DNA from: Eggerthellaceae bacterium | Lineage (GTDB): Bacteria > Actinomycetota > Coriobacteriia > Coriobacteriales > Eggerthellaceae | Direction of reading: 5' to 3' | Length of the DNA: 64,000 bases | Assembly (NCBI GenBank): GCA_910575165.1 | Contig: CAJTDS010000007.1 | Span: 1-64,000, forward strand | Shown: piece by piece, positions 1 through 64,000 of the stretch | Position numbering within the stretch: position 1 is the stretch's first letter | Layout: each line of letters begins with the position of its first letter | The notes under the pieces: model-generated | The model's database searches: none | What the model was told of the DNA's origin: nothing | What the model saw: the letters and a program-made list of their open reading frames with translations, nothing else | Position numbers and translations under genes: made by a program

Positions 1-120
1 CGATCCATCCTTCCGGTCAGGTTTTAGGCGACTTCACCCTAGGATGGATCTTCTTTTTAGGCGGGGCGTTGATGGGACATCCTCAAGGACTCCATGTCAA
101 CAGTGGTCTAACATAGAGAA
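1..120. other. Left-edge non-coding DNA with a hairpin, possible end of an upstream element
   Basis: No coding sequence is visible. GATCCATCC (2-10) is complementary to GGATGGATC (42-50), and TTCTTTTT follows at 51-58, so a long-loop terminator is possible. The stretch is less GC-rich than the genes that follow and could be the outer end of a mobile element or the 3' region of a gene cut by the window edge. Neither can be decided from the sequence here. Confidence 0.25.
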
Positions 121-126
121 AAACGA

Positions 127-157
127 AAGCCGCTCCTCGTTGGGAGCGGCTTTTCTG
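127..157. terminator. Bidirectional intrinsic terminator
   Basis: AAGCCGCTCC (127-136) and GGAGCGGCTT (143-152) form a 10-bp perfect stem with a 6-nt loop. The top strand continues with T residues, and the bottom strand reads TTTCGTTTTTC after the stem. It lies 34 bp past the stop of the minus-strand gene ending at 191, so it should terminate that gene and could also stop rightward transcription entering the window. Confidence 0.8.
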
Positions 158-190
158 TTGCAATCGATACTGCCCTGTTGCGGCTGACGG

Positions 191-1126
191 CTACTCCATC
201 ACGCGGATCCCCACGTACACCGCGGTCTCGGGCAAGCCGGCGATGTCGTAGACCTCCTCCAGCGCGATGGCGGAGATGCGCCAGGTGTAGGTGGCGTCGT
301 TGTACTGCACCGTACCCTGCTTGTAGGTGTTGCCCGCATCGTCGACGCCCTGGGTGTCCTCGGCGACGGTGGCGGGGTCGAACCCTTCGATGGCTATGGC
401 GCTTTCGATGGCGGCTTCGACGGAGCCCGAACCGAAGTCGACGTAGCGCACGACGTCGTTGACGCCTGCCTCGCGGTCCACCTGCAGGGTCCACGAGCCG
501 TTAAGCAGCTTGGCGGCGCGGGCGGCGTCGAGGTTGGCGATGCCCCGGGAGAGCATCACGGCCGCATCGGAAGGGGAGACGTCCGAGGGCAGCTTCATGA
601 CGTTGAGCGTAGGCTCGCCCTCCTCCTCGTCGCCTGCGGGCTCCCCCTCGATGCCCAGGTTGTAGATGGCAAGCCCCTCTTCCTCGAACTTGGCGAGGAT
701 GGAGTCGTTGTCCAGGTCGAGCAGGGTGGTTATCTGGGGGATGTCGTAGGAGACCTCCCGCTCGAGGTTCTCCTCCACCGTGGCAAGGGACAGCCTCACC
801 GAGTCCTCTATGCCGCCGATGGTGCTGGAGCCCCACCAGGCGCCCACGCCGAGGGCCACGGCGGCGAAGGCGAGGGCGATGACCCAGGCCTGCCCGGGCA
901 TGCTGACGGGGCGCTTAAGGCCGCTCCCGTCGGGGTAGAGCGTGGCGTCCTCGGGTCGCAGGGCGAGGTTCGGGCTGGTAGGGGGCTCGTCGTTGCGCTG
1001 GGCATGGGAGCGCGGCGTGCGCTGCGGCTTGGGTGCAGGCTCCGGCTCGGGGCTCGGCCCGGTGTGCAGCGGGATATGCTCCATGGCCTGCGTCGCCATA
1101 TCCTGGGATTCGGAATCGTGATTCAT
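191..1126 (-). CDS. Hypothetical single-pass membrane protein
   Basis: A 311-residue protein that I cannot assign to a family. The first ~75 residues are rich in Pro, Glu and Ser and look disordered. One hydrophobic segment at about 79-98 (AWVIALAFAAVALGVGAWW) is probably a membrane anchor. The remaining ~210 residues are acidic and should form an extracytoplasmic domain with an acidic Gly/Glu loop near residue 165. There is no cleavable signal peptide and no cysteine motif. The start is supported by AAGGAGAG a few bases upstream of the ATG. It stands alone, divergent from the TerC-family gene, with a strong terminator behind it. An envelope role is inferred from topology only. Confidence 0.75.
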   Translation of the reverse strand: MNHDSESQDMATQAMEHIPLHTGPSPEPEPAPKPQRTPRSHAQRNDEPPTSPNLALRPEDATLYPDGSGLKRPVSMPGQAWVIALAFAAVALGVGAWWGSSTIGGIEDSVRLSLATVEENLEREVSYDIPQITTLLDLDNDSILAKFEEEGLAIYNLGIEGEPAGDEEEGEPTLNVMKLPSDVSPSDAAVMLSRGIANLDAARAAKLLNGSWTLQVDREAGVNDVVRYVDFGSGSVEAAIESAIAIEGFDPATVAEDTQGVDDAGNTYKQGTVQYNDATYTWRISAIALEEVYDIAGLPETAVYVGIRVME

Positions 1127-1306
1127 CGGCTCTCCTTGACCAGCCCGCCCGCTAAGGTGTTTTTCGAAACGATTCGGTATTATAACAAAGGATTTAGCGG
1201 CCCCTATGGTAGCATCGGAGACCGCATCGGCCGGTCATAGTTCGCGCCGGTGCGTCCGCCCAGCCAAGGCGGCCTGACGAAGCGATGATCGAGGAGCGCT
1301 CTTAAG
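1127..1306. promoter_or_regulatory. Divergent promoter region with near-consensus -10
   Basis: This 180-bp spacer separates two divergent genes. Its only AT-rich patch, at 1176-1195, contains TATTAT on the top strand (1178-1183) and TATAAT on the bottom strand (1179-1184), so either or both genes may be transcribed from here. No convincing -35 element was found at the usual spacing on either strand. Confidence 0.35.
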
Positions 1307-2167
1307 ATGGACCTGTCTATCTTCACCACCCCGGAAGCATGGATCAGCCTGATCACCCTTATCTTTCTGGAGATCGTGCTGGGCGTGGACAACATCGTCT
1401 TTATCTCCATCACCACCAACCGGTTGCCTAAGGACAAGCAGCACATCGGGCGCAAGCTGGGCCTGGCGGGCGCTTTGGTGATGCGCGTCCTGTTTCTGTG
1501 CTTCGCCTCGTGGCTCGTGCATATGACGATCCCGTTGTTTACCGTTGACCTGGGATTCTTCTCCCATGGGTTCTCCATCCGCGACCTGGTCATGCTCGTC
1601 GGCGGCATCTACCTTATCTACAAGGGCATCGAGGAGCTGCGCGGCATGCTGGCCTTGACCGAGGTAAAGGCAGAGCACAGCGAGGAGCACAAGCAGAAGC
1701 ACATGCTTTCGCTGTCCCAAGCGGTCGGCACCATCATGGTCATGGACATCGTGTTTTCCATAGACTCGGTCATCACCGCCGTGGGCCTGGCGAACCATCT
1801 CATCATCATGATATTGGCCGTGATCGTCGCCGTCATCGTCATGATGGTGTTCATCGACCCCATCTCCGACTTCATCAACAACCACGCCGAGATGAAGATA
1901 TTGGCGCTGGTGTTCATCGCGGCCATCGGCGTGCTTCTGGCGGTGGACTCCTGCGGCATCAATTCCGGCGTCGAGGTTCTGGACATGCACATGGAGAAGC
2001 TCATGGTCTACTTCGCCATGGTGTTCTCCATCATTCTGGAGCTCATCCAGATGCGCTACAACACCAACCTCAAGAAGTACGAGTCCGAGCGCGCGGCGCA
2101 GGCTGCCCAGGCCGGCAGCGCGCAAGCCGCCGCCATGCCCTCCTCCGACGAGGGCTCCGTCCGCTAG
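1307..2167 (+). CDS. TerC-family integral membrane protein
   Basis: A 286-residue polytopic membrane protein of the TerC/YgdQ family. The family is linked to metal (Mn2+) export and tellurium resistance, but the substrate of this member is unknown. The early motif LEIVLGVDNIVFIS and the later SIDSVITAVGL each carry an acidic residue within a membrane segment, as expected for the two-fold repeat of the family. About seven hydrophobic segments are visible. A charged loop rich in His, Glu and Lys (roughly residues 123-136) lies between the halves, and the C-terminal ~30 residues are Ala/Ser-rich and probably cytoplasmic. GAGGAG upstream supports the start. It appears monocistronic. Confidence 0.88.
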   Translation: MDLSIFTTPEAWISLITLIFLEIVLGVDNIVFISITTNRLPKDKQHIGRKLGLAGALVMRVLFLCFASWLVHMTIPLFTVDLGFFSHGFSIRDLVMLVGGIYLIYKGIEELRGMLALTEVKAEHSEEHKQKHMLSLSQAVGTIMVMDIVFSIDSVITAVGLANHLIIMILAVIVAVIVMMVFIDPISDFINNHAEMKILALVFIAAIGVLLAVDSCGINSGVEVLDMHMEKLMVYFAMVFSIILELIQMRYNTNLKKYESERAAQAAQAGSAQAAAMPSSDEGSVR

Positions 2168-2234
2168 CTGCGGTTTCGGCGGGCCCGGGGTCTTTTGCTT
2201 TTCGCGCCTGGCGCAGGCCTAATTCCCAGAAGGA

Positions 2235-2265
2235 CGCTTCCGTATCGGGTTATTTGGTGGAAGCG
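2235..2265 (+). promoter_or_regulatory. Inverted repeat upstream of gapA
   Basis: CGCTTCC (2235-2241) and GGAAGCG (2259-2265) form a 7-bp inverted repeat about 85 bp before the gapA start. It could be an operator for the glycolysis cluster or a leader hairpin. The function is not shown by the sequence. Confidence 0.25.
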
Positions 2266-2298
2266 ACTGCGCCGCTGGTGGGATGCGCTAACCTGTAA

Positions 2299-3351
<1,053 letters not shown>

Positions 3352-3373
3352 GGCAGCTATCGCAATCGTTGGA

Positions 3374-3402
3374 AGGGCGGCTGATCGGCCGCCCTCTTTC
3401 TA
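3374..3402 (+). terminator. Hairpin between gapA and pgk, possible attenuator
   Basis: AGGGCGGC (3374-3381) and GCCGCCCT (3388-3395) pair around a 6-nt loop, and CTTTCTAT follows. The U-tract is broken, so partial termination or mRNA processing that makes gapA transcript more abundant than pgk is more likely than a full stop. Confidence 0.5.
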
Positions 3403-3419
3403 TAGGCAAGGAGGGCCCC

Positions 3420-4604
<1,185 letters not shown>

Positions 4605-4632
4605 CAACCCTTTTGAGGATAGGAGGCCGTCC

Positions 4633-5403
4633 ATGGCGCGCAAACCCTTGATGGCAGGCAACTGGAAGATGAACAACACCATCGGCGAGGCGGTGGTGCT
4701 GGCCCAGGACATCTCGAACAACTTCGAGCGGGATTGGAGCGATTCGGTGGATGTGGTGGTATGCCCGCCCTACGTGGACCTGAAGCCCGTGAAGACGGTG
4801 TTCGACTTCGACAAGACGCCTGTGGCCGTGGCTGCCCAGAACGTGTACTTCCAGAAGAAGGGCGCCTTCACCGGCGAGATATCGGTGGAGATGCTGGCCG
4901 AGATCGGATGTGTGGCGGCCATCGTCGGCCACTCCGAGCGCCGGGAGCTTCTGGGCGAGACCAACGAGGACGTGAACCTGAAGCTCAAGGCGTTGCTGGA
5001 AGGTGGCATGTACGCCATCGTCTGCTGTGGCGAGTCGCTGGCCGTGCGCGACGGGGGCGGTGCGCTCGAGTATGTAACGGCGCAGGTGAAGGCGGCGTTT
5101 GCCGGCGTGGATGGCTTGGACGCGGCCAAGTGCGTGGTGGCCTACGAGCCCATCTGGGCCATCGGCACGGGGCGCACGGCAACCCCGGAGCAGGCCGAGG
5201 AGGTGTGCGCCGCCATCCGCGCGCAGCTGGCGGAGATGTACGGCCGGGACGTCGCCCAGGCCATGCGCATCCTCTACGGCGGCTCCATGAACGAGGGCAA
5301 CGTGGAGATGCTGCTAGCCCAGCCCGACATCGACGGCGGACTGGTGGGAGGGGCGAGCCTTAAGGCCTTGTCCTTCGTCAACCTGGTGAAGGCCTGCCTG
5401 TAG
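4633..5403 (+). CDS. tpiA: Triosephosphate isomerase
   Basis: A 256-residue TIM barrel that interconverts dihydroxyacetone phosphate and glyceraldehyde 3-phosphate. The active-site lysine lies in AGNWKMN at the N-terminus, the electrophilic histidine in GHSERR, the catalytic glutamate and loop 6 in YEPIWAIGTG, and the phosphate-binding YGGS near the end. The start follows AGGAGG with good spacing. It is third in the cluster, 28 bp after pgk. Confidence 0.96.
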   Translation: MARKPLMAGNWKMNNTIGEAVVLAQDISNNFERDWSDSVDVVVCPPYVDLKPVKTVFDFDKTPVAVAAQNVYFQKKGAFTGEISVEMLAEIGCVAAIVGHSERRELLGETNEDVNLKLKALLEGGMYAIVCCGESLAVRDGGGALEYVTAQVKAAFAGVDGLDAAKCVVAYEPIWAIGTGRTATPEQAEEVCAAIRAQLAEMYGRDVAQAMRILYGGSMNEGNVEMLLAQPDIDGGLVGGASLKALSFVNLVKACL

Positions 5404-5493
5404 CCGTTTTGTTCGTATGGATGTGCGGCCCTTCGCGCTTTGCTCGGAGGGCCGCGCTGCAAGAAAGCGTTTCGACCGAGCTAGGAGCATGCC

Positions 5494-7068
5494 ATGTCCG
5501 TTTCCACCGCCGAGAATGCCATCTCGGACGCCGTGCGCACGCCGGCCTGCCTCATCATCATGGACGGCTTCGGCCTTGCCGAGCCCGGAGAGGGCAACGC
5601 CATCTCCCTGGCTCGCACGCCCAACCTCGATAAGCTGTTCGCGGCCTGCAGCCATACCCGGCTGGAGGCTTCGGGGGAGGCCGTGGGGCTTCCGGCTGGC
5701 CAGATGGGCAATTCCGAGGTGGGACACCTCAACATCGGCGCCGGGCGCGTGGTCTATCAGGAGCTCAGCCGCATCAACCGGGCTTGCGCCGACGGGTCGC
5801 TGGCGGCCAACGACGTGCTGCAGCGGGCTTTCGCCGCGGCGAGGGAGGACGGTGCGGCGCTGCATCTGATGGGTCTGCTCTCCGACGGCGGCGTCCACTC
5901 CATGAACACCCATCTCTACGCGCTCCTAGAGGCGGCCAAGGATGCCGGCGTGCCCACGGTGCGCGTGCATGCCTTCCTGGACGGCCGCGACGTGCCGCCT
6001 GCGAGCGGCGCTGACTACCTCGACCAGCTGCAGGAGGTGCTCGACGGCCTGTGCGACGAGGGCTTCGACGCGCGCATCGCCACGGTGTCGGGCCGCTACT
6101 TTGCCATGGATCGCGACAAGCGCTGGGAGCGCGTGCGGCAGGCCTGGGAGGCGCTGGTTCAGGCCGAGCCCCTGCGCCAGGACGACCTGTCCGCCTCCGA
6201 TGCGGTGCGTCGTTCCTACGACGAGGGCGTAACCGACGAATTCGTGGTCCCCTTCGCGCTGGACGGCCGGGGAATCGCCGACGGCGACGCGGTGGTGTTC
6301 TTCAACTTCCGCCCCGACCGTGCCCGAGAGATTACCCGCTCCATCGTGGACGAGGCCTTCGACGGCTTCGAGCGCTCGGTGCGCCCGCAGGTATCCTTCG
6401 TATGCCTGACCGAGTACGATCCGGCCATCGAGGCGCCGGTGGCCTTCCCGAAGGAGTTCCCGGACAACGTGCTTGCCGACGTGCTGGCCGACCGGGGGCT
6501 TCGGCAGTATCACATCGCCGAGACAGAGAAGTACGCCCATGTGACCTTCTTCCTGAACGGCGGCATCGAGGCGCCCAAGGCGGGGGAGGAGCGGTGCCTC
6601 ATCGCCAGCCCCAAGGTGGCCACCTACGACCTGCAGCCCGAGATGAGCGAGCCCGACGTGGCAGACACCCTGGTCAAGGCCATCGACGAGGGGGAGGCGG
6701 ACGTTTACATCGTGAACTTCGCCAACCCCGACATGGTGGGGCATACCGGTGTGATCCCCGCAGCCGTAGCCGCCGTCGAGGCTGTCGACGAAGGGGTGGG
6801 CAAGGTGGTTCGGGCCATAGGGCGCGCCGGCGGCATCGCCTTCGTGACCGCCGACCACGGCAATGCCGACAAGATGCTCGCCGACGACGGAACGCCCCAT
6901 ACCGCCCATACCATGGCGCCCGTTCCCTTCCTGCTGATGGATGCGACAGGCGCGGGGATGCGCCTGTCGGGCGAGACCGGGGCGCTGTGCGACATCGCCC
7001 CGACGCTGCTGGATGCCATGGGCCTTGCTGCGCCCGAGCAGATGACGGGAAAAAGCTTGCTGGCCTAA
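5494..7068 (+). CDS. gpmI: 2,3-bisphosphoglycerate-independent phosphoglycerate mutase
   Basis: A 524-residue metal-dependent (usually Mn2+) mutase of the alkaline phosphatase superfamily, interconverting 3- and 2-phosphoglycerate. The catalytic serine lies in MGNSEVGH after the metal-binding IIMDGFGL, and the C-terminal metal ligands lie in TADHGNAD and HTAHTM. The length is usual for the family. TAGGAG precedes the ATG. It closes the glycolysis cluster and is separated from tpiA by 90 bp containing a GCGGCCCT/AGGGCCGC inverted repeat (5425-5455) with no T-tract. No enolase gene follows. Confidence 0.95.
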   Translation: MSVSTAENAISDAVRTPACLIIMDGFGLAEPGEGNAISLARTPNLDKLFAACSHTRLEASGEAVGLPAGQMGNSEVGHLNIGAGRVVYQELSRINRACADGSLAANDVLQRAFAAAREDGAALHLMGLLSDGGVHSMNTHLYALLEAAKDAGVPTVRVHAFLDGRDVPPASGADYLDQLQEVLDGLCDEGFDARIATVSGRYFAMDRDKRWERVRQAWEALVQAEPLRQDDLSASDAVRRSYDEGVTDEFVVPFALDGRGIADGDAVVFFNFRPDRAREITRSIVDEAFDGFERSVRPQVSFVCLTEYDPAIEAPVAFPKEFPDNVLADVLADRGLRQYHIAETEKYAHVTFFLNGGIEAPKAGEERCLIASPKVATYDLQPEMSEPDVADTLVKAIDEGEADVYIVNFANPDMVGHTGVIPAAVAAVEAVDEGVGKVVRAIGRAGGIAFVTADHGNADKMLADDGTPHTAHTMAPVPFLLMDATGAGMRLSGETGALCDIAPTLLDAMGLAAPEQMTGKSLLA

Positions 7069-7103
7069 GGTCGGAGGGCGGGGCCCTTCTCGGCCGGAAG
7101 CGG

Positions 7104-7153
7104 CATGGTCGACCCGTGCGAGGTTGTCCTTTGGCTTGTGCGGGTCGACCATG
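7104..7153. repeat. 13-bp perfect inverted repeat
   Basis: CATGGTCGACCCG (7104-7116) is exactly repeated in inverted orientation (7141-7153), with 24 nt between the arms. As RNA it would form a stable stem. There is no T-tract on either side, so it is not a standard terminator. It could be a processing site, a protein-binding site or a remnant of a mobile element. Confidence 0.6.
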
Positions 7154-7369
7154 GGATTGCTGTTTGCGAAACGGTATTGCTGGTCTGCGGTGCTTTCTTC
7201 CTGGCCGCCGGAATATGCGGCATTGCTAATTCGAAAGCCTGTGACCTGCGGTCTTCGAGCCTTTGCAAACGTCCTACATCCCGTCGATGATGTCGAGACG
7301 TTGGCGGGAGCCCTCGCTTCCGTAGCCATAAGAGATTCTGTCAGGGGCGGGGGTCGTGGGAAGTTTCCC

Positions 7370-7403
7370 GCGGGCCGCTATGTTCCGCAATGCAGCGGCC
7401 CGC
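7370..7403 (-). terminator. Probable terminator of the Tat flavoprotein gene
   Basis: GCGGGCCGCT (7370-7379) and AGCGGCCCGC (7394-7403) form a 10-bp perfect stem with a 14-nt loop, about 17 bp past the flavoprotein stop. The bottom strand lacks a long T-tract, so the strength is uncertain. It could also stop rightward read-through from gpmI. Confidence 0.5.
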
Positions 7404-7419
7404 TTTCGGGTGGGTGGTC

Positions 7420-9117
7420 TTAGGCGGCGATATGCTGGCCAGCGATGTAGCCGTAGGTAAGCGCGGCGCCGTGGCTTGCTCCGGATAGCGAGAACGGATA
7501 GTCGTCCACGAAGCGGCCTCCCTGAGTGTTGCCCACGGCGTACAAGCCGGGAATGGGGCGAAGGTCGTCGCCTAGCACGCGGGCGAATTCGTCTGTCTCG
7601 AGGCCGCCCATCGTTACGAGCAGGCGCATGCAGCTCACGTCGTCCACCGAAGTATGCTTGCTCATGTCGTAGGTGATTGCCCTGAACGGTCCCTCGACGA
7701 TGGGGTGCATTTTCTCGGCGGCTTTGCCGAAATCATCGTCATGGCCTTTCTCGCACAGCTCGTTGTAACGGGCTACCTCGTCGAGAAACGTCTTCGCGTC
7801 TTCGCCCTTGATGTTCAGCTGTGCGGCAAGTTCTTCGAGCGTGTCCGCTTCGGCTGAATAGGTTTCGCCGTCACCGAAGCTGCGTATGTATTCCAGCGTC
7901 ATGTCCAGCTGAGGATAGTAGTCGGCAGCCCTTGCGTCGACAATCTGAAATACCTTCGTGCCTGGTTGCGCGACCATGATTTTTGCGATGTTGGTCATGC
8001 TCAAGTCCTCGTTGCAGAAGCGTCGGCCGTGCTCGTTGACCTCTAGGAACTGATCCGCTCCGAACTGAAGGATGTGCGCCATGACCGCATGGGGCCCGCA
8101 ATCGAGATGGCCGCCGGCGGCTACGCCCATAATCTGCCCGTCACCGGTGCTCGCTGGATTGCCCTTCATGTCGCGTGCCTCGTGGGAGAACAGGTACTTG
8201 TCCCTGTTCTCGAAGATCCAAGGGGCATAGGTCTTGAGCATGTCTTCGTTGAGGCTGTAGTCGCCGGTAGCCAAGATGACACCCTTCGACGCACGATAGC
8301 GCGTGTAGGTATCGTCGGCCAGGTTCTGGCATACGACGCCGGTTACCCGACCGTCCTCTACGTCGAGCTGCACGGCGGGGGAGTCGAACACGGTTAGCGC
8401 ATTGCCGCTGCCTACGGCCTTATCGATATTCGCTTCTAGCAGCGGGCGATGCGTCTCGTTTCCGCCGCCTACGCTAATGCAGCCGGGGAACAGGCGCTCA
8501 TGGTCGATGCCAAACCGATAGGTGTCCTCCGCACCGTCGCCGTACAGGTATATCTGGTTCGGATCTTCAGGGAAGGGGTCTTCGAGACCTACGAGCATGA
8601 GGTCGTCCATTGCCCCCGCATACCATTCGAACGCTTCGCCGCATCGCGCAAGCCACGTATTGATGACGCGGTAGTTGCCGCGATGGGCCATCTGTATCAT
8701 GAGCTCGTTGGCGACTACCGTAGGGTCGACCTCCTGTACGCCTAACTTGCGTGCCAGGTCGCTGTTGAATGCGGCAAACATGCCCGAGCGACAGTTCGGA
8801 ATGCTTGTCTTTTCCACTGCGATGACGTTTGCGCCGCCCTCGGCCGCCGCGCGCATTGCGGCAACGCCGGCAACGCCCAAGCCCACGACCACCACATCGC
8901 ATTCCTTTGTATCGGCGATGGCGTCCTCGGGAATCGTCTCTCGCTCCTTGCCTTGGCTACCGTCCCCCTCGGCGTCAGCTTCCTTGGCGGCCTGGACCGG
9001 AGCGCAGCCTGCCAAGCCTGCCGCAGCTGCGGCTGCACCGGCCAGCGCTGCAGCGCCGAGGAACGAGCGCCTGGTCATTTCGTTCGACGTCGTGGGGGTT
9101 GCAGCTTTGCTTTTCAC
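7420..9117 (-). CDS. Tat-exported lipoprotein FAD-dependent oxidoreductase (fumarate reductase-like)
   Basis: A 565-residue flavoprotein of the fumarate reductase/succinate dehydrogenase flavoprotein superfamily. The Tat motif TRRSFLG is at residues 15-21, followed by an Ala-rich hydrophobic stretch and a lipobox-like LAGC (Cys38), so it is probably lipid-anchored outside the membrane. The FAD dinucleotide motif GLGVAG is near residue 80, and GRRFCNED matches the Arg-bearing GxRFxNE block. The family's HTMGG reads VTMGG here, and the Arg-containing RLGGN block reads SLSGAS, so fumarate is unlikely to be the substrate. There is no haem CxxCH motif. The GTG at 9117 is chosen because AAAGGAGGAG precedes it. 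It is probably controlled by the adjacent LuxR protein. Confidence 0.88.
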   Translation of the reverse strand: MKSKAATPTTSNEMTRRSFLGAAALAGAAAAAAGLAGCAPVQAAKEADAEGDGSQGKERETIPEDAIADTKECDVVVVGLGVAGVAAMRAAAEGGANVIAVEKTSIPNCRSGMFAAFNSDLARKLGVQEVDPTVVANELMIQMAHRGNYRVINTWLARCGEAFEWYAGAMDDLMLVGLEDPFPEDPNQIYLYGDGAEDTYRFGIDHERLFPGCISVGGGNETHRPLLEANIDKAVGSGNALTVFDSPAVQLDVEDGRVTGVVCQNLADDTYTRYRASKGVILATGDYSLNEDMLKTYAPWIFENRDKYLFSHEARDMKGNPASTGDGQIMGVAAGGHLDCGPHAVMAHILQFGADQFLEVNEHGRRFCNEDLSMTNIAKIMVAQPGTKVFQIVDARAADYYPQLDMTLEYIRSFGDGETYSAEADTLEELAAQLNIKGEDAKTFLDEVARYNELCEKGHDDDFGKAAEKMHPIVEGPFRAITYDMSKHTSVDDVSCMRLLVTMGGLETDEFARVLGDDLRPIPGLYAVGNTQGGRFVDDYPFSLSGASHGAALTYGYIAGQHIAA

Positions 9118-9210
9118 GGGTCTCCTCCTTTGCTGCCAGCCTCTCCGCGGCTGGCTGTTTCGGTAGGAAGAGAATGACTTTCCCGGTCCTTGCCGACTAG
9201 ACCCGAAAGG

Positions 9211-9240
9211 TATGCAATACCTGCATTCAGCCATTGCATA
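9211..9240. promoter_or_regulatory. TATGCAAT inverted repeat, candidate operator
   Basis: TATGCAAT (9211-9218) and ATTGCATA (9233-9240) form an 8-bp perfect inverted repeat with a 14-bp spacer (centre to centre 22 bp, two helical turns). It lies about 95-125 bp upstream of the flavoprotein GTG, next to the stop of the LuxR-type gene. This is the most likely place for that regulator, or another, to bind. Confidence 0.45.
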
Positions 9241-9270
9241 CGAAACGGGTGTAAGACGTGAGCTGGGGTT

Positions 9271-10695
9271 TTACCTATTCCTATTGTTGATTGCTTCGAC
9301 GGCCGCCTGCTCAGCGAGCGAAATGAGCTCTTGGCGAGAGTGAACGCCGCATTTCGCATAGACTTTCTGGAGGTACGACTTGACGGTGTTTTCGCTGAGC
9401 ACGAGCTTCTCCGCCATGAAGGGGACGCTGCGGCCGGAGGATGCCAAGGCGAGCACGTCGGTCTCGCGCGGCGTCAGCCCGACTTTTCCAGCTATGGCTT
9501 GCACGCCTGGTCCGAAATCGCCCTGTGCGGCGCTGTGGCTATGGGCCGAGGAGTATTTCGCGGTGACGAGCAGATCGATGCCTCGGTCGCTCAGCAACCA
9601 GATCGCTGCCAGCGAGTATCCGAGAGTAAGCAGTGCTATGAGGCTGCGGTCCGCGATGTCGATGCCCGCAACAGCCAGTCCGAAGAGGACGATCGAGCTG
9701 GAAAAGAGCATGGCGCCCATTATGCCGAAAACCGCTGGAGTGGAGAATGCTCGCGTCTTTGCCATGAGCACGGCGGTGTAATAACCCAATCCGGTGAGGA
9801 GGCCGTAAGACATGCTTGCGAAAACATAAGCGGGGTAGTTGAGGGCGTTTGGCAGGAGTAGCAGCAGAAGCGAGCCTATGGTAAGGGACGATATGATTTT
9901 AACGCCCGTAGAGAGATTCACGTCGCCCAAGGAAAGAAGGATTACCGCAAGTAAAGCGACAGTCACGAGGTCGGAGGAACCCGGATAGAACGCTCCGGAG
10001 TCAGCGCTGGAGAACGCGAGGTTCTGAGTGATGCCCGAAATCATGCTGGCAAGGCACAAACCCGCGATGGTGCCTATGAGCACGTGCTTGTCGACTTCCA
10101 GGGGGCGGCTGTCGCGTGGGTTGGAGTCCTTTCCCAATGCGCGATCAAGGCGGTTGAGGCATATCAGTGTCGCCGCAACGGTAACGAAGAACGTGAATGT
10201 CGCGTGCGTGCTTGCCCAAGGGATGGCGGCGGCGATGGAGGAGGTCAAGGCGCTCAGCACTATGATGGCCGCTACGATATGCGAATTGAACCGAGTCATC
10301 AACTCGAGCCAGAAGAATAGCAAAGTGGTATTGCCGGCAGCGAAGAGTAGGAAGCAGATGAGGAGCATGGGGCGGGGAAGGGCTTGCCCGACGAGGGCTA
10401 ATCCTGACAGTATGAAGACGGCCGCCACATAGAAGATGCACGGACAAGCGCGCAGGGTTTGGAGCCGCGATCCTGCGGCTATGAAGATCGTCGAGGTGAT
10501 GGCCGAGGAGAGCACGTACAGCAGGGTTCCGCTGTACTCGAGCGGCCCGATACCCGGAAGGGCATCTCCGGCAAGCAAGATAGCGGTCCATCCAGAGACA
10601 TCGATTGAAAAACCACCGAGAACGAGCAGGGCGATTGCCCCCAATGTCTGTTGAGGGGGAGAAGGTGTCCATCTTCTGTTTGGTTTGCGCGTCAA
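9271..10695 (-). CDS. Membrane-bound LuxR-type transcriptional regulator
   Basis: A 474-residue protein with about twelve hydrophobic segments over residues 15-385 and a C-terminal LuxR/GerE helix-turn-helix (GLTPRETDVLALASSGRSV and ENTVKSYLQKVYAKCGV). There is no receiver domain, so the membrane half is the probable sensor. The start is TTG at 10695, preceded by AAGGA at 6-nt spacing. No other start codon fits before the first membrane segment. It is upstream of, and co-directional with, the Tat flavoprotein gene (153 bp apart), so it most likely regulates that gene. The signal is unknown. Confidence 0.88.
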   Translation of the reverse strand: MTRKPNRRWTPSPPQQTLGAIALLVLGGFSIDVSGWTAILLAGDALPGIGPLEYSGTLLYVLSSAITSTIFIAAGSRLQTLRACPCIFYVAAVFILSGLALVGQALPRPMLLICFLLFAAGNTTLLFFWLELMTRFNSHIVAAIIVLSALTSSIAAAIPWASTHATFTFFVTVAATLICLNRLDRALGKDSNPRDSRPLEVDKHVLIGTIAGLCLASMISGITQNLAFSSADSGAFYPGSSDLVTVALLAVILLSLGDVNLSTGVKIISSLTIGSLLLLLLPNALNYPAYVFASMSYGLLTGLGYYTAVLMAKTRAFSTPAVFGIMGAMLFSSSIVLFGLAVAGIDIADRSLIALLTLGYSLAAIWLLSDRGIDLLVTAKYSSAHSHSAAQGDFGPGVQAIAGKVGLTPRETDVLALASSGRSVPFMAEKLVLSENTVKSYLQKVYAKCGVHSRQELISLAEQAAVEAINNRNR

Positions 10696-11027
10696 AACAA
10701 TTCCTTGCTAGCCTTTGACGGAGGGGACGAGGAAAGTATAGCAGCTGTCGGGCTGTACGCGAGGAAGCCGGTAAGGCCTTTTCGCGTCTGCGAGAGGGCA
10801 TTTTAATCGATGGGGCGAACGGCGATCGTCAAGAGGATCCAGCGTTGGTTCGTTGCTTTAGCAACATGGTTGCCGGTCGTATCTGGGGTCGCGGCGCCTG
10901 CGGGACGACCGGGCGCCTGTCGGCGGGGCTTTCCCCTGATGGCGTGAAATTTGCGAGTTTTTCCCTGAGAGATGCGGGGAAGCTGATAGACTTTTGAGGA
11001 ATGCCCGAACGAACAGGAGGCCGATTC
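10696..11027. other. 332-bp divergent intergenic region
   Basis: This separates the minus-strand LuxR-type gene from the cyclophilin gene and must hold both promoters. It contains small inverted repeats such as GCAAC/GTTGC (10861-10873) and GGTCGT/ACGACC (10875-10910). No gene, RNA or confident promoter hexamer pair was recognised. Confidence 0.4.
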
Positions 11028-11564
11028 ATGGCGCTGTACACTCCCGAATACCAGCCCAACGGCAAGGAAGTCGCCGTCATCCGCACGTCCAAAGGGACCA
11101 TCCGCGTCCAGCTCGCCGGCGAGGACGCCCCCATCCACGTGGGCAACTTCGTCGAGCTGGCGCAGAAGGGCTTCTACGACAACTTGAAGTTCCATCGCTA
11201 CGTGCCGGGCTTCGTCATCCAGGGCGGATGCCCCAACACGCGCGATTTGACCCCCGACGAGGTGGTGGCCAAGGCCCGCAGCCCCTTCGGCGGCTTGGGC
11301 ACGGGCGGTCCCGGATACACCATCAAGCAGGAGTACACCAGCAACCCCCGCAACTCCCATGAGGACGGCGCGCTGGCCATGGCCCGCTCCCAGATGCCCG
11401 ACTCGGCCGGCTCCCAGTTCTACCTGTGCCTGGGGCCGCAGCATTCCCTCGACTCCGGCTACACGGTCTTCGGCCAGACCGTCGAGGGCAAGGACGTCAT
11501 CGGCCAGCTTCGCGTCGGCGACGTCATCGAGGGGATCGACATCGAGAACGCCAACGAGGCTTAG
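11028..11564 (+). CDS. Cyclophilin-type peptidyl-prolyl cis-trans isomerase
   Basis: A 178-residue cytoplasmic cyclophilin that catalyses proline isomerisation during protein folding. The catalytic arginine region reads FHRYVPGFVIQGGCP, and SQFYLCLG and GYTVFGQT follow as in other bacterial cyclophilins. There is no signal peptide or membrane segment. The open frame starts 27 bp earlier, but the ATG at 11028 follows AGGAGG at ideal spacing. The TPR protein gene follows after 78 bp, and the two may be co-transcribed. Confidence 0.93.
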   Translation: MALYTPEYQPNGKEVAVIRTSKGTIRVQLAGEDAPIHVGNFVELAQKGFYDNLKFHRYVPGFVIQGGCPNTRDLTPDEVVAKARSPFGGLGTGGPGYTIKQEYTSNPRNSHEDGALAMARSQMPDSAGSQFYLCLGPQHSLDSGYTVFGQTVEGKDVIGQLRVGDVIEGIDIENANEA

Positions 11565-11590
11565 GACCCCGGGCTTCGACGTATGCCTGC

Positions 11591-11607
11591 TCCGCCGCTT
11601 CGGCGGA
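11591..11607 (+). other. Small hairpin between the cyclophilin and TPR genes
   Basis: TCCGCCG and CGGCGGA pair around a 3-nt loop. No T-tract follows, so it is more likely an mRNA-stabilising stem or chance than a terminator. Confidence 0.3.
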
Positions 11608-11642
11608 AGGTCCCGAAGCGTTAGAACGAGGTAAGGAAGCAG

Positions 11643-13016
11643 ATGAACAACGAGCTTTTCAATCAAGCGAAGGACGCCTACCGGGCTCGCAACTACGAGC
11701 TTGCGCTGGCGTTGTACACGCAATGTCTGCAAGATGCTCGCAATCCGCTCGGCCCCGGCGAGGAGGGACAGCTCTACCATCAGATCGGCAACTGCCTCGT
11801 CAAGCTCAACAATCCCACCGAGGCCATCCAGTCCTACACCTTGGCCACCGCCGACGGGGCCTACGATGCCTGTGGGGCCGTGAACTACAACCTGGGCATG
11901 GCCTACGCGTCGCTTCATGATTTCGAGAACGCCGAGCGCCATTTCGAGATAGCCGTCTCCGATCGCAAGTACGGCGCCGCCTACAAGGCCTACGCGGCTA
12001 TGGGCAACGCGCTCATGAAGATGGGCAAGACGGCCGAGGCGGGCGTGGCCTACCGCGAAGCGGCCCTGGACGACGCGAACCCCGACCCTACGAAGTCGCT
12101 GCTGAACCTGGGCGTGTGCTTCATGGCTCTCGACCGTCCGGCCGACGCGGCCAGCGTGTACGAAAGCGCGCTGCAGCTGAACCCGCCGGCGGACACCAGA
12201 AACCGCCTGTACGCCAACCTCGGCCAGGCCTACGTGGCCGTCGGCCAGATGCAGAAAGCGGTCCACGCCTTCGAGCAGGCTTTGGCCGACCAGACCTACT
12301 TCCTGTCGGACTCGGCCCGCATCGACTACCAGAAGGCTGTCGGCGCCGTCTCCCAGGGCGCTTCCGACTGCACGCAGAAGATGAGCCCGGTGATGCTGGG
12401 CAACGACATGTCCGGGCTCGACGTCATGGCCGAGCCGCTGATGGATTACGATCAGGATGGCCAGTACGCTTTGCAGGCAGCCGACGGGTACGCTGCGGGC
12501 TACGGTCCGGAAGGCTACGAGGGAGACCCGGGCTACCAGGGGCAAGGCAGCGGCGACATGTTCTTCACCGCTACCGACGAGGAAATCGAGAAGTGGTCCC
12601 GCGGCATCGCCAAGCAGGACCGCAAGCGCCGCAACGTGGGGCTCAAGGCCCTGGTGGTAGTTGTTTTCTTGCTGGTTGTAGCCTTTGGTGCTTGCATATT
12701 CCTGTATATCCAAGGCTTTGGCTTCCCCTCGCAGGAATCGGTCATCGGCCAGCTGTTCGACGACCCGAAGGCCGCCGTCGACACCTGCTTCGCCGACGAG
12801 GTGGATGCCGCCAAGGCCGCCACGTTGGTGGAGCTGGTAGTGGAGGACCCCGAGGTTGTTGTGGACGGCATGAACAAGTCCATGACCGAGTCCACCGCCT
12901 ACGTGACCGCCCAGACGCCGCAGGGGGGAGATGTGGACTACAAGGTCTCGCTCGTGAGGTCGGGCATCGGTTGGAAGATCTCAAACATCGAGCTTTACTT
13001 CGCCAGCCAGAACTAG
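11643..13016 (+). CDS. TPR-repeat protein with one C-terminal membrane anchor
   Basis: A 457-residue protein. Residues 1-235 are helical tetratricopeptide-like repeats (for example NYELALALYTQCLQD, NPTEAIQSYTLA, QMQKAVHAFEQAL), normally used for protein-protein contacts. Residues 255-305 are Gly/Tyr/Asp-rich and look disordered. A basic KQDRKRR stretch precedes one membrane segment at about 333-356, and the last ~100 residues form a small extracytoplasmic domain. The topology puts the TPR array in the cytoplasm. The start follows AAGGAAG. The partner and role are unknown. Confidence 0.85.
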   Translation: MNNELFNQAKDAYRARNYELALALYTQCLQDARNPLGPGEEGQLYHQIGNCLVKLNNPTEAIQSYTLATADGAYDACGAVNYNLGMAYASLHDFENAERHFEIAVSDRKYGAAYKAYAAMGNALMKMGKTAEAGVAYREAALDDANPDPTKSLLNLGVCFMALDRPADAASVYESALQLNPPADTRNRLYANLGQAYVAVGQMQKAVHAFEQALADQTYFLSDSARIDYQKAVGAVSQGASDCTQKMSPVMLGNDMSGLDVMAEPLMDYDQDGQYALQAADGYAAGYGPEGYEGDPGYQGQGSGDMFFTATDEEIEKWSRGIAKQDRKRRNVGLKALVVVVFLLVVAFGACIFLYIQGFGFPSQESVIGQLFDDPKAAVDTCFADEVDAAKAATLVELVVEDPEVVVDGMNKSMTESTAYVTAQTPQGGDVDYKVSLVRSGIGWKISNIELYFASQN

Positions 13017-13099
13017 GGGCATCGGGTATCGTCGTTTCAGGAACGCAGCGCGTACGCGCTTGTGCATGATGTTCGCAAGATAGGAAAGGAAGCTAACCC

Positions 13100-13510
13100 A
13101 TGGCAGTGCAGAAGACCTACAGCATGATCAAGCCCGACGGGGTCCGCAACGGGCACATCGGCGAGATCGTCAACCGCTTCGAGCGCGCGGGGCTGACCAT
13201 CGAGCGCATGGAGATGGGCATGGTCACTCCCGAGCAGGCCAAGGCCAACTACGCCGAGCACGAGGGCAAGCCCTTCTACGAGGGCCTTATCGCCTACATC
13301 ACCTCCGGTCCCGTGGTCAAGATGGTGATTTCCGGTGAGGGCGCGGTGGCGAAGTGCCGCAGCCTCATGGGTGCCACCAATCCCGCCGATGCCGCCCCTG
13401 GCACCATTCGCGGTGATTTCGGCCTGATCATGGACGAGAACGTTATCCACGGCTCCGATTCGCCTGAGTCCGCCGCCCGCGAGATCGCCGTGTTCTTCCC
13501 CGAGAACTAA
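13100..13510 (+). CDS. ndk: Nucleoside diphosphate kinase
   Basis: A 136-residue enzyme that balances NTP pools by a phosphohistidine ping-pong mechanism. The N-terminal TYSMIKPDGV motif binds the phosphates, and the active histidine is in NVIHGSDSPESA. The length is typical for the family. AGGAAAGG lies upstream of the ATG, and a strong terminator follows the stop codon. Confidence 0.96.
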   Translation: MAVQKTYSMIKPDGVRNGHIGEIVNRFERAGLTIERMEMGMVTPEQAKANYAEHEGKPFYEGLIAYITSGPVVKMVISGEGAVAKCRSLMGATNPADAAPGTIRGDFGLIMDENVIHGSDSPESAAREIAVFFPEN

Positions 13511-13901
13511 CGCATCCGCGACGTTTCGCTCGCCGAGCCCGTCTCCTTCGGAGGCGGGCTTTTCTTATGCCCCGACTTTGCCGATGCGCAAGGATAGACG
13601 GACGGTCCTGCAAGGTTTCCGTGCAAAGCGGATGCGCACAGCGAAAGGGGCGGCGACTGACGAGCCGCTCTGTCCGCAAGCAACAGCGAATGGGGGCGCA
13701 CCGCTTTGGAGGGAACACGGGGCGGATCGGAGGCGGATCGGGCGAGAACGATGGGGGCACCCTGCGCGGAAGCGGCAACGGGCGCGTCGCGCCATGCCGT
13801 CACATCCGCAACATGGGGCATGGCGTAGCGGAGGGCCGCCTGTCATCTTCCTGCAAGGGCGAGACGCTAGTCTGTTCGGAGGAAACGGGGAGGAGGCAGC
13901 G
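13511..13901. other. 391-bp intergenic region before comEA
   Basis: After the ndk terminator this GC-rich stretch holds open frames on both strands, including an in-frame 108-codon extension of comEA. Their amino-acid composition (Arg, Gly, Pro) and lack of ribosome sites argue against coding. No RNA gene or clear promoter was recognised. Confidence 0.4.
13536..13566 (+). terminator. Intrinsic terminator of ndk
   Basis: AGCCCGTCTCC (13536-13546) and GGAGGCGGGCT (13550-13560) form an 11-bp stem (one G-T pair) closed by a TTC loop, and TTTCTT follows. Confidence 0.85.
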
Positions 13902-14669
13902 ATGCTCGGGTTCGAAAATCGGCGCGACGCGGTTTCGGGAGGGATGGCAGGCGACCGTCCTCGGGCCCTGGCGCTTGCGGCCGTCGCCATCGCGGTTGCG
14001 GCCGCGGTAGTGCTTGCGTTGGTCCGGCTGGCGTCGGGCGGCGGTTCTGGGCTGGTTGTTGCAAGGGGAGACGACGGCGAAGGGCTGGCTGCGGCCGATC
14101 GGGTCGTGTCAGATGCCTCCTTCGCTGCGGATGAGGAGATGACTGCGGGCGAAGAGGGGGCGACGGGCGCTGCCGTATCGGATACCGCACGAGCGGACGA
14201 GCTGGAGGAGGGGGCGCTGCTTGTGCATATCGGAGGATGCGTGGAGGCGGCGGGGGTGTACGAGCTGCCGGCGGGTGCGCGCATCGCCGATGCCGTGGCG
14301 GCCGCCCAGGGCTTCACCGACGATGCGGCTCCCGATGCCGTGAACCTTGCCCGCCCGCTTTCGGACGGAGAGCGCGTGATCGTGCCGTCGGTCCGGGAAT
14401 ACGAGGGCTTGCAGGAGGGCGGCCTGTGGGAGCCCGACGGCGATGCGGACGACGCGGCTCCTTCCCAAGTCGGCGGGAAGGTGAACATCAACACGGCGAC
14501 GGCGGCGCAGCTGGAGTCGCTTCCCGGCGTGGGCCCCGCCACCGCGCAGAAGATCGTGGCAAGCCGGCAGTCGGAAGGGCCTTTCGGATGCTGCGAGGAC
14601 CTGATGCGCGTCTCTGGCATAGGGCAGAAGAAGTACGATGGCCTGGCAGAGCTTATATGCGTTGGGTAG
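13902..14669 (+). CDS. comEA: ComEA-type DNA-binding competence protein
   Basis: A 255-residue membrane-anchored protein. One membrane segment at about 23-43 is followed by an acidic linker, a SLBB-type domain (VHIGGCVEAAGVYELPAG, about 108-165), a second acidic linker and a C-terminal helix-hairpin-helix pair (VNINTATAAQLESLPGVGPA). In known systems ComEA receives incoming DNA outside the membrane and passes it to ComEC. The ATG at 13902 is preceded by GAGGAGG and places the membrane anchor where expected. Its end overlaps the start of comEC by 32 bp, which implies coupled translation. Confidence 0.9.
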   Translation: MLGFENRRDAVSGGMAGDRPRALALAAVAIAVAAAVVLALVRLASGGGSGLVVARGDDGEGLAAADRVVSDASFAADEEMTAGEEGATGAAVSDTARADELEEGALLVHIGGCVEAAGVYELPAGARIADAVAAAQGFTDDAAPDAVNLARPLSDGERVIVPSVREYEGLQEGGLWEPDGDADDAAPSQVGGKVNINTATAAQLESLPGVGPATAQKIVASRQSEGPFGCCEDLMRVSGIGQKKYDGLAELICVG

Positions 14670-17049
14670 GCGCCTGCGCAAGGGGCGCGAGCGCGGCGAT
14701 GCGCCGTCGGGCGTGCGCCCTTCGATCCCCTTGGCCTTGGCGGCGGGGCTGGCGTTCTGGGCTGCGTGCGCGTGCGCTGTTAGCGCGGGGGAGCATCTGG
14801 ACGCAGGCGGCTGCATGCTGCTGGCCCTCGGTTGCGCGGCGGCGGCCTTGGCGGCGTTGCCGCTGCTTCGCGCGCCTCGGGGGGCGTACGCGGCCGCGAT
14901 GCTTGCGGCGACGCTTGCCGGCGCGTTGAACGGTGCAGCGGGGTCGGCGATGCTTCACGCCCAGGGAGAGGTCCCGACCGCCGAGGCTGTACCCTTCGTG
15001 CTGCGCGCGGTCGAAGACGGCAGCGAGACCGCGTACGGCAGGCGCGTGCTGGCGCAGGTCGAGGAGGGCTTTGCCGCAGGGGCGAAGGTGCAGGTGCTTT
15101 TCGGGGGCGATGCGGACGTCCTCCACGGGCAGCGATTCGTCGCCGAAGGTTCGCTGCAGGCCGTTAGCGGGTCGAGCGCCGAGTTCCTTTGGGGCAAGGG
15201 GTGCGTGCTGCAGCTGGGGGCGCAGGAGGTGGAGCATTCGCCGGGGCAGGGGGTGCGCGATGCGGTGGCGGCGGTGCGGGCGAAGGCGGTGGAGCGCATC
15301 GGGTCGCGTGGAGGCCAGGACGCCGCCTTGGTGGCGGCTTTGGCCTGCGGATGGCGCGGTTCGATCGACGACGAGCTGTCCTGCGCCTTCAAGGCTGCGG
15401 GTCTGAGCCATCTGATCGCGGTCTCGGGAGCCCACCTTTCCCTGGTCGTCGCCTTCGCTTCGGCCGTGCTGGGGGCGCTGCGCTGCCCGAGGGCGGCGGC
15501 GGTGCCGTTGCAGGCAGCGCTTATCCTGTCGTTTCTTCTGCTGTCTGCCGCGTCGGCATCTGCCGTCAGGGCGTCCATCATGGCTTTCTGCGCCATGGGG
15601 TCGTTCTTCGCTCGTCGCCGCCCCTCGTCCCTGAGCGCGTTGGGCGTCTGCATGATGGTCTTCGTGGCCCTCGACCCGTTCGTAGCCGTTTCGGTGTCGT
15701 TCGCGCTCTCCACGCTCTCCACGCTGGGAATCGTCCTGTTCGGCAGGCTCTTCCAGTGCTGGATCGCCCGTGCGATGCGATGGGCTCCCCGCTTCGCCCG
15801 GGATGCGTTGGCGCTGACGCTCGCGTCGAACGTGGCGGCGACCCTGTACGGCTCGGCGCTGTTCTCGCAGCTCTCCTTGGTGGCACCGGTGTCCAACGTG
15901 GTTGCTGCGCCCCTGTTCGCCCCCTCCTGCATCGGCAGTGTCGCGGTATCGCTTCTGGCGGGATTGCTCCCCGACATCCCTTGGGAGGTGCTGCAGGTGG
16001 GATGCGTTTTCCCGGGGATCCTGGCCCGGGCGGTACGCGCGTGCGCCGCCGTTCCCTATGCGAGCGTGGCCGTCTCGTGGAGCCCGCTGGCGGCCTTGGC
16101 TGCATCCGGGGCGATCGCCGCGGCTCTGTACCGGCTGTGGCCCGTGCCCGCGGCGCGACCGCAGACTCGGACGCCGGTGCGCCGGCAGCTGGCGGGGGTT
16201 GCGGCGTTTGCGGCGGCTTGCGCCCTGACGATGCTGCTGGGGGTCGCGGTAGCGCCGGGCCTTTTTGGCGGCGACCGATGCGCCCAGATGGTGATGCTGG
16301 ACGTGGGGCAGGGGGATGCCATTTTGCTGCGCGGGTCGGAGGCGACGGTTTTGGTTGATACGGGCAACAAGCCGGCCCTTCTGCGGCAGGCTCTTGCCAG
16401 AAACGGCGTCACGTCGCTGGACGCGGTGGTGATAACCCACAGCGACGACGATCATTTCGGCTGCCTTGCCGATTTGAAGGGGGTGGTGCAGGTACCGTCG
16501 GTCATGGTGGCCGAGGACGGCCTGTCCTGTCCGTGCGCCTCGTGCGAAACGCTCAGGAGCGATGCGGAGGTGCTGGTGGGGCGGGATGGGCTCGTGGGTT
16601 TGAGCGCGGGCGACAGGATGGAGATGGGGTCGATGAGCCTGGAGGTGCTCTGGCCCGTCGCTTACTGCGACGAGGGCGGCAACGGCGACAGCCTCTGCCT
16701 TCTGGTCCTGGTGGATGCGGACGGCGACGGGGCGACGGACTATCGCGGGCTTTTGACGGGGGATGCGGAGCGCGGCGAGCTGGCAAGCCTCGTACAGGCG
16801 GGGGCGCTGGGGCCGCTCGACGTGCTCAAAGTGGGGCATCACGGTTCGAAGAACGCCCTGGACGAGCGGACGGTGAGGTCGCTAGATCCTACCGTGTCGC
16901 TTATCAGCTGCGGGGATAACAATCGCTACGGGCACCCTTCCGCCGAAGCGCTGGCGCTGCTGGAAGAGGCGGGCAGCGAGGTGTTTCGCACCGATGTGCA
17001 CGGAGATGTAGCTTGCCGGTTCGACTCCGACGGCATGGAGGTGCGATGA
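14638..17049 (+). CDS. comEC: ComEC/Rec2 DNA-uptake channel
   Basis: An 803-residue polytopic protein forming the channel that passes single-stranded DNA into the cytoplasm. The N-terminal soluble region is followed by the competence core with the family motif LSHLIAVSGAHLSLV near residue 257, many membrane segments, and a C-terminal metallo-beta-lactamase-like domain with MLDVGQGDAILL, the metal site THSDDDHFG, and KVGHHGSKNA. The domain metal ligands look intact, so nuclease activity is possible. The ribosome site is weak, and the start inside comEA suggests translational coupling. Type IV pilus or ComF genes are not in the window. Confidence 0.92.
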   Translation: MAWQSLYALGRRLRKGRERGDAPSGVRPSIPLALAAGLAFWAACACAVSAGEHLDAGGCMLLALGCAAAALAALPLLRAPRGAYAAAMLAATLAGALNGAAGSAMLHAQGEVPTAEAVPFVLRAVEDGSETAYGRRVLAQVEEGFAAGAKVQVLFGGDADVLHGQRFVAEGSLQAVSGSSAEFLWGKGCVLQLGAQEVEHSPGQGVRDAVAAVRAKAVERIGSRGGQDAALVAALACGWRGSIDDELSCAFKAAGLSHLIAVSGAHLSLVVAFASAVLGALRCPRAAAVPLQAALILSFLLLSAASASAVRASIMAFCAMGSFFARRRPSSLSALGVCMMVFVALDPFVAVSVSFALSTLSTLGIVLFGRLFQCWIARAMRWAPRFARDALALTLASNVAATLYGSALFSQLSLVAPVSNVVAAPLFAPSCIGSVAVSLLAGLLPDIPWEVLQVGCVFPGILARAVRACAAVPYASVAVSWSPLAALAASGAIAAALYRLWPVPAARPQTRTPVRRQLAGVAAFAAACALTMLLGVAVAPGLFGGDRCAQMVMLDVGQGDAILLRGSEATVLVDTGNKPALLRQALARNGVTSLDAVVITHSDDDHFGCLADLKGVVQVPSVMVAEDGLSCPCASCETLRSDAEVLVGRDGLVGLSAGDRMEMGSMSLEVLWPVAYCDEGGNGDSLCLLVLVDADGDGATDYRGLLTGDAERGELASLVQAGALGPLDVLKVGHHGSKNALDERTVRSLDPTVSLISCGDNNRYGHPSAEALALLEEAGSEVFRTDVHGDVACRFDSDGMEVR

Positions 17050-17061
17050 TACAATGGGGCC

Positions 17062-18051
17062 ATGAGCCAAGCGAGCGCACAGACGAAGCCCGGAACGCCG
17101 CTGCCAGGGTACCTGGTGGTGGGCGACGACGCCCTGAAGCGAGAGCGGATCGCCGCGGGCATCAAGCGGCGCCTTGCCCAGATGGGCGACATGACTTTCA
17201 ACACCGATACGTTCGAAGGGGGCTCCGCCGAAGGCGCGTCCATCGTGAACGCCTGTAGGACGGTGCCGTTCCTCAGTCCGTACCGCCTGGTATGCGTTAC
17301 CGAGGCGGACAAGCTCAAGAAGGCCGACTCCGAGGAGCTGGTGGCCTACCTCAAGAGCCCCAACGAGAGCACCGTGCTGCTGCTGACCGGCGAGAAGCTG
17401 GCGAAGGGCACGCGGTTGTACAAGGCGGTTGCGGCGTTGGGGGCCAAGGCCGTCATAGAATGCGTTGTGCCCAAGACGCGCGATCTGCCGAACCTGGTAC
17501 GCGAGATGGCGCCGGCCCACGGGGCTACCATGACCGCGGATGCCGCCCATAAGCTGGTGGAGCTGGTGGGCGACGATACCGTGCGACTAGATGCCGAGGT
17601 GGCGAAGCTCGCACTGCTGCACGAAGGGTCGCAGCCCATCGGGGTGCGCGAGGTGCTCGACAACGTCTCCCAGGTATCGGAGCCCACCCGCTGGGACTTC
17701 GTGAACGCGTTCTCGGCACGCAACACCGCCGCTTGCGTGGCTATGCTTGGGCAGATGAAGTCCGTGTCGCCCCATTCGCTCATCGGCCTGTGCGCGAACC
17801 GGCTGCGCGACCTCATGGCCGCGCAGTCGATGATTCGCCGGGGCACGCCGGGTGCTACAGCTCAGGCGCTGGGCAAGCAGGATTGGCAGGTCCGGTCCAT
17901 AGTCGCCGACGCCCGCCGGTTCAAGGCAGTCGAGCTCGAGCGGGGACTTCTGGGGGCGCGCAAGACCGAGATGGCCATGAACAGCGGCAAAGACGCTGAC
18001 GACGCGTTTCTGGAATGGGTGATTTCGGTCACCGGCCCGGCCGGCCGCTAG
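17062..18051 (+). CDS. holA: DNA polymerase III delta subunit
   Basis: A 329-residue clamp-loader subunit that opens the beta clamp. The N-terminal segment PGYLVVGDDALKRERIAAGI and the three-domain AAA-like layout without an intact Walker A motif match HolA proteins. It follows comEC after 12 bp and precedes rpsT (here on the opposite strand), the comEA-comEC-holA-rpsT order common in Gram-positive bacteria, which supports the call for this poorly conserved family. The ribosome site is weak (TGGGGCC). Confidence 0.9.
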   Translation: MSQASAQTKPGTPLPGYLVVGDDALKRERIAAGIKRRLAQMGDMTFNTDTFEGGSAEGASIVNACRTVPFLSPYRLVCVTEADKLKKADSEELVAYLKSPNESTVLLLTGEKLAKGTRLYKAVAALGAKAVIECVVPKTRDLPNLVREMAPAHGATMTADAAHKLVELVGDDTVRLDAEVAKLALLHEGSQPIGVREVLDNVSQVSEPTRWDFVNAFSARNTAACVAMLGQMKSVSPHSLIGLCANRLRDLMAAQSMIRRGTPGATAQALGKQDWQVRSIVADARRFKAVELERGLLGARKTEMAMNSGKDADDAFLEWVISVTGPAGR

Positions 18052-18078
18052 CGGCTGCGCAAAACGGCTCGGAATATG

Positions 18079-18108
18079 AGGAAGGCCCGGTTTCCACCGG
18101 GCCTTCCT
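18079..18108. terminator. Hairpin terminator between convergent holA and rpsT
   Basis: AGGAAGGCCCGGT (18079-18091) and ACCGGGCCTTCCT (18096-18108) form a 13-bp perfect stem with a 4-nt TTCC loop. No long T-tract follows on either strand, but the position between two convergent stops and the stem strength support a shared terminator. Confidence 0.65.
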
Positions 18109-18130
18109 GGCAATCTGGTTCGGGATGCGC

Positions 18131-18661
18131 TTACTCGGCGGCAGCTTCGCTCTCGGCGTCGCCCTCGCCCTCGGCGGCGGCAGCAGCAGCTTCGGCGGCA
18201 GCAGCCTCGGCAGCTTCCTTGGCCTTGCGCTCGGCAGCCTTCTTCTCGGCCTTCAGCTGGGCCTCGCGGCGCACGGCCTTCTCCTTGCTGGCGGCCTCCT
18301 GGGCAGCCTTGCGGGCGGCCTTGGCCTCGGCCTTCTTGTTGGAGCCGCTGGGAGCGACCTTCTTCTCGGGCTTGACGTAGGCAGCGCGGATCTCGTCGGT
18401 CACCACGGTGTTGGCCAAGGCCATGATGCCGCTCTTGCGGTTGGCGGCCTGGTTCTTATGGATGACGCCCTTGCTGGCGGCGCGGTCCATGAGGCGGCAG
18501 GCGGCAAGCGCGTAGGCGTAGGCGGCGGTGCCGTCGCCGGCGGCCACGGCGTCCTTCACGTGGCGCACGGCGGTCTTCAGCTCGGACTTGACCGCGCGGT
18601 TGCGCAGGCGAGCCTTCTCGTTGGTGAGGATGCGCTTCTTCTGGGATTTGATGTTCGCCAT
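18131..18661 (-). CDS. rpsT: 30S ribosomal protein S20 with long low-complexity tail
   Basis: Residues 1-88 are a normal S20 ([20 protein letters not shown] at the start; [20 protein letters not shown] inside), which binds 16S rRNA early in 30S assembly. S20 is usually 85-90 residues, but this protein continues to 176. The extra ~80 residues are made almost only of Ala, Lys, Glu and Arg, with a poly-Ala/Glu end (after residue 150) that is acidic. It probably forms a long charged helix on the ribosome surface. The start follows AAAGG, and the open frame before it is not conserved. Confidence 0.93.
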
Positions 18662-18955
18662 GAGGTATGCCTTTCGTAGTATCGTCGGTATGGCTGGCAT
18701 GTATCCAACGATACGGGCGCGCAGGGCAGGCGTACCGGCTGCGGCAGGCGATCGGTGCGGCGGGCAGGATTTTCCGTCGCGGGCGCCGAGACCGCGGGGT
18801 CTCGGGCCGGCCAACGGGTACGCAATCGAAGCAGCCTCGTCTGCAGATTCGGCGGTGCGGGCACCGCGCGGGCGTACCGTTGGATACACAATGCGGTAGA
18901 ATAGCAAAAGTTTGCCCGAAGCGGCGGAAAAAACACGGATACAGCTCCTTTAAGG
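18662..18955. promoter_or_regulatory. rpsT-lepA divergent region with mirrored 22-bp element
   Basis: A 22-bp sequence beginning GTATCCAACG occurs on the top strand (18701-18722) and again on the bottom strand (18888 back to 18867), with 19 of 22 positions identical. The copies face away from the middle of the region, one near each gene start, so they are probably shared promoter or regulator elements. A -10-like TAGAAT lies at 18897-18902 before lepA, and a GATACT lies on the bottom strand before rpsT. Confidence 0.5.
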
Positions 18956-20776
<1,821 letters not shown>

Positions 20777-20780
20777 CTCC

Positions 20781-21743
20781 ATGCCCTTCCTCGGCTACAA
20801 CGTGCTGCTGGCCCCCATGGCCGGCGTGACCGACGTCGCCATGCGAACGCTGTGCCGCGAGCAGGGGGCCGACATGTGCTTCACCGAGATGGTGTCGGCC
20901 AAAGGGCTCTCCTTCGCCAACGATAAGACGCGCCATCTGCTGGATTTGGCGCCGGGGGAGGACAAGGTGGCCGTGCAGCTGTTCGGCCACGAGCCAGCCG
21001 TGATGGCCTCCCAGGCGGCCTGGATCGAAGAGCAGATGGGGGAGAGCCTGGCCTATCTGGACATCAACATGGGGTGTCCCGCCCGCAAGATCGTGAGCAA
21101 AGGCGACGGAAGCGCCCTTATGAAGGACCCGGAGCTGGCGACTGCCATCGTGAGCGCCGTGAAGGGGGCCGTGAGCCATCCGGTGACGGCGAAGTTCCGG
21201 CGCGGATGGGGGCCCGATAAGGAGACCGCCCCCGAGTTCGCCCGGCGCATGGAGCAAGCCGGCGCCGACGGCGTGACGGTGCACGGGCGCTTCTCGCTGC
21301 AGATGTACCATGGGTTCGCCGACTGGGGGTGCATCGAGCGCGTGAAGGCGGCGGTGTCGGTTCCCGTGTGCGGCAACGGGGACGTGTGCAGCGGCCAGGA
21401 CGCCGTTGCCATGAGGGAGCGCACCGGCTGCGACGGGGTCATGATCGCCCGCGCTGCGGAGGGCAACCCTTGGGTCTTCGCACAGGCGAAGGCGGCTTTG
21501 GCGGGCGCGTCGCAGCCCGAGCCGCCGACGGCCGCCCAGCGGCTGGCCATGGCGCAGCGCCATGCACGTCTGCTGTCCCAGCGGGAGGGGCGCAACATCG
21601 TCCGCATGCGCAAGCACGCCATGTGGTACGTGGCGGGACTTCCGGGGGCGGCGGCCGCCCGCCGGCAGATCAACGAGTGCGAGAGCTTGGAGGATTTCGA
21701 GCGGGTGCTAGGCGAGTTGGGTCATATAACTAGTTATAACTAG
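20781..21743 (+). CDS. dusB: tRNA-dihydrouridine synthase
   Basis: A 320-residue FMN-dependent TIM-barrel enzyme that reduces uridines in the tRNA D-loop with NADPH. LAPMAGVTD binds FMN, the catalytic cysteine is in DINMGCPARKI, and FRRGW, VHGR and GNGDV follow in order. It starts 4 bp after lepA, so the two are co-translated. The last six codons (ITSYN and stop) are encoded by the AT-rich CTAG element described separately, which suggests that the original C-terminus was altered when that element arrived. Confidence 0.93.
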   Translation: MPFLGYNVLLAPMAGVTDVAMRTLCREQGADMCFTEMVSAKGLSFANDKTRHLLDLAPGEDKVAVQLFGHEPAVMASQAAWIEEQMGESLAYLDINMGCPARKIVSKGDGSALMKDPELATAIVSAVKGAVSHPVTAKFRRGWGPDKETAPEFARRMEQAGADGVTVHGRFSLQMYHGFADWGCIERVKAAVSVPVCGNGDVCSGQDAVAMRERTGCDGVMIARAAEGNPWVFAQAKAALAGASQPEPPTAAQRLAMAQRHARLLSQREGRNIVRMRKHAMWYVAGLPGAAAARRQINECESLEDFERVLGELGHITSYN

Positions 21744-21785
21744 AATAATTGTCAATGGCATCTAAAATCAAGTAATACCTAGTTT
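21724..21785. repeat. AT-rich CTAG-N6-CTAG element upstream of hemW
   Basis: ATAACTAG is repeated at 21726-21733 and 21736-21743 (10-bp period), creating the perfect 14-bp palindrome CTAGTTATAACTAG (21730-21743). A further CTAGTT lies at 21779-21784. The patch is far more AT-rich than the surrounding genes, and CTAG is generally rare in bacterial DNA. The same CTAG-N6-CTAG arrangement occurs on the far side of hemW. Confidence 0.6.
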
Positions 21786-21843
21786 TAAGACGTAATCCCA
21801 GCTCAGTTGTTGATATTCGAGGTGTTGCCGAAAGGGGGATTCA

Positions 21844-22953
21844 ATGCCGCACGACCCGTACAAGGCGCTGTACGTGCACCTTCCGTTCTGCGTGAGGCGG
21901 TGCCGCTACTGCGATTTCGCCACCGAGGCGGCACCTTCGGACAACCCTGCGATCGAGCGCTACGTGGAGGATCTGTGCCTGCAGGTCCGTCGCGCCTCGA
22001 AGGAGGGGGAGCTGGGTGCGGTGGAGACGGTCTACCTGGGCGGCGGCACTCCCAGCCATGTGGGGATTTCCCGCCTGTCGATGCTGCTGTACACGCTGTC
22101 GCTGTCGATGCGCCTGGAGCCGGACGTGGAATGCACCATGGAGGCGAACCCCGAGAGCTTCGACGCGCGCATGGCGGCGGACATCTGGGCGCTGGGCGTC
22201 AACCGCCTCTCCTTGGGGGTGCAGAGCCTCGACGACGAGGTGCTAGGGATTTTGGGAAGGCCCCACGATGCGCAGGCGGCGCTCGCAGCGATTGCAGCGG
22301 CCGGAACCCGCTTCGACAACGTGAGCGTCGACGTCATGTGCGGTATCCCGGGGCAGAGCGTAGCCTCGCTTGCGGACACGCTGCAGCGCCTGGTGGACGC
22401 CGGCGCGAAGCACGTGAGCGTGTACCCGCTTGCAGTGGAGGAGGGCACGCCCCTGTACCGCGACATGATGCGCGGGCGCTTCCCCGAGCCGGACGAGGAC
22501 GAGCAGGCCGAGGCCATGGTGGCCGCAAAGGAGCTGCTGGAACGGGCCGGGTTCCACCGCTACGAAGTAGCCAGCTACGCGCTCGAAGGGTTCGAATGCC
22601 GCCATAACAAGGCCTATTGGACCGGCAAGCCTTACCTGGGCATCGGGCGCTCGGCTGCCACCATGACCCAGAACGACCAGCGCCGCATGCGCGTGACCGA
22701 CGGCCAGGTGACCGACGATCTGGACCGGCGCCAGATGTACGCCGAAGACCTGATGCTGGGCATGAGGATGTCCGAGGGTGTAGCGTTTGAGCTGGTGGAG
22801 GAGGCGTCTTCGGTGCTTCCTGATGCAAAGCAAGCGTTCGCTCGTTTGATCGAGCTCGGTTTGGTGGAGCGGACTGAAAGGTCTTACAGGCCTACCGAGC
22901 AGGGGTGGCTCCAGGGAAACGAGCTGTACGGCGCGTTGTTCGATTTAGCCTAG
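21844..22953 (+). CDS. hemW: Radical SAM haem chaperone HemW
   Basis: A 369-residue radical SAM protein of the HemN/HemW family. The [4Fe-4S] cysteines lie at 16, 20 and 23 in FCVRRCRYC, and the glycine-rich LGGGTPS is the next SAM-contact motif. HemW delivers haem to membrane proteins rather than oxidising coproporphyrinogen. The short length and lack of the HemN N-terminal extension support HemW. AAAGGGGG precedes the ATG. It is bracketed by AT-rich repeat patches, not directly joined to its neighbours, and hemH lies 28 kb away in the window. Confidence 0.88.
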   Translation: MPHDPYKALYVHLPFCVRRCRYCDFATEAAPSDNPAIERYVEDLCLQVRRASKEGELGAVETVYLGGGTPSHVGISRLSMLLYTLSLSMRLEPDVECTMEANPESFDARMAADIWALGVNRLSLGVQSLDDEVLGILGRPHDAQAALAAIAAAGTRFDNVSVDVMCGIPGQSVASLADTLQRLVDAGAKHVSVYPLAVEEGTPLYRDMMRGRFPEPDEDEQAEAMVAAKELLERAGFHRYEVASYALEGFECRHNKAYWTGKPYLGIGRSAATMTQNDQRRMRVTDGQVTDDLDRRQMYAEDLMLGMRMSEGVAFELVEEASSVLPDAKQAFARLIELGLVERTERSYRPTEQGWLQGNELYGALFDLA

Positions 22954-22994
22954 CGAATAATAGGTAACAACTATTTACTAGCGATAGCTAGTTA
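22949..22994. repeat. AT-rich CTAG-N6-CTAG element downstream of hemW
   Basis: CTAGCGATAGCTAG (22978-22991) has the same CTAG-six-CTAG spacing as the element before hemW, and CTAGCGAATAATAG (22950-22963) is a degenerate second copy overlapping the hemW stop codon. TT follows the last CTAG, as in the upstream patch. No gene lies here. Confidence 0.55.
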
Positions 22995-23096
22995 GAGGGA
23001 TGTTTTTGGGCGTAGGTGACTCTTGCTTTAGAATGAGCTGCGCTACGGACGGATGCGGGGCAATTTGCCCTGCGAGCGCGAGGAAGGGCTGTGTCT

Positions 23097-24524
23097 ATGG
23101 GGCGTCTGCTTGAGGGCCGGCATGTGACGGTGGTCGGTGCCGGGCTTGCCGGTACCGAATGCGCTTTGCAGCTTGCTGCTCGCGGCGCCGCGGTGCTGCT
23201 GGTGGAGATGCGCCCTGCGGTGCCCACCGAGGTGCACCGCGGCGGCGGCTTCGCGGAGCTCGTCTGCTCGAACTCCTTGAAGAGCGTAAAGCCCGCGAGC
23301 GCGGCGGGAATGCTGAAGGCAGAGCTTGGCGCCCTGGGGTCCTACCTTTTGGGCTTCGCGCAGCAGACGCGGGTGCCGGCCGGAGGTGCGCTGGCGGTGG
23401 AGCGGGAGGCGTTCTCGGTCCTTGCGACCCGGGCGGTGGAGGGTTGCCCCCTTATCGAGGTGCAGCGGCGCGAGGCGCGCGACCTGTCCGCCGAGGCGCG
23501 CGAAACCGACGCGCTGGTGCTGGCAAGCGGGCCGCTTACCTCCGATGCCCTGGCCGCGTCGCTGGCGGAGGCGACCGGCGCCGAGTCCCTGGCCTTCTAC
23601 GACGCGGCCGCCCCCATCGTGATGGCCGACTCCCTCGATTACGCGCGGGTGTTCCGCCAGAGCCGCTACGAGGAGGCCGGCGAGGGCGAGCTGGCGCGGG
23701 GGGACTACCTGAACGCCCCCTTCACGAAGGAGGAGTACGGGCGGTTTGTCGACGAGCTTCTGGGCGCCCAGTGCACCGTGAAGCGCTCCTTCGAGCGCAA
23801 GGATCTGTTCCAGGCGTGCCAGCCCATCGAGGAGATCGCCCGCGCCGGGCGCGACGCGGCTCGCTTCGGCCCCATGAAGCCGGTCGGCCTGACCGACCCG
23901 GCCACCGGGCGCCGTCCGTGGGCCGTGGTGCAGCTGCGGGCCGAGGACCGCGCGGGCCAGAGCTTCAACCTGGTGGGCTTCCAGACCAACCTCACCTTTC
24001 CGGAGCAGCGGCGCGTGTTCTCGCTCATCCCCGGGTTCGAGCATGCCGAGTTCGCCCGTTACGGCGTCATGCACCGCAACACCTTCATCGACGCCCCCCG
24101 GCTGCTCGACGCGTCGCTTCGCCTGCGCGCTGCCGCCGATGGCGCGCCAGTGTTCGTGGCGGGGCAGCTGGCGGGCACCGAGGGGTACTGCGAGGCCATC
24201 CGCTCGGGGCTGCATGCGGCGATCTCCGTGGCCGCCGAGCTGTCGGGGCGCGCACTTCCCCTGCCTGGTCCCCAGACCGCCTTCGGCAGCCTGCTCTCCT
24301 ACGCCACCGATCCGGCCACGGTCGACTACCAGCCCATGCACGTGAACTTCGGCATCATCGAGCCCTTGGAGCGCCCCGTGCGCAACAAGGGCGCCCGCTA
24401 CGAGGCTTATGCCAGGCGCGGCGCGGAGGCGCTTGAGGCCTATATCGCCGAACTGGATGCGGCCGGTCTGCTGGCGCCGGCCCGGCCCGACGGGGCGCCC
24501 GTCGCGCCGGGGGCGGAGGCGTAA
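23097..24524 (+). CDS. trmFO: Methylenetetrahydrofolate-tRNA-(uracil-5-)-methyltransferase
   Basis: A 475-residue FAD- and folate-dependent enzyme that methylates U54 of tRNA. The N-terminal dinucleotide fold reads VTVVGAGLAGTECA, the family-specific LVCSNSLKS carries a catalytic-region cysteine, and TYQPMHVNFGI-like VDYQPMHVNFGI is near the end. The ATG at 23097 sits 9 nt after AGGAAGG. A GTG two codons earlier is too close to that site. It is followed 4 bp later by xerC, the gid-codV arrangement known from Firmicutes. Confidence 0.94.
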   Translation: MGRLLEGRHVTVVGAGLAGTECALQLAARGAAVLLVEMRPAVPTEVHRGGGFAELVCSNSLKSVKPASAAGMLKAELGALGSYLLGFAQQTRVPAGGALAVEREAFSVLATRAVEGCPLIEVQRREARDLSAEARETDALVLASGPLTSDALAASLAEATGAESLAFYDAAAPIVMADSLDYARVFRQSRYEEAGEGELARGDYLNAPFTKEEYGRFVDELLGAQCTVKRSFERKDLFQACQPIEEIARAGRDAARFGPMKPVGLTDPATGRRPWAVVQLRAEDRAGQSFNLVGFQTNLTFPEQRRVFSLIPGFEHAEFARYGVMHRNTFIDAPRLLDASLRLRAAADGAPVFVAGQLAGTEGYCEAIRSGLHAAISVAAELSGRALPLPGPQTAFGSLLSYATDPATVDYQPMHVNFGIIEPLERPVRNKGARYEAYARRGAEALEAYIAELDAAGLLAPARPDGAPVAPGAEA

Positions 24525-24528
24525 GGCC

Positions 24529-25491
24529 ATGGACGGGGCGCCCTCCGATCAGATGCAGCCCGTGGCCGCCGATCCGGCGGTTCTTGGGTTGGTGGACGGC
24601 TTCTGCGAGTCCTTCGCCACGGAGCGGCGGCTGAGCGAGCATACCGTGCGGGCCTACCACGCGGACCTCACCGCCTTCGCCGTGTGGTGCCACGGCAAGT
24701 CCGTCGACCCGACTGCGGCCGGCGTGCGCACCTTGCGCCGCTACCTGGCCGACCTGAGCGCCGCCGACTACGAGCGCACCACCATCAACCGGCACCTCTC
24801 CAGCCTGCGCAGCTTCTACCGGTGGCTTATCGTGCAGGGCGTGGTGGCCGACGACCCGGCCGGGGCGCTCATGGGGCCCAAGAAGGATCGGTCGCTGCCG
24901 GCGGTCATAGGGCCGTCGGACATGGCGGCGCTGCTGTCGGTCCACGGGCCGCGCGATAGGTCGGGGCGCCCGAGGAAGCAGGACGCGCGTGACATCCGCG
25001 ACCAGGCGCTGCTGGAGTTCCTCTACGCCTGCGGCGTGCGCGTGTCCGAAGCCTCCGGGCTGCTGCTGGCCAACGTCGATTTCCGCCGCGGATCGGTCAA
25101 GGTGTTCGGCAAGGGTTCGAAGGAGCGTATCGTTCCGCTTCACCCCATGGCGCTCGCCGCCATGGAACGCTACCGCGACCAGGCCCGCGACGAGCTGCTG
25201 GTCCAGGGTCCTGTGGCTTACTTCTTCGTGTCGAACCGAGGCGGGCGCTACACCACCGACGCCATACGCAAGATGTTCAAGCGCACCGTGCGCGAGGCGG
25301 GCCTCGACGAGAGCCTCTCGCCCCACGCCATGCGCCACACCTTCGCCACCGACGTGCTGGGCGGGGGAGCGGATCTGCGCAGCGTCCAGGAGATGCTGGG
25401 CCACGCGTCGCTTTCCACCACGCAGATCTATACCCACGTGGAGGCCGAGCGTCTGAAGGCGGTGCACTCCCAGGCCTGTCCGCGGGCCTAG
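24529..25491 (+). CDS. xerC: Tyrosine recombinase XerC-like
   Basis: A 320-residue tyrosine recombinase. The N-terminal SAM-like core-binding domain (residues ~15-105) reads FCESFATERRLSEHTVRAYH. The catalytic residues follow: Arg in ACGVRVSEASGL, Lys in GKGSKERIVPL, HxxR in HAMRHTFATD, His in LGHASLSTTQ and the nucleophile Tyr in IYTHV. Position directly after trmFO suggests chromosome-dimer resolution rather than an integron or phage role, but dif specificity cannot be read from sequence. The ATG at 24529 follows GGAGGC. Confidence 0.9.
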   Translation: MDGAPSDQMQPVAADPAVLGLVDGFCESFATERRLSEHTVRAYHADLTAFAVWCHGKSVDPTAAGVRTLRRYLADLSAADYERTTINRHLSSLRSFYRWLIVQGVVADDPAGALMGPKKDRSLPAVIGPSDMAALLSVHGPRDRSGRPRKQDARDIRDQALLEFLYACGVRVSEASGLLLANVDFRRGSVKVFGKGSKERIVPLHPMALAAMERYRDQARDELLVQGPVAYFFVSNRGGRYTTDAIRKMFKRTVREAGLDESLSPHAMRHTFATDVLGGGADLRSVQEMLGHASLSTTQIYTHVEAERLKAVHSQACPRA

Positions 25492-25638
25492 CCGCCGCGT
25501 TTCCGGCGAATTCTTTCAACAGCGTTTCATCGGGGATTCGACGGGAAAACGAACGGCCCGCCCCGTACCGGCTGTCGCTTTGGCGGCCCCATACTTCGCA
25601 GTGTGGACGACTGGGCTGCGAAACGAAAGGGGAGGACC

Positions 25639-25707
25639 ATGAAACGGAAGGCAAAGATGCTGGCGGCGGCCGCCATAGTGATTCTCGCCTTCGCCCCCTT
25701 CCTGTAG
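25639..25707 (+). CDS. 22-residue small hydrophobic protein
   Basis: The frame ATG to TAG encodes 22 residues: a basic start (MKRKAK) followed by a hydrophobic run (LAAAAIVILAFAPFL). The ribosome site AAAGGGGAGG at 4-nt spacing is among the best in the window, so translation is likely. It looks like a signal peptide without a mature part or a one-pass small membrane protein. A stem (25595-25622) lies just before the ribosome site. The role is unknown, and it could also be a decayed gene start. Confidence 0.5.
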   Translation: MKRKAKMLAAAAIVILAFAPFL

Positions 25708-25777
25708 GGCGGGCGCACAAGGGCTCGGAACCCTCGACGGCAGCTCCCGTCGAACAAATTCTGTCCATTCTCTGATA

Positions 25778-25789
25778 AAACGTATGTTC
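25778..25789. promoter_or_regulatory. LexA-type SOS box before uvrA
   Basis: AAACGTATGTTC matches the Gram-positive SOS pattern GAAC-RNRY-GTTC at 11 of 12 positions (first base A instead of G), and a G follows as in the longer consensus. It lies 37 bp upstream of a TATACT -10 element (25826-25831) and 128 bp before the uvrA ATG. UvrA is a classic LexA target. Confidence 0.55.
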
Positions 25790-25916
25790 GTGTTTGCGCG
25801 CGCCGTCTTTCTTCGGGCGAGTTGCTATACTTTGCCCCTGAAAATTGCAGAGAGGCGCAGCGCCGCTGGTCGCGGTCTGCGCGGAATCGCTTTGTGCAGA
25901 TAGGGAGCATCGGCCC

Positions 25917-28808
<2,892 letters not shown>

Positions 28809-28826
28809 GGAAGAAGGGACGGTGCT

Positions 28827-29372
28827 ATGGCAGCTGTCGAGGTGAGGAGGGCCGAGCCTTCCGATCTGGAGCGCGTGATGGAAGTGCTGGGCGACGGGCG
28901 CGCGGCGCTGGGGGAGCTCGGCATCGACCAGTGGCAGCAGGGCTATCCGTCCGAGGACGTGGTGCTGCGAGATATAGCCGCCGGCAACTGCTGGGTGGCC
29001 GTGCCCGACGACGAGGGCGCCGTTATGGCCACGGCCTGCATCACTCTGGACGGTGAGCCCATCTACGACGTCATCGAGGGCGCTTGGCAAACCGACAGCA
29101 CTTCGGCCGACCCCTCTTACGCCACGGTTCACCGCGTGGCCGTCTCCTCCCAGGGCGCGCGCCGTGGGCTCGCCAGGCTGCTGTTCGGCCATGCCGAGAA
29201 GCTGGCCCTGGACGCCAGCTACCGCAGCGTGCGGGTGGACACCCATGCCGGCAACGTCCGCATGCGCACCCTGCTGCCGTCGCTGGGGTACAGCCAGTGC
29301 GGCGTGGTCATGCTCGCCGACCCCAAGGAGCCCACCCGCGAGCGCACCGCTTACGAGAAGGTGGTGGCCTAG
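28827..29372 (+). CDS. GNAT-family N-acetyltransferase
   Basis: A 181-residue acetyl-CoA-dependent acyltransferase. The fold is shown by the start EVRRAEPSDLERVMEVL, the central strand VHRVAVSSQGARRGLARLLF, whose Q-x-x-G-RG-like loop binds the pyrophosphate of CoA, and the late VDTHAGNVRMRTLLPSLGY. IDQWQQGYP near residue 32 is typical of a broad uncharacterised subgroup. The substrate is unknown. It starts 18 bp after uvrA with AAGGGA upstream and is probably in the same transcript. A strong terminator follows. Confidence 0.88.
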   Translation: MAAVEVRRAEPSDLERVMEVLGDGRAALGELGIDQWQQGYPSEDVVLRDIAAGNCWVAVPDDEGAVMATACITLDGEPIYDVIEGAWQTDSTSADPSYATVHRVAVSSQGARRGLARLLFGHAEKLALDASYRSVRVDTHAGNVRMRTLLPSLGYSQCGVVMLADPKEPTRERTAYEKVVA

Positions 29373-29754
29373 GGGCGTTGCCGCTGCGGCGGCTCGGTCC
29401 GCCGCCGTCCGTCTTCGCGTCCGCTGCAGGTCCTTGCGCCTTGCTGCAAGGCTCGTCCCGTCCCGCCCTGCGCCGCCAGGGCGGGATTTTTTTTCGCACC
29501 GTTCAGCCGACGTTTTCGGACGAATGGTGTTTGACCAGGAGTTTTTCAGAGTAGCGGTTTTGCATGACAAGGGGTTTTCGGCGTCGTGGGCACAATCAGG
29601 GCTTTGCACGATAGACCGGACGCCGCGACGCTGCCATGGTTCGCCCATCAAGTTCGCATCGGGCCGGTTTCGCAAAACGGCCAGATGCGGAAGGCAGGCT
29701 GGTGCGGCGCACAAAGGGAAACGCCGCATCGCGATCGTCACAGGAGGCGAACAC
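29373..29754. other. 382-bp region between the GNAT gene and tatA
   Basis: A strong terminator sits at 29461-29494. The remainder is moderately AT-richer and should contain the tatA promoter (a TTGACC lies at 29532-29537, but no good -10 sits at matching distance). No gene or RNA was recognised. Confidence 0.4.
29461..29494 (+). terminator. Strong intrinsic terminator
   Basis: TCCCGCCCTG (29461-29470) and CAGGGCGGGA (29477-29486) form a 10-bp perfect stem with a 6-nt loop, followed directly by eight T residues. It ends the uvrA-GNAT transcript. Confidence 0.92.
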
Positions 29755-30024
29755 ATGAAGTTTCTTGGCATGGGAGTACCCGAGCTGCTCATCATCCTGG
29801 CCGTCGTGCTGCTCATCTTCGGGCCGCGCAACCTTCCGAAGCTGGGGGCGTCGCTGGGCAAGACGGTCAAGGGCCTTCGCGAGGGCATGAGCACGCGTAT
29901 GGACTCCGACGAGGACGACAACGAGGAAGAGGTCGTCATGGAGATCGAGGAGGCCGAGGACGAGCCGGCTCCGGCGAAGAAGACCGTCCGCAAGAAGACG
30001 GCGTCGGCGGCCCAGAGCGCCTAG
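29755..30024 (+). CDS. tatA: Twin-arginine translocase subunit TatA
   Basis: An 89-residue TatA/B-type protein. One N-terminal membrane helix (VPELLIILAVVLLIFGP) is followed by the hinge and amphipathic helix NLPKLGASLGKTVKGLREG and a charged Asp/Glu-rich then Lys-rich tail. TatA oligomers form the export pore for folded proteins. Two Tat substrates are encoded in this window (the flavoproteins at 7.4 and 54.0 kb). AGGAGG precedes the ATG. tatC and tatB are not adjacent. Confidence 0.9.
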   Translation: MKFLGMGVPELLIILAVVLLIFGPRNLPKLGASLGKTVKGLREGMSTRMDSDEDDNEEEVVMEIEEAEDEPAPAKKTVRKKTASAAQSA

Positions 30025-30110
30025 CGCTTTGCCGGCGCACGGTCTTCCGGCCGTTGGGAGAAGGCATAACCGTACATACTGGCAGGCGCATCTCCCTCCC
30101 TGCGCCTGAG

Positions 30111-30147
30111 GAGCCCCGGGCTGCAAAGCCGGGGCTCTTCGTTTTTT
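30111..30147 (+). terminator. Intrinsic terminator of tatA
   Basis: GAGCCCCGG (30111-30119) and CCGGGGCTC (30129-30137) form a 9-bp perfect stem, and TTCGTTTTTT follows. Confidence 0.88.
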
Positions 30148-30232
30148 CTGCATTCTGCAAGCGGGCATTCGCTTCGCGATACAATAACGGTTCGTACTCT
30201 TTCGACGACAAGGCGAGGCAGGGCAAAGGCAT

Positions 30233-31789
30233 ATGGCGGACAAGCGGCAGGCGGGCGCGGATACGGCTTCGGGCGCTCTTTCCCCGTCGCCGCGCAGCCA
30301 CCTGCGCGCCTGCGCGCTCATGGTCGGCTTCGCCTGCTGCATGGGATACCTGCTCATGATGGCCACCGGGGGCATGGAGGCCGCCGTGGTGGTAGGGGGG
30401 CACTCCCTCGACGACGCCGACCTGGTTCTGTTCCTGCTGGGATGCTCCGGCTCCCTGTGCTTCGTTGCATGGGCGACGCCACGGGCGCGCGACGCGGCGC
30501 TCTCGCCTCTGGTTTTGCAGGCAGCCTGCTTGCTTGCGGCCGTCTGTGCCTTAGGGTCGCTGCCGTTTTTCGGCACCGGGGTGCTGCGCGCGGTCATGGC
30601 GCTTCTGGGTGGCGCTGCGGGGGCGCTCATGCTGGCTGCTTGGGCGCGGGCGCTGCAGCTGCGCTCGGGCGGTTCGACGGTGCGGGCGATCCTCGTGGCC
30701 TGCGGCCTGGCCTCGCTGGCCTGTTTCTCCGGGGCGCTGTTCGGGCCGGCGACGACCGTGGTCTGCGCGGTGCTCATGGCCTTGGCGACCATTCCGTGCA
30801 TCCGGCTGTGCATGGCCGATGCCGACCGCGCGGCGGGGCCCGAGGCGGCAGAAGAGGCCCTTGGGCGGGGGTCGGGCTGTGCCATCGGCATCGGCGACGT
30901 TCTGGCCACGAAACGGCAGCGGCTCTCCACCAAGCGCCTTTCGGACAAGATGCTGGGGGGCGCGGCGCTCTTCGGAGTGGCCGCCGGCTTCATGTACACC
31001 TTCGACAGCCCGTCGCCCGCAGGCGTTGCGCCGGCGTTCGTCTGGAGCTTCCTTCTGCTGGGGCTTTTCTCCATCGCGGTCCTTCAGCTGCTCTCCGACG
31101 ATTCCCGCCTGGTATCCGGGCGCCCGAACCCCCTCGAGGCGCCGTCCCGCTCCCTGCTGGGGGCGTATCGCCTGGCGCTACTGCTCATGATGGCCGGGTA
31201 CCTGTTCGCCCCGGTGCTTTCCGATTTTGCCGTCACCGGGTCCTCCATCGTGCTTGCGGGCTTCCTGGGCCTGCAGTTCGTGCTCGCCGGCATGTTCCTG
31301 ACCGTGTCGAAGGTGGCCGAACACGATGCGGCGCTCTCCTTCTCCCGCGGATTCTGCTTTCTGTACCTGGGCCAGGCTGCGGGGCTTGCAGCCGGCACGG
31401 TGCTGCAGTGGTACGCCGTGGCCGGCGCCTTCCCGTACTTCGTCGTGGGCTGCGCGGGCTTGGTCGCTCTTTTCGCCTACCTGTTCCTGTTCACCGAGGG
31501 CGACTTCGGCGCGCTCATCGCCATCGCCGCTGAGATCGACCGCTTCGACGAGGCGTGCGAGCTGATAGCTTCCCGGTTCGAGCTGTCGAAGCGCGAGTCG
31601 GAGCTGCTGCCGCTGGCGCTTCGGGGGCGCTCGGGGGAGCGCATGGCATCGGAGCTGTTCATCTCGAAGAGCACGGTGGAGACGCACCTGAGGCGCATCT
31701 ACCAGAAGACCGGTACGAAGAACCGCCAGGAGCTGATAGATTTGGGCGAGCGCACGCAGCGCGAGCTGGCCTTGGGGGCCCGTCCGTGA
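30233..31789 (+). CDS. Membrane-bound LuxR-type transcriptional regulator
   Basis: A 518-residue protein built like the one at 9.3-10.7 kb: about twelve hydrophobic segments to residue ~420, then a C-terminal LuxR helix-turn-helix (FELSKRESELLPLALRGRS, then ISKSTVETHLRRIYQKTGTK). AAAGG precedes the ATG, and TACAAT at 30180-30185 may be its -10. Unlike the other two in the window, it has no flavoenzyme neighbour: murB follows after 82 bp, so its target is not obvious. The sensed signal is unknown. Confidence 0.87.
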   Translation: MADKRQAGADTASGALSPSPRSHLRACALMVGFACCMGYLLMMATGGMEAAVVVGGHSLDDADLVLFLLGCSGSLCFVAWATPRARDAALSPLVLQAACLLAAVCALGSLPFFGTGVLRAVMALLGGAAGALMLAAWARALQLRSGGSTVRAILVACGLASLACFSGALFGPATTVVCAVLMALATIPCIRLCMADADRAAGPEAAEEALGRGSGCAIGIGDVLATKRQRLSTKRLSDKMLGGAALFGVAAGFMYTFDSPSPAGVAPAFVWSFLLLGLFSIAVLQLLSDDSRLVSGRPNPLEAPSRSLLGAYRLALLLMMAGYLFAPVLSDFAVTGSSIVLAGFLGLQFVLAGMFLTVSKVAEHDAALSFSRGFCFLYLGQAAGLAAGTVLQWYAVAGAFPYFVVGCAGLVALFAYLFLFTEGDFGALIAIAAEIDRFDEACELIASRFELSKRESELLPLALRGRSGERMASELFISKSTVETHLRRIYQKTGTKNRQELIDLGERTQRELALGARP

Positions 31790-31871
31790 GGCGCGCCGGC
31801 TTCGCGCGGACGGCGCCTCGTTCGCGCTGCGCCCGCCTCGCCCGCCCGACCGTTTCGAAGAGAGGACGCCT

Positions 31872-32816
31872 ATGAGGTATGGGACGACGCTGGGGGAGCC
31901 GTTTCTCCAGGCGCTTGAATCGACGGTGTCCGCCGGCACCGTAGCGCGAGAGGTGCCGCTGGCGGGGCGGACGACGTTTCGCATCGGCGGTCCGGCCGAG
32001 CTGCTCGTGGCTCCCGGCTGCGCTAAGGAGGCTGCGGCGGCATGGGCGCTCGCGAAGGCGTTCGGCGTGCCCGTGCGCGCCTTGGGCGAGGGCAGCGACC
32101 TGCTCGTCGCCGACGAGGGCGTGCGCGGCGTGGTGATGGCCCTCACCGAGGGGCTCGGGGCCGTGCGGGTGGAGGGGGACCGCCTGTTCGCCGAGGCGGG
32201 CGCCTCCAACGCGTCGGTGGCCGAGGCGGCCCGGGCGGCGGGCCTTGCCGGCTACGAGTTCGCCTGCGGCATCCCCGGCAGCATCGGCGGTGCGGCCATC
32301 ATGAACGCGGGGGCCTACGGCGGCCAGTTCTCCGACGTGGCCGAGAGCGTCCTGTGCGCCGACGACGAGGGCCACATCTTCGAGGTGAATGCCGCGCAGG
32401 CGGCCTGGGGATACCGCGAGAGCCTGATGGGGGAGCGCGGGCTGCTGGTGCTGGGGGCGACGCTGCGCCTGCGCCCCGACGACCCCGACGCCATCCGCGG
32501 GCGCATGGACGACCTTACCCGCCGCCGCGAGGAGAAGCAGCCCCTGTCGCTGCCGAGTGCAGGGAGCACCTTCAAGCGCCCCGAGGGGCATTTCGCCGGC
32601 AAGCTCATCGACGATGCGGGTCTGCGCGGGCACCGCATAGGCGGCGCGCAGGTCTCCGAGCTCCATGCCGGCTTCGTCGTCAACGCCGGCGGGGCCACCG
32701 CGCGCGATGTGGCGGCGCTCATCGAGCATGTGCGCACCGTGGTGCGCGAGCGGTTCGGGGTGACGCTCGAGCCCGAGGTTCGTCTATGGGGCTTTACCGA
32801 GGAGGATTGCAGGTAG
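31872..32816 (+). CDS. murB: UDP-N-acetylenolpyruvoylglucosamine reductase
   Basis: A 314-residue cytoplasmic flavoprotein that makes UDP-N-acetylmuramic acid for peptidoglycan. FAD contacts are in TTFRIGGPAELLV and GEGSDLLVADEG, the long YEFACGIPGSIGGAAIMNAGAYG block is intact, and the catalytic serine lies in PSAGSTFKRP. The stop codon is immediately followed by the ATG of the antiporter gene with no spacer, so the two are translationally linked. Confidence 0.95.
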   Translation: MRYGTTLGEPFLQALESTVSAGTVAREVPLAGRTTFRIGGPAELLVAPGCAKEAAAAWALAKAFGVPVRALGEGSDLLVADEGVRGVVMALTEGLGAVRVEGDRLFAEAGASNASVAEAARAAGLAGYEFACGIPGSIGGAAIMNAGAYGGQFSDVAESVLCADDEGHIFEVNAAQAAWGYRESLMGERGLLVLGATLRLRPDDPDAIRGRMDDLTRRREEKQPLSLPSAGSTFKRPEGHFAGKLIDDAGLRGHRIGGAQVSELHAGFVVNAGGATARDVAALIEHVRTVVRERFGVTLEPEVRLWGFTEEDCR

Positions 32817-34925
32817 ATGGAGCTTTTCGAGCTGGTGCTGCTGCTTTTGGGCTCGGTGCTCGTGTCGTCGGTGTTCGCCGGCGCCATATCCAAGGTGTCG
32901 CTGCCCCTGGTCCAGGTGGCTATCGGAATCGTGGTGGCCGTGCTGTGGCAGGAGCCGCTGGTGGTGGAGGTGGACCCGGAGCTGTTCCTGGTTCTGTTCA
33001 TCGCCCCGCTGCTCTTCGACGAGGCGCGCCATGCGAACAAGCGGGCGCTGTGGCGGGAGAAGGGCGGCGTGGTGTCCCTGGCCGTCGGGCTGGTGCTGGC
33101 GACGGTGCTGGTCGTCGGGTTCGTCCTCAACGTCTTGGAGCCTTTCATACCGCTGGCCGCCGCCTTCGCGTTGGGCGCGGCGCTCGGACCCACCGACGCC
33201 GTGGCCGTGACGTCGCTTTCCAAGGACATATCGCTTACGCAGCACCAGCGTACCCTGCTGCAGGGCGAGGCGCTCATCAACGATGCCTCGGGCGTCGTGT
33301 CCTTCCAGTTCGCCATCGCCGCGGCCACGACGGGAGCCTTCTCGCTCATCGATGCGGGCGTTTCCTTCGCGGTATCGTTCTTCGGGGGCATCGCCGTGGG
33401 AGTGGCGCTGGCGGCCGTCGCCATGCTCGCCTTGCGCATGCTGCGCCGCAGCGGCCTGGAGGACACCACGGTCTACGTGATCTTCGAGGTGTTCATGCCC
33501 TTCATCGTGTTTTTGGCCGCTGAGCACCTGGGCACCTCGGGGATTCTGGCCGTGGTTGCCGCGGGGTTGTTCATGACCTTCAGCCGAAGCGAGTCCGACG
33601 CCTTCGCCAGCGAGCGCAAGATCGTATCCTCCAGCGTGTGGGACGTGATCGTCTTCGTCATCAACGGCGTGGTGTTCGTGCTGCTGGGCATGGAGCTGGC
33701 GCTGCTGGTGTCGCCCACGTGGGAGGTTTCGGGCATGTCGCGAAGCACCATGCTGGTGCTGGTGCTGGTGGTCACCGCCATCGTGCTGGGGGTGCGCTTT
33801 CTGTGGCTGTGCGTCATGGAGTGCTTCCATGAGAGCCGCGAGACGGGCAAGCGCTGGTCGATGACTGCCCAGGGGGCGAAGAGCGCGCTCGTTACCACGC
33901 TGTCCGGACCGAAGGGGGCCGTGACGCTGTCCATCGCGCTCACCATACCCTACTACGCGACCTCGGCGACCAATACCATCGTGGCGTTTCCTCACCGAGG
34001 CGACCTCTTCTTTTTGGCGTCGGGCGTCATCGTGCTGACGCTGCTTCTGGCCAACTTCGTAGTGCCGCTGCTGGCCCCGCGCCAGGAGGAGGACGAGGCG
34101 TCCTCCACCGAGGCCGAGATCGCGATCCTGCGGCGGGTGGCCTCGCAGCTTTCCAGCCAGGACGAAGGGCCCAGCCCCGCCACCGCGGCGGTGGTGGCCG
34201 ACTACAACGAGCGGATCGCCTCGCTTATGCGCGAGCAGGCGTCCGCCGAGGCCGTGCGCCAGGTTCGCTTGGAGGTGATCGAGCGGGAGCTGGCCTTCCT
34301 GGACACCGCCGCGGCCGACGGCTACGCCTCGCAGGAGGCGTGCGAACGCTATGCGCGCCGGCTGGAGGTGTCCCACAGGCGATTGTCGGGCCGCCGCGGC
34401 GACAAGCATGCCCTGGGCTCGACCAGGCCTCCCCGCACCGCCGCCTACTGGATGGGGCTTCTGCGCAGCGCCGTGGCGTCCAAGGACGCCTCCGAGTCCC
34501 GGGCGGCCGAGCGCCGTCGGCTGAGCATCGGCGTGGAGACCGTGGCGGTGGGGTACCTGCAGGGCTGCATCGACCAGCTGTCGGCCGAAGGGGAAGGGCC
34601 GTCCTCGTCGACGGCGCCTTTGGCGGTGCCCGATGATCGCAGGCATGCGCTGCAGCTGCAGCTGAGCGAGCATCGCGGCGCGTTGCGCATGCTGGAGGCG
34701 GCCCGTGCGGCGGCCGACGCGGCGAAGACGGGCGAGATCGATCTTGCGGCCCCGTTGGACGCCGCCGGCATCCGGGAGAGCATCGAGTCGGTGGAGGCCG
34801 AAGGGCTTCGCCTTGAGCTGGGCCAGATCGCTCGCTTCGAGGACGAGGGGCGCCTCTCGCGCGGGCGGGCCAACGAGCTTCGGGAGCACGTCTACCTTAT
34901 GCAGATGGCCCTGGGCCAGAAGTAG
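32817..34925 (+). CDS. CPA1-family cation:proton antiporter
   Basis: A 702-residue Na+(K+)/H+ antiporter of the NhaP/CPA1 group. About twelve membrane segments fill residues 1-420, with LGAALGPTDAVAVTSLSKD and the ion-site GEALINDASGV containing the Asn-Asp pair of the family. The last ~280 residues are a hydrophilic helical cytoplasmic region (SSTEAEIAILRRVASQL, RRLEVSHRRLSG) that probably regulates transport. It starts directly after murB and ends 7 bp before cydD. The ion is not predictable. Confidence 0.9.
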   Translation: MELFELVLLLLGSVLVSSVFAGAISKVSLPLVQVAIGIVVAVLWQEPLVVEVDPELFLVLFIAPLLFDEARHANKRALWREKGGVVSLAVGLVLATVLVVGFVLNVLEPFIPLAAAFALGAALGPTDAVAVTSLSKDISLTQHQRTLLQGEALINDASGVVSFQFAIAAATTGAFSLIDAGVSFAVSFFGGIAVGVALAAVAMLALRMLRRSGLEDTTVYVIFEVFMPFIVFLAAEHLGTSGILAVVAAGLFMTFSRSESDAFASERKIVSSSVWDVIVFVINGVVFVLLGMELALLVSPTWEVSGMSRSTMLVLVLVVTAIVLGVRFLWLCVMECFHESRETGKRWSMTAQGAKSALVTTLSGPKGAVTLSIALTIPYYATSATNTIVAFPHRGDLFFLASGVIVLTLLLANFVVPLLAPRQEEDEASSTEAEIAILRRVASQLSSQDEGPSPATAAVVADYNERIASLMREQASAEAVRQVRLEVIERELAFLDTAAADGYASQEACERYARRLEVSHRRLSGRRGDKHALGSTRPPRTAAYWMGLLRSAVASKDASESRAAERRRLSIGVETVAVGYLQGCIDQLSAEGEGPSSSTAPLAVPDDRRHALQLQLSEHRGALRMLEAARAAADAAKTGEIDLAAPLDAAGIRESIESVEAEGLRLELGQIARFEDEGRLSRGRANELREHVYLMQMALGQK

Positions 34926-34932
34926 GGGCGGT

Positions 34933-36777
34933 ATGTTCGACGGGCGTCTACTGGGTTTTTCCGGAGTGCGGGCGGCTTTGGCCCTGTGCTGCCTGCTGGC
35001 GCTGGCCATGGCGGCCGCCTGTTTCGGGCAGTCCGCTGCCCTGGCGTCGGCCCTGGACGCTCTGCGCGCCGGGTCGCCGGCGGATGCCGCCGCGCTTCCG
35101 CTCGCAACGTTCGTCGGTTGTCTCGTGGTCGTCCGCGCGCTCGGCTGCCTTCAGGACCGCGTGGCCGACGCGCGGGCCTGGGCCGTGGCGGACGAGCTTC
35201 GAGACTGCCTGGTCGGCAAGCTGTTCGACAGTGCCGGCCGCGTCTCGGCGCGCCAGGGAGCCGGCGCCTTCGCGTCCCTGGCCGTCGAGGGTTGCTCCCA
35301 GGTGCGCACGTACCTGAGGCTGACCTTGCCGCGCGCGGCGAACCTGGCCTTCCAGATGGTGCCGCTTCTGCTGTGCGTAACTGCGCTCGACTGGGTTTCC
35401 GGTGTTATCGTGGCCGCGGTGGTGCCCGTCATGGTGTTCTACCTGGCGCTGTTGGGAAAGCAGGCGAAGGCCTCCGCCGTCGAGCAGCTGTCGCGGGGCT
35501 CCTACCTTTCGGGACATTTCCTCGACTCGGTCCACGGGTTGCCCACCCTGGTGGCCTTCGGTCGGGACGGGGAGTGGGGCGCATCCGTCCGTCGGGCCAG
35601 CGAGCGCTTCCGCGAGGCCACCATGGCCACGCTCAAGGTGGCCACGCTCTCGGGGGCGGTGCTTGACCTGGGCTGCACTCTGGCCGGCGCGGCCGTGGCG
35701 GTTATGCTGGGGTTTCGCCTAGTGGACGGTTCCGTCTCGTTCCTCGGCGCCTTCACGGTGCTGCTGCTGGTTCCCTTGGCCCTGGCGCCCCTGCGTGCTT
35801 TCGCCTCCGACTTCCATGCCACGCTTGACGGTCGCGAGTCGCTGACGCGCGTGCTCGAGCTGGTGCAGGGTTTGCCGAAGGAGCCGTGCGGCGTCGGCGA
35901 TGGCGGGCTGCCCGAAGACGCAGAGTCCGGGCCCCGGGAGGCCTCGCTGCGCGGCTGCGCGCCGTCCGCTGCGAGCGCGGGGTCGGCCGAGACAATGCTG
36001 CGCTGCGAGGGGGCGGCGTTCTCGCGGGACGGGGCGCCGATTCTCTCCGATGTGAGCCTGCTGGTGCCGCGGGGGTCGAAGATGGCCCTGGTGGGCAGGA
36101 GCGGGGCGGGGAAGAGCACCTTGCTGTCGCTGATGGCGGGCATGGAGGAGCCCTGTGCGGGGCGGCTGTGCTCCCCGGCGGGCGGTTGCGGGCGGCTTGC
36201 GCAGGCGCGCTGGCGCGACCGCGTGTCGTTCGTTCCCCAGAACGCGGCGGTGCTTGCCGCTTCGATCAGGGACAACGTGGCGCTGTACCGTCCGTGCGCT
36301 TCCGACGGGCAGGTACGGCGCGCCCTGGAGCAGGTGGGCTTGGGCGACCTGCTCGACGGCTTGCCCGACGGGCTCGACACCGTCGTTGGGCGCGGCGGGC
36401 GCGCCCTGTCGGGAGGGCAGGCCCAGCGTCTGGCCCTCGCCAGAGCCCTCGTCGACCCCGACCGCGACGTGCTGTTTCTGGACGAGCCTACGGCGTCGGT
36501 GGATTTGTGGACCGAGGCGGAGATGGCGCCGGCCCTGCTTCGCGCCATGGAGGGGAGGACCGTGGTCATGGCCACCCACCGCCTTTCCTGGTTGGAGCAC
36601 TTCGACCAGGTCGTCGTGCTGGAAGCGGGGCGCGTGGTAGCCCAGGGAACCCCCGGGTCGTTGGCCGGCATCCTGGGGGGCGTCTGCGCGCCGGAGGGGC
36701 TTGCGGGCGCCGCTGCGGAGCATCTGTCGCTTCGCGGCGCCCTGGAGGGGAGGTGCGGCGATGGCCGGCAGGCGTAG
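34933..36777 (+). CDS. cydD: ABC exporter, CydD-like subunit
   Basis: A 614-residue half-transporter. Six membrane segments (residues ~10-330) are followed by a nucleotide-binding domain: Walker A GRSGAGKSTL, Q-loop FVPQNA, signature LSGGQAQRLAL, Walker B DVLFLDEP and the switch His in MATHRL. In known organisms CydDC exports cysteine/glutathione and is needed to assemble cytochrome bd. The assignment rests on the paired arrangement with the next gene and on fold; cydAB is not in the window. The open frame extends upstream, but the ATG at 34933 fits the first membrane helix. Confidence 0.78.
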   Translation: MFDGRLLGFSGVRAALALCCLLALAMAAACFGQSAALASALDALRAGSPADAAALPLATFVGCLVVVRALGCLQDRVADARAWAVADELRDCLVGKLFDSAGRVSARQGAGAFASLAVEGCSQVRTYLRLTLPRAANLAFQMVPLLLCVTALDWVSGVIVAAVVPVMVFYLALLGKQAKASAVEQLSRGSYLSGHFLDSVHGLPTLVAFGRDGEWGASVRRASERFREATMATLKVATLSGAVLDLGCTLAGAAVAVMLGFRLVDGSVSFLGAFTVLLLVPLALAPLRAFASDFHATLDGRESLTRVLELVQGLPKEPCGVGDGGLPEDAESGPREASLRGCAPSAASAGSAETMLRCEGAAFSRDGAPILSDVSLLVPRGSKMALVGRSGAGKSTLLSLMAGMEEPCAGRLCSPAGGCGRLAQARWRDRVSFVPQNAAVLAASIRDNVALYRPCASDGQVRRALEQVGLGDLLDGLPDGLDTVVGRGGRALSGGQAQRLALARALVDPDRDVLFLDEPTASVDLWTEAEMAPALLRAMEGRTVVMATHRLSWLEHFDQVVVLEAGRVVAQGTPGSLAGILGGVCAPEGLAGAAAEHLSLRGALEGRCGDGRQA

Positions 36778-38479
36778 GGAAGGCCGGGCGCGCTGGTCGT
36801 CGACCCTTCGCGCCGACCGATGGGTGGTGCCTTATCTGGGCCGCTACGGCAAGGTGATGCTGGCGGCGCTTGCGCTGGGCGTGGCCGGTTCGGCGTTCGC
36901 CATGGGCCTTATGTTCACGTCGGGCTACCTTGTCAGCGCCAGCGCGCTTGTGGCCAGCATCATCGTGCTGCACGTGCCCCTGGCCTGCGTGCAGCTGTTC
37001 GGCGTAGGCAAGCCACTGCTCGGCTACGGCGAACGGCTTGCCAGCCACGACTGGGTGCTTCGGATGACCAGCAGCCTGCGCACGCGCCTGTTCGGTGCCT
37101 ACCGGATGCTGTGCCGGCAGGGCACGGGTCGCTTCGACGCCGCCGCGCGTGAGGCCATGGGGTTTCTGGGGGAGGACGTGGCCCATATCCAGAACCTGTA
37201 CCTGCGCTGCGTGTTCCCCATGGTCGTCGCCTGGGGCGCCTCGCTCGTCGCGCTCTTTGCCATCGGCATCGTGTCAGTGCCGTTCTCCCTGCTCATGCTC
37301 GTTGAGATCCTGGTGACGGCCGTTGTGGTGCCGTTGTGGTCGGCCGCGGTGAACGGGGCGCGCATCGAACGGCAGCGCGCTTTGCGGCGGGAGCGCCTCG
37401 AGCTTCTGGCCGACGATGCCTCCGCGGCTGCCGACTGGCTGCTGTCTGGCCGTCGCGACGACTTCCTGGCGCGCCAGCAGGCGCTATCCGGGCAGGAGCG
37501 CGCCCTGGAGCGGGCCCGGAACCGGTTCGATTACGGAAGGGACATCGCCCAGGCGGCCCTTTTCGCCCTGGCCGTTGCGGCTGCGGCGCTTTGGGGGGCC
37601 GCGGTCTTCGCGCCGGCGGGCGCCTTCGAGGCCAGCTGGATGTGCGCCTTCGCCATAGGCCTCATGCCGCTTTTCGACGCCATAGCCCTTCTGGGGCCCG
37701 CTGCCGAGGAGGCCGGGTCCCACCGCGATGCCATCCTTCGGCTGAACCGGCTGGCGGAGCCGGACGGGCGATGCGGCGGCTTGCGGGCCTCCGGTCCGTC
37801 GACACCCGACCCGTCATGCCCCTTGGCGGTGGAGTTTCGCGATGTGACCTTCGGGTACGGCGATGCGTCGAAGCGGGCGCGGGGCACGGCGGTCATGGAC
37901 GGCTTCAGCCTGGCCATACCCGTCGGCCAGAAGGTGGCCGTCCTGGGGAGAAGCGGCGCGGGAAAGTCGACGCTGGTCGCCTTGGCGGCGGGGCGGCTGC
38001 ACCCGCAGGCGGGCGAGGTGCGCCTGTTCGGCCGCCCGGCGTCTCGCCCCGGCGAGACGCCGGCAAGCGAGCTTGTCGCCTTCGTGCAGCAGGACGCCTA
38101 CCTGTTCAACCTGACGCTGCGGGAGAACCTGCTTGTGGGCGACGCCGAAGCGGGCGACGAGGCGCTGGAGGCGGCCCTTCGCGCCGTGGGTTTGGGGGAG
38201 CTTCTGGCCGCCATGCCTCGCGGCTTGGACACGCCCCTGCTCGAGGGCGGAATCCGCTTGTCGGGAGGAGAGCGCACCCGGGTGGCGCTGGCCCGCGCAT
38301 ACCTGCGGAAAAGCCCGTTGGTGCTGCTGGACGAGCCCTTCGCCGCCTTGGACGAGCGCACCCAGGAGGCGGTTACCCGGACGCTTCTAGAAGCCTTCGC
38401 CGACCGCACCGTCGTGGTCGTCACCCACGACGAGCGCAACCTGGGCCGGTTCGACCGGGTGCTCGTGCTCGAGCCGTAG
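36761..38479 (+). CDS. cydC: ABC exporter, CydC-like subunit
   Basis: A 572-residue half-transporter partner of the preceding gene, which it overlaps by 17 bp. Six membrane segments lead into an ATPase domain with Walker A GRSGAGKSTL, FVQQDAYLFN at the Q-loop, signature LSGGERTRVAL, Walker B LVLLDEPF and the switch histidine in VVTHDE. The ATG at 36761 follows GGAGGGGAGG. The pair would make a heterodimer. No cytochrome bd genes are nearby, so a redox-thiol export role is inferred from the family. Confidence 0.78.
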   Translation: MAGRRREGRARWSSTLRADRWVVPYLGRYGKVMLAALALGVAGSAFAMGLMFTSGYLVSASALVASIIVLHVPLACVQLFGVGKPLLGYGERLASHDWVLRMTSSLRTRLFGAYRMLCRQGTGRFDAAAREAMGFLGEDVAHIQNLYLRCVFPMVVAWGASLVALFAIGIVSVPFSLLMLVEILVTAVVVPLWSAAVNGARIERQRALRRERLELLADDASAAADWLLSGRRDDFLARQQALSGQERALERARNRFDYGRDIAQAALFALAVAAAALWGAAVFAPAGAFEASWMCAFAIGLMPLFDAIALLGPAAEEAGSHRDAILRLNRLAEPDGRCGGLRASGPSTPDPSCPLAVEFRDVTFGYGDASKRARGTAVMDGFSLAIPVGQKVAVLGRSGAGKSTLVALAAGRLHPQAGEVRLFGRPASRPGETPASELVAFVQQDAYLFNLTLRENLLVGDAEAGDEALEAALRAVGLGELLAAMPRGLDTPLLEGGIRLSGGERTRVALARAYLRKSPLVLLDEPFAALDERTQEAVTRTLLEAFADRTVVVVTHDERNLGRFDRVLVLEP

Positions 38480-38579
38480 GCGCCTGCGAACGCGAACCGT
38501 TGGATTGCCGATGCTGCCGCGCAACCTACGGCGGCCGCTTTTCTGGGAACATGGGTGCTCGACGAAAGGAGCATCCATC

Positions 38580-39521
38580 ATGGAGACCAGCAACGAGAGC
38601 TTTCTTCAGGCCCTCCGTTCGTTGTCGGAGGCGGCCTCGCGAAGGGACGGGAAAGGCGAGGGAACGTTCGACCTGGGCAACCCCGAGCTGCCCGAGCCGG
38701 TCGACGGGTTCGTCGATTTCGGCCATCTGAGCCTTCGGGGCCTTCCGAACACGCGCGATCTGGGGGGCATGCCTGCCGCCGACGGGCGCGTCGTCGTCGC
38801 GAACCGTCTTATCCGCTCGGGCGATCTGCACAAGGCTGCCTCGAAGGATCTAGAGGTGCTCGGGAACCAGGTGGGGCTTCGCCGCGTAGTGGACTTCCGC
38901 ACCGCCTTCGAGCGCTCGAAGGCTCCCGACCCCGAGCCCTTCATGCCCTTTGCGCGCTTCTACCATGTGCCCGTGGTCAGCGAGCAGGCCGTGGGCGTGA
39001 CCCGCGAGGCGGGGCTGATGGGCGACCTCAGGCTGTTCCGCGAGTACAGCGGCACGCCCTTCGAGGCGGTGGCGCACGTGTACCGCCAGGCGCTGCTGGG
39101 CGAGGACGGCATCCACGCCTACTCGTCGCTGCTCGAGATCCTGCTGGCCGCCGATAGGGGGGCGACCCTGTGGCACTGCACCGAGGGCAAGGACCGCGCG
39201 GGTCTGGCGTCGGTCATCGTGGAGTACGCCTTGGGGATGAGCCCCCAGGTCATCATGGCGGACTACCTGGCCACCAACTGCTTCGTGCGCAACTGGGCCG
39301 AGCGCATGGCCGACGCGCTGGGGCGCGCCCATCTGGCGGAGATGCTGGACGGCGACGTGGATGCGCTGTTCTACGCCAATTCCGTCTACCTGGTGACCGG
39401 CGTGGCGGCGGTATCGGAGCGCTACGGCTCCTTCGACAACTACCTTACGCAGGCGCTGCACTTCGGGCCCGGCAAGCGCGAGAAGCTGCGCCGGATGTAC
39501 CTGACCGAGCTGGACTCCTAG
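38580..39521 (+). CDS. Tyrosine-protein phosphatase (DSP-like family)
   Basis: A 313-residue phosphatase of the bacterial Y_phosphatase3 type. The early NTRDLGGMPAADGR motif is the family hallmark, and the active-site loop HCTEGKDRAG (about residues 199-208) holds the catalytic Cys and Arg. It probably acts on phosphotyrosine proteins or phosphoinositide-like substrates. There is no signal peptide. The ATG at 38580 has AAAGGA 9 nt upstream. The open frame before it is not conserved. It follows cydC after 100 bp and may be a separate unit. Confidence 0.9.
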   Translation: METSNESFLQALRSLSEAASRRDGKGEGTFDLGNPELPEPVDGFVDFGHLSLRGLPNTRDLGGMPAADGRVVVANRLIRSGDLHKAASKDLEVLGNQVGLRRVVDFRTAFERSKAPDPEPFMPFARFYHVPVVSEQAVGVTREAGLMGDLRLFREYSGTPFEAVAHVYRQALLGEDGIHAYSSLLEILLAADRGATLWHCTEGKDRAGLASVIVEYALGMSPQVIMADYLATNCFVRNWAERMADALGRAHLAEMLDGDVDALFYANSVYLVTGVAAVSERYGSFDNYLTQALHFGPGKREKLRRMYLTELDS

Positions 39522-39633
39522 TTTTTCGTCGCCGCGGCGGCGCACCCGGGCGCGCCATGCTAAACTAGCGGTTGCTTGAAACTATGGCGCCGGCGGGCGG
39601 CTTCGCACGCCGGCTTCGGAAAGGGTGGTGGCC

Positions 39634-40257
39634 ATGGGAAGGCCAGCGGGGGCGAACCGCAACACGAAGGAGCGTCTGCTCGAGGCGTCGGCCGAGCTGT
39701 TCTCGCAGCTGGGCTACGCCGGCACGTCGGTCAAGGCCATCGCAGGCGCCGTGGGCATCAAGGACGCGTCCATCTACAACTACTTCCCCAGCAAGGAGGC
39801 CCTGTTCTCCGAAGCGATCGAGCGGGAGCGGCTTTACTTCGCCGAGGCCATGGACGCCCGCGGCGTCTTCTTCGACGCTGCCACCCAGCGCGTGGCCGCC
39901 GAGGCGCCGGAGAGCTTGGAGGCCTTCGAGGACTTCCTGCTGTCGTACTGGGAGCCCTTCTTCGCCGATCCCCGCGTTGCGCGCCTGAGGCGCATCCTGG
40001 TGCTTGCCGCTCCCTGCAACGACGACGCCCGGGTTATGCTCCTGCGGCTGTTCTACGACCATCCGCTGGGCTTTGCGGGCAGCATGGTGGAGCATTTGGC
40101 GGCCGAGGGGGCCATGGGACAGTGCAACCCCCGCGTGGCGGCCTACGAGGTGTGCGGGCCGGCCCTGACCATGCTGGGCCAGGGGCTTGCCTGGTCGGAG
40201 GCCCAGCGGCGCCTGCGCTCCCAGTACCGCGCCTTTACCCGCGCGCACAGCCTGTAG
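39634..40257 (+). CDS. TetR/AcrR-family transcriptional regulator
   Basis: A 207-residue regulator. Residues 1-55 form the DNA-binding helix-turn-helix (TKERLLEASAELFSQLGYAG, then VGIKDASIYNYFPSKEALF), and the remainder is the ligand-binding helical domain, which is not informative about the ligand. The ATG at 39634 sits 8 nt after GGAAAGGG; two GTG codons just before it are too close to that site. There is no obvious divergent target gene, so it may control itself or a distant efflux gene. Confidence 0.9.
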   Translation: MGRPAGANRNTKERLLEASAELFSQLGYAGTSVKAIAGAVGIKDASIYNYFPSKEALFSEAIERERLYFAEAMDARGVFFDAATQRVAAEAPESLEAFEDFLLSYWEPFFADPRVARLRRILVLAAPCNDDARVMLLRLFYDHPLGFAGSMVEHLAAEGAMGQCNPRVAAYEVCGPALTMLGQGLAWSEAQRRLRSQYRAFTRAHSL

Positions 40258-40391
40258 CGCCCGCCTGCGCACTGCGCGCCCGCAGCCCTTTCGTCGCCGT
40301 TATCGGCAGAAGGCTTGAAGAAGCCGTGCACCGCGCGGTGCGTGGGCTATACTAACCAGCTCAAGGCCAAACGACGGCAGAGAGGTTCTCT

Positions 40392-41819
40392 ATGGGCGGT
40401 TTCTTCGGGGCAGCATCGAAACGCGACGTGGTGCTGGACGTGTTCTTCGGCGTCGACTATCACTCTCATCTGGGCACGCGCCGGGCGGGGCTCATCTTCG
40501 TCGACGAGCGCGACGGGTTCCAGCGCGAGATCCACTCCATCGAGAACACCCCCTTCCGCACGCGCTTCGAGGACGACCTGCCGGGATTCCACGGCACGAG
40601 CGGCATCGGCTGCATCAGCGATACCGACCCTCAGCCGCTGCTCATCCGCAGCCATCTGGGCACCTTCGCCCTCACCACCGTGGGCGCCATCAACAACGCC
40701 GAGGCCCTGGTGGAGGAGTTCTTCGAAAGCGGCGAGAAGCAGTTCATGGCCATGAGCTCGGGGGCAGTGAACTCCACCGAGCTGGTAGCAGCGCTCATCA
40801 ACCAGAAGCAGGACCTGGTGGAGGGCATCCGCTACGCCCAGGAGCGCGTCGACGGCTCGCTCACGCTGCTCATCATGCTGCGCGACGGCTCGATCATCGC
40901 CGCCCGCGACGCCATGGGGCGCCTGCCGGTGCTGGTGGGCCGCGACGAGGACGGCCGCTGCATCTCCTTCGAGTCCTTCGCCTACCATAAGCTCGGCTAC
41001 GCCGACGACTACGAGCTGGGTCCGGGCGAGGTGGTGCGCGTCACGGCCGAAGGGGTGGAGCAGCTGGCGGCGCCGGGCGAGCGCATGAGGATCTGCTCGT
41101 TTCTGTGGGTGTACTACGGCTACCCCAACTCCAACTACGAAGGGGTCAACGTGGAGGTCATGCGCTACCGCAACGGCGCGGTCATGGCCCGCGACGAGCT
41201 GGCGCGCGAGGGATGCCTGCCCGACGTGGACTACGTCGCCGGCGTGCCCGATTCCGGCGTGCCCCATGCCATCGGCTACTCCACGGAAAGCGGCAAGACC
41301 TTTGCGCGGCCCTTCATCAAGTACACGCCCACCTGGCCCCGAAGCTTCATGCCGTCGAACCAGGACGTGCGCGACCGCGTGGCCAAGATGAAGCAGATCC
41401 CCGTGCCCGAGCTCATCGAGGGCAAGAAGCTGCTGTTCGTGGACGACTCCATCGTGCGCGGCACCCAGCTGGGCAAGACCGTCGACCAGCTCTACGACGC
41501 CGGCGCGGCCGAGGTGCACATGCGCAGCGCCTGCCCGCCTATCATGTACGGGTGCAAGTACCTGTCGTTCTCGCGCAACACCTCCGACATGGACCTCATC
41601 GCTCGGCGCACCGTGCAGAAGCTCGAGGGGGACGAGGGCCAGCAGCATCTGGACGAGTACGCCGACGCCGGCACCGAGCGTGGCCGCTGCATGCTGCAGA
41701 GCATCTGCGAGGAGCTGGGCTTCGACAGCCTGGGGTTCCAGTCGCTCTCGGGCATGATCGAGGCCATCGGCATCGACCCGGAGTGCCTGTGCACCTACTG
41801 CTGGGACGGGCGGGAGTAG
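40392..41819 (+). CDS. PurF-like amidophosphoribosyltransferase homologue lacking the glutaminase cysteine
   Basis: A 475-residue protein with the two-domain layout of PurF. The C-terminal PRPP-binding loop is intact (LLFVDDSIVRGTQLGKT), and Cys residues near the end (CPPIMYGC and CLCTYC) could hold an iron-sulphur cluster, as in Bacillus-type PurF. The N-terminus reads MGGFFGAASKRD where PurF has a mature Cys1 (MCGIFG-like), so glutamine hydrolysis should not occur. I recall similar GGFFG-starting homologues in other gut anaerobes. It may use ammonia or have another role. TATACT at 40348-40353 is a candidate -10. Confidence 0.82.
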   Translation: MGGFFGAASKRDVVLDVFFGVDYHSHLGTRRAGLIFVDERDGFQREIHSIENTPFRTRFEDDLPGFHGTSGIGCISDTDPQPLLIRSHLGTFALTTVGAINNAEALVEEFFESGEKQFMAMSSGAVNSTELVAALINQKQDLVEGIRYAQERVDGSLTLLIMLRDGSIIAARDAMGRLPVLVGRDEDGRCISFESFAYHKLGYADDYELGPGEVVRVTAEGVEQLAAPGERMRICSFLWVYYGYPNSNYEGVNVEVMRYRNGAVMARDELAREGCLPDVDYVAGVPDSGVPHAIGYSTESGKTFARPFIKYTPTWPRSFMPSNQDVRDRVAKMKQIPVPELIEGKKLLFVDDSIVRGTQLGKTVDQLYDAGAAEVHMRSACPPIMYGCKYLSFSRNTSDMDLIARRTVQKLEGDEGQQHLDEYADAGTERGRCMLQSICEELGFDSLGFQSLSGMIEAIGIDPECLCTYCWDGRE

Positions 41820-41944
41820 CCTTTAGGCCCGCGCCCCGACCGCTGCGGCGTCCCTGCGGGGGCGCCGTTCGCCTTTCAAGGGGGGAGTTCCGGCGCGCCG
41901 ACCGACGAAGCCGTTGCGCTTATCGCCGTTCTCGGCGATAATGA

Positions 41945-41956
41945 GAACATGTGTTC
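41945..41956. promoter_or_regulatory. LexA-type SOS box overlapping the polymerase start codon
   Basis: GAACATGTGTTC matches the Gram-positive SOS pattern GAAC-RNRY-GTTC at every position. The ATG start codon (41949-41951) lies inside the box, so a bound LexA would cover the translation start and any transcript start just upstream. Confidence 0.7.
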
Positions 41957-43577
41957 CCGTTACCGCTACATAGCCATCGACCTCAAGTCGTTCTACGCCT
42001 CCGTGGAGTGCCAGGCCCGGGGGCTTGACCCGCTTACCACGAACCTGGTGGTGGCCGACGCGTCCCGTACCGAGAAGACCATCTGCCTGGCAGTATCGCC
42101 CTCGCTCAAGGCCTACGGCATCGGCGGGCGCGCACGGCTGTTCGAAGTTGTGCAGCGGGTGCGGGAGGTGAACGCCGAGCGGTTGGGGGCGCTTCGACGC
42201 GCAGAGCGTCGCGGCGCGCGGGCGTGCGGCGGCTCCGGGGACCCCGCTGCACCAGCCTCTGTCCGGGCGGGCCTGTTCCCGAACGACTGCACGGGGCGCG
42301 ACCTTGGGGCCTACCGGCCCTTCGAGGGGGCGCTCTTCCAGGGCTCGTCCTTCGACGACACAGCCGTGCGCGCCAGCGCCGCCCTGGAGCTCGACTTCCT
42401 CGTAGCCAAGCCGCGCATGGCCACCTACCTGGACTACTCCACCCGCATCTACCAGGTGTACCTGCGTCATTTCGCGCCCGAGGACGTGCACGTGTACTCC
42501 ATCGACGAGGTGCTGGTGGACGCTGCGGGCTATCTGGCCTCGTCGGGCAAGACCGTGCGCGAGCTGGCCTCCCAGGTGGTGTCGGAGGTCTACGCCGAAA
42601 CGGGCATCACTGCCACGGCCGGCATCGGCACGAACCTCTACCTGGCGAAGGTGGCCATGGACATCTTGGCCAAGCACGAGCAGCCCGACGGCAACGGCGT
42701 GCGCATCGCCGAGCTGGACGAGGACGCCTACAAGCGGCGTTTGTGGTCCCACGAGCCGCTGACGGACTTCTGGCGCGTGGGTCCCGGCTACGCCCGCAAG
42801 CTGCAGGCCCATGGCATGCGCACCATGGGGGACGTGGCCCGCTGCTCGCTGGGCGGCCCGGGGCAGCGCCTGAACGAGGATCTGCTGTTCAGGCTGTTCG
42901 GCAAGAACGCCGAGCTGCTCATCGACCACGCCTGGGGGGTGGAGCCGGTGGGCATGGCCGATATCAAGGCCTACCGGCCTCGCAGCAGCTGCAAGGTGTC
43001 CGGCCAGGTGCTGCAGTGCGCCTACACCGCCGCCGACGCCCGGCTGGTGGCCTGGGAGATGGCCGACCAGCTGGCGCTCGATCTGTTAGCGGAGGGTATG
43101 GTCACCGACAAGCTGACGCTGACCGTGGGCTACGACCAGGTGGGGGAGGGGGAGTCCTTCGACGGGCGACTGGATACCGACCGCTACGGGCGCACCATCC
43201 CCAAGCATGCCCACGGGACGGCGAATTTGGACGAGCCCACAGCGTCCTCGACGCTCATAGCCGAGGCGGTGACGGGGCTGTTCGACAGGCTGGTGGACCG
43301 GCGGCTTCGGGTGCACCGCATCACCGTGGGCGCCGACCAGCTGATCACCGAGCAGGAGGCCGCCTTCAGGCGAAGCCATCGCCAGCTGCGCCTGTTCGAG
43401 GACGAGGAGCCGTCGGAGGCGGCGGACGGCGAGCTTGCCCGGGAGCGCAAGGTGCAGGGGGCCATGCTCGACATTCGCGGCAAGTTCGGCAAGAACGCCA
43501 TCCTGCGGGCCGCGAACCTGCAGAAGGCGGGTACCGCGCGCCAGCGCAACAACCAGATAGGGGGCCACAGCGCATGA
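41949..43577 (+). CDS. Y-family DNA polymerase (DinB/UmuC type)
   Basis: A 542-residue translesion polymerase of the Gram-positive UmuC/UvrX-like group. IDLKSFYASVECQ carries the first metal site, and YSIDEVLVDAAGY the catalytic SIDE-like motif. TATAGIGTNLYLAKVA and the helix-hairpin-helix FWRVGPGYARKLQAHGM follow, with a little-finger domain to the end. Between the first two motifs lies a poorly conserved Arg/Gly/Ala-rich stretch (about residues 73-135). An exact SOS box overlaps its start, and the YolD-like gene overlaps its end by 4 bp. Both support a damage-inducible mutagenesis unit. No strong ribosome site is visible. Confidence 0.9.
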   Translation: MCSRYRYIAIDLKSFYASVECQARGLDPLTTNLVVADASRTEKTICLAVSPSLKAYGIGGRARLFEVVQRVREVNAERLGALRRAERRGARACGGSGDPAAPASVRAGLFPNDCTGRDLGAYRPFEGALFQGSSFDDTAVRASAALELDFLVAKPRMATYLDYSTRIYQVYLRHFAPEDVHVYSIDEVLVDAAGYLASSGKTVRELASQVVSEVYAETGITATAGIGTNLYLAKVAMDILAKHEQPDGNGVRIAELDEDAYKRRLWSHEPLTDFWRVGPGYARKLQAHGMRTMGDVARCSLGGPGQRLNEDLLFRLFGKNAELLIDHAWGVEPVGMADIKAYRPRSSCKVSGQVLQCAYTAADARLVAWEMADQLALDLLAEGMVTDKLTLTVGYDQVGEGESFDGRLDTDRYGRTIPKHAHGTANLDEPTASSTLIAEAVTGLFDRLVDRRLRVHRITVGADQLITEQEAAFRRSHRQLRLFEDEEPSEAADGELARERKVQGAMLDIRGKFGKNAILRAANLQKAGTARQRNNQIGGHSA

Positions 43578-43990
43578 GCGACTACTCCGATATTGCGGGC
43601 CTGTCCCGGCCCTGCTCTCGCCGTCCCCCCATGCCCTTGTCCGACCGTGCCGCCCAGTTCGCCCCCTTCGCCGCCCTTTCCGGCCACGAGGCCGCAGTGG
43701 CCGAGGCGGGCCGTCTCACCGACGAGCGCGCCGTGCTGAGCGACGACCAGAGGGATGCCATCGACCGGGCGCTTGCCCTGCTGCGCGAGCGGCTGGGATC
43801 GCGCCCGGCGGTCAGGATCGCGTACTTCAAGGCCGACAGCCGCAAGGCCGGTGGCGCCTACCGCACCTGCGAGGGGCGCCTTGCGCGCATCGGCGAGCAC
43901 CCCGGCTCGCTCGTGCTTGAGGACGGTGCCACGGTGCTCCTGGCCGACGTGGTCTCCTTGGAGCTGACCGACGGTGGGCTGCCCTCGTAA
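43574..43990 (+). CDS. YolD-like protein
   Basis: A 138-residue protein of the YolD-like family, whose members are commonly encoded beside Y-family polymerases. The family core reads MPLSDRAAQFAPFAALSGHEAA, then ARLTDER-like GRLTDERAVLSDDQ. The second half is a small beta-rich domain. It starts at the ATGA overlap with the polymerase stop codon, so translation is coupled and expression should follow the SOS box. Its biochemical role is not established. Confidence 0.85.
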   Translation: MSDYSDIAGLSRPCSRRPPMPLSDRAAQFAPFAALSGHEAAVAEAGRLTDERAVLSDDQRDAIDRALALLRERLGSRPAVRIAYFKADSRKAGGAYRTCEGRLARIGEHPGSLVLEDGATVLLADVVSLELTDGGLPS

Positions 43991-44087
43991 AAACTCTGTA
44001 ACATCGAAAGGGCCGAGGCCGCTGCGCCCGTACCTTTAGTATCATGGTCAAGCTCAAGGCCCCTGCGTGCGGACGAAAGGACGTTCT

Positions 44088-45305
44088 ATGGAAAAAGTGC
44101 AGATGACGACCCCTCTTGTGGAGATGGACGGCGACGAGATGACCCGCATCATCTGGGAGCTCATCAAAGAGGAGCTGCTCTGCCCCTTCGTCGATCTGAA
44201 GACCGAGTACTACGACCTGGGGCTTGAGAATCGCGACCGCACCGACGACGCCGTGACCGCAGAGGCCGCCGAGGCCACTAAGCGGCTGGGCGTGGCGGTC
44301 AAGTGCGCCACCATCACCCCCAACGCCGCCCGCGTGGACGAGTACGGCCTGAAGCAGATGTGGAAGAGCCCCAACGGCACCATCCGCGCGCTGCTGGACG
44401 GCACGGTGTTTCGCACTCCCATCCAGGTGGCCGGCATAGAGCCGTGCGTGCGCAACTGGGAAAAGCCCATCACCATCGCCCGCCATGCCTACGGCGATGT
44501 GTACAAGAACACCGAAATGGCCGTCCCCGGGCCGGGCGTCGTGGAGCTGGTGTACACCTCCGACGACGGCCGGGAGAGCCGCGCGCTCGTGCACCGCTTC
44601 GACGGCGCCGGCGTGGTGCAGGGCATGCACAACCTGGACGCCTCCATCGCAAGCTTCGCCCGCAGCTGCTTCGAGTACGCCCTGGACGTGCGCCAAGACC
44701 TGTGGTTCGCCATGAAGGATACCATCTCGAAGGTCTACGACCACCGGTTCAAGGACATCTTCCAGGACATCTTCGACGCCGAGTACGCCCAGGCCTTCGC
44801 TGATGCGGGCATCGAGTACTTCTACACCCTCATCGACGACGCCGTGGCCCGCGTGATGAAGAGCGAGGGTGGCTTCATCTGGGCCTGCAAGAACTACGAC
44901 GGCGACGTGATGAGCGACATGGTGTCGAGCGCCTTCGGGTCGCTGGCCATGATGACCAGCGTGCTGGTGTCGCCCCAGGGTTTCTACGAGTACGAGGCGG
45001 CCCACGGCACCGTGCAGCGCCACTACTACAAGCACCTGCGCGGCGAGGAGACCTCCACGAACTCCGTGGCCACCATCTTCGCCTGGTCCGGCGCCCTGCG
45101 CAAGCGCGGCCAGCTGGACGGGCTGGGCGAGCTGGTCGCCTTCGCCGACCAGCTGGAGGAGGCGACGCTGTCCACCATCGCCTCCGGCCAGATGACCGGC
45201 GATTTGGCGCTCATCACCACGCTGCCCGACCCGCAGAAGCTTTCCACCCACGACTTCATCCGCACCATCGCGGGCCGTCTGGAGCAGATGCGGGAGCAGC
45301 TGTAA
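44088..45305 (+). CDS. icd: Isocitrate dehydrogenase (NADP+), dimeric eukaryotic-like type
   Basis: A 405-residue enzyme that decarboxylates isocitrate to 2-oxoglutarate, supplying glutamate precursors. Motifs in order: [31 protein letters not shown] (substrate), [15 protein letters not shown] and the Asn/Ser region [13 protein letters not shown]. These match type II IDHs of about 400 residues. The ATG at 44088 is chosen because GAAAGGA lies before it. The open frame begins 7 codons earlier. It is followed by a hairpin and then ileS. Confidence 0.94.
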
Positions 45306-45337
45306 GCCGAGAACTTCTGTAAACGCTCTTCATTGCC

Positions 45338-45368
45338 GAGCCTGTGCCGATGCGCGCAGGCTCGTTCG
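45338..45368 (+). terminator. Hairpin after icd
   Basis: GAGCCTG (45338-45344) and CAGGCTC (45357-45363) pair, and the stem can be extended inward by a G-U pair and two G-C pairs around a CGAT loop. The tail (GTTCGTAT) is only partly T-rich, so the strength is uncertain. A TACAAT (45371-45376) just after it may be the ileS -10. Confidence 0.5.
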
Positions 45369-45419
45369 TATACAATAAGCAAGTTTCACGCATCATTACC
45401 TCGGGAAGAAGCTAGGACC

Positions 45420-48272
45420 ATGGCCAACACCTACAAAGACACGATGAACCTGCCCCAGACCGATTTCCCCATGAGGGGCAACCTTCCCGCCAGCGAGCCG
45501 GAGCGCTTGCGCAAGTGGGAGGGCGAGCACCTCTACGAGAGCATCCTGGCCAAGAACAAGGACGGCAAGCCCTTCGTGCTGCACGACGGCCCGCCCTACG
45601 CCAACGGGCCCATCCACATCGGGCATTCCTTCAACAAGATCCTGAAGGACTTCGTGGTGAAGTCCCATGCCCAGCGCGGCTTCTTCACCCCCTACGTGCC
45701 CGGCTGGGACTGCCACGGCCAGCCCATCGAGCATATGGTGGAGAAGAACCTGGGGCCCGAGAAGATGGCCCAGACCGACCAGCCCACGCTGCGCCGCCTG
45801 TGCCGCGAGTGGGCCCAGACCTACGTGGACGTGCAGCGCGAGGGCTTCAAGCGCCTGGGCGTCAACGGCGACTGGGGCAACCCCTACCTCACGTTCCTTC
45901 CCAACTACGAGGCGGGCAACGTCGAGATCTTCAAGGAGCTGTACCTGGCCGGCCAGATCTACCGTGGCCGCAAGCCCATCCACTGGTGCAAGCGCTGCCA
46001 TACGGCGCTGGCGGAGGCCGAGATCGAGTACGCCGACCTCGACTCGCCCTCCATCTTCGTGCGCTTCAAGATGGACGTCATGCCCGGCGTCTTCGAAGCA
46101 GCCGGCGCCGAGGGCGACGCCTACGTGCTCATCTGGACCACCACGCCCTGGACGCTGCCGGCCAACACCGCCGTGTCCCTGGCGCCGGAGGCCGACTACG
46201 TCATGGTGCAGGCCGACGGGGCCAACATGATCATGGCCCGGGCCCTGGTTGAGTCCGTGGCCGAGGCGGCCGGCTGGCAGGAGTGGTCCCTGGTTTCCCA
46301 GGACGACGGCGAACCGGTGGTGCTGAAGGGCAAGCAGCTCTGCGGCCTAACCTACACCTGCCCCATCCGCCAGGACCTGAAGGGCACCATCATCTACGGC
46401 GACCACGTTACCCTGGAGACCGGCACCGGCGCCGTGCATACCGCTCCCGGCCACGGCCAGGACGACTACCTGGTGGCCTTGGAGTTCGACGTGCCGCTGC
46501 TCATGCCCGTGGACGACAACGGCGTGCTGACCGCCGACGCCGGCCCCTTCGCCGGCCTGGACGTGTTCGACGCCAACCCGGCCATCATCGAGTGGCTCTC
46601 CCAGCAGGGGACGCTGGTGGCGAGCAAGGTCATCAACCACAGCTATCCCACCTGCTGGCGCTGCCATGAGCCGGTCATCTTCCGCGCTACCAGCCAGTGG
46701 TTCGTTTCCATGGACAAGAACTCCCTGCGCGAGAAGGCCCTCGACGCCGTGGAGGACGAGGTCCAGTTCCATCCCGCGTGGTCTCAGAAGCGCATCGAGG
46801 CCATGGTGGGGGACCGTCCCGACTGGTGCATCTCGCGCCAGCGCAGCTGGGGCGTGCCCATCCCGGTGTTCTCCTGCGCGAAGTGCGGCGAGACCGTAGC
46901 CACCGAGGAGAGCTTCGACGCGGTCATCGAGCTGTTCTACGAGTACGGCGCCGACGCCTGGTTCACCAAGCAGCCCAGCGAGTACCTGCCCCGCACGGTG
47001 AAGTGCGAGAAGTGCGGCTGCTCCGAACCGGTGCCCGACAAGAACATCCTGGACGTGTGGTGGGAGTCGGGCGTGTCCCATACCAGCGTGCTCAAGCACC
47101 GCGCCGCCGAGGGGCTGACGTTCCCCGCCGACGTGTACCTAGAGGGTTCCGACCAGCACCGCGGGTGGTTCCAGTCGTCGCTGCTCACAAGCGTCGGTGC
47201 CTACGGCGTGCCTCCCTTCAAGCATATCGTCTCCTGCGGTTTCACCGTGGACGAGTTCGGGCGCAAGATGTCCAAGTCGCTGGGCAACGGCCTTGATCCG
47301 GCCGAGGTGATCGACACCTACGGCGCCGATGTGCTGCGCCTGTGGGCCGCCACGGTGGACTACGGCGTGGACGTGTCCATCGCCGACAGCATCCTCAAGC
47401 AGGTGGCCGGCGACTACCGCCGCTACCGCAACTGCTTCCGCTTCCTGCTGGGCAGCCTGTCCGACTTCGACGACAGGGCGGATGCGGTGGATGCGTGGGA
47501 TGCGCTCGAGCCCATCGACCGCTACATGCTGGCCAAGACCGCCAAGCTGCTCGACGAGGTTGAGCAGGCCTACGACGAGTTCCGCTACAACGGCGTCTAC
47601 CGCCTGACCTTCGATTTCGTGAACGACCTGTCCGCCGTCTACATGGACGTGGCCAAGGACCGCCTGTACGCCGAGGCGCCGAGCTCCCCTCGCCGCCGCG
47701 CGGTGCAGACGGTGCTGGCCAACATCCTGGAAGTGCTGGTGCGGGTGCTTTCGCCCATCATCTCCTTCACGGCCGACGAGGTGTGGGAGCACTATCCCGA
47801 GCCCATGCGCCGCGCCGAGGGACGCCCCTCAAACGTGCAGCTGGCCGGGTGGCCCTCTCGCCGCGACATGGTGCCCGCGCTGCCCGCCGACGGCGGCAAG
47901 GAGGCGCTCGCGTCCTTCGCCTGCGCCCTGGAGGCGCGCGATGCGGTGACTAAGGCCTTGGAGGAGGCCCGCGTGGACAAGCTGGTGAACAAGAGCCAGG
48001 AGGCTGCGGTGCGCATCACGGCGCCCGCGCCCACCGCCCAGGCGCTGCGCGATTTCGGCCCCGAGGTGCTGGGCGAGCTGTTCATCGTGTCCGGCGTGGA
48101 AGTGCTCGACGCCGCGGAGGGAGCCGAAGGCATGGCCGTGGAGGTGCTGCCGGCTCCGGGCGAGAAGTGTCCGCGCTGCTGGAACTACCGCGAGCTGGGA
48201 ACTGACGCGGCCCATCCGGACGTGTGCGGGCGCTGTGCCGCGGTGCTCGACGAAATCGGCTTTAAGGCGTAG
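45420..48272 (+). CDS. ileS: Isoleucyl-tRNA synthetase
   Basis: A 950-residue class I aminoacyl-tRNA synthetase. HIGH motif in GPIHIGHSFNK, KMSKS in GRKMSKSLGNG, an editing (CP1) domain between them, and a C-terminal zinc finger CPRCWNYRELG...CGRC. This is the bacterial type with a C-terminal finger. The ATG at 45420 follows CTAGGA. There is no room for a T-box leader in the 114 bp before it, so charging control must be by other means. lspA starts 6 bp after its stop. Confidence 0.97.
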   Translation: MANTYKDTMNLPQTDFPMRGNLPASEPERLRKWEGEHLYESILAKNKDGKPFVLHDGPPYANGPIHIGHSFNKILKDFVVKSHAQRGFFTPYVPGWDCHGQPIEHMVEKNLGPEKMAQTDQPTLRRLCREWAQTYVDVQREGFKRLGVNGDWGNPYLTFLPNYEAGNVEIFKELYLAGQIYRGRKPIHWCKRCHTALAEAEIEYADLDSPSIFVRFKMDVMPGVFEAAGAEGDAYVLIWTTTPWTLPANTAVSLAPEADYVMVQADGANMIMARALVESVAEAAGWQEWSLVSQDDGEPVVLKGKQLCGLTYTCPIRQDLKGTIIYGDHVTLETGTGAVHTAPGHGQDDYLVALEFDVPLLMPVDDNGVLTADAGPFAGLDVFDANPAIIEWLSQQGTLVASKVINHSYPTCWRCHEPVIFRATSQWFVSMDKNSLREKALDAVEDEVQFHPAWSQKRIEAMVGDRPDWCISRQRSWGVPIPVFSCAKCGETVATEESFDAVIELFYEYGADAWFTKQPSEYLPRTVKCEKCGCSEPVPDKNILDVWWESGVSHTSVLKHRAAEGLTFPADVYLEGSDQHRGWFQSSLLTSVGAYGVPPFKHIVSCGFTVDEFGRKMSKSLGNGLDPAEVIDTYGADVLRLWAATVDYGVDVSIADSILKQVAGDYRRYRNCFRFLLGSLSDFDDRADAVDAWDALEPIDRYMLAKTAKLLDEVEQAYDEFRYNGVYRLTFDFVNDLSAVYMDVAKDRLYAEAPSSPRRRAVQTVLANILEVLVRVLSPIISFTADEVWEHYPEPMRRAEGRPSNVQLAGWPSRRDMVPALPADGGKEALASFACALEARDAVTKALEEARVDKLVNKSQEAAVRITAPAPTAQALRDFGPEVLGELFIVSGVEVLDAAEGAEGMAVEVLPAPGEKCPRCWNYRELGTDAAHPDVCGRCAAVLDEIGFKA

Positions 48273-48278
48273 GGCGCC

Positions 48279-48860
48279 ATGGGAATCGAAACGGACGGTC
48301 AGGGCGCTCCTCGCGGGCGCTCCCGCGACGGCATCCTGCGCGCCGCGGGGGCCTTCGCCCTTATTGCGGCCTTGTGGCTTGCTGCCGACGTAGCCACCAA
48401 GGCCTACTTCAACGGGTTTGCCCTGGGCAGCGTCGTCGGCGGGCCCTATCTGGGGATCTTCCAGTTCCGCCTGGTGCACAACACCGGTATGGCCTGGGGG
48501 CTGTTCGGCGACTCTACCTTCGCCCTGGGCGTCATGTCCGTCGTGGTGTGCGCAGTGCTGACAGGCTTCTTCCTGGCCAACATTCGGCGGATCACGGCGC
48601 TTGAGCTGGTGGGGCTTGCCTTGGTGGTGGCCGGCGGCATCGGCAACGCCCTCGACCGGTTCACGTTGGGCTACGTGGTGGACTTCATCGAGACCACCTT
48701 CATCGACTTTCCCGTATTCAACGTGGCCGATATAGGTGTGACCTGCGGTTTCATCCTGTTCGTGCTGGGTCTGCTTTTGAGCTTCAAGGCGTCCGAGGCA
48801 TCGTCTGAGGGGTCGGCGCAGCCGGAAGGTTCGAAGGGGTCGAAGGAGGAGGGCCGCTGA
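48279..48860 (+). CDS. lspA: Lipoprotein signal peptidase II
   Basis: A 193-residue membrane aspartyl protease that removes signal peptides from diacylglyceryl-modified prolipoproteins such as the two Tat lipoproteins of this window. Four membrane segments are visible. The catalytic aspartates are in NALDRFTLGYVVDFI and FNVADIGVT. The N-terminal ~25 and C-terminal ~25 residues (Ser/Glu/Gly-rich) are extra hydrophilic tails. It is tightly spaced after ileS, as in many bacteria, and its stop overlaps the next start by 1 bp. Confidence 0.95.
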   Translation: MGIETDGQGAPRGRSRDGILRAAGAFALIAALWLAADVATKAYFNGFALGSVVGGPYLGIFQFRLVHNTGMAWGLFGDSTFALGVMSVVVCAVLTGFFLANIRRITALELVGLALVVAGGIGNALDRFTLGYVVDFIETTFIDFPVFNVADIGVTCGFILFVLGLLLSFKASEASSEGSAQPEGSKGSKEEGR

Positions 48861-49882
48861 TGGCCCTGCTGCGCTCCTATACCGTGGCCGCCGTCGACGA
48901 GGGCATGCGGATGGACGCCCTGTGCGCCGAGCGCGGTCTGTACGCCAGCCGCAGCGCCGCCGCCCGCGCCTGCGATGAGGGCCGGGTGCTCGTGAAGGGG
49001 CAGCCCGTCTCGAAGAAGCACCAGGCGCGGTCGGGGGACGTGGTGGTCTACGAGGTGGAGGAGGAGCCGGCCGACACGCCGCTTTCCGGCCAGCCCATCC
49101 CGCTGGACATCCGCTACGACGACGACGACGTCATCGTGCTGTCCAAGCAGGCGGGACTCGTGTGCCACCCGGCCGTGGACCACGCCGACGGTACGCTCGT
49201 GAACGCGCTCATCCACCGCTTCGGCGCGAACAACCTCTGCAGCGTGCAGGGCGACCGCGACCGGCTGGGCATCGTGCACCGGCTCGACCGCGATACGAGC
49301 GGCCTTATGCTGGCGGCGAAGAACGACGAGGCCGGCTCCAAGCTCATGGAAGCTATCCGCCTGCGCTCCGTCGACAGGCACTACCTGGCCCTGGTCCACG
49401 GCATCATCGCCCGGGACACCGGCATGATCGACGCGCCCATCGCCCGGTCGTGGGACATGCGCACCCGCATGGCCGTTCGCGACACGCCCCAGGCCCGCGA
49501 CGCGCTCACCACCTTCAACGTGCTGGAGCGCTTCCGCGCCGAATCGGGCGACGACGGCTACACGCTCATCGACTGCAAGCTGTTTACGGGCCGGACCCAC
49601 CAGATCCGCGTGCACATGGAGTTCGCCGGGCATCCGCTGGTGGGGGAGCCGGTCTACCGGGCCCATGCGCCGAAGTCCCCTGCCGCCGATTTGGGGTTGG
49701 AGCGCCAGTTTCTCCATTCCTACAAGCTGGGCTTTGGCCATCCTTCCACCGGGGAGCCCCTGGTGTTCGTGGACTCGCTGCCCGAGGACCTGGCGGCGGT
49801 GCTGGGGGGCTTGGCCGGGCGCTCTGCGGGCAGGACCGAAGCCGGCGTCTCTGTTTTGGGGGAGACCGACGACGTTTCGTAG
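48860..49882 (+). CDS. RluA-family rRNA pseudouridine synthase
   Basis: A 340-residue enzyme that converts uridine to pseudouridine in rRNA (RluD/YlyB-like). An N-terminal S4 RNA-binding domain (MRMDALCAERGLYASRSAAA) precedes the catalytic domain with the aspartate in HRLDRDTSGLML and the late GRTHQIRVHM. The order lspA then RluD-like gene is the same as in Bacillus (lspA-ylyB), and the 1-bp overlap indicates coupling. The exact uridine target is not decided. Confidence 0.92.
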   Translation: MALLRSYTVAAVDEGMRMDALCAERGLYASRSAAARACDEGRVLVKGQPVSKKHQARSGDVVVYEVEEEPADTPLSGQPIPLDIRYDDDDVIVLSKQAGLVCHPAVDHADGTLVNALIHRFGANNLCSVQGDRDRLGIVHRLDRDTSGLMLAAKNDEAGSKLMEAIRLRSVDRHYLALVHGIIARDTGMIDAPIARSWDMRTRMAVRDTPQARDALTTFNVLERFRAESGDDGYTLIDCKLFTGRTHQIRVHMEFAGHPLVGEPVYRAHAPKSPAADLGLERQFLHSYKLGFGHPSTGEPLVFVDSLPEDLAAVLGGLAGRSAGRTEAGVSVLGETDDVS

Positions 49883-50010
49883 CCCTTCGGGGGCTTGTGC
49901 TCATATTGTCGCGTCTCGATGCGTATTTAATCCTGTCTTACCAGGTGCGGCTCCGATTCGCGCATCGTCGGCTACACTGCGGAGCAACGTTGCCGCAGAG
50001 AAGGGGTGCA

Positions 50011-51036
50011 ATGGTGTCAGTCGATGAAACCGTTGGGGTGCTCATGGTAAACACCGGCTCTCCGGAGGAGCCGACGCCCCGAAGCGTGCGCAAGTACCTT
50101 TCCCGCTTCCTGTCCGATCCCCGCATCTGCCCGATGAACCCGCTTGCGTGGCGGCTCATCCTGCATCTGTGCATCCTTCCCGTCCGCGGCAAGAAGTCCG
50201 CCCGCAAGTACCGGGCCATCTGGACCAGGGAAGGCTCGCCTCTCTCCATCGCCCACGACAAGCTCAACCGGGGCCTTCAGCGGGCCTACGACGAGCAAGG
50301 GGCGGCGGTTGAGGTGCGCACCGCCATGAGCTACTCCGCTCCGTCCATTCCCGACCAGTTGGAAGAGCTACGCTCGTGCGGCTGCACCCGTCTGGTGGTG
50401 CTGCCGCTGTACCCGCAAAGCGCCCATTCCACTACCGGAGCCGTGAAGGACGGCCTGGCCCGTGCCCTGCGCAAGCTGCCGTGGGATGTGGAATGCGACG
50501 TCGTGGAGCAGTATTCCGAAGACGCCGTGTACGCGAAGGCCATCGCCGCGTCCATCCGCAACGCCGGGTTCGGCGAGCAGCCGGGCGACCGCTTGCTGTT
50601 CGCGTTCCACTCCATCCCCTTGGCCGACATCGAGCGCGGCGACACCTACGAGCTGCAGACGGGGGCGACCAGCCTGGCCGTGGCCTGCGAGCTGGGGCTG
50701 GACCGCACGAACTGGACCATCGGCTACCAGTGCCGCTTCGACAAGGGCCGCGAGTGGCTGGGCCCGTTCACCAAGGACGTGCTTGCGCGCTGGGCGGCCA
50801 ACGGGCGGGGGCGCGTGTTCATGGTGTGCCCGAACTTCGCCGTGGACTGCCTGGAGACGCTCTACGACATCGGTTGCGAACTGCAGCCGTACTACGAAGA
50901 CCAGGTGCGGAAGAACGGACGCGACTACGACGCGCAGCCGCTGGTGGCGGTGCCGTGCCTGAATGCAACCAAGGCCCATGTGAGCGTCCTTCAGCATGTG
51001 CTCGCTCCCTATGTGGGCGCGGGTTCGGGCGCCTAG
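50011..51036 (+). CDS. hemH: Ferrochelatase
   Basis: A 341-residue enzyme that inserts Fe2+ into a porphyrin. LMVNTGSPEEPTPRSVRKYL at the start, YPQSAHSTTGAV, the metal-site histidine in FAFHSIP, and the QCRFDKGREWLGPFT block (QSRFG..PWL.P.T in the family) are in order. Whether the substrate is protoporphyrin IX or coproporphyrin III, as in many actinobacteria, cannot be read here. The ATG at 50011 is chosen because AAGGGG precedes it; upstream frame extension overlaps the previous gene. No other haem-biosynthesis genes are adjacent. Confidence 0.9.
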   Translation: MVSVDETVGVLMVNTGSPEEPTPRSVRKYLSRFLSDPRICPMNPLAWRLILHLCILPVRGKKSARKYRAIWTREGSPLSIAHDKLNRGLQRAYDEQGAAVEVRTAMSYSAPSIPDQLEELRSCGCTRLVVLPLYPQSAHSTTGAVKDGLARALRKLPWDVECDVVEQYSEDAVYAKAIAASIRNAGFGEQPGDRLLFAFHSIPLADIERGDTYELQTGATSLAVACELGLDRTNWTIGYQCRFDKGREWLGPFTKDVLARWAANGRGRVFMVCPNFAVDCLETLYDIGCELQPYYEDQVRKNGRDYDAQPLVAVPCLNATKAHVSVLQHVLAPYVGAGSGA

Positions 51037-51063
51037 GCCTCGGCTTTCGAAAGGGGTTTCATC

Positions 51064-52293
51064 ATGACGAAGCTTGTAGAGCGCGAGGACGGTCGCCCTA
51101 CCGTGGTGCTGGGCGTCACGGGATGCATCGCTGCCTACAAGGCATGCGAGCTCGTGCGGCTGCTGCAGAAGGCCGACGTGCGCGTGAAGGTGGTCATGAC
51201 CGAGCATGCGACGCACTTCGTCGACCCTCTGACCTTCCGTGCGCTGACCCACGAGGAGGTAGCCGTGGGGCTGTTCGACGATCCGTGGGACCCCATCCAT
51301 CATATCTCGCTGGCCCAGGAAGCCGACGTGTTCTGCATCGCCCCGTGTACCGGCAACGTGCTGGCGAAGCTGGCCTGCGGTATCGCCGACGACCTGCTGA
51401 CGACCGCGGCCTTGGCGGTGACGTCGCCTCTGGTGATCGCCCCGGCTATGAACGTCCATATGTACGAGCATCCGGCCACCCAGGGCAATCTCGATGTGCT
51501 CGCGGCCCGCGGAGCTTGCATCGTGTCGGCCGACGAGGGGTATCTGGCCTGCGGCGATGTGGGCCGCGGCCGCTTGGCCGAACCTGCCGTCATCGTGGAA
51601 GCGGTGCTCGGGGCCTTGCGCGCCCGCGACGCGCGCCCGCGCGATCTGGAGGGCGTCCGGGTGCTGGTGACGGCGGGGCCTACGGTGGAGCCCATCGACC
51701 CGGTACGCTTCGTGTCGAACCATTCCTCCGGCAAGATGGGCTACGCCCTGGCCCGGGCAGCGCAGCAGCGGGGCGCTGCGGTGACGCTGGTGAGCGGCCC
51801 TGTGGCGCTTGAGCGCCCCCAGGGTGTCTCGTTTCGGGGCGTGGGCAGCGCGTGCGACATGCTCGGCGCCTGCGAGGAGCTGTTCCCCGCAGCCGATATA
51901 GCCGTGTTCGCGGCGGCGGTGGCAGATTACCGTCCCGAGCACGCTGCGCCCCGGAAGCTGAAGAAGGGCCGTGCCGACGACGACCTGGAATGCATCCGGC
52001 TGGTTCCCAACCCCGACATCCTCGCCACCATGGCCGCCTGCAAATCCTCGGGGCAGACGGTAATCGGCTTCGCAGCCGAGACCGAGGACGTAGTGCCCAA
52101 TGCCCGCGAGAAGCTGGCTCGCAAAGGGGCGGATATGATCGTGGCGAACCAGGTGGGGGAGGGGCTTGTCTTCGGTGCCGATACGGACAAAGCGTACCTG
52201 GTGACCTCCTCTTCGGTGGAGGAGCTGCCCGAGATGGCTAAGGACGACCTTGCCCATGCCATCCTGGACGCGTCGGCTGCCCTGCGCGCCTAG
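51064..52293 (+). CDS. coaBC: Phosphopantothenoylcysteine decarboxylase / phosphopantothenate-cysteine ligase
   Basis: A 409-residue bifunctional coenzyme A enzyme. The N-terminal CoaC flavodoxin-like half has the catalytic His in DPIHHISLA, APAMN and the ACGDVGRGRL loop. The CoaB half has TAGPTVEPIDPVRF, NHSSGKMG and NPDIL. The start follows GAAAGGGG with usual spacing. The stop codon overlaps the stop of the convergent LuxR-type gene in the palindrome CTAG (52290-52293). Confidence 0.95.
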   Translation: MTKLVEREDGRPTVVLGVTGCIAAYKACELVRLLQKADVRVKVVMTEHATHFVDPLTFRALTHEEVAVGLFDDPWDPIHHISLAQEADVFCIAPCTGNVLAKLACGIADDLLTTAALAVTSPLVIAPAMNVHMYEHPATQGNLDVLAARGACIVSADEGYLACGDVGRGRLAEPAVIVEAVLGALRARDARPRDLEGVRVLVTAGPTVEPIDPVRFVSNHSSGKMGYALARAAQQRGAAVTLVSGPVALERPQGVSFRGVGSACDMLGACEELFPAADIAVFAAAVADYRPEHAAPRKLKKGRADDDLECIRLVPNPDILATMAACKSSGQTVIGFAAETEDVVPNAREKLARKGADMIVANQVGEGLVFGADTDKAYLVTSSSVEELPEMAKDDLAHAILDASAALRA

Positions 52294-53834
52294 TCCTTGG
52301 CGCTTCTTCCCGCCTTCCTGTTCTCCGTGCTGCGGGATTCCAACAAGTCGATCAGCTCGCGCTTCTTGTGCACGCCCAGCTTGCGGTAGATGCTCTTCGA
52401 ATGGGAGCGCACCGTGTCCAGCGAGATGCACAGCGTTTCCGCGATGTGCGGCAGCGTGTAGCCTTTGGTCATGAGCGCAGCCACCTCCTCCTCGCGCTGT
52501 GTGAGGTGGAAGCGGGTTGCGAGTACGCACAGAGTCGCTTCGATGCTCGCCGGCTCGGCACGGGGGGCATCAGGCGGCCGGGGCGCATCCTGCTCGCCGG
52601 ATGCGCCGCTTCGGCGGGACTGACGAAGCGCCACGGCTATGGCTGCGATTACCAAGGTGAACGTGACCGCAGTGACGGCGAACACCGCAAGCGAGCTCGG
52701 CTGCAGGGTGGGGTCCCGGGGTAGCAGCAGTCCGACTCCGGCAGTGATCGCCACGGGTACCGAGAGCAGTCCCAGGGTGCAGCCGGCGAAGTAGGGAAGC
52801 GCCGGTATGCCCTCGTCGTAGGCGCTTTCCGCGATGACGATCCAGCAGAATAGCATGAAGCACTCCCTGGTGGCTCGCAGGAAGCTTGCGGCGAAAACCG
52901 GATCGTCGTGACGAAACGCGATGAAGCACAAAAGCCCGCTGAATATGACGAGCATGAAGAAGGGCCATAGGTCGCGCACGCTTCGGCGCAGGGCGAAGAT
53001 CCACAGGCAGCAGAACGCGAACACTACGATGAGCAGCACGGGCCAGTAGAGCTTGTAGGAGGAGCTGAGCAAGCGTTCGGTGGTGGGGACGAGCACCTGG
53101 GTGATGAAGCTTGCCAGCGTGCACAGACCGAGCAGGAAGATCATGCTCCAGGGGATGCGCTGGCGAACACCCGCGCCAGGCTTGCTTGCGGGCTTGCGCG
53201 GCGAACCCTCGCGATCGGTTTCCATAGCCATGAGGTAGCAGGCGTAGGTGAGCGGGTAGGATAGCAGGGATGCCACGGCTATGGCCTGGGCAGGCATGAA
53301 TGAGAACATCCAGGTTGCGATGCCGTAGAGAGCGAAGGCCAGCGACAGCCCGAAGCAGGAGCGAACCGGATCGATACTGCAGAAGTGCACGCCTAGCGCC
53401 ACGACGCAGAAGCCGCTGGCGGCTCCGTGGATTACGCTGCCGATGAACACGAGCGGCGGCAGCGACGAGATGATGAGGGCCGTGGCAACTGTTCCGCCGG
53501 CGGCTGCCACTCCGATCAAGCGCACAAATGCGTGCTCCGAGTAGTCGATTTTCCGGTCGGCCGCTATGATGGCTGCCATGACCAACGCCTGCACGACGTA
53601 GGCGGTAAACGGTATGGCGCCGTCGGCAAGCCCCGGACCGTTGCGGAACATGGTCCAGGCACCTATACGGAACGAGGCGAGCGCGAAGGCCGCCAGGAAG
53701 GGCAACGAGGCTACCTTGGCGAGGGCTCCTATGGGTTTTCTCTCCGAAGCTACCAGGGGCATGGCTGCGTTTCCTACTTCCTGCTCTGTCGCTGCTTTGC
53801 ACGGGCGGTCCACGGCGCTCGGCGTGCCCTCCAT
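52290..53834 (-). CDS. Membrane-bound LuxR-type transcriptional regulator
   Basis: A 514-residue protein with about twelve hydrophobic segments and a C-terminal LuxR helix-turn-helix (FHLTQREEEVAALMTKGYT, then CISLDTVRSHSKSIYRKLGV). The N-terminal ~35 residues before the first membrane helix are hydrophilic. The ATG at 53834 has AGGGA close by; an alternative ATG at 53762, with AGGAAG/TAGGAA upstream, would shorten it by 24 residues. It is divergent from the Tat-exported reductase gene, with direct repeats between them, which suggests that it controls that gene. Confidence 0.86.
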   Translation of the reverse strand: MEGTPSAVDRPCKAATEQEVGNAAMPLVASERKPIGALAKVASLPFLAAFALASFRIGAWTMFRNGPGLADGAIPFTAYVVQALVMAAIIAADRKIDYSEHAFVRLIGVAAAGGTVATALIISSLPPLVFIGSVIHGAASGFCVVALGVHFCSIDPVRSCFGLSLAFALYGIATWMFSFMPAQAIAVASLLSYPLTYACYLMAMETDREGSPRKPASKPGAGVRQRIPWSMIFLLGLCTLASFITQVLVPTTERLLSSSYKLYWPVLLIVVFAFCCLWIFALRRSVRDLWPFFMLVIFSGLLCFIAFRHDDPVFAASFLRATRECFMLFCWIVIAESAYDEGIPALPYFAGCTLGLLSVPVAITAGVGLLLPRDPTLQPSSLAVFAVTAVTFTLVIAAIAVALRQSRRSGASGEQDAPRPPDAPRAEPASIEATLCVLATRFHLTQREEEVAALMTKGYTLPHIAETLCISLDTVRSHSKSIYRKLGVHKKRELIDLLESRSTENRKAGRSAKD

Positions 53835-53866
53835 TGAATCCCTGCGCTGGTTTGCCCGCATCGCAT

Positions 53867-53918
53867 CAATGATGTGATTCGCTCCGTCCCGCCCTCGTTT
53901 TCCCCGCAATGATGTGAT
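53867..53918. promoter_or_regulatory. Direct repeats CAATGATGTGAT in the divergent region
   Basis: CAATGATGTGAT occurs at 53867-53878 and again at 53907-53918, exactly 40 bp apart (close to four helical turns). They lie between the LuxR-type gene and the exported reductase and are good candidates for tandem binding sites of that regulator. Confidence 0.5.
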
Positions 53919-54014
53919 GCGGGGGCAACGCATCTCCCCATACCATAGCAGAAGCCGCCCACGGGAAGGGGCGGGTTGCCAACAAGATGCCTTCGGGCAG
54001 AGGAGGGGAGAGCT

Positions 54015-56300
54015 ATGGAGCTATCGCGTCGTGATTTTCTCGGAGCCGCGGCGTTTACCGCCGCCGGCTTCGGATCGCTGGCCGTGGCTGGCGGACTGGC
54101 GGGCTGCGCCGCGCCCAAGCAGGATGCGCCCAAGCAGGATGCGCCGAAAGGAGACGAGCCTAAGGCGGCCGACGACGGCGTCGAGGCGGGTGCTGCCGAG
54201 CCGGCGCCGGCGGCGGGGGAGGGGCTGAACCCCCAGAGCGACTACACCGCCTGCACCACCGACTTCAAGCCGCTGTTCGAGCCGCTGACCATGGGCGGCG
54301 TGACGCTGAAGAACCGCATCGTGAAGAGCCCTGCCGGATCCGACACCTGGGCGCCCGAAGGGGATGCGCTCAACGACAACTTCCTGGACTACTACGAGAA
54401 CTTCGCCAAGGGCGGCGCGTCGTTGGTGTTCGTGGAGAGCTCCATCGGCAAGCTCATGGGATTCAAGCCCCTGGAGCAGACCGCTTCCGGCTGGCTCGTG
54501 TCCGACATGACGAAGATTCCCGACCTCATGGCGCCTGTGTGCGAGCGCATCCACAAGCACGATTCGCTGGCGGGCTTCCAGCTGGGCATGGGCATGCTCA
54601 ACGAGGAGACCACGGTCATCACCGACATGACGCCCGAGAACATCCAGTGGCTCAAGGATACCATCGTGGAGCTGGCCGTGCAGCTGAAGGCCGCCGGCTT
54701 CGACGTGATGGAGCTGCACTGCGCCGCCACCCAGATCCTGAAGTACTTCATGATGGCGCGCGTCAACAAGCGCGAGGACGAGTACGGTGCGCAGAACCTG
54801 GAGAACCGAACCCGCTTCCTTTGCGAGGTCATCGCGGGCATCAAGGAGGCCTGCGGCCAGGACTACCCGGTGCAGGTGCTCATTGACGCGGTGGAGGAGA
54901 ACGACGCCGCCCTGGGCAACAACGACGGGTTCCTCACCCTGGAGGAGTCCGTCGCCAACGCCCAGATGCTGGAGAAGGCCGGCGCCGACTCCTTCTACCT
55001 GCGCGTGTCGGTCCCCGGACGCCACATCGCCCAGTTCGCGCCCGACCTTATGTTCTCGGGCTATCGGTCCGAGGGCATGACCGGCTTCGGCACCCGGGCC
55101 GACTTCTCCCAGCATTTCGGCGGTATCGTCGACGGCGAGCACTCCGGTGCGGGCATGCTCATCTCGGCATGCGAGGCCTACAAGAAGGGCTTGTCGAAGG
55201 CGAGCGTGTCGGCGGCCGGCTACATGGACCCGCGTACCGCCCCCGACCTCATCGTGGGCGCTGTGGCCGACGGCAAGGTGGACTACCTCATGATCACGCG
55301 CCCGCTGACCGTGGACCCGGAGATGCCCAACAAGCTGGCTGCCGGCAAGCGTGACGAGATCGCCCCGTGCTGCCGGTGCCTGCACTGCCACTCCAAGGGC
55401 GGTCCGGCCGAGTACGCCAACGACGGCACCGAGTACTGCCGCGTGAACGCCGTCACCCAGCGCGCCTACACCGAGGATATCCCGGAAGGCTACGAGCTGC
55501 TCCCCGCCGAGACCAAGAAGAAGGTCATGGTGGTGGGCGGCGGTCCTGCCGGCATGGAGGCGGCCCGCATCGCAGCCCTGCGCGGCCACGATGTCACCCT
55601 CTACGAGAAGAGCTCGTCTTTGGGCGGCCTGGTCAACACCGCCCATGCGTTCAAGGGCGACCACGAGCGCTTGGGAGATCTGGTGGACTACCTGGCGCAT
55701 CAGCAGGACGTGTGCGGGGTTTCGGTGGTGACCGGCACCGAGGTGACCGCCGAGACCGTGAAGACCGAATCGCCCGACGTGGTGCTGGTGGCCACGGGAG
55801 GCAAACGCGAGACGAAGCTTTCGGGCGCGGGCCCGGTGAAGGTGGCCGGTATCGCCGACGTGGCCGGCGCCGACCTGGGCCAGCGCGTGGTCATCTGCGG
55901 CGCCGGGCTGCAGGCGGTGGACATCGCGCTGTACCTCTTGGCCCAGGGCAAGAAGGTGCAGCTGGTGCACGACCAGCCCAAGGAGCTCATCGACAAGGAG
56001 CAGTCCATGTGGGTGCGCGCCTTCGTCATCCCGCACCTGTACGCCCAAGGCGTCAAGATCTGGAACAACGCCCAGGTAGGCAAGGTGACCGACGAGGGGC
56101 TTTCCATCACCATCGCCACCGGCGAGCAGAAGGTGCTCGCCTGCGACACCGTGCTGGAATGCTACGACATGGTGCCGAACACCGAGCTGGCCGATGCCAT
56201 CGGCTCTGCGGCCGAGGTGAAGTGCATCGGCGACTGCGAGGCCCCCTGCGACATCGCCATGGCCATCAAGGCCGGCCACTTGGCGGCGAGGGCCATCTAG
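54015..56300 (+). CDS. Tat-exported lipoprotein old-yellow-enzyme-type reductase
   Basis: A 761-residue protein. Tat motif SRRDFLG at residues 4-10 and a lipobox-like LAGC (Cys31) suggest export and lipid anchoring. A linker with repeated KQDAP units follows. Residues ~85-440 are an FMN TIM barrel (PLTMGGVTLKNRIVKSP, ELHCAATQILKYFM, NKREDEYGAQNLENRTRF). Cysteines 452/453, 455, 458 and 475 probably bind a 4Fe-4S cluster. Residues ~502-761 are an FAD/NAD(P)H-type domain (VMVVGGGPAGMEAARIA). This is the 2,4-dienoyl-CoA reductase/BaiCD layout, but exported. The ATG at 54015 follows AGGAGGGGAG. The substrate is unknown. Confidence 0.88.
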   Translation: MELSRRDFLGAAAFTAAGFGSLAVAGGLAGCAAPKQDAPKQDAPKGDEPKAADDGVEAGAAEPAPAAGEGLNPQSDYTACTTDFKPLFEPLTMGGVTLKNRIVKSPAGSDTWAPEGDALNDNFLDYYENFAKGGASLVFVESSIGKLMGFKPLEQTASGWLVSDMTKIPDLMAPVCERIHKHDSLAGFQLGMGMLNEETTVITDMTPENIQWLKDTIVELAVQLKAAGFDVMELHCAATQILKYFMMARVNKREDEYGAQNLENRTRFLCEVIAGIKEACGQDYPVQVLIDAVEENDAALGNNDGFLTLEESVANAQMLEKAGADSFYLRVSVPGRHIAQFAPDLMFSGYRSEGMTGFGTRADFSQHFGGIVDGEHSGAGMLISACEAYKKGLSKASVSAAGYMDPRTAPDLIVGAVADGKVDYLMITRPLTVDPEMPNKLAAGKRDEIAPCCRCLHCHSKGGPAEYANDGTEYCRVNAVTQRAYTEDIPEGYELLPAETKKKVMVVGGGPAGMEAARIAALRGHDVTLYEKSSSLGGLVNTAHAFKGDHERLGDLVDYLAHQQDVCGVSVVTGTEVTAETVKTESPDVVLVATGGKRETKLSGAGPVKVAGIADVAGADLGQRVVICGAGLQAVDIALYLLAQGKKVQLVHDQPKELIDKEQSMWVRAFVIPHLYAQGVKIWNNAQVGKVTDEGLSITIATGEQKVLACDTVLECYDMVPNTELADAIGSAAEVKCIGDCEAPCDIAMAIKAGHLAARAI
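54111..54140 (+). repeat. 15-bp tandem repeat in the lipoprotein linker
   Basis: GCGCCCAAGCAGGAT occurs twice in tandem (54111-54125, 54126-54140), with a diverged third unit at 54141-54155. It encodes the APKQD repeat just after the lipid-anchoring cysteine and could change length by slippage without a frameshift. Confidence 0.6.
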
Positions 56301-56328
56301 CCGAGCGTTTCTCCAGGCAGGCTCCGTA

Positions 56329-56376
56329 AAGCAGGCCGCTCCGGCGTCGCAAGGCGCACGGGGCGGCCTGCTTTTC
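56329..56376 (+). terminator. Intrinsic terminator of the exported reductase
   Basis: AAGCAGGCCGC (56329-56339) and GCGGCCTGCTT (56363-56373) form an 11-bp perfect stem with a 23-nt loop, followed by TT and a C-rich tail. A stop for the reductase transcript before the NlpC/P60 gene is likely. Confidence 0.75.
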
Positions 56377-56588
56377 CATTGTTGAGGGGACAGCATTTCG
56401 ATGGAGGGGCCGTGAACGTGATGCGTAGGGTTTCGGTAGGTAATCGGGAGGGAAGGTGGTTTATCCGGCGCCATTCGGTGAAAACGGCCCCTGTACGTAA
56501 CGTCTCCATAACAGCTCGGTAGCATCGCGGTTGCTTTTGCTCGTTTGCCAGTGAAAGACAACCGCTTACCGATTGCGAGGAGGCCGCT

Positions 56589-57335
56589 TTGCAGACCAAC
56601 GAACTTCGGCACCGTCGATTGCGTTCTGGGCTTATCGCCCTTGCGCTTGCCCTGTCCGCCCTGATCTTTCTGATCGCATCGCCCCGGATGGCCTTTGCAG
56701 CCGATGAAGAGTCGGGCGCGGCGGTGCCGGGAGCCAACGGGTCCTACGGCACTTCGAGCCTTTTCGCCGACGAAGGGGCCCACGAGGCCGCCAGGGAGCA
56801 TCGCCGCTCCAGCGCCAGCGGCAACGCGCAGCTGCTGGGCGCCATCCTGGGCGAGATCGCCAAGAGCTCCGATACCGTCTACGAGCAGCAGGCCGAGGCC
56901 GCCCAGGAGCAGCGCGAGCAGCAGCGGCTGGAGGAGGAGGCGCGAGTTGCAGCCGAGGAGGCTGCGCGCGAGGAGAACGTGCGCGCCTCGGTGGCCGACA
57001 TTGCCCTGGGGCTCCTGGGCGTTCCCTACGTGAGCGGCGGCACCACCCCGGCAGGCTTCGATTGCTCGGGGCTGGTGCGCTACTGCGTGTTGCAGGCGTG
57101 CGGCTGGGAGCTGCCCCGCACCGCCGCCGGTCAGTCCGCCATGGGCCACAGCGTCTCGTTCTCAGAGCTGCAGCCGGGCGATTTGCTGTTCTGGGGCGGC
57201 GCCGGCGGGGCGTGGCATGTGGCCATCTCCCTGGGCGGCGACTCCTACGTCCATGCGCCGGCGCCCGGCCAGTCGGTGAGCGTGGGCACCTTCCAGTATT
57301 TCACGCCCAGCTTCGCCCGCCGGTTGAGCTTCTAG
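56589..57335 (+). CDS. Secreted NlpC/P60-family peptidoglycan hydrolase
   Basis: A 248-residue secreted cell-wall endopeptidase. A Sec signal peptide (hydrophobic 14-33, ending MAFAA) is followed by a helical, Glu/Gln/Ala-rich coiled-coil region (~95-135) and a C-terminal NlpC/P60 domain with catalytic Cys in FDCSGLV, His in WHVAIS and the third polar residue region YVHAPAP. It probably cleaves peptide bonds in peptidoglycan during growth or division. The start is TTG at 56589, with GAGGAGG 7 nt upstream. No ATG gives a better fit to the signal peptide. Confidence 0.88.
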   Translation: MQTNELRHRRLRSGLIALALALSALIFLIASPRMAFAADEESGAAVPGANGSYGTSSLFADEGAHEAAREHRRSSASGNAQLLGAILGEIAKSSDTVYEQQAEAAQEQREQQRLEEEARVAAEEAAREENVRASVADIALGLLGVPYVSGGTTPAGFDCSGLVRYCVLQACGWELPRTAAGQSAMGHSVSFSELQPGDLLFWGGAGGAWHVAISLGGDSYVHAPAPGQSVSVGTFQYFTPSFARRLSF

Positions 57336-57351
57336 GGATTCGCTAGAAGCT
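57327..57351. terminator. Hairpin shared by the convergent NlpC/P60 gene and pta
   Basis: AGCTTCTAG (57327-57335) and CTAGAAGCT (57343-57351) form a 9-bp perfect stem with a 7-nt loop. The left arm includes the stop codon of the NlpC/P60 gene, and the right arm lies 8 bp from the pta stop. There is no T-tract, so it is a weak or Rho-assisted terminator at best. Confidence 0.5.
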
Positions 57352-57358
57352 GCGCTGA

Positions 57359-58369
57359 CTAGCTCCCGTCAGCCGAGCGCTTCTTGTTCTGTGCCTGCAC
57401 GGCCGTGATGGCCGCCACGCCGTAGATGTCGTCGGCCGAGCAGCCGCGGGACAGATCGTTTACCGGCGAGGCGATGCCCTGGGTGATGGGGCCGTAGGCT
57501 TCGGCCTTGGCCAGGCGCTGCACCAGCTTGTACCCGATGTTGCCCGCGTCCAGGTCGGGGAAGACGAGCACGTTGGCCTTGCCGGCGACGGGGGAGCCGG
57601 GCGCCTTCGACGCGCCCACTTCGGGGATGATGGCTGCGTCGAGCTGTAGCTCTCCGTCCAGAAGCACGCCCGGAGCCAGCTCGCGGGCCAGCGCCGTGGC
57701 CTCCACCACCTTGTTGGCGTCGTCGTTTCTCGCCGAGCCGAAGGTGGAATGGGCGAGCATCGCCACTCGCGGCTCGGTGCCGATGAGCGCCTTCCAGGAT
57801 CGGGCGGACATGGCGGCGATATGGGCGAGCTTCTCGGCGTCGGGCTGCACCTCCAGGCCGCAGTCGCTGAACAGGAAGGTGCCGCTCTCCCCCAGATCGC
57901 AGTCGGGCACCACCATGATGAAGAACGAGCTCACCAGCTTGACGCCAGGTGCGGTCTTGAGGATCTGCAGGCTGGGGCGCAGCACGTCCCCGGTAGAGTG
58001 GCAGGCGCCGGCCACCATGCCGTCGGCCAGGCCGTCCTTCACCAGCATGACCCCGAAGTAAAGCGGGTCGGCCACGGTCTCGTAGGCCTTCTCGGCCGTC
58101 ATGCCCTTGGCCCGGCGCAGCTCGAAGAGTTCCTCGGCGAAGCGCTCGCGAAGCTCGGAGGTTGCCGGGTCCATAAGCCTCGCGCCCGCAAGGTTTCGGG
58201 AGCTTGCCGTCATGGCGTCGACATCTCCCAGGACGATCAGGTCGGCAATCCCGTCGGCCAGTATCCGCTCCGCCGCCTGCAGGGTCCGGGGGTCGTCGCC
58301 CTCTGCGAGCACGATGGTCTGCCTGTCGGCTTTGGCGAGGTCTATCATGGAGTTGAGGAAGCTGCCCAC
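57359..58369 (-). CDS. pta: Phosphate acetyltransferase
   Basis: A 336-residue short-form Pta that converts acetyl-CoA and phosphate to acetyl phosphate for ATP production. The N-terminal IVLAEGDDPRTLQAAERIL, the middle DGMVAGACHSTGDVLRPSLQ and the C-terminal VFPDLDAGNIGYKLVQRL are typical. A longer frame with a TTG start exists, but the GTG at 58369 has AAAGGAG 7 nt upstream and begins with VGSFLNSMIDLAK, so it is chosen. ackA is not beside it. It is divergent from the formate/nitrite channel gene, consistent with fermentative metabolism. Confidence 0.94.
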   Translation of the reverse strand: MGSFLNSMIDLAKADRQTIVLAEGDDPRTLQAAERILADGIADLIVLGDVDAMTASSRNLAGARLMDPATSELRERFAEELFELRRAKGMTAEKAYETVADPLYFGVMLVKDGLADGMVAGACHSTGDVLRPSLQILKTAPGVKLVSSFFIMVVPDCDLGESGTFLFSDCGLEVQPDAEKLAHIAAMSARSWKALIGTEPRVAMLAHSTFGSARNDDANKVVEATALARELAPGVLLDGELQLDAAIIPEVGASKAPGSPVAGKANVLVFPDLDAGNIGYKLVQRLAKAEAYGPITQGIASPVNDLSRGCSADDIYGVAAITAVQAQNKKRSADGS

Positions 58370-58686
58370 GGTCGGTCTCCTTTCGTTCTCCGGCAATGCC
58401 GTCGGAGCATGTCGTCACAATTCCTTCATAATAACCGAGGGAGGCCGCCTGGGGGCGGAGAAGTCCATAAACGGTCTGTGGTCTGGGATGATGGGTGAAA
58501 CCGAACAGGCGATCGCTTTGAATGCCATAAATATATGCTCTGCGCTTATATATATTTGAAACTCTGTTTTTTGCCATCGATTGTAGTTATGTCCTAGGGA
58601 ATGGGCTGCCGAGGGGGCGCGGCGCGGGCATTTTCGATACCATGAGCAGTCATGCAAAGGAGCGGACTGGAAAGGATGGGCTGCCG
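58370..58686. promoter_or_regulatory. Divergent pta-FNT channel region with AT-rich inverted repeat
   Basis: An AT-rich core at 58528-58560 holds AAATATAT (58529-58536) and ATATATTT (58550-58557) as an inverted repeat. The 23-bp sequence 58528-58550 recurs with 18 identical positions at 63928-63950. This region should carry both promoters. No gene was seen in it. Confidence 0.45.
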
Positions 58687-59526
58687 ATGGGCGAGGTGGA
58701 ACCTGTTCGGGCGGCGGATGTGAGGGCTGTCAGGCCCGATGCGCTGACCCCTGCCGAGACGTTGGCGAAAGCCGAGGCACTTGGCGTTTCCAAGGCGGCC
58801 ATGGCTTCGGGCCGCTGCTTTCTTTCTGCCATGCTGGCCGGTGCCTTCATTGCCTTCGGCGCCCTCTACTTCTGTATGGTGATGGCCGACGCTGACCTGC
58901 CCTTCGCCGCCCAGAGGATTTTGGGCGGCATCTGCTTCTGCCTGGGGCTTGTGCTCGTGCTCTGCTGCGGCGCCGAGCTGTTCACGGGAAACATCCTGCT
59001 CGTGTGCGCGAAGGCCTCCGGGAAGGTTCCCTGGTCGGGGGTGCTTCGCAATTGGGGTTTGGTGTGGCTCGGCAACCTGGCGGGGGCCTTGGTGGCCGTC
59101 GCGCTGGTGCAGTTTGCCCAGATAGGCCTCATGAACGGCGGCGAGGTGGGGCAGGCTATGGTGTCCGTGGCCGCCGGCAAGGTGGTGCTCGACCCGGTGC
59201 CCCTGTTCTTCAAGGCGGTGCTGTGCAACGTGTTCGTGTGCCTGGCGGTATGGATCGGCTTTGCCGCCCGCACGGTGACCGACAAGGTGATCGGCATCCT
59301 GCTGCCCATCTCCGCCTTCGTGGCCTGCGGGTTCGAGCACTGCGTAGCGAACATGTTCTTTCTGGTGAACGGCCTGGTGGCAAACGCTGCGGGCTTCGGA
59401 GCCCCGGGGGCTGTCGAGGTTGCGGGCATCGCGTACAACCTGGTGCTCTCCACGGCCGGCAACATCGTGGGAGGCGTTCTTGTGGGCCTTGCCTACTGGT
59501 GCGTCTACCGCGCCCGCCAGTCGTGA
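58687..59526 (+). CDS. Formate/nitrite transporter (FNT) family channel
   Basis: A 279-residue pentameric-type channel of the FocA/NirC family, with about six membrane segments. GNILLVCAKASG and the pore-region histidine block ACGFEHCVANMFF match FNT proteins. It may export formate or take up formate, nitrite or hydrosulphide. The ATG at 58687 is chosen because GGAAAGGA lies about 10 nt upstream. An in-frame ATG at 58642, with no ribosome site, would add 15 residues. A hairpin follows the stop. Confidence 0.85.
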   Translation: MGEVEPVRAADVRAVRPDALTPAETLAKAEALGVSKAAMASGRCFLSAMLAGAFIAFGALYFCMVMADADLPFAAQRILGGICFCLGLVLVLCCGAELFTGNILLVCAKASGKVPWSGVLRNWGLVWLGNLAGALVAVALVQFAQIGLMNGGEVGQAMVSVAAGKVVLDPVPLFFKAVLCNVFVCLAVWIGFAARTVTDKVIGILLPISAFVACGFEHCVANMFFLVNGLVANAAGFGAPGAVEVAGIAYNLVLSTAGNIVGGVLVGLAYWCVYRARQS

Positions 59527-59544
59527 GGTTGCGTCGGATAGGTG

Positions 59545-59572
59545 GAGGGGCGGCCGAGACCGCCGCTCTTCA
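59545..59572 (+). terminator. Hairpin after the FNT channel gene
   Basis: GAGGGGCGG (59545-59553) and CCGCCGCTC (59560-59568) pair at 8 of 9 positions around a 6-nt loop, and TTCAG follows. The tail is weak, but the position just after the stop supports termination. A TAGAAT (59574-59579) just beyond may serve the next gene. Confidence 0.45.
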
Positions 59573-59643
59573 GATAGAATTTGTACGTTTGTGTTTGATT
59601 GCCGGCGCGGCAGAAAGCCGGCGGCGTGATGGGAAGGTTGTCG

Positions 59644-62577
59644 GTGGCTGACCGTATGGGCTCCTTCTTAGCGAGATGTGCTGGAAGGCTGACTGCATCT
59701 ACGAGATCGTGCGTTCTTGCCTACACGGCGGTTTTCCTCGCTGCTCTCCTGGTGACGCTGTTTCCCTTGGTCGTTAATGGAAAAAGTCTTTTGTGGTATA
59801 TGGATGCCACGGTGCAGGAGTATGCCTACTACGCCTACTTCGGGCATTGGGTGCGCGATGCGCTCTACCAGATTTTCGTCGCCCATGGTCCGGTGTCGAC
59901 ATGGTCTCCGTTCTGGGGATACGGTGATGACCTTTATACCAGCTATCTGCCATACCTCCTCAGCCCCTTCTCCTTGACGGCGATTCTGTTTTCCGCCGAG
60001 AACGCCGAGGCCGCTTACAACGCGGTGATTGTCTTACGGCTGTACGCAGCGGGGCTTGCGTTCATCCTCTATGCGCGTTTGCGCAACATAGGACGGCCAG
60101 AGTGCTTGCTCGGAGCGGTGTGCTACGTCTTCGCGGGGACGTCCGTGGTCATGTTCCTGCACCCCTCGTTCCTCGACAACCTCGTTATTTTTCCGTTGCT
60201 GCTGTCTGGCGTGGAGCTCTTGCTCGCCGGGCGAAACCCGCTGCTGTTCGTCTACGCCTTGTGCCTCGCGTGCCGCTCCCCTCAGTCCGCCCTTCCATTC
60301 TGCGTGTTCTTGCTGGTATACATTGTCTACCGGACTGTCTTCGCCCCCGACTCCCTGCCGCGAGAAGATCGTGCGCGCGCGGTGAGGCGACTTGTCGGTT
60401 ATGCAGCGCTTTCGATGGGGTTACAGATGGTCTTTCTGGCGCCCCTGCTTCTGGATACCATGCTGGGGATGGATCGGCTGCAGGTAGAGCGGGATGTTCC
60501 GCTTGCCTATTCGGGACAAACCTACATCTCTCTTTATCTGGGCCTGGTGGGCAGGGAAGTGCTGAACGCGGATGGCTACTGGGGGTTCGGCCCCCTGTTC
60601 CTGTGCGCCTTGGTGCTTCTGTGCCTTCGTTGGCGCGAGCACAAGGCCCTGACCCTGCTCGTTGCCGTTGTGGTCCTACTTGTAGGGGTGCCCTTCTTCT
60701 CCAGCGCGCTTAATGCGTTTCAGTATCCCAACGTTCGCTGGTTCTGGATGCCTGCGTTCGTCGGCGCGTGGGCAACCATGCGCATGCTCGGCTGCTTCGG
60801 GGGCCTGAGAGCCTCGGAGGCGAAGGTGCTGGTGACGGTTTGCGCGCTGTACGGAATCGTCGCTCTTCTGCTGCCGGGAGGGGAGGCTACGGCGTCGTTC
60901 TGGATAGCCTACGGCTGCTCCCTTGTCGTCGTGGGCGCTCTCGTCGCTTCGACTGCGCGCCTGATCGATGCCACGCGCACCTTCGCGCTGCTTGTCGCGG
61001 TGGCCGCCTTCGGAGGCGCTGTTAATCTGGCTACCTATGTTTCCCCTGCCTACGATGGCAATATCTCCGGTCTCAACGATGCGGGCGGCGCCTATGCGGA
61101 TATGGCCTACGGCTCGACCGCCGCTCTGGATAGGCTCAACGAGGACTATCACGGGCTGCAGCTCGAGGAGGGCGATCTGTGGCGCTACGATGATGCGGTC
61201 GATCACGCGAACAACGCCAATCTGTTCAACGAGCGCTTGGGCATCGACTTCTACTCCTCTCTCTACAGCAACGACGTCGACCAGTTCCATAGCGACCTGG
61301 CGTTGAACAATCCGTCAGCTGTGTACTATCTCGGCTTGAACGGGCGCAGCTCGTTGGAGGCGCTGCTCGGCGTGCGCTATTTCATCGCTCCGCGCGACGA
61401 CGAGGGGACCATCGTGCCCTTTCAGTTCGACGAGGTCTCCTATCGCTACTTTAACTGGGACGTTCTGACCACTCGCCAAAGTTTGGCTCTCGCTTTCGTC
61501 CAGAACGGGATGCTGACCCGCTCCCAGTGGGATTCCCTGTCGCCTATCGAGCGTCAATCCTGCCTGATGGGGTCCGTCGTTGTCGAAGATGCCGACTTGC
61601 CCGTCCTCGCGCAGTCCGGGCTGGCCCCTGTATCCCTCGACCCCGTCGGCGCTATGGCGTCGCTAGGCGCTCCGGACGAGGTTCCCTACGAGGTGACGAG
61701 CGCGGTCGACGTGCCCACGCCCGAGGACGCAGAGCGGGCGGCCCGGACTGGCAAGGAGCTGGACTATCCCCAGAAGCTCGCCGCGGGCGAGGCGTCCGGT
61801 TACGTTGTCCGCGCCGAGGATGGCCAGGGCTTTGTGGTGCGCAGCGGGTCGAGCAGAGTGCACCTCGACTTCGACGCGCCGGCAAACAGCGAGGTCTACG
61901 TCGTCTTCGAGAACCTTCGCTTCACTCCTTTCAGCAGACTTGACACCTACACCGACGAGGAATGGGAGAATGCTTCGGCCCTTGTGCGCGGCAGCGTGCT
62001 GTGGGATTCCGCTACCTCCGAGACGACGCAACGCGCTTCCGTGTGGGCCCGTGGCATCGACAGGAGCGCCTGGTCGCAGGGGCAGGTTTACACGACCGAC
62101 TACTTCATGTACGCCGGGCATCACGACTTCGCGCTCAACCTTGGCGTTTCCGAGGAGCCGTTGACCGGCGCGGTGCTGGAGTTCTCCGCGGCCGGCGTCT
62201 ACACGTACGACTCCATGACGGTGTGGGCCCAGCCCATGGACCGCTTCGATTCCGCCGTCGAGGAGCTGCAGCGCCAGCAGGCAAGCGACCTGCACTACGG
62301 CAACGGGGTCATCTCCGGGAACATCGACATGGAGGAGGACGGCCTGCTCTTCCTGTCCGTTTCCTACAGCGATGGCTGGTCGTGCACGGTTGACGGGCAG
62401 CCTGCCGACGTGCTGAAGGCCGATGTGGCGTTCATGGCCGTCCCCATGGCCGCCGGCGCCCATAGCTTCGAGCTGCGCTACACCACGCCCTACGCCTTCG
62501 AGGGGGCAATCGTGTCGGGCATCTCCCTTGCGGTGCTTGTCGTGCTCTTGATTCGCCGCAGGAGGCGCCCGCGATGA
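59644..62577 (+). CDS. YfhO-family polytopic membrane protein
   Basis: A 977-residue membrane protein of the YfhO family, in which characterised members act in cell-wall or lipoteichoic-acid glycosylation. The N-terminal ~450 residues contain about a dozen membrane helices, with the family-like DATVQEYAYYAYFG and YGDDLYTSYLPYLLSPFSL. A long extracytoplasmic domain (~450-945) ends in a beta-rich GWSCTVDGQPADVLKADVAF segment, and one final helix precedes a basic tail. The GTG at 59644 has GGGAAGG 6 nt upstream; earlier starts lack a site. It overlaps the flippase gene by 4 bp, so the two form one unit. Confidence 0.85.
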   Translation: MADRMGSFLARCAGRLTASTRSCVLAYTAVFLAALLVTLFPLVVNGKSLLWYMDATVQEYAYYAYFGHWVRDALYQIFVAHGPVSTWSPFWGYGDDLYTSYLPYLLSPFSLTAILFSAENAEAAYNAVIVLRLYAAGLAFILYARLRNIGRPECLLGAVCYVFAGTSVVMFLHPSFLDNLVIFPLLLSGVELLLAGRNPLLFVYALCLACRSPQSALPFCVFLLVYIVYRTVFAPDSLPREDRARAVRRLVGYAALSMGLQMVFLAPLLLDTMLGMDRLQVERDVPLAYSGQTYISLYLGLVGREVLNADGYWGFGPLFLCALVLLCLRWREHKALTLLVAVVVLLVGVPFFSSALNAFQYPNVRWFWMPAFVGAWATMRMLGCFGGLRASEAKVLVTVCALYGIVALLLPGGEATASFWIAYGCSLVVVGALVASTARLIDATRTFALLVAVAAFGGAVNLATYVSPAYDGNISGLNDAGGAYADMAYGSTAALDRLNEDYHGLQLEEGDLWRYDDAVDHANNANLFNERLGIDFYSSLYSNDVDQFHSDLALNNPSAVYYLGLNGRSSLEALLGVRYFIAPRDDEGTIVPFQFDEVSYRYFNWDVLTTRQSLALAFVQNGMLTRSQWDSLSPIERQSCLMGSVVVEDADLPVLAQSGLAPVSLDPVGAMASLGAPDEVPYEVTSAVDVPTPEDAERAARTGKELDYPQKLAAGEASGYVVRAEDGQGFVVRSGSSRVHLDFDAPANSEVYVVFENLRFTPFSRLDTYTDEEWENASALVRGSVLWDSATSETTQRASVWARGIDRSAWSQGQVYTTDYFMYAGHHDFALNLGVSEEPLTGAVLEFSAAGVYTYDSMTVWAQPMDRFDSAVEELQRQQASDLHYGNGVISGNIDMEEDGLLFLSVSYSDGWSCTVDGQPADVLKADVAFMAVPMAAGAHSFELRYTTPYAFEGAIVSGISLAVLVVLLIRRRRRPR

Positions 62578-63908
62578 GCGGCTCTTCGGTAGAACGCGCG
62601 CTAGCCTGCGAGGACGCGCTTCAGGGCCTCGATGCGCGCCAGGTCGCCAAGATAGAGCGCGCCTCCTACGTCTGGAACACGCTGGGAGGGCTCGTCAACG
62701 CCTTTCAGTCAGTGATCATGCTCATGGTGCTTATGCGCGTGAGCACGCCGGCGGTGGCCGGGGTGTTCACCATCGCCTACGCCAACGCGAACCTCTTCCT
62801 CAACCTGGGGAAGTACGGCATGCGCAGCTTCCAGGTGTCCGACGTGCGCCAAGCCTACACCTTCGGGGCCTATCTGCGCTCCCGCGTCATCACCACGGCG
62901 GCCATGGTGGCCGTCTCCTGCGCGTACCTGGCGTTCTCGGCCGTCACCTTGGACTATTCCGCCGACAAGGTGCTCGTCGTCCTCGTCATGGGCCTGTTCA
63001 AGGCCGTCGATGCGGTTGAGGACGTGTACTTCGGCAATTTTCAGCAGGTGGGGCGCCTGGACGTGGCGGGTCGGCTCGTCACGGCACGCGTTGCGTCCTC
63101 CATCGTCGTGTTCGGCGTCGGCGTCGTGTTGAGCGGCGATCTGCTGGCGCCCCTTGCGATCGCCACCGTCTACACGGCCCTGTTCCTGGTTGCCGCCTTG
63201 GCCTACGCCCGCCGGCGCTACGACCTGCCGCGGGGAGACCGCCGCATCGCTCCTGGCTCGGTGGTCGACCTGCTCAAGACCTGCTTCCCGCTGTTTTTGG
63301 CGGCCTTTCTGCTGTTCTACATCGGCAATGCGCCGAAGTACGCCATCGATGCCTGTCTCGGCGATGTCGAGCAGGCCTACTACGGGTTCATCGCCATGCC
63401 GGTGTTCATCGTTGGCCTGCTTGCGAGCTTCGTCTACAACCCCATCATCACGCCCATGTCCCGCTTCTGGGATGAAGGGCGCGCAGGCGAGTTCCTCCGC
63501 ATGTTCCTCGTGCAGGTGGGGGTGGTGATTGCCATCACCGCTGTGTGCGACCTGGGAGCCTACCTCATAGGGCTTCCCGTTCTCGGGTGGCTGTACAACG
63601 CCGATCTGAGCCCGTACCTCGTCGAGCTCTTGGTGCTGGTCTCCGGCGGCGGCCTTTACGCTCTGACCACGCTCTTCACGCTGGGAATCACCATCATGAG
63701 GAATCAGCGCCAGCTGGTATGGGGCTACGTGCTGGTGGCCATGGCGGCCATGGTCGTATCGAACCCCGTGGCGTCTCGGTGGGGCATCGCCGGCGCTTCC
63801 TGGGAATATTTCGTCCTCATGGCGGCCCTGTCGCTATGCTTCGGCATCATCTTCGCCGTCGGGTTTGCCCGCGCCTCTCGTAAGCGGGGTCGGCATTGCA
63901 GCCGATAG
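62574..63908 (+). CDS. Wzx-type polysaccharide flippase (MOP superfamily)
   Basis: A 444-residue integral membrane protein with about 12-14 hydrophobic segments of the polysaccharide-transporter (Wzx/RfbX) branch of the MOP superfamily. FTIAYANANLFLNLGKYGMRSFQVSDV near residues 61-87 and the later FYIGNAPKYAIDACLGD fit the family. It would flip lipid-linked oligosaccharide across the membrane. It overlaps the YfhO-type gene by ATGA, which points to a surface-glycan locus, the remainder of which lies beyond the right edge. Confidence 0.85.
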   Translation: MSGSSVERALACEDALQGLDARQVAKIERASYVWNTLGGLVNAFQSVIMLMVLMRVSTPAVAGVFTIAYANANLFLNLGKYGMRSFQVSDVRQAYTFGAYLRSRVITTAAMVAVSCAYLAFSAVTLDYSADKVLVVLVMGLFKAVDAVEDVYFGNFQQVGRLDVAGRLVTARVASSIVVFGVGVVLSGDLLAPLAIATVYTALFLVAALAYARRRYDLPRGDRRIAPGSVVDLLKTCFPLFLAAFLLFYIGNAPKYAIDACLGDVEQAYYGFIAMPVFIVGLLASFVYNPIITPMSRFWDEGRAGEFLRMFLVQVGVVIAITAVCDLGAYLIGLPVLGWLYNADLSPYLVELLVLVSGGGLYALTTLFTLGITIMRNQRQLVWGYVLVAMAAMVVSNPVASRWGIAGASWEYFVLMAALSLCFGIIFAVGFARASRKRGRHCSR

Positions 63909-64000
63909 GCGATAGGGAAGCTGCCCGCTAATATATTCTTCGCGCTTATAGAACTCCTGTTCCCCGTTGTTCGGCGGTCTCATCGCTGCTAGCTTATGCC
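63909..64000 (+). promoter_or_regulatory. Right-edge intergenic DNA with AT-rich promoter-like element
   Basis: The element at 63928-63950 (AATATAT, two to three variable bases, then GCGCTTATA) closely resembles 58528-58550 before the FNT channel. It probably marks a promoter or regulator site for a gene starting beyond the window. No coding start is visible in the last 92 bases. Confidence 0.4.

Follow-up and report, generated by a model that had tools for sequence, protein, structure and literature searches.

The window that we analysed, a 64,000-nucleotide stretch of DNA, encodes an iron–sulphur flavoenzyme of the old yellow enzyme (OYE) type that probably acts as a respiratory reductase outside the cytoplasm: exported by the twin-arginine translocation (Tat) pathway, anchored to the membrane, induced by its substrate and supplied with electrons by the respiratory chain instead of NAD(P)H. 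We favour an extracytosolic respiratory reductase because the export signal, the cofactor set, the lost NAD fingerprint, the FMN_bind-type fusions and the substrate-type regulators point the same way when taken together. The signal, the layout, the cofactor motifs, the lost fingerprint, a moved arginine, the fusions in kin and the adjacency of regulators are all legible in the sequences themselves.

The gene and the main features of its product are as follows.

54015–56300, + strand: predicted exported iron–sulphur flavoenzyme of OYE/2,4-dienoyl-CoA reductase layout, 761 aa (open reading frame, Pfam, predicted structure)
54024–54041, + strand: Tat motif SRRDFL, residues 4–9 (sequence, clade count)
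54096–54107, + strand: lipobox LAGC, residues 28–31, with Cys31 expected to be lipidated (sequence, clade count)
54108–54248, + strand: low-complexity linker, pLDDT mostly low (predicted structure)
54249–55358, + strand: FMN-binding TIM barrel, Oxidored_FMN (Pfam, predicted structure)
55368–55439, + strand: four-Cys [4Fe-4S] site, C452-x2-C455-x2-C458-x16-C475 (alignment)
55536–55553, + strand: GGGPAG, the intact motif of the FAD (ADP-binding) Rossmann fold (Pfam, alignment)

The frame runs without interruption from an ATG at 54015 to a stop ending at 56300, and directly 5′ of the ATG lies a purine-rich, ribosome-site-like stretch. The first-pass annotation had described a protein of 2,4-dienoyl-CoA reductase layout carrying a Tat motif and a lipobox, and all of this is borne out. 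SRRDFL is followed at a distance of 19 residues by LAGC, the arrangement of a Tat lipoprotein, and the motif argues for export. Behind the signal, an FMN TIM barrel, a four-Cys site and an FAD-type Rossmann domain follow one another in the order seen in OYE-like iron–sulphur flavoenzymes. Two Pfam matches exceed the cut-off, Oxidored_FMN at 95.8 bits and Pyr_redox_2 at 83.6 bits. The predicted structure, built from 33 relatives, has a mean pLDDT of 85.8 and a pTM of 0.85, residues 1–68 being mostly disordered. Its four best fold matches, each across ~600 residues, are practically tied (Z 34–36): 2-naphthoyl-CoA reductase (36.2), TMADH (36.1), histamine dehydrogenase (35.1) and E. coli 2,4-dienoyl-CoA reductase (34.7). 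The first of these (NCR, 6qkg, a type III aryl-CoA reductase) is the best solved match by both sequence and fold, and the last (FadH, 1ps9) has the whole layout in common with the window protein over 599 residues.

By searching 61 genomes (the window's own and 60 relatives) we found 33 matches in 12 genomes that are set apart at E ≤ 4e-126, the next match lying at 3e-55. The window genome holds four full-length copies, together with two cytoplasmic-type relatives and one TatC gene. Although members are only 36–58% identical to the window protein, 28 carry a strict Tat motif (RRxF[LIVMFA]), four a relaxed one and one none, and 20 of the 33 have a lipobox; on these counts the Tat signal is not a chance match. 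The sole member without the twin-arginine motif, L049, starts at a contig edge. Among the matches listed, 86 non-clade homologous ORFs on the scanned loci gave no convincing N-terminal Tat signal; three of them have stray Tat-motif matches, located either internally or in a long frame preceding the protein. In a named genome collection, at least 80 loci appear among the matches listed, of which five belong to the exported clade, all five with a Tat motif: four are from Coriobacteriales MAGs and one is from a MAG labelled Tissierellia, of 36.5% GC. This last member (L071, DURT01000053.1) lies outside the Coriobacteriales and carries both Tat motif and lipobox; its presence in a low-GC genome may reflect horizontal transfer or a wider range. 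Across the genomes searched, the exported clade, as delimited by sequence, is thus known from Coriobacteriales and one low-GC MAG. Within 138 genomes of the window's family, manual reading gave 70 clade-level matches in 38 genomes, after 12 of the 82 rows listed had been set aside as lower-scoring and lacking the signal region.

Residues were compared on a MAFFT alignment in which 36 rows come from the clade and 107 from non-exported relatives, the latter picked by similarity among the matches listed; L068 and L069 were left out of the clade rows because they share their contigs with L041 and L044. A tree was built from all 36 clade rows together with 36 of the 107 others, and in it the exported clade forms one side of a branch with an SH-aLRT of 100 and a length of 0.89, and the nearest kin of the window protein are L052, L053, L054 and L032. 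All the clade signatures trace to this one branch, and so they amount statistically to about one evolutionary event.

The clade departs from enzymes that use NAD(P)H in the nucleotide pocket of the C-terminal domain. Two positions are needed here.

55899–55916, + strand: GAGLQA, the second Rossmann motif, at the place of GxGxxG in NAD(P)H-type relatives (alignment)
55662–55664, + strand: His550 (alignment, mapped to the NCR residues given in PMC6502838)

It had been claimed that the protein keeps its NAD(P)H-type domain. This is true of the fold only, because the pocket is remodelled: strict GxGxxG occurs in 0/36 exported rows against 71/107 non-exported ones, and an E/D after β-2 in 0/36 against 84/107. 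In NAD-binding folds that acidic residue holds the ribose. The third glycine of the motif is Ala in every exported row and the second is Asn in 24 of the 36, while the FAD motif is retained in all 36. The window copy itself retains two of the three glycines and is one of seven clade rows that still fit GxGxx[GA]. Since GxGxxA also suits some folds that bind NADP(H), the pocket argument draws on the clade more than on the window copy.

Among solved relatives, the second Rossmann fingerprint tracks NAD(P)H use: FadH, an NADPH enzyme, keeps GCGGIG, whereas NCR (GGNEIS) and the histamine dehydrogenases (DDDHYY) do not keep the motif. The portion of PMC6502838 consulted describes NCR as using no NAD(P)H and lacking an NADPH site, and TMADH and histamine dehydrogenase as binding ADP and using ETF. 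NCR resembles the window protein in its FMN, [4Fe-4S] and FAD. The fingerprint is degraded across the clade, but the window copy keeps part of it and may or may not have lost an NADPH site. In detail the two pockets diverge. Asn540, which in NCR lines the proposed donor hollow (PMC6502838, in part), aligns with Asn in 24/36 exported rows but with Gly in the window protein; Gln545 becomes Asp636; and Trp459, whose bulk closes off the NADPH site, becomes Leu553, in a column with Leu in 30, Ile in five and Phe in one of the 36 rows. His550 is His in 36/36 clade rows and a gap in most others and, judging from NCR, would lie near the FAD isoalloxazine. NCR also differs in acting on a CoA ester, and the consulted part of PMC6502838 describes no export signal for it.

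On the FMN side, a further clade-wide change concerns the canonical arginine.

54879–54881, + strand: Leu289 on strand 5, at the canonical Arg/Lys place of non-exported relatives (alignment)
55002–55004, + strand: Arg330 on strand 6, the relocated arginine (alignment)

Column 289 is Leu in 36/36 exported rows and Arg or Lys in 95/107 non-exported ones; column 330 is Arg in 36/36 and 9/107, respectively. The two arginines exclude each other among the non-exported rows, 88 having R289 without R330, nine R330 without R289, ten neither and none both. Read from the alignment, the exported clade has its canonical FMN arginine on strand 6 instead of strand 5. The strand-5 residue corresponds, by HMMER alignment, to R214 of FadH, which presumably contacts FMN. 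The nine non-exported rows with a strand-6 Arg and no Tat signal (L072, L073, L075, L076, L077, L078, L081, L082 and L084) are OYE-like proteins from Deltaproteobacteria, Acidobacteria, Actinobacteria, Chloroflexi and others. Since this deeper branch is already swapped, export probably came after the arginine swap. The classical OYE His/His/Tyr set is likewise gone from the exported clade: His at column 238 is found in 0/36 exported against 75/107 non-exported rows, Tyr at column 240 (the active-site Tyr, which we take to be Tyr166 in FadH) in 0/36 against 65/107, and His at column 235 in 4/36, the window included, against 86/107. The stretch after residue 337 measures 45–47 residues and is conserved in the clade, compared with 15–42 residues in others. 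FadH has three features that the exported clade lacks: GCGGIG, an Arg on strand 5 and the Tyr of the active site. The clade also differs in carrying an export signal. In the window protein itself GAGLQA stands in place of GxGxxG and the active-site Tyr is absent.

The iron–sulphur spacing had also been thought unusual, which holds for the last gap but not for the start of the motif. All four cluster Cys are retained in 36/36 exported rows, and the last spacer, most often x11 in non-exported relatives, is x13 in 25 of the 36 and x16 in the window protein; non-exported relatives, too, most often begin the motif with C-x2-C-x2-C (at least 67/107).

The suggestion that the C-terminal domain takes electrons from a carrier other than NAD(P)H gains weight from three fusions to an FMN_bind domain and from the disappearance of the NAD fingerprint throughout the clade, and on these grounds we infer such a carrier for the window enzyme. 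In the three fused proteins, the region matching the window linker is an extra N-terminal FMN_bind-like domain with a flavinylation-type motif: VSGAT in L032, a paralogue from the window's own genome, VTGAT in L149 and AGAS in L041. Against a Pfam FMN_bind cut-off of 22 bits, L149 scores 23.1, L041 20.6 and L032 19.4, the same L032 region giving 23.3 bits in the whole-genome search. L032 and L041 belong to different supported subclades of the tree. FMN_bind domains link extracytosolic reductases to the electron-transport chain according to the flavinylation survey PMC8238504, whose main text contains no match for ‘old yellow’. Pfam found no FMN_bind domain with an [ST]GA[ST] motif in the window protein, so that its donor must be separate. 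The window genome has one ApbE and 17 FMN_bind matches, and 47 of 70 rows for FAD_binding_2 (fumarate-reductase-type) stand at E ≤ 5e-24. Two further loci bring such genes together. On G000:C2 (L031), a small FMN_bind protein (209008–209232) and then an FAD_binding_2 reductase (209576–210787) lie ~3–4 kb upstream of a second exported OYE. On G000:C14, 19680–25332 (L147), the genome's only ApbE gene has two such genes at a distance of ~2 kb, one for a Tat fumarate-reductase-like protein and one for a small FMN_bind protein resembling a lipoprotein.

No electron-transfer gene was recognised adjoining the window gene. NapC/NirT was rejected as donor, the window genome having no match above the cut-off, and the only NapH-like candidate there is one Fer4_5 protein away from the locus. 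A cytochrome partnership was rejected as a clade trait because, across 33 loci, a multiheme neighbour (an ORF with at least three heme motifs) is seen at L042 alone; there an NrfA-like cytochrome c552 (4475–5941, − strand) adjoins the exported OYE on the opposite strand. Nor did a recurrent downstream operon partner stand out at the 33 loci, a weak negative because greedy gene calling is noisy in GC-rich DNA and miscalled even the window's own LuxR.

What does recur is a regulator, in the window the following one.

52290–53933, − strand: membrane-spanning LuxR-type regulator, divergent from the window gene (C-terminal GerE helix-turn-helix; 10 hydrophobic segments)

GerE scores 49.7 bits in this product, and the 10 segments, obtained by a simple hydropathy count, agree with a TM-LuxR, in which a C-terminal GerE follows 10–12 transmembrane helices. 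A LuxR homologue lies within 500 bp of the clade gene at 18 of the 33 loci. At a further six, the upstream neighbours (about 260–430 aa) are related to one another and are LysR in 3/3 of those scanned; most clade genes thus adjoin a transmembrane LuxR or a LysR-like regulator. The consulted part of PMC9734109 reports that 12-TM LuxRs activate catechol dehydroxylases in response to the substrates of these enzymes, with three such regulators demonstrated, and that E. lenta has 50 TM-LuxRs near flavin enzymes. Elsewhere in the window, at 7516–8898 on the − strand, an FAD_binding_2 fumarate-reductase-type flavoprotein has a TM-LuxR homologue close by, ending near 10707, forming a second reductase–regulator pair.

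The donor, the direction of the reaction, the hydride chemistry, the inducer and the substrate of the window enzyme are what we infer from these comparisons, along the following lines. The protein would fold inside the cell with FMN, [4Fe-4S] and FAD, be exported folded by Tat and be anchored as a lipoprotein on the external side of the membrane. A membrane chain linked to quinones would supply the electrons by way of a donor whose gene lies elsewhere. They would arrive at the FAD face that serves as NAD(P)H site in cytoplasmic relatives and go on via FAD and [4Fe-4S] to FMN, which would deliver hydride to a small unsaturated organic acceptor. The dietary, drug or bile compound proposed in the first-pass annotation would be one candidate. 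In the three fused relatives the donor step may be built in as the N-terminal FMN_bind domain. The divergent membrane LuxR would probably sense the substrate and turn the gene on.

Several other readings must be weighed against this one. An ordinary NAD(P)H-dependent FadH-type enzyme is rejected for the clade, where the NAD fingerprint is lost, though low odds are kept for the window copy. That the window N-terminus is no working signal, leaving a common cytoplasmic NAD(P)H-dependent ene-reductase, is very unlikely: two of the three NAD-motif glycines are present in this copy, and related gut iron–sulphur flavoenzymes do have FAD/NAD(P)-binding domains (PMC11574389, in part), but the twin-arginine motif persists in 32/33 members despite their divergence, with a lipobox in 20/33 and TatC present, and the fingerprint is lost across the exported clade. 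An exported relative of TMADH and histamine dehydrogenase would oxidise a small molecule outside and pass electrons via [4Fe-4S] to a membrane acceptor. These dehydrogenases share the layout, are tied with the reductases in fold and do not use NAD(P)H (PMC6502838, in part), and the histamine dehydrogenases have, like the clade, lost the glycine fingerprint. At the covalent-FMN Cys, however, histamine dehydrogenase reads PHC and the window protein PAG (Gly108), and column 108 is Cys in 0/36 clade rows. In TMADH such a Cys carries the FMN covalently (6-S-cysteinyl FMN). A TMADH-type identity was rejected on the lack of this residue, and the window protein further differs in its export signal and active site. 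Its reductase-rich genome and TM-LuxR neighbour favour reduction over oxidation. We regard an exported dehydrogenase as improbable.

A reductase at the same place, drawing on the same membrane donors, might serve detoxification or envelope redox upkeep instead of respiration. Nothing recognised at the locus is tied to energy conservation, the gene standing alone with its own regulator, as such a role would allow; against it, the host group is known for respiring organic acceptors (PMC11887054 and PMC11574389, each in part), a point about the group and not about the window enzyme itself. We give this role only a small chance and retain a respiratory reductase as the preferred reading.

The window protein also stands apart from named OYE-type families. 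BaiCD, BilR and mycofactocin OYE (NCBIfam) have the same domain order and match 33/33 clade members at E ≤ 1e-20, but the window protein scores 139–268 bits against cut-offs of 628–825. E. lenta Ber or Cber might belong to the exported clade; Cber is described as flavin-dependent (PMC11887054, in part). The PF00890 extracytosolic reductases (UrdA, FrdA, Cgr2 type) would be alike in function: they too are flavin reductases that leave the cytoplasm, and many have an FMN_bind domain or a TM-LuxR neighbour (PMC8238504 and PMC9734109, in part). Their fold and ancestry are different, however, the FAD motif alone being shared: FAD_binding_2 matches the window protein at residues 504–544 only (20.5 bits), with no match to a catalytic domain.

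Our literature search, in which most subscription journals lay outside coverage, found no published description of a Tat-exported iron–sulphur OYE family. What is new at the sequence level is a known layout, predicted to have moved outside the cell, with its nicotinamide side rebuilt. As a scenario for its origin, to which we give slightly less than an even chance, the iron–sulphur OYE chassis may have given Coriobacteria a flavin respiratory reductase outside the cytosol that is of a second kind and arose independently: the arginine swap would have come first, in an older cytoplasmic branch, then export of one lineage and loss of the nicotinamide pocket, that face becoming a docking site for membrane carriers (sometimes a fused covalent FMN domain), followed by many substrate-specific, regulator-paired copies. 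Gut Coriobacteria reduce organic compounds, including drugs and polyphenols, with enzymes of the molybdenum and fumarate-reductase types, and export many of these. The exported OYE clade would be a third enzyme chassis beside these two, would explain how a dienoyl-CoA-reductase layout can function in a place without NAD(P)H, and would supply a list of genes, many with an adjoining sensor, for substrate discovery.
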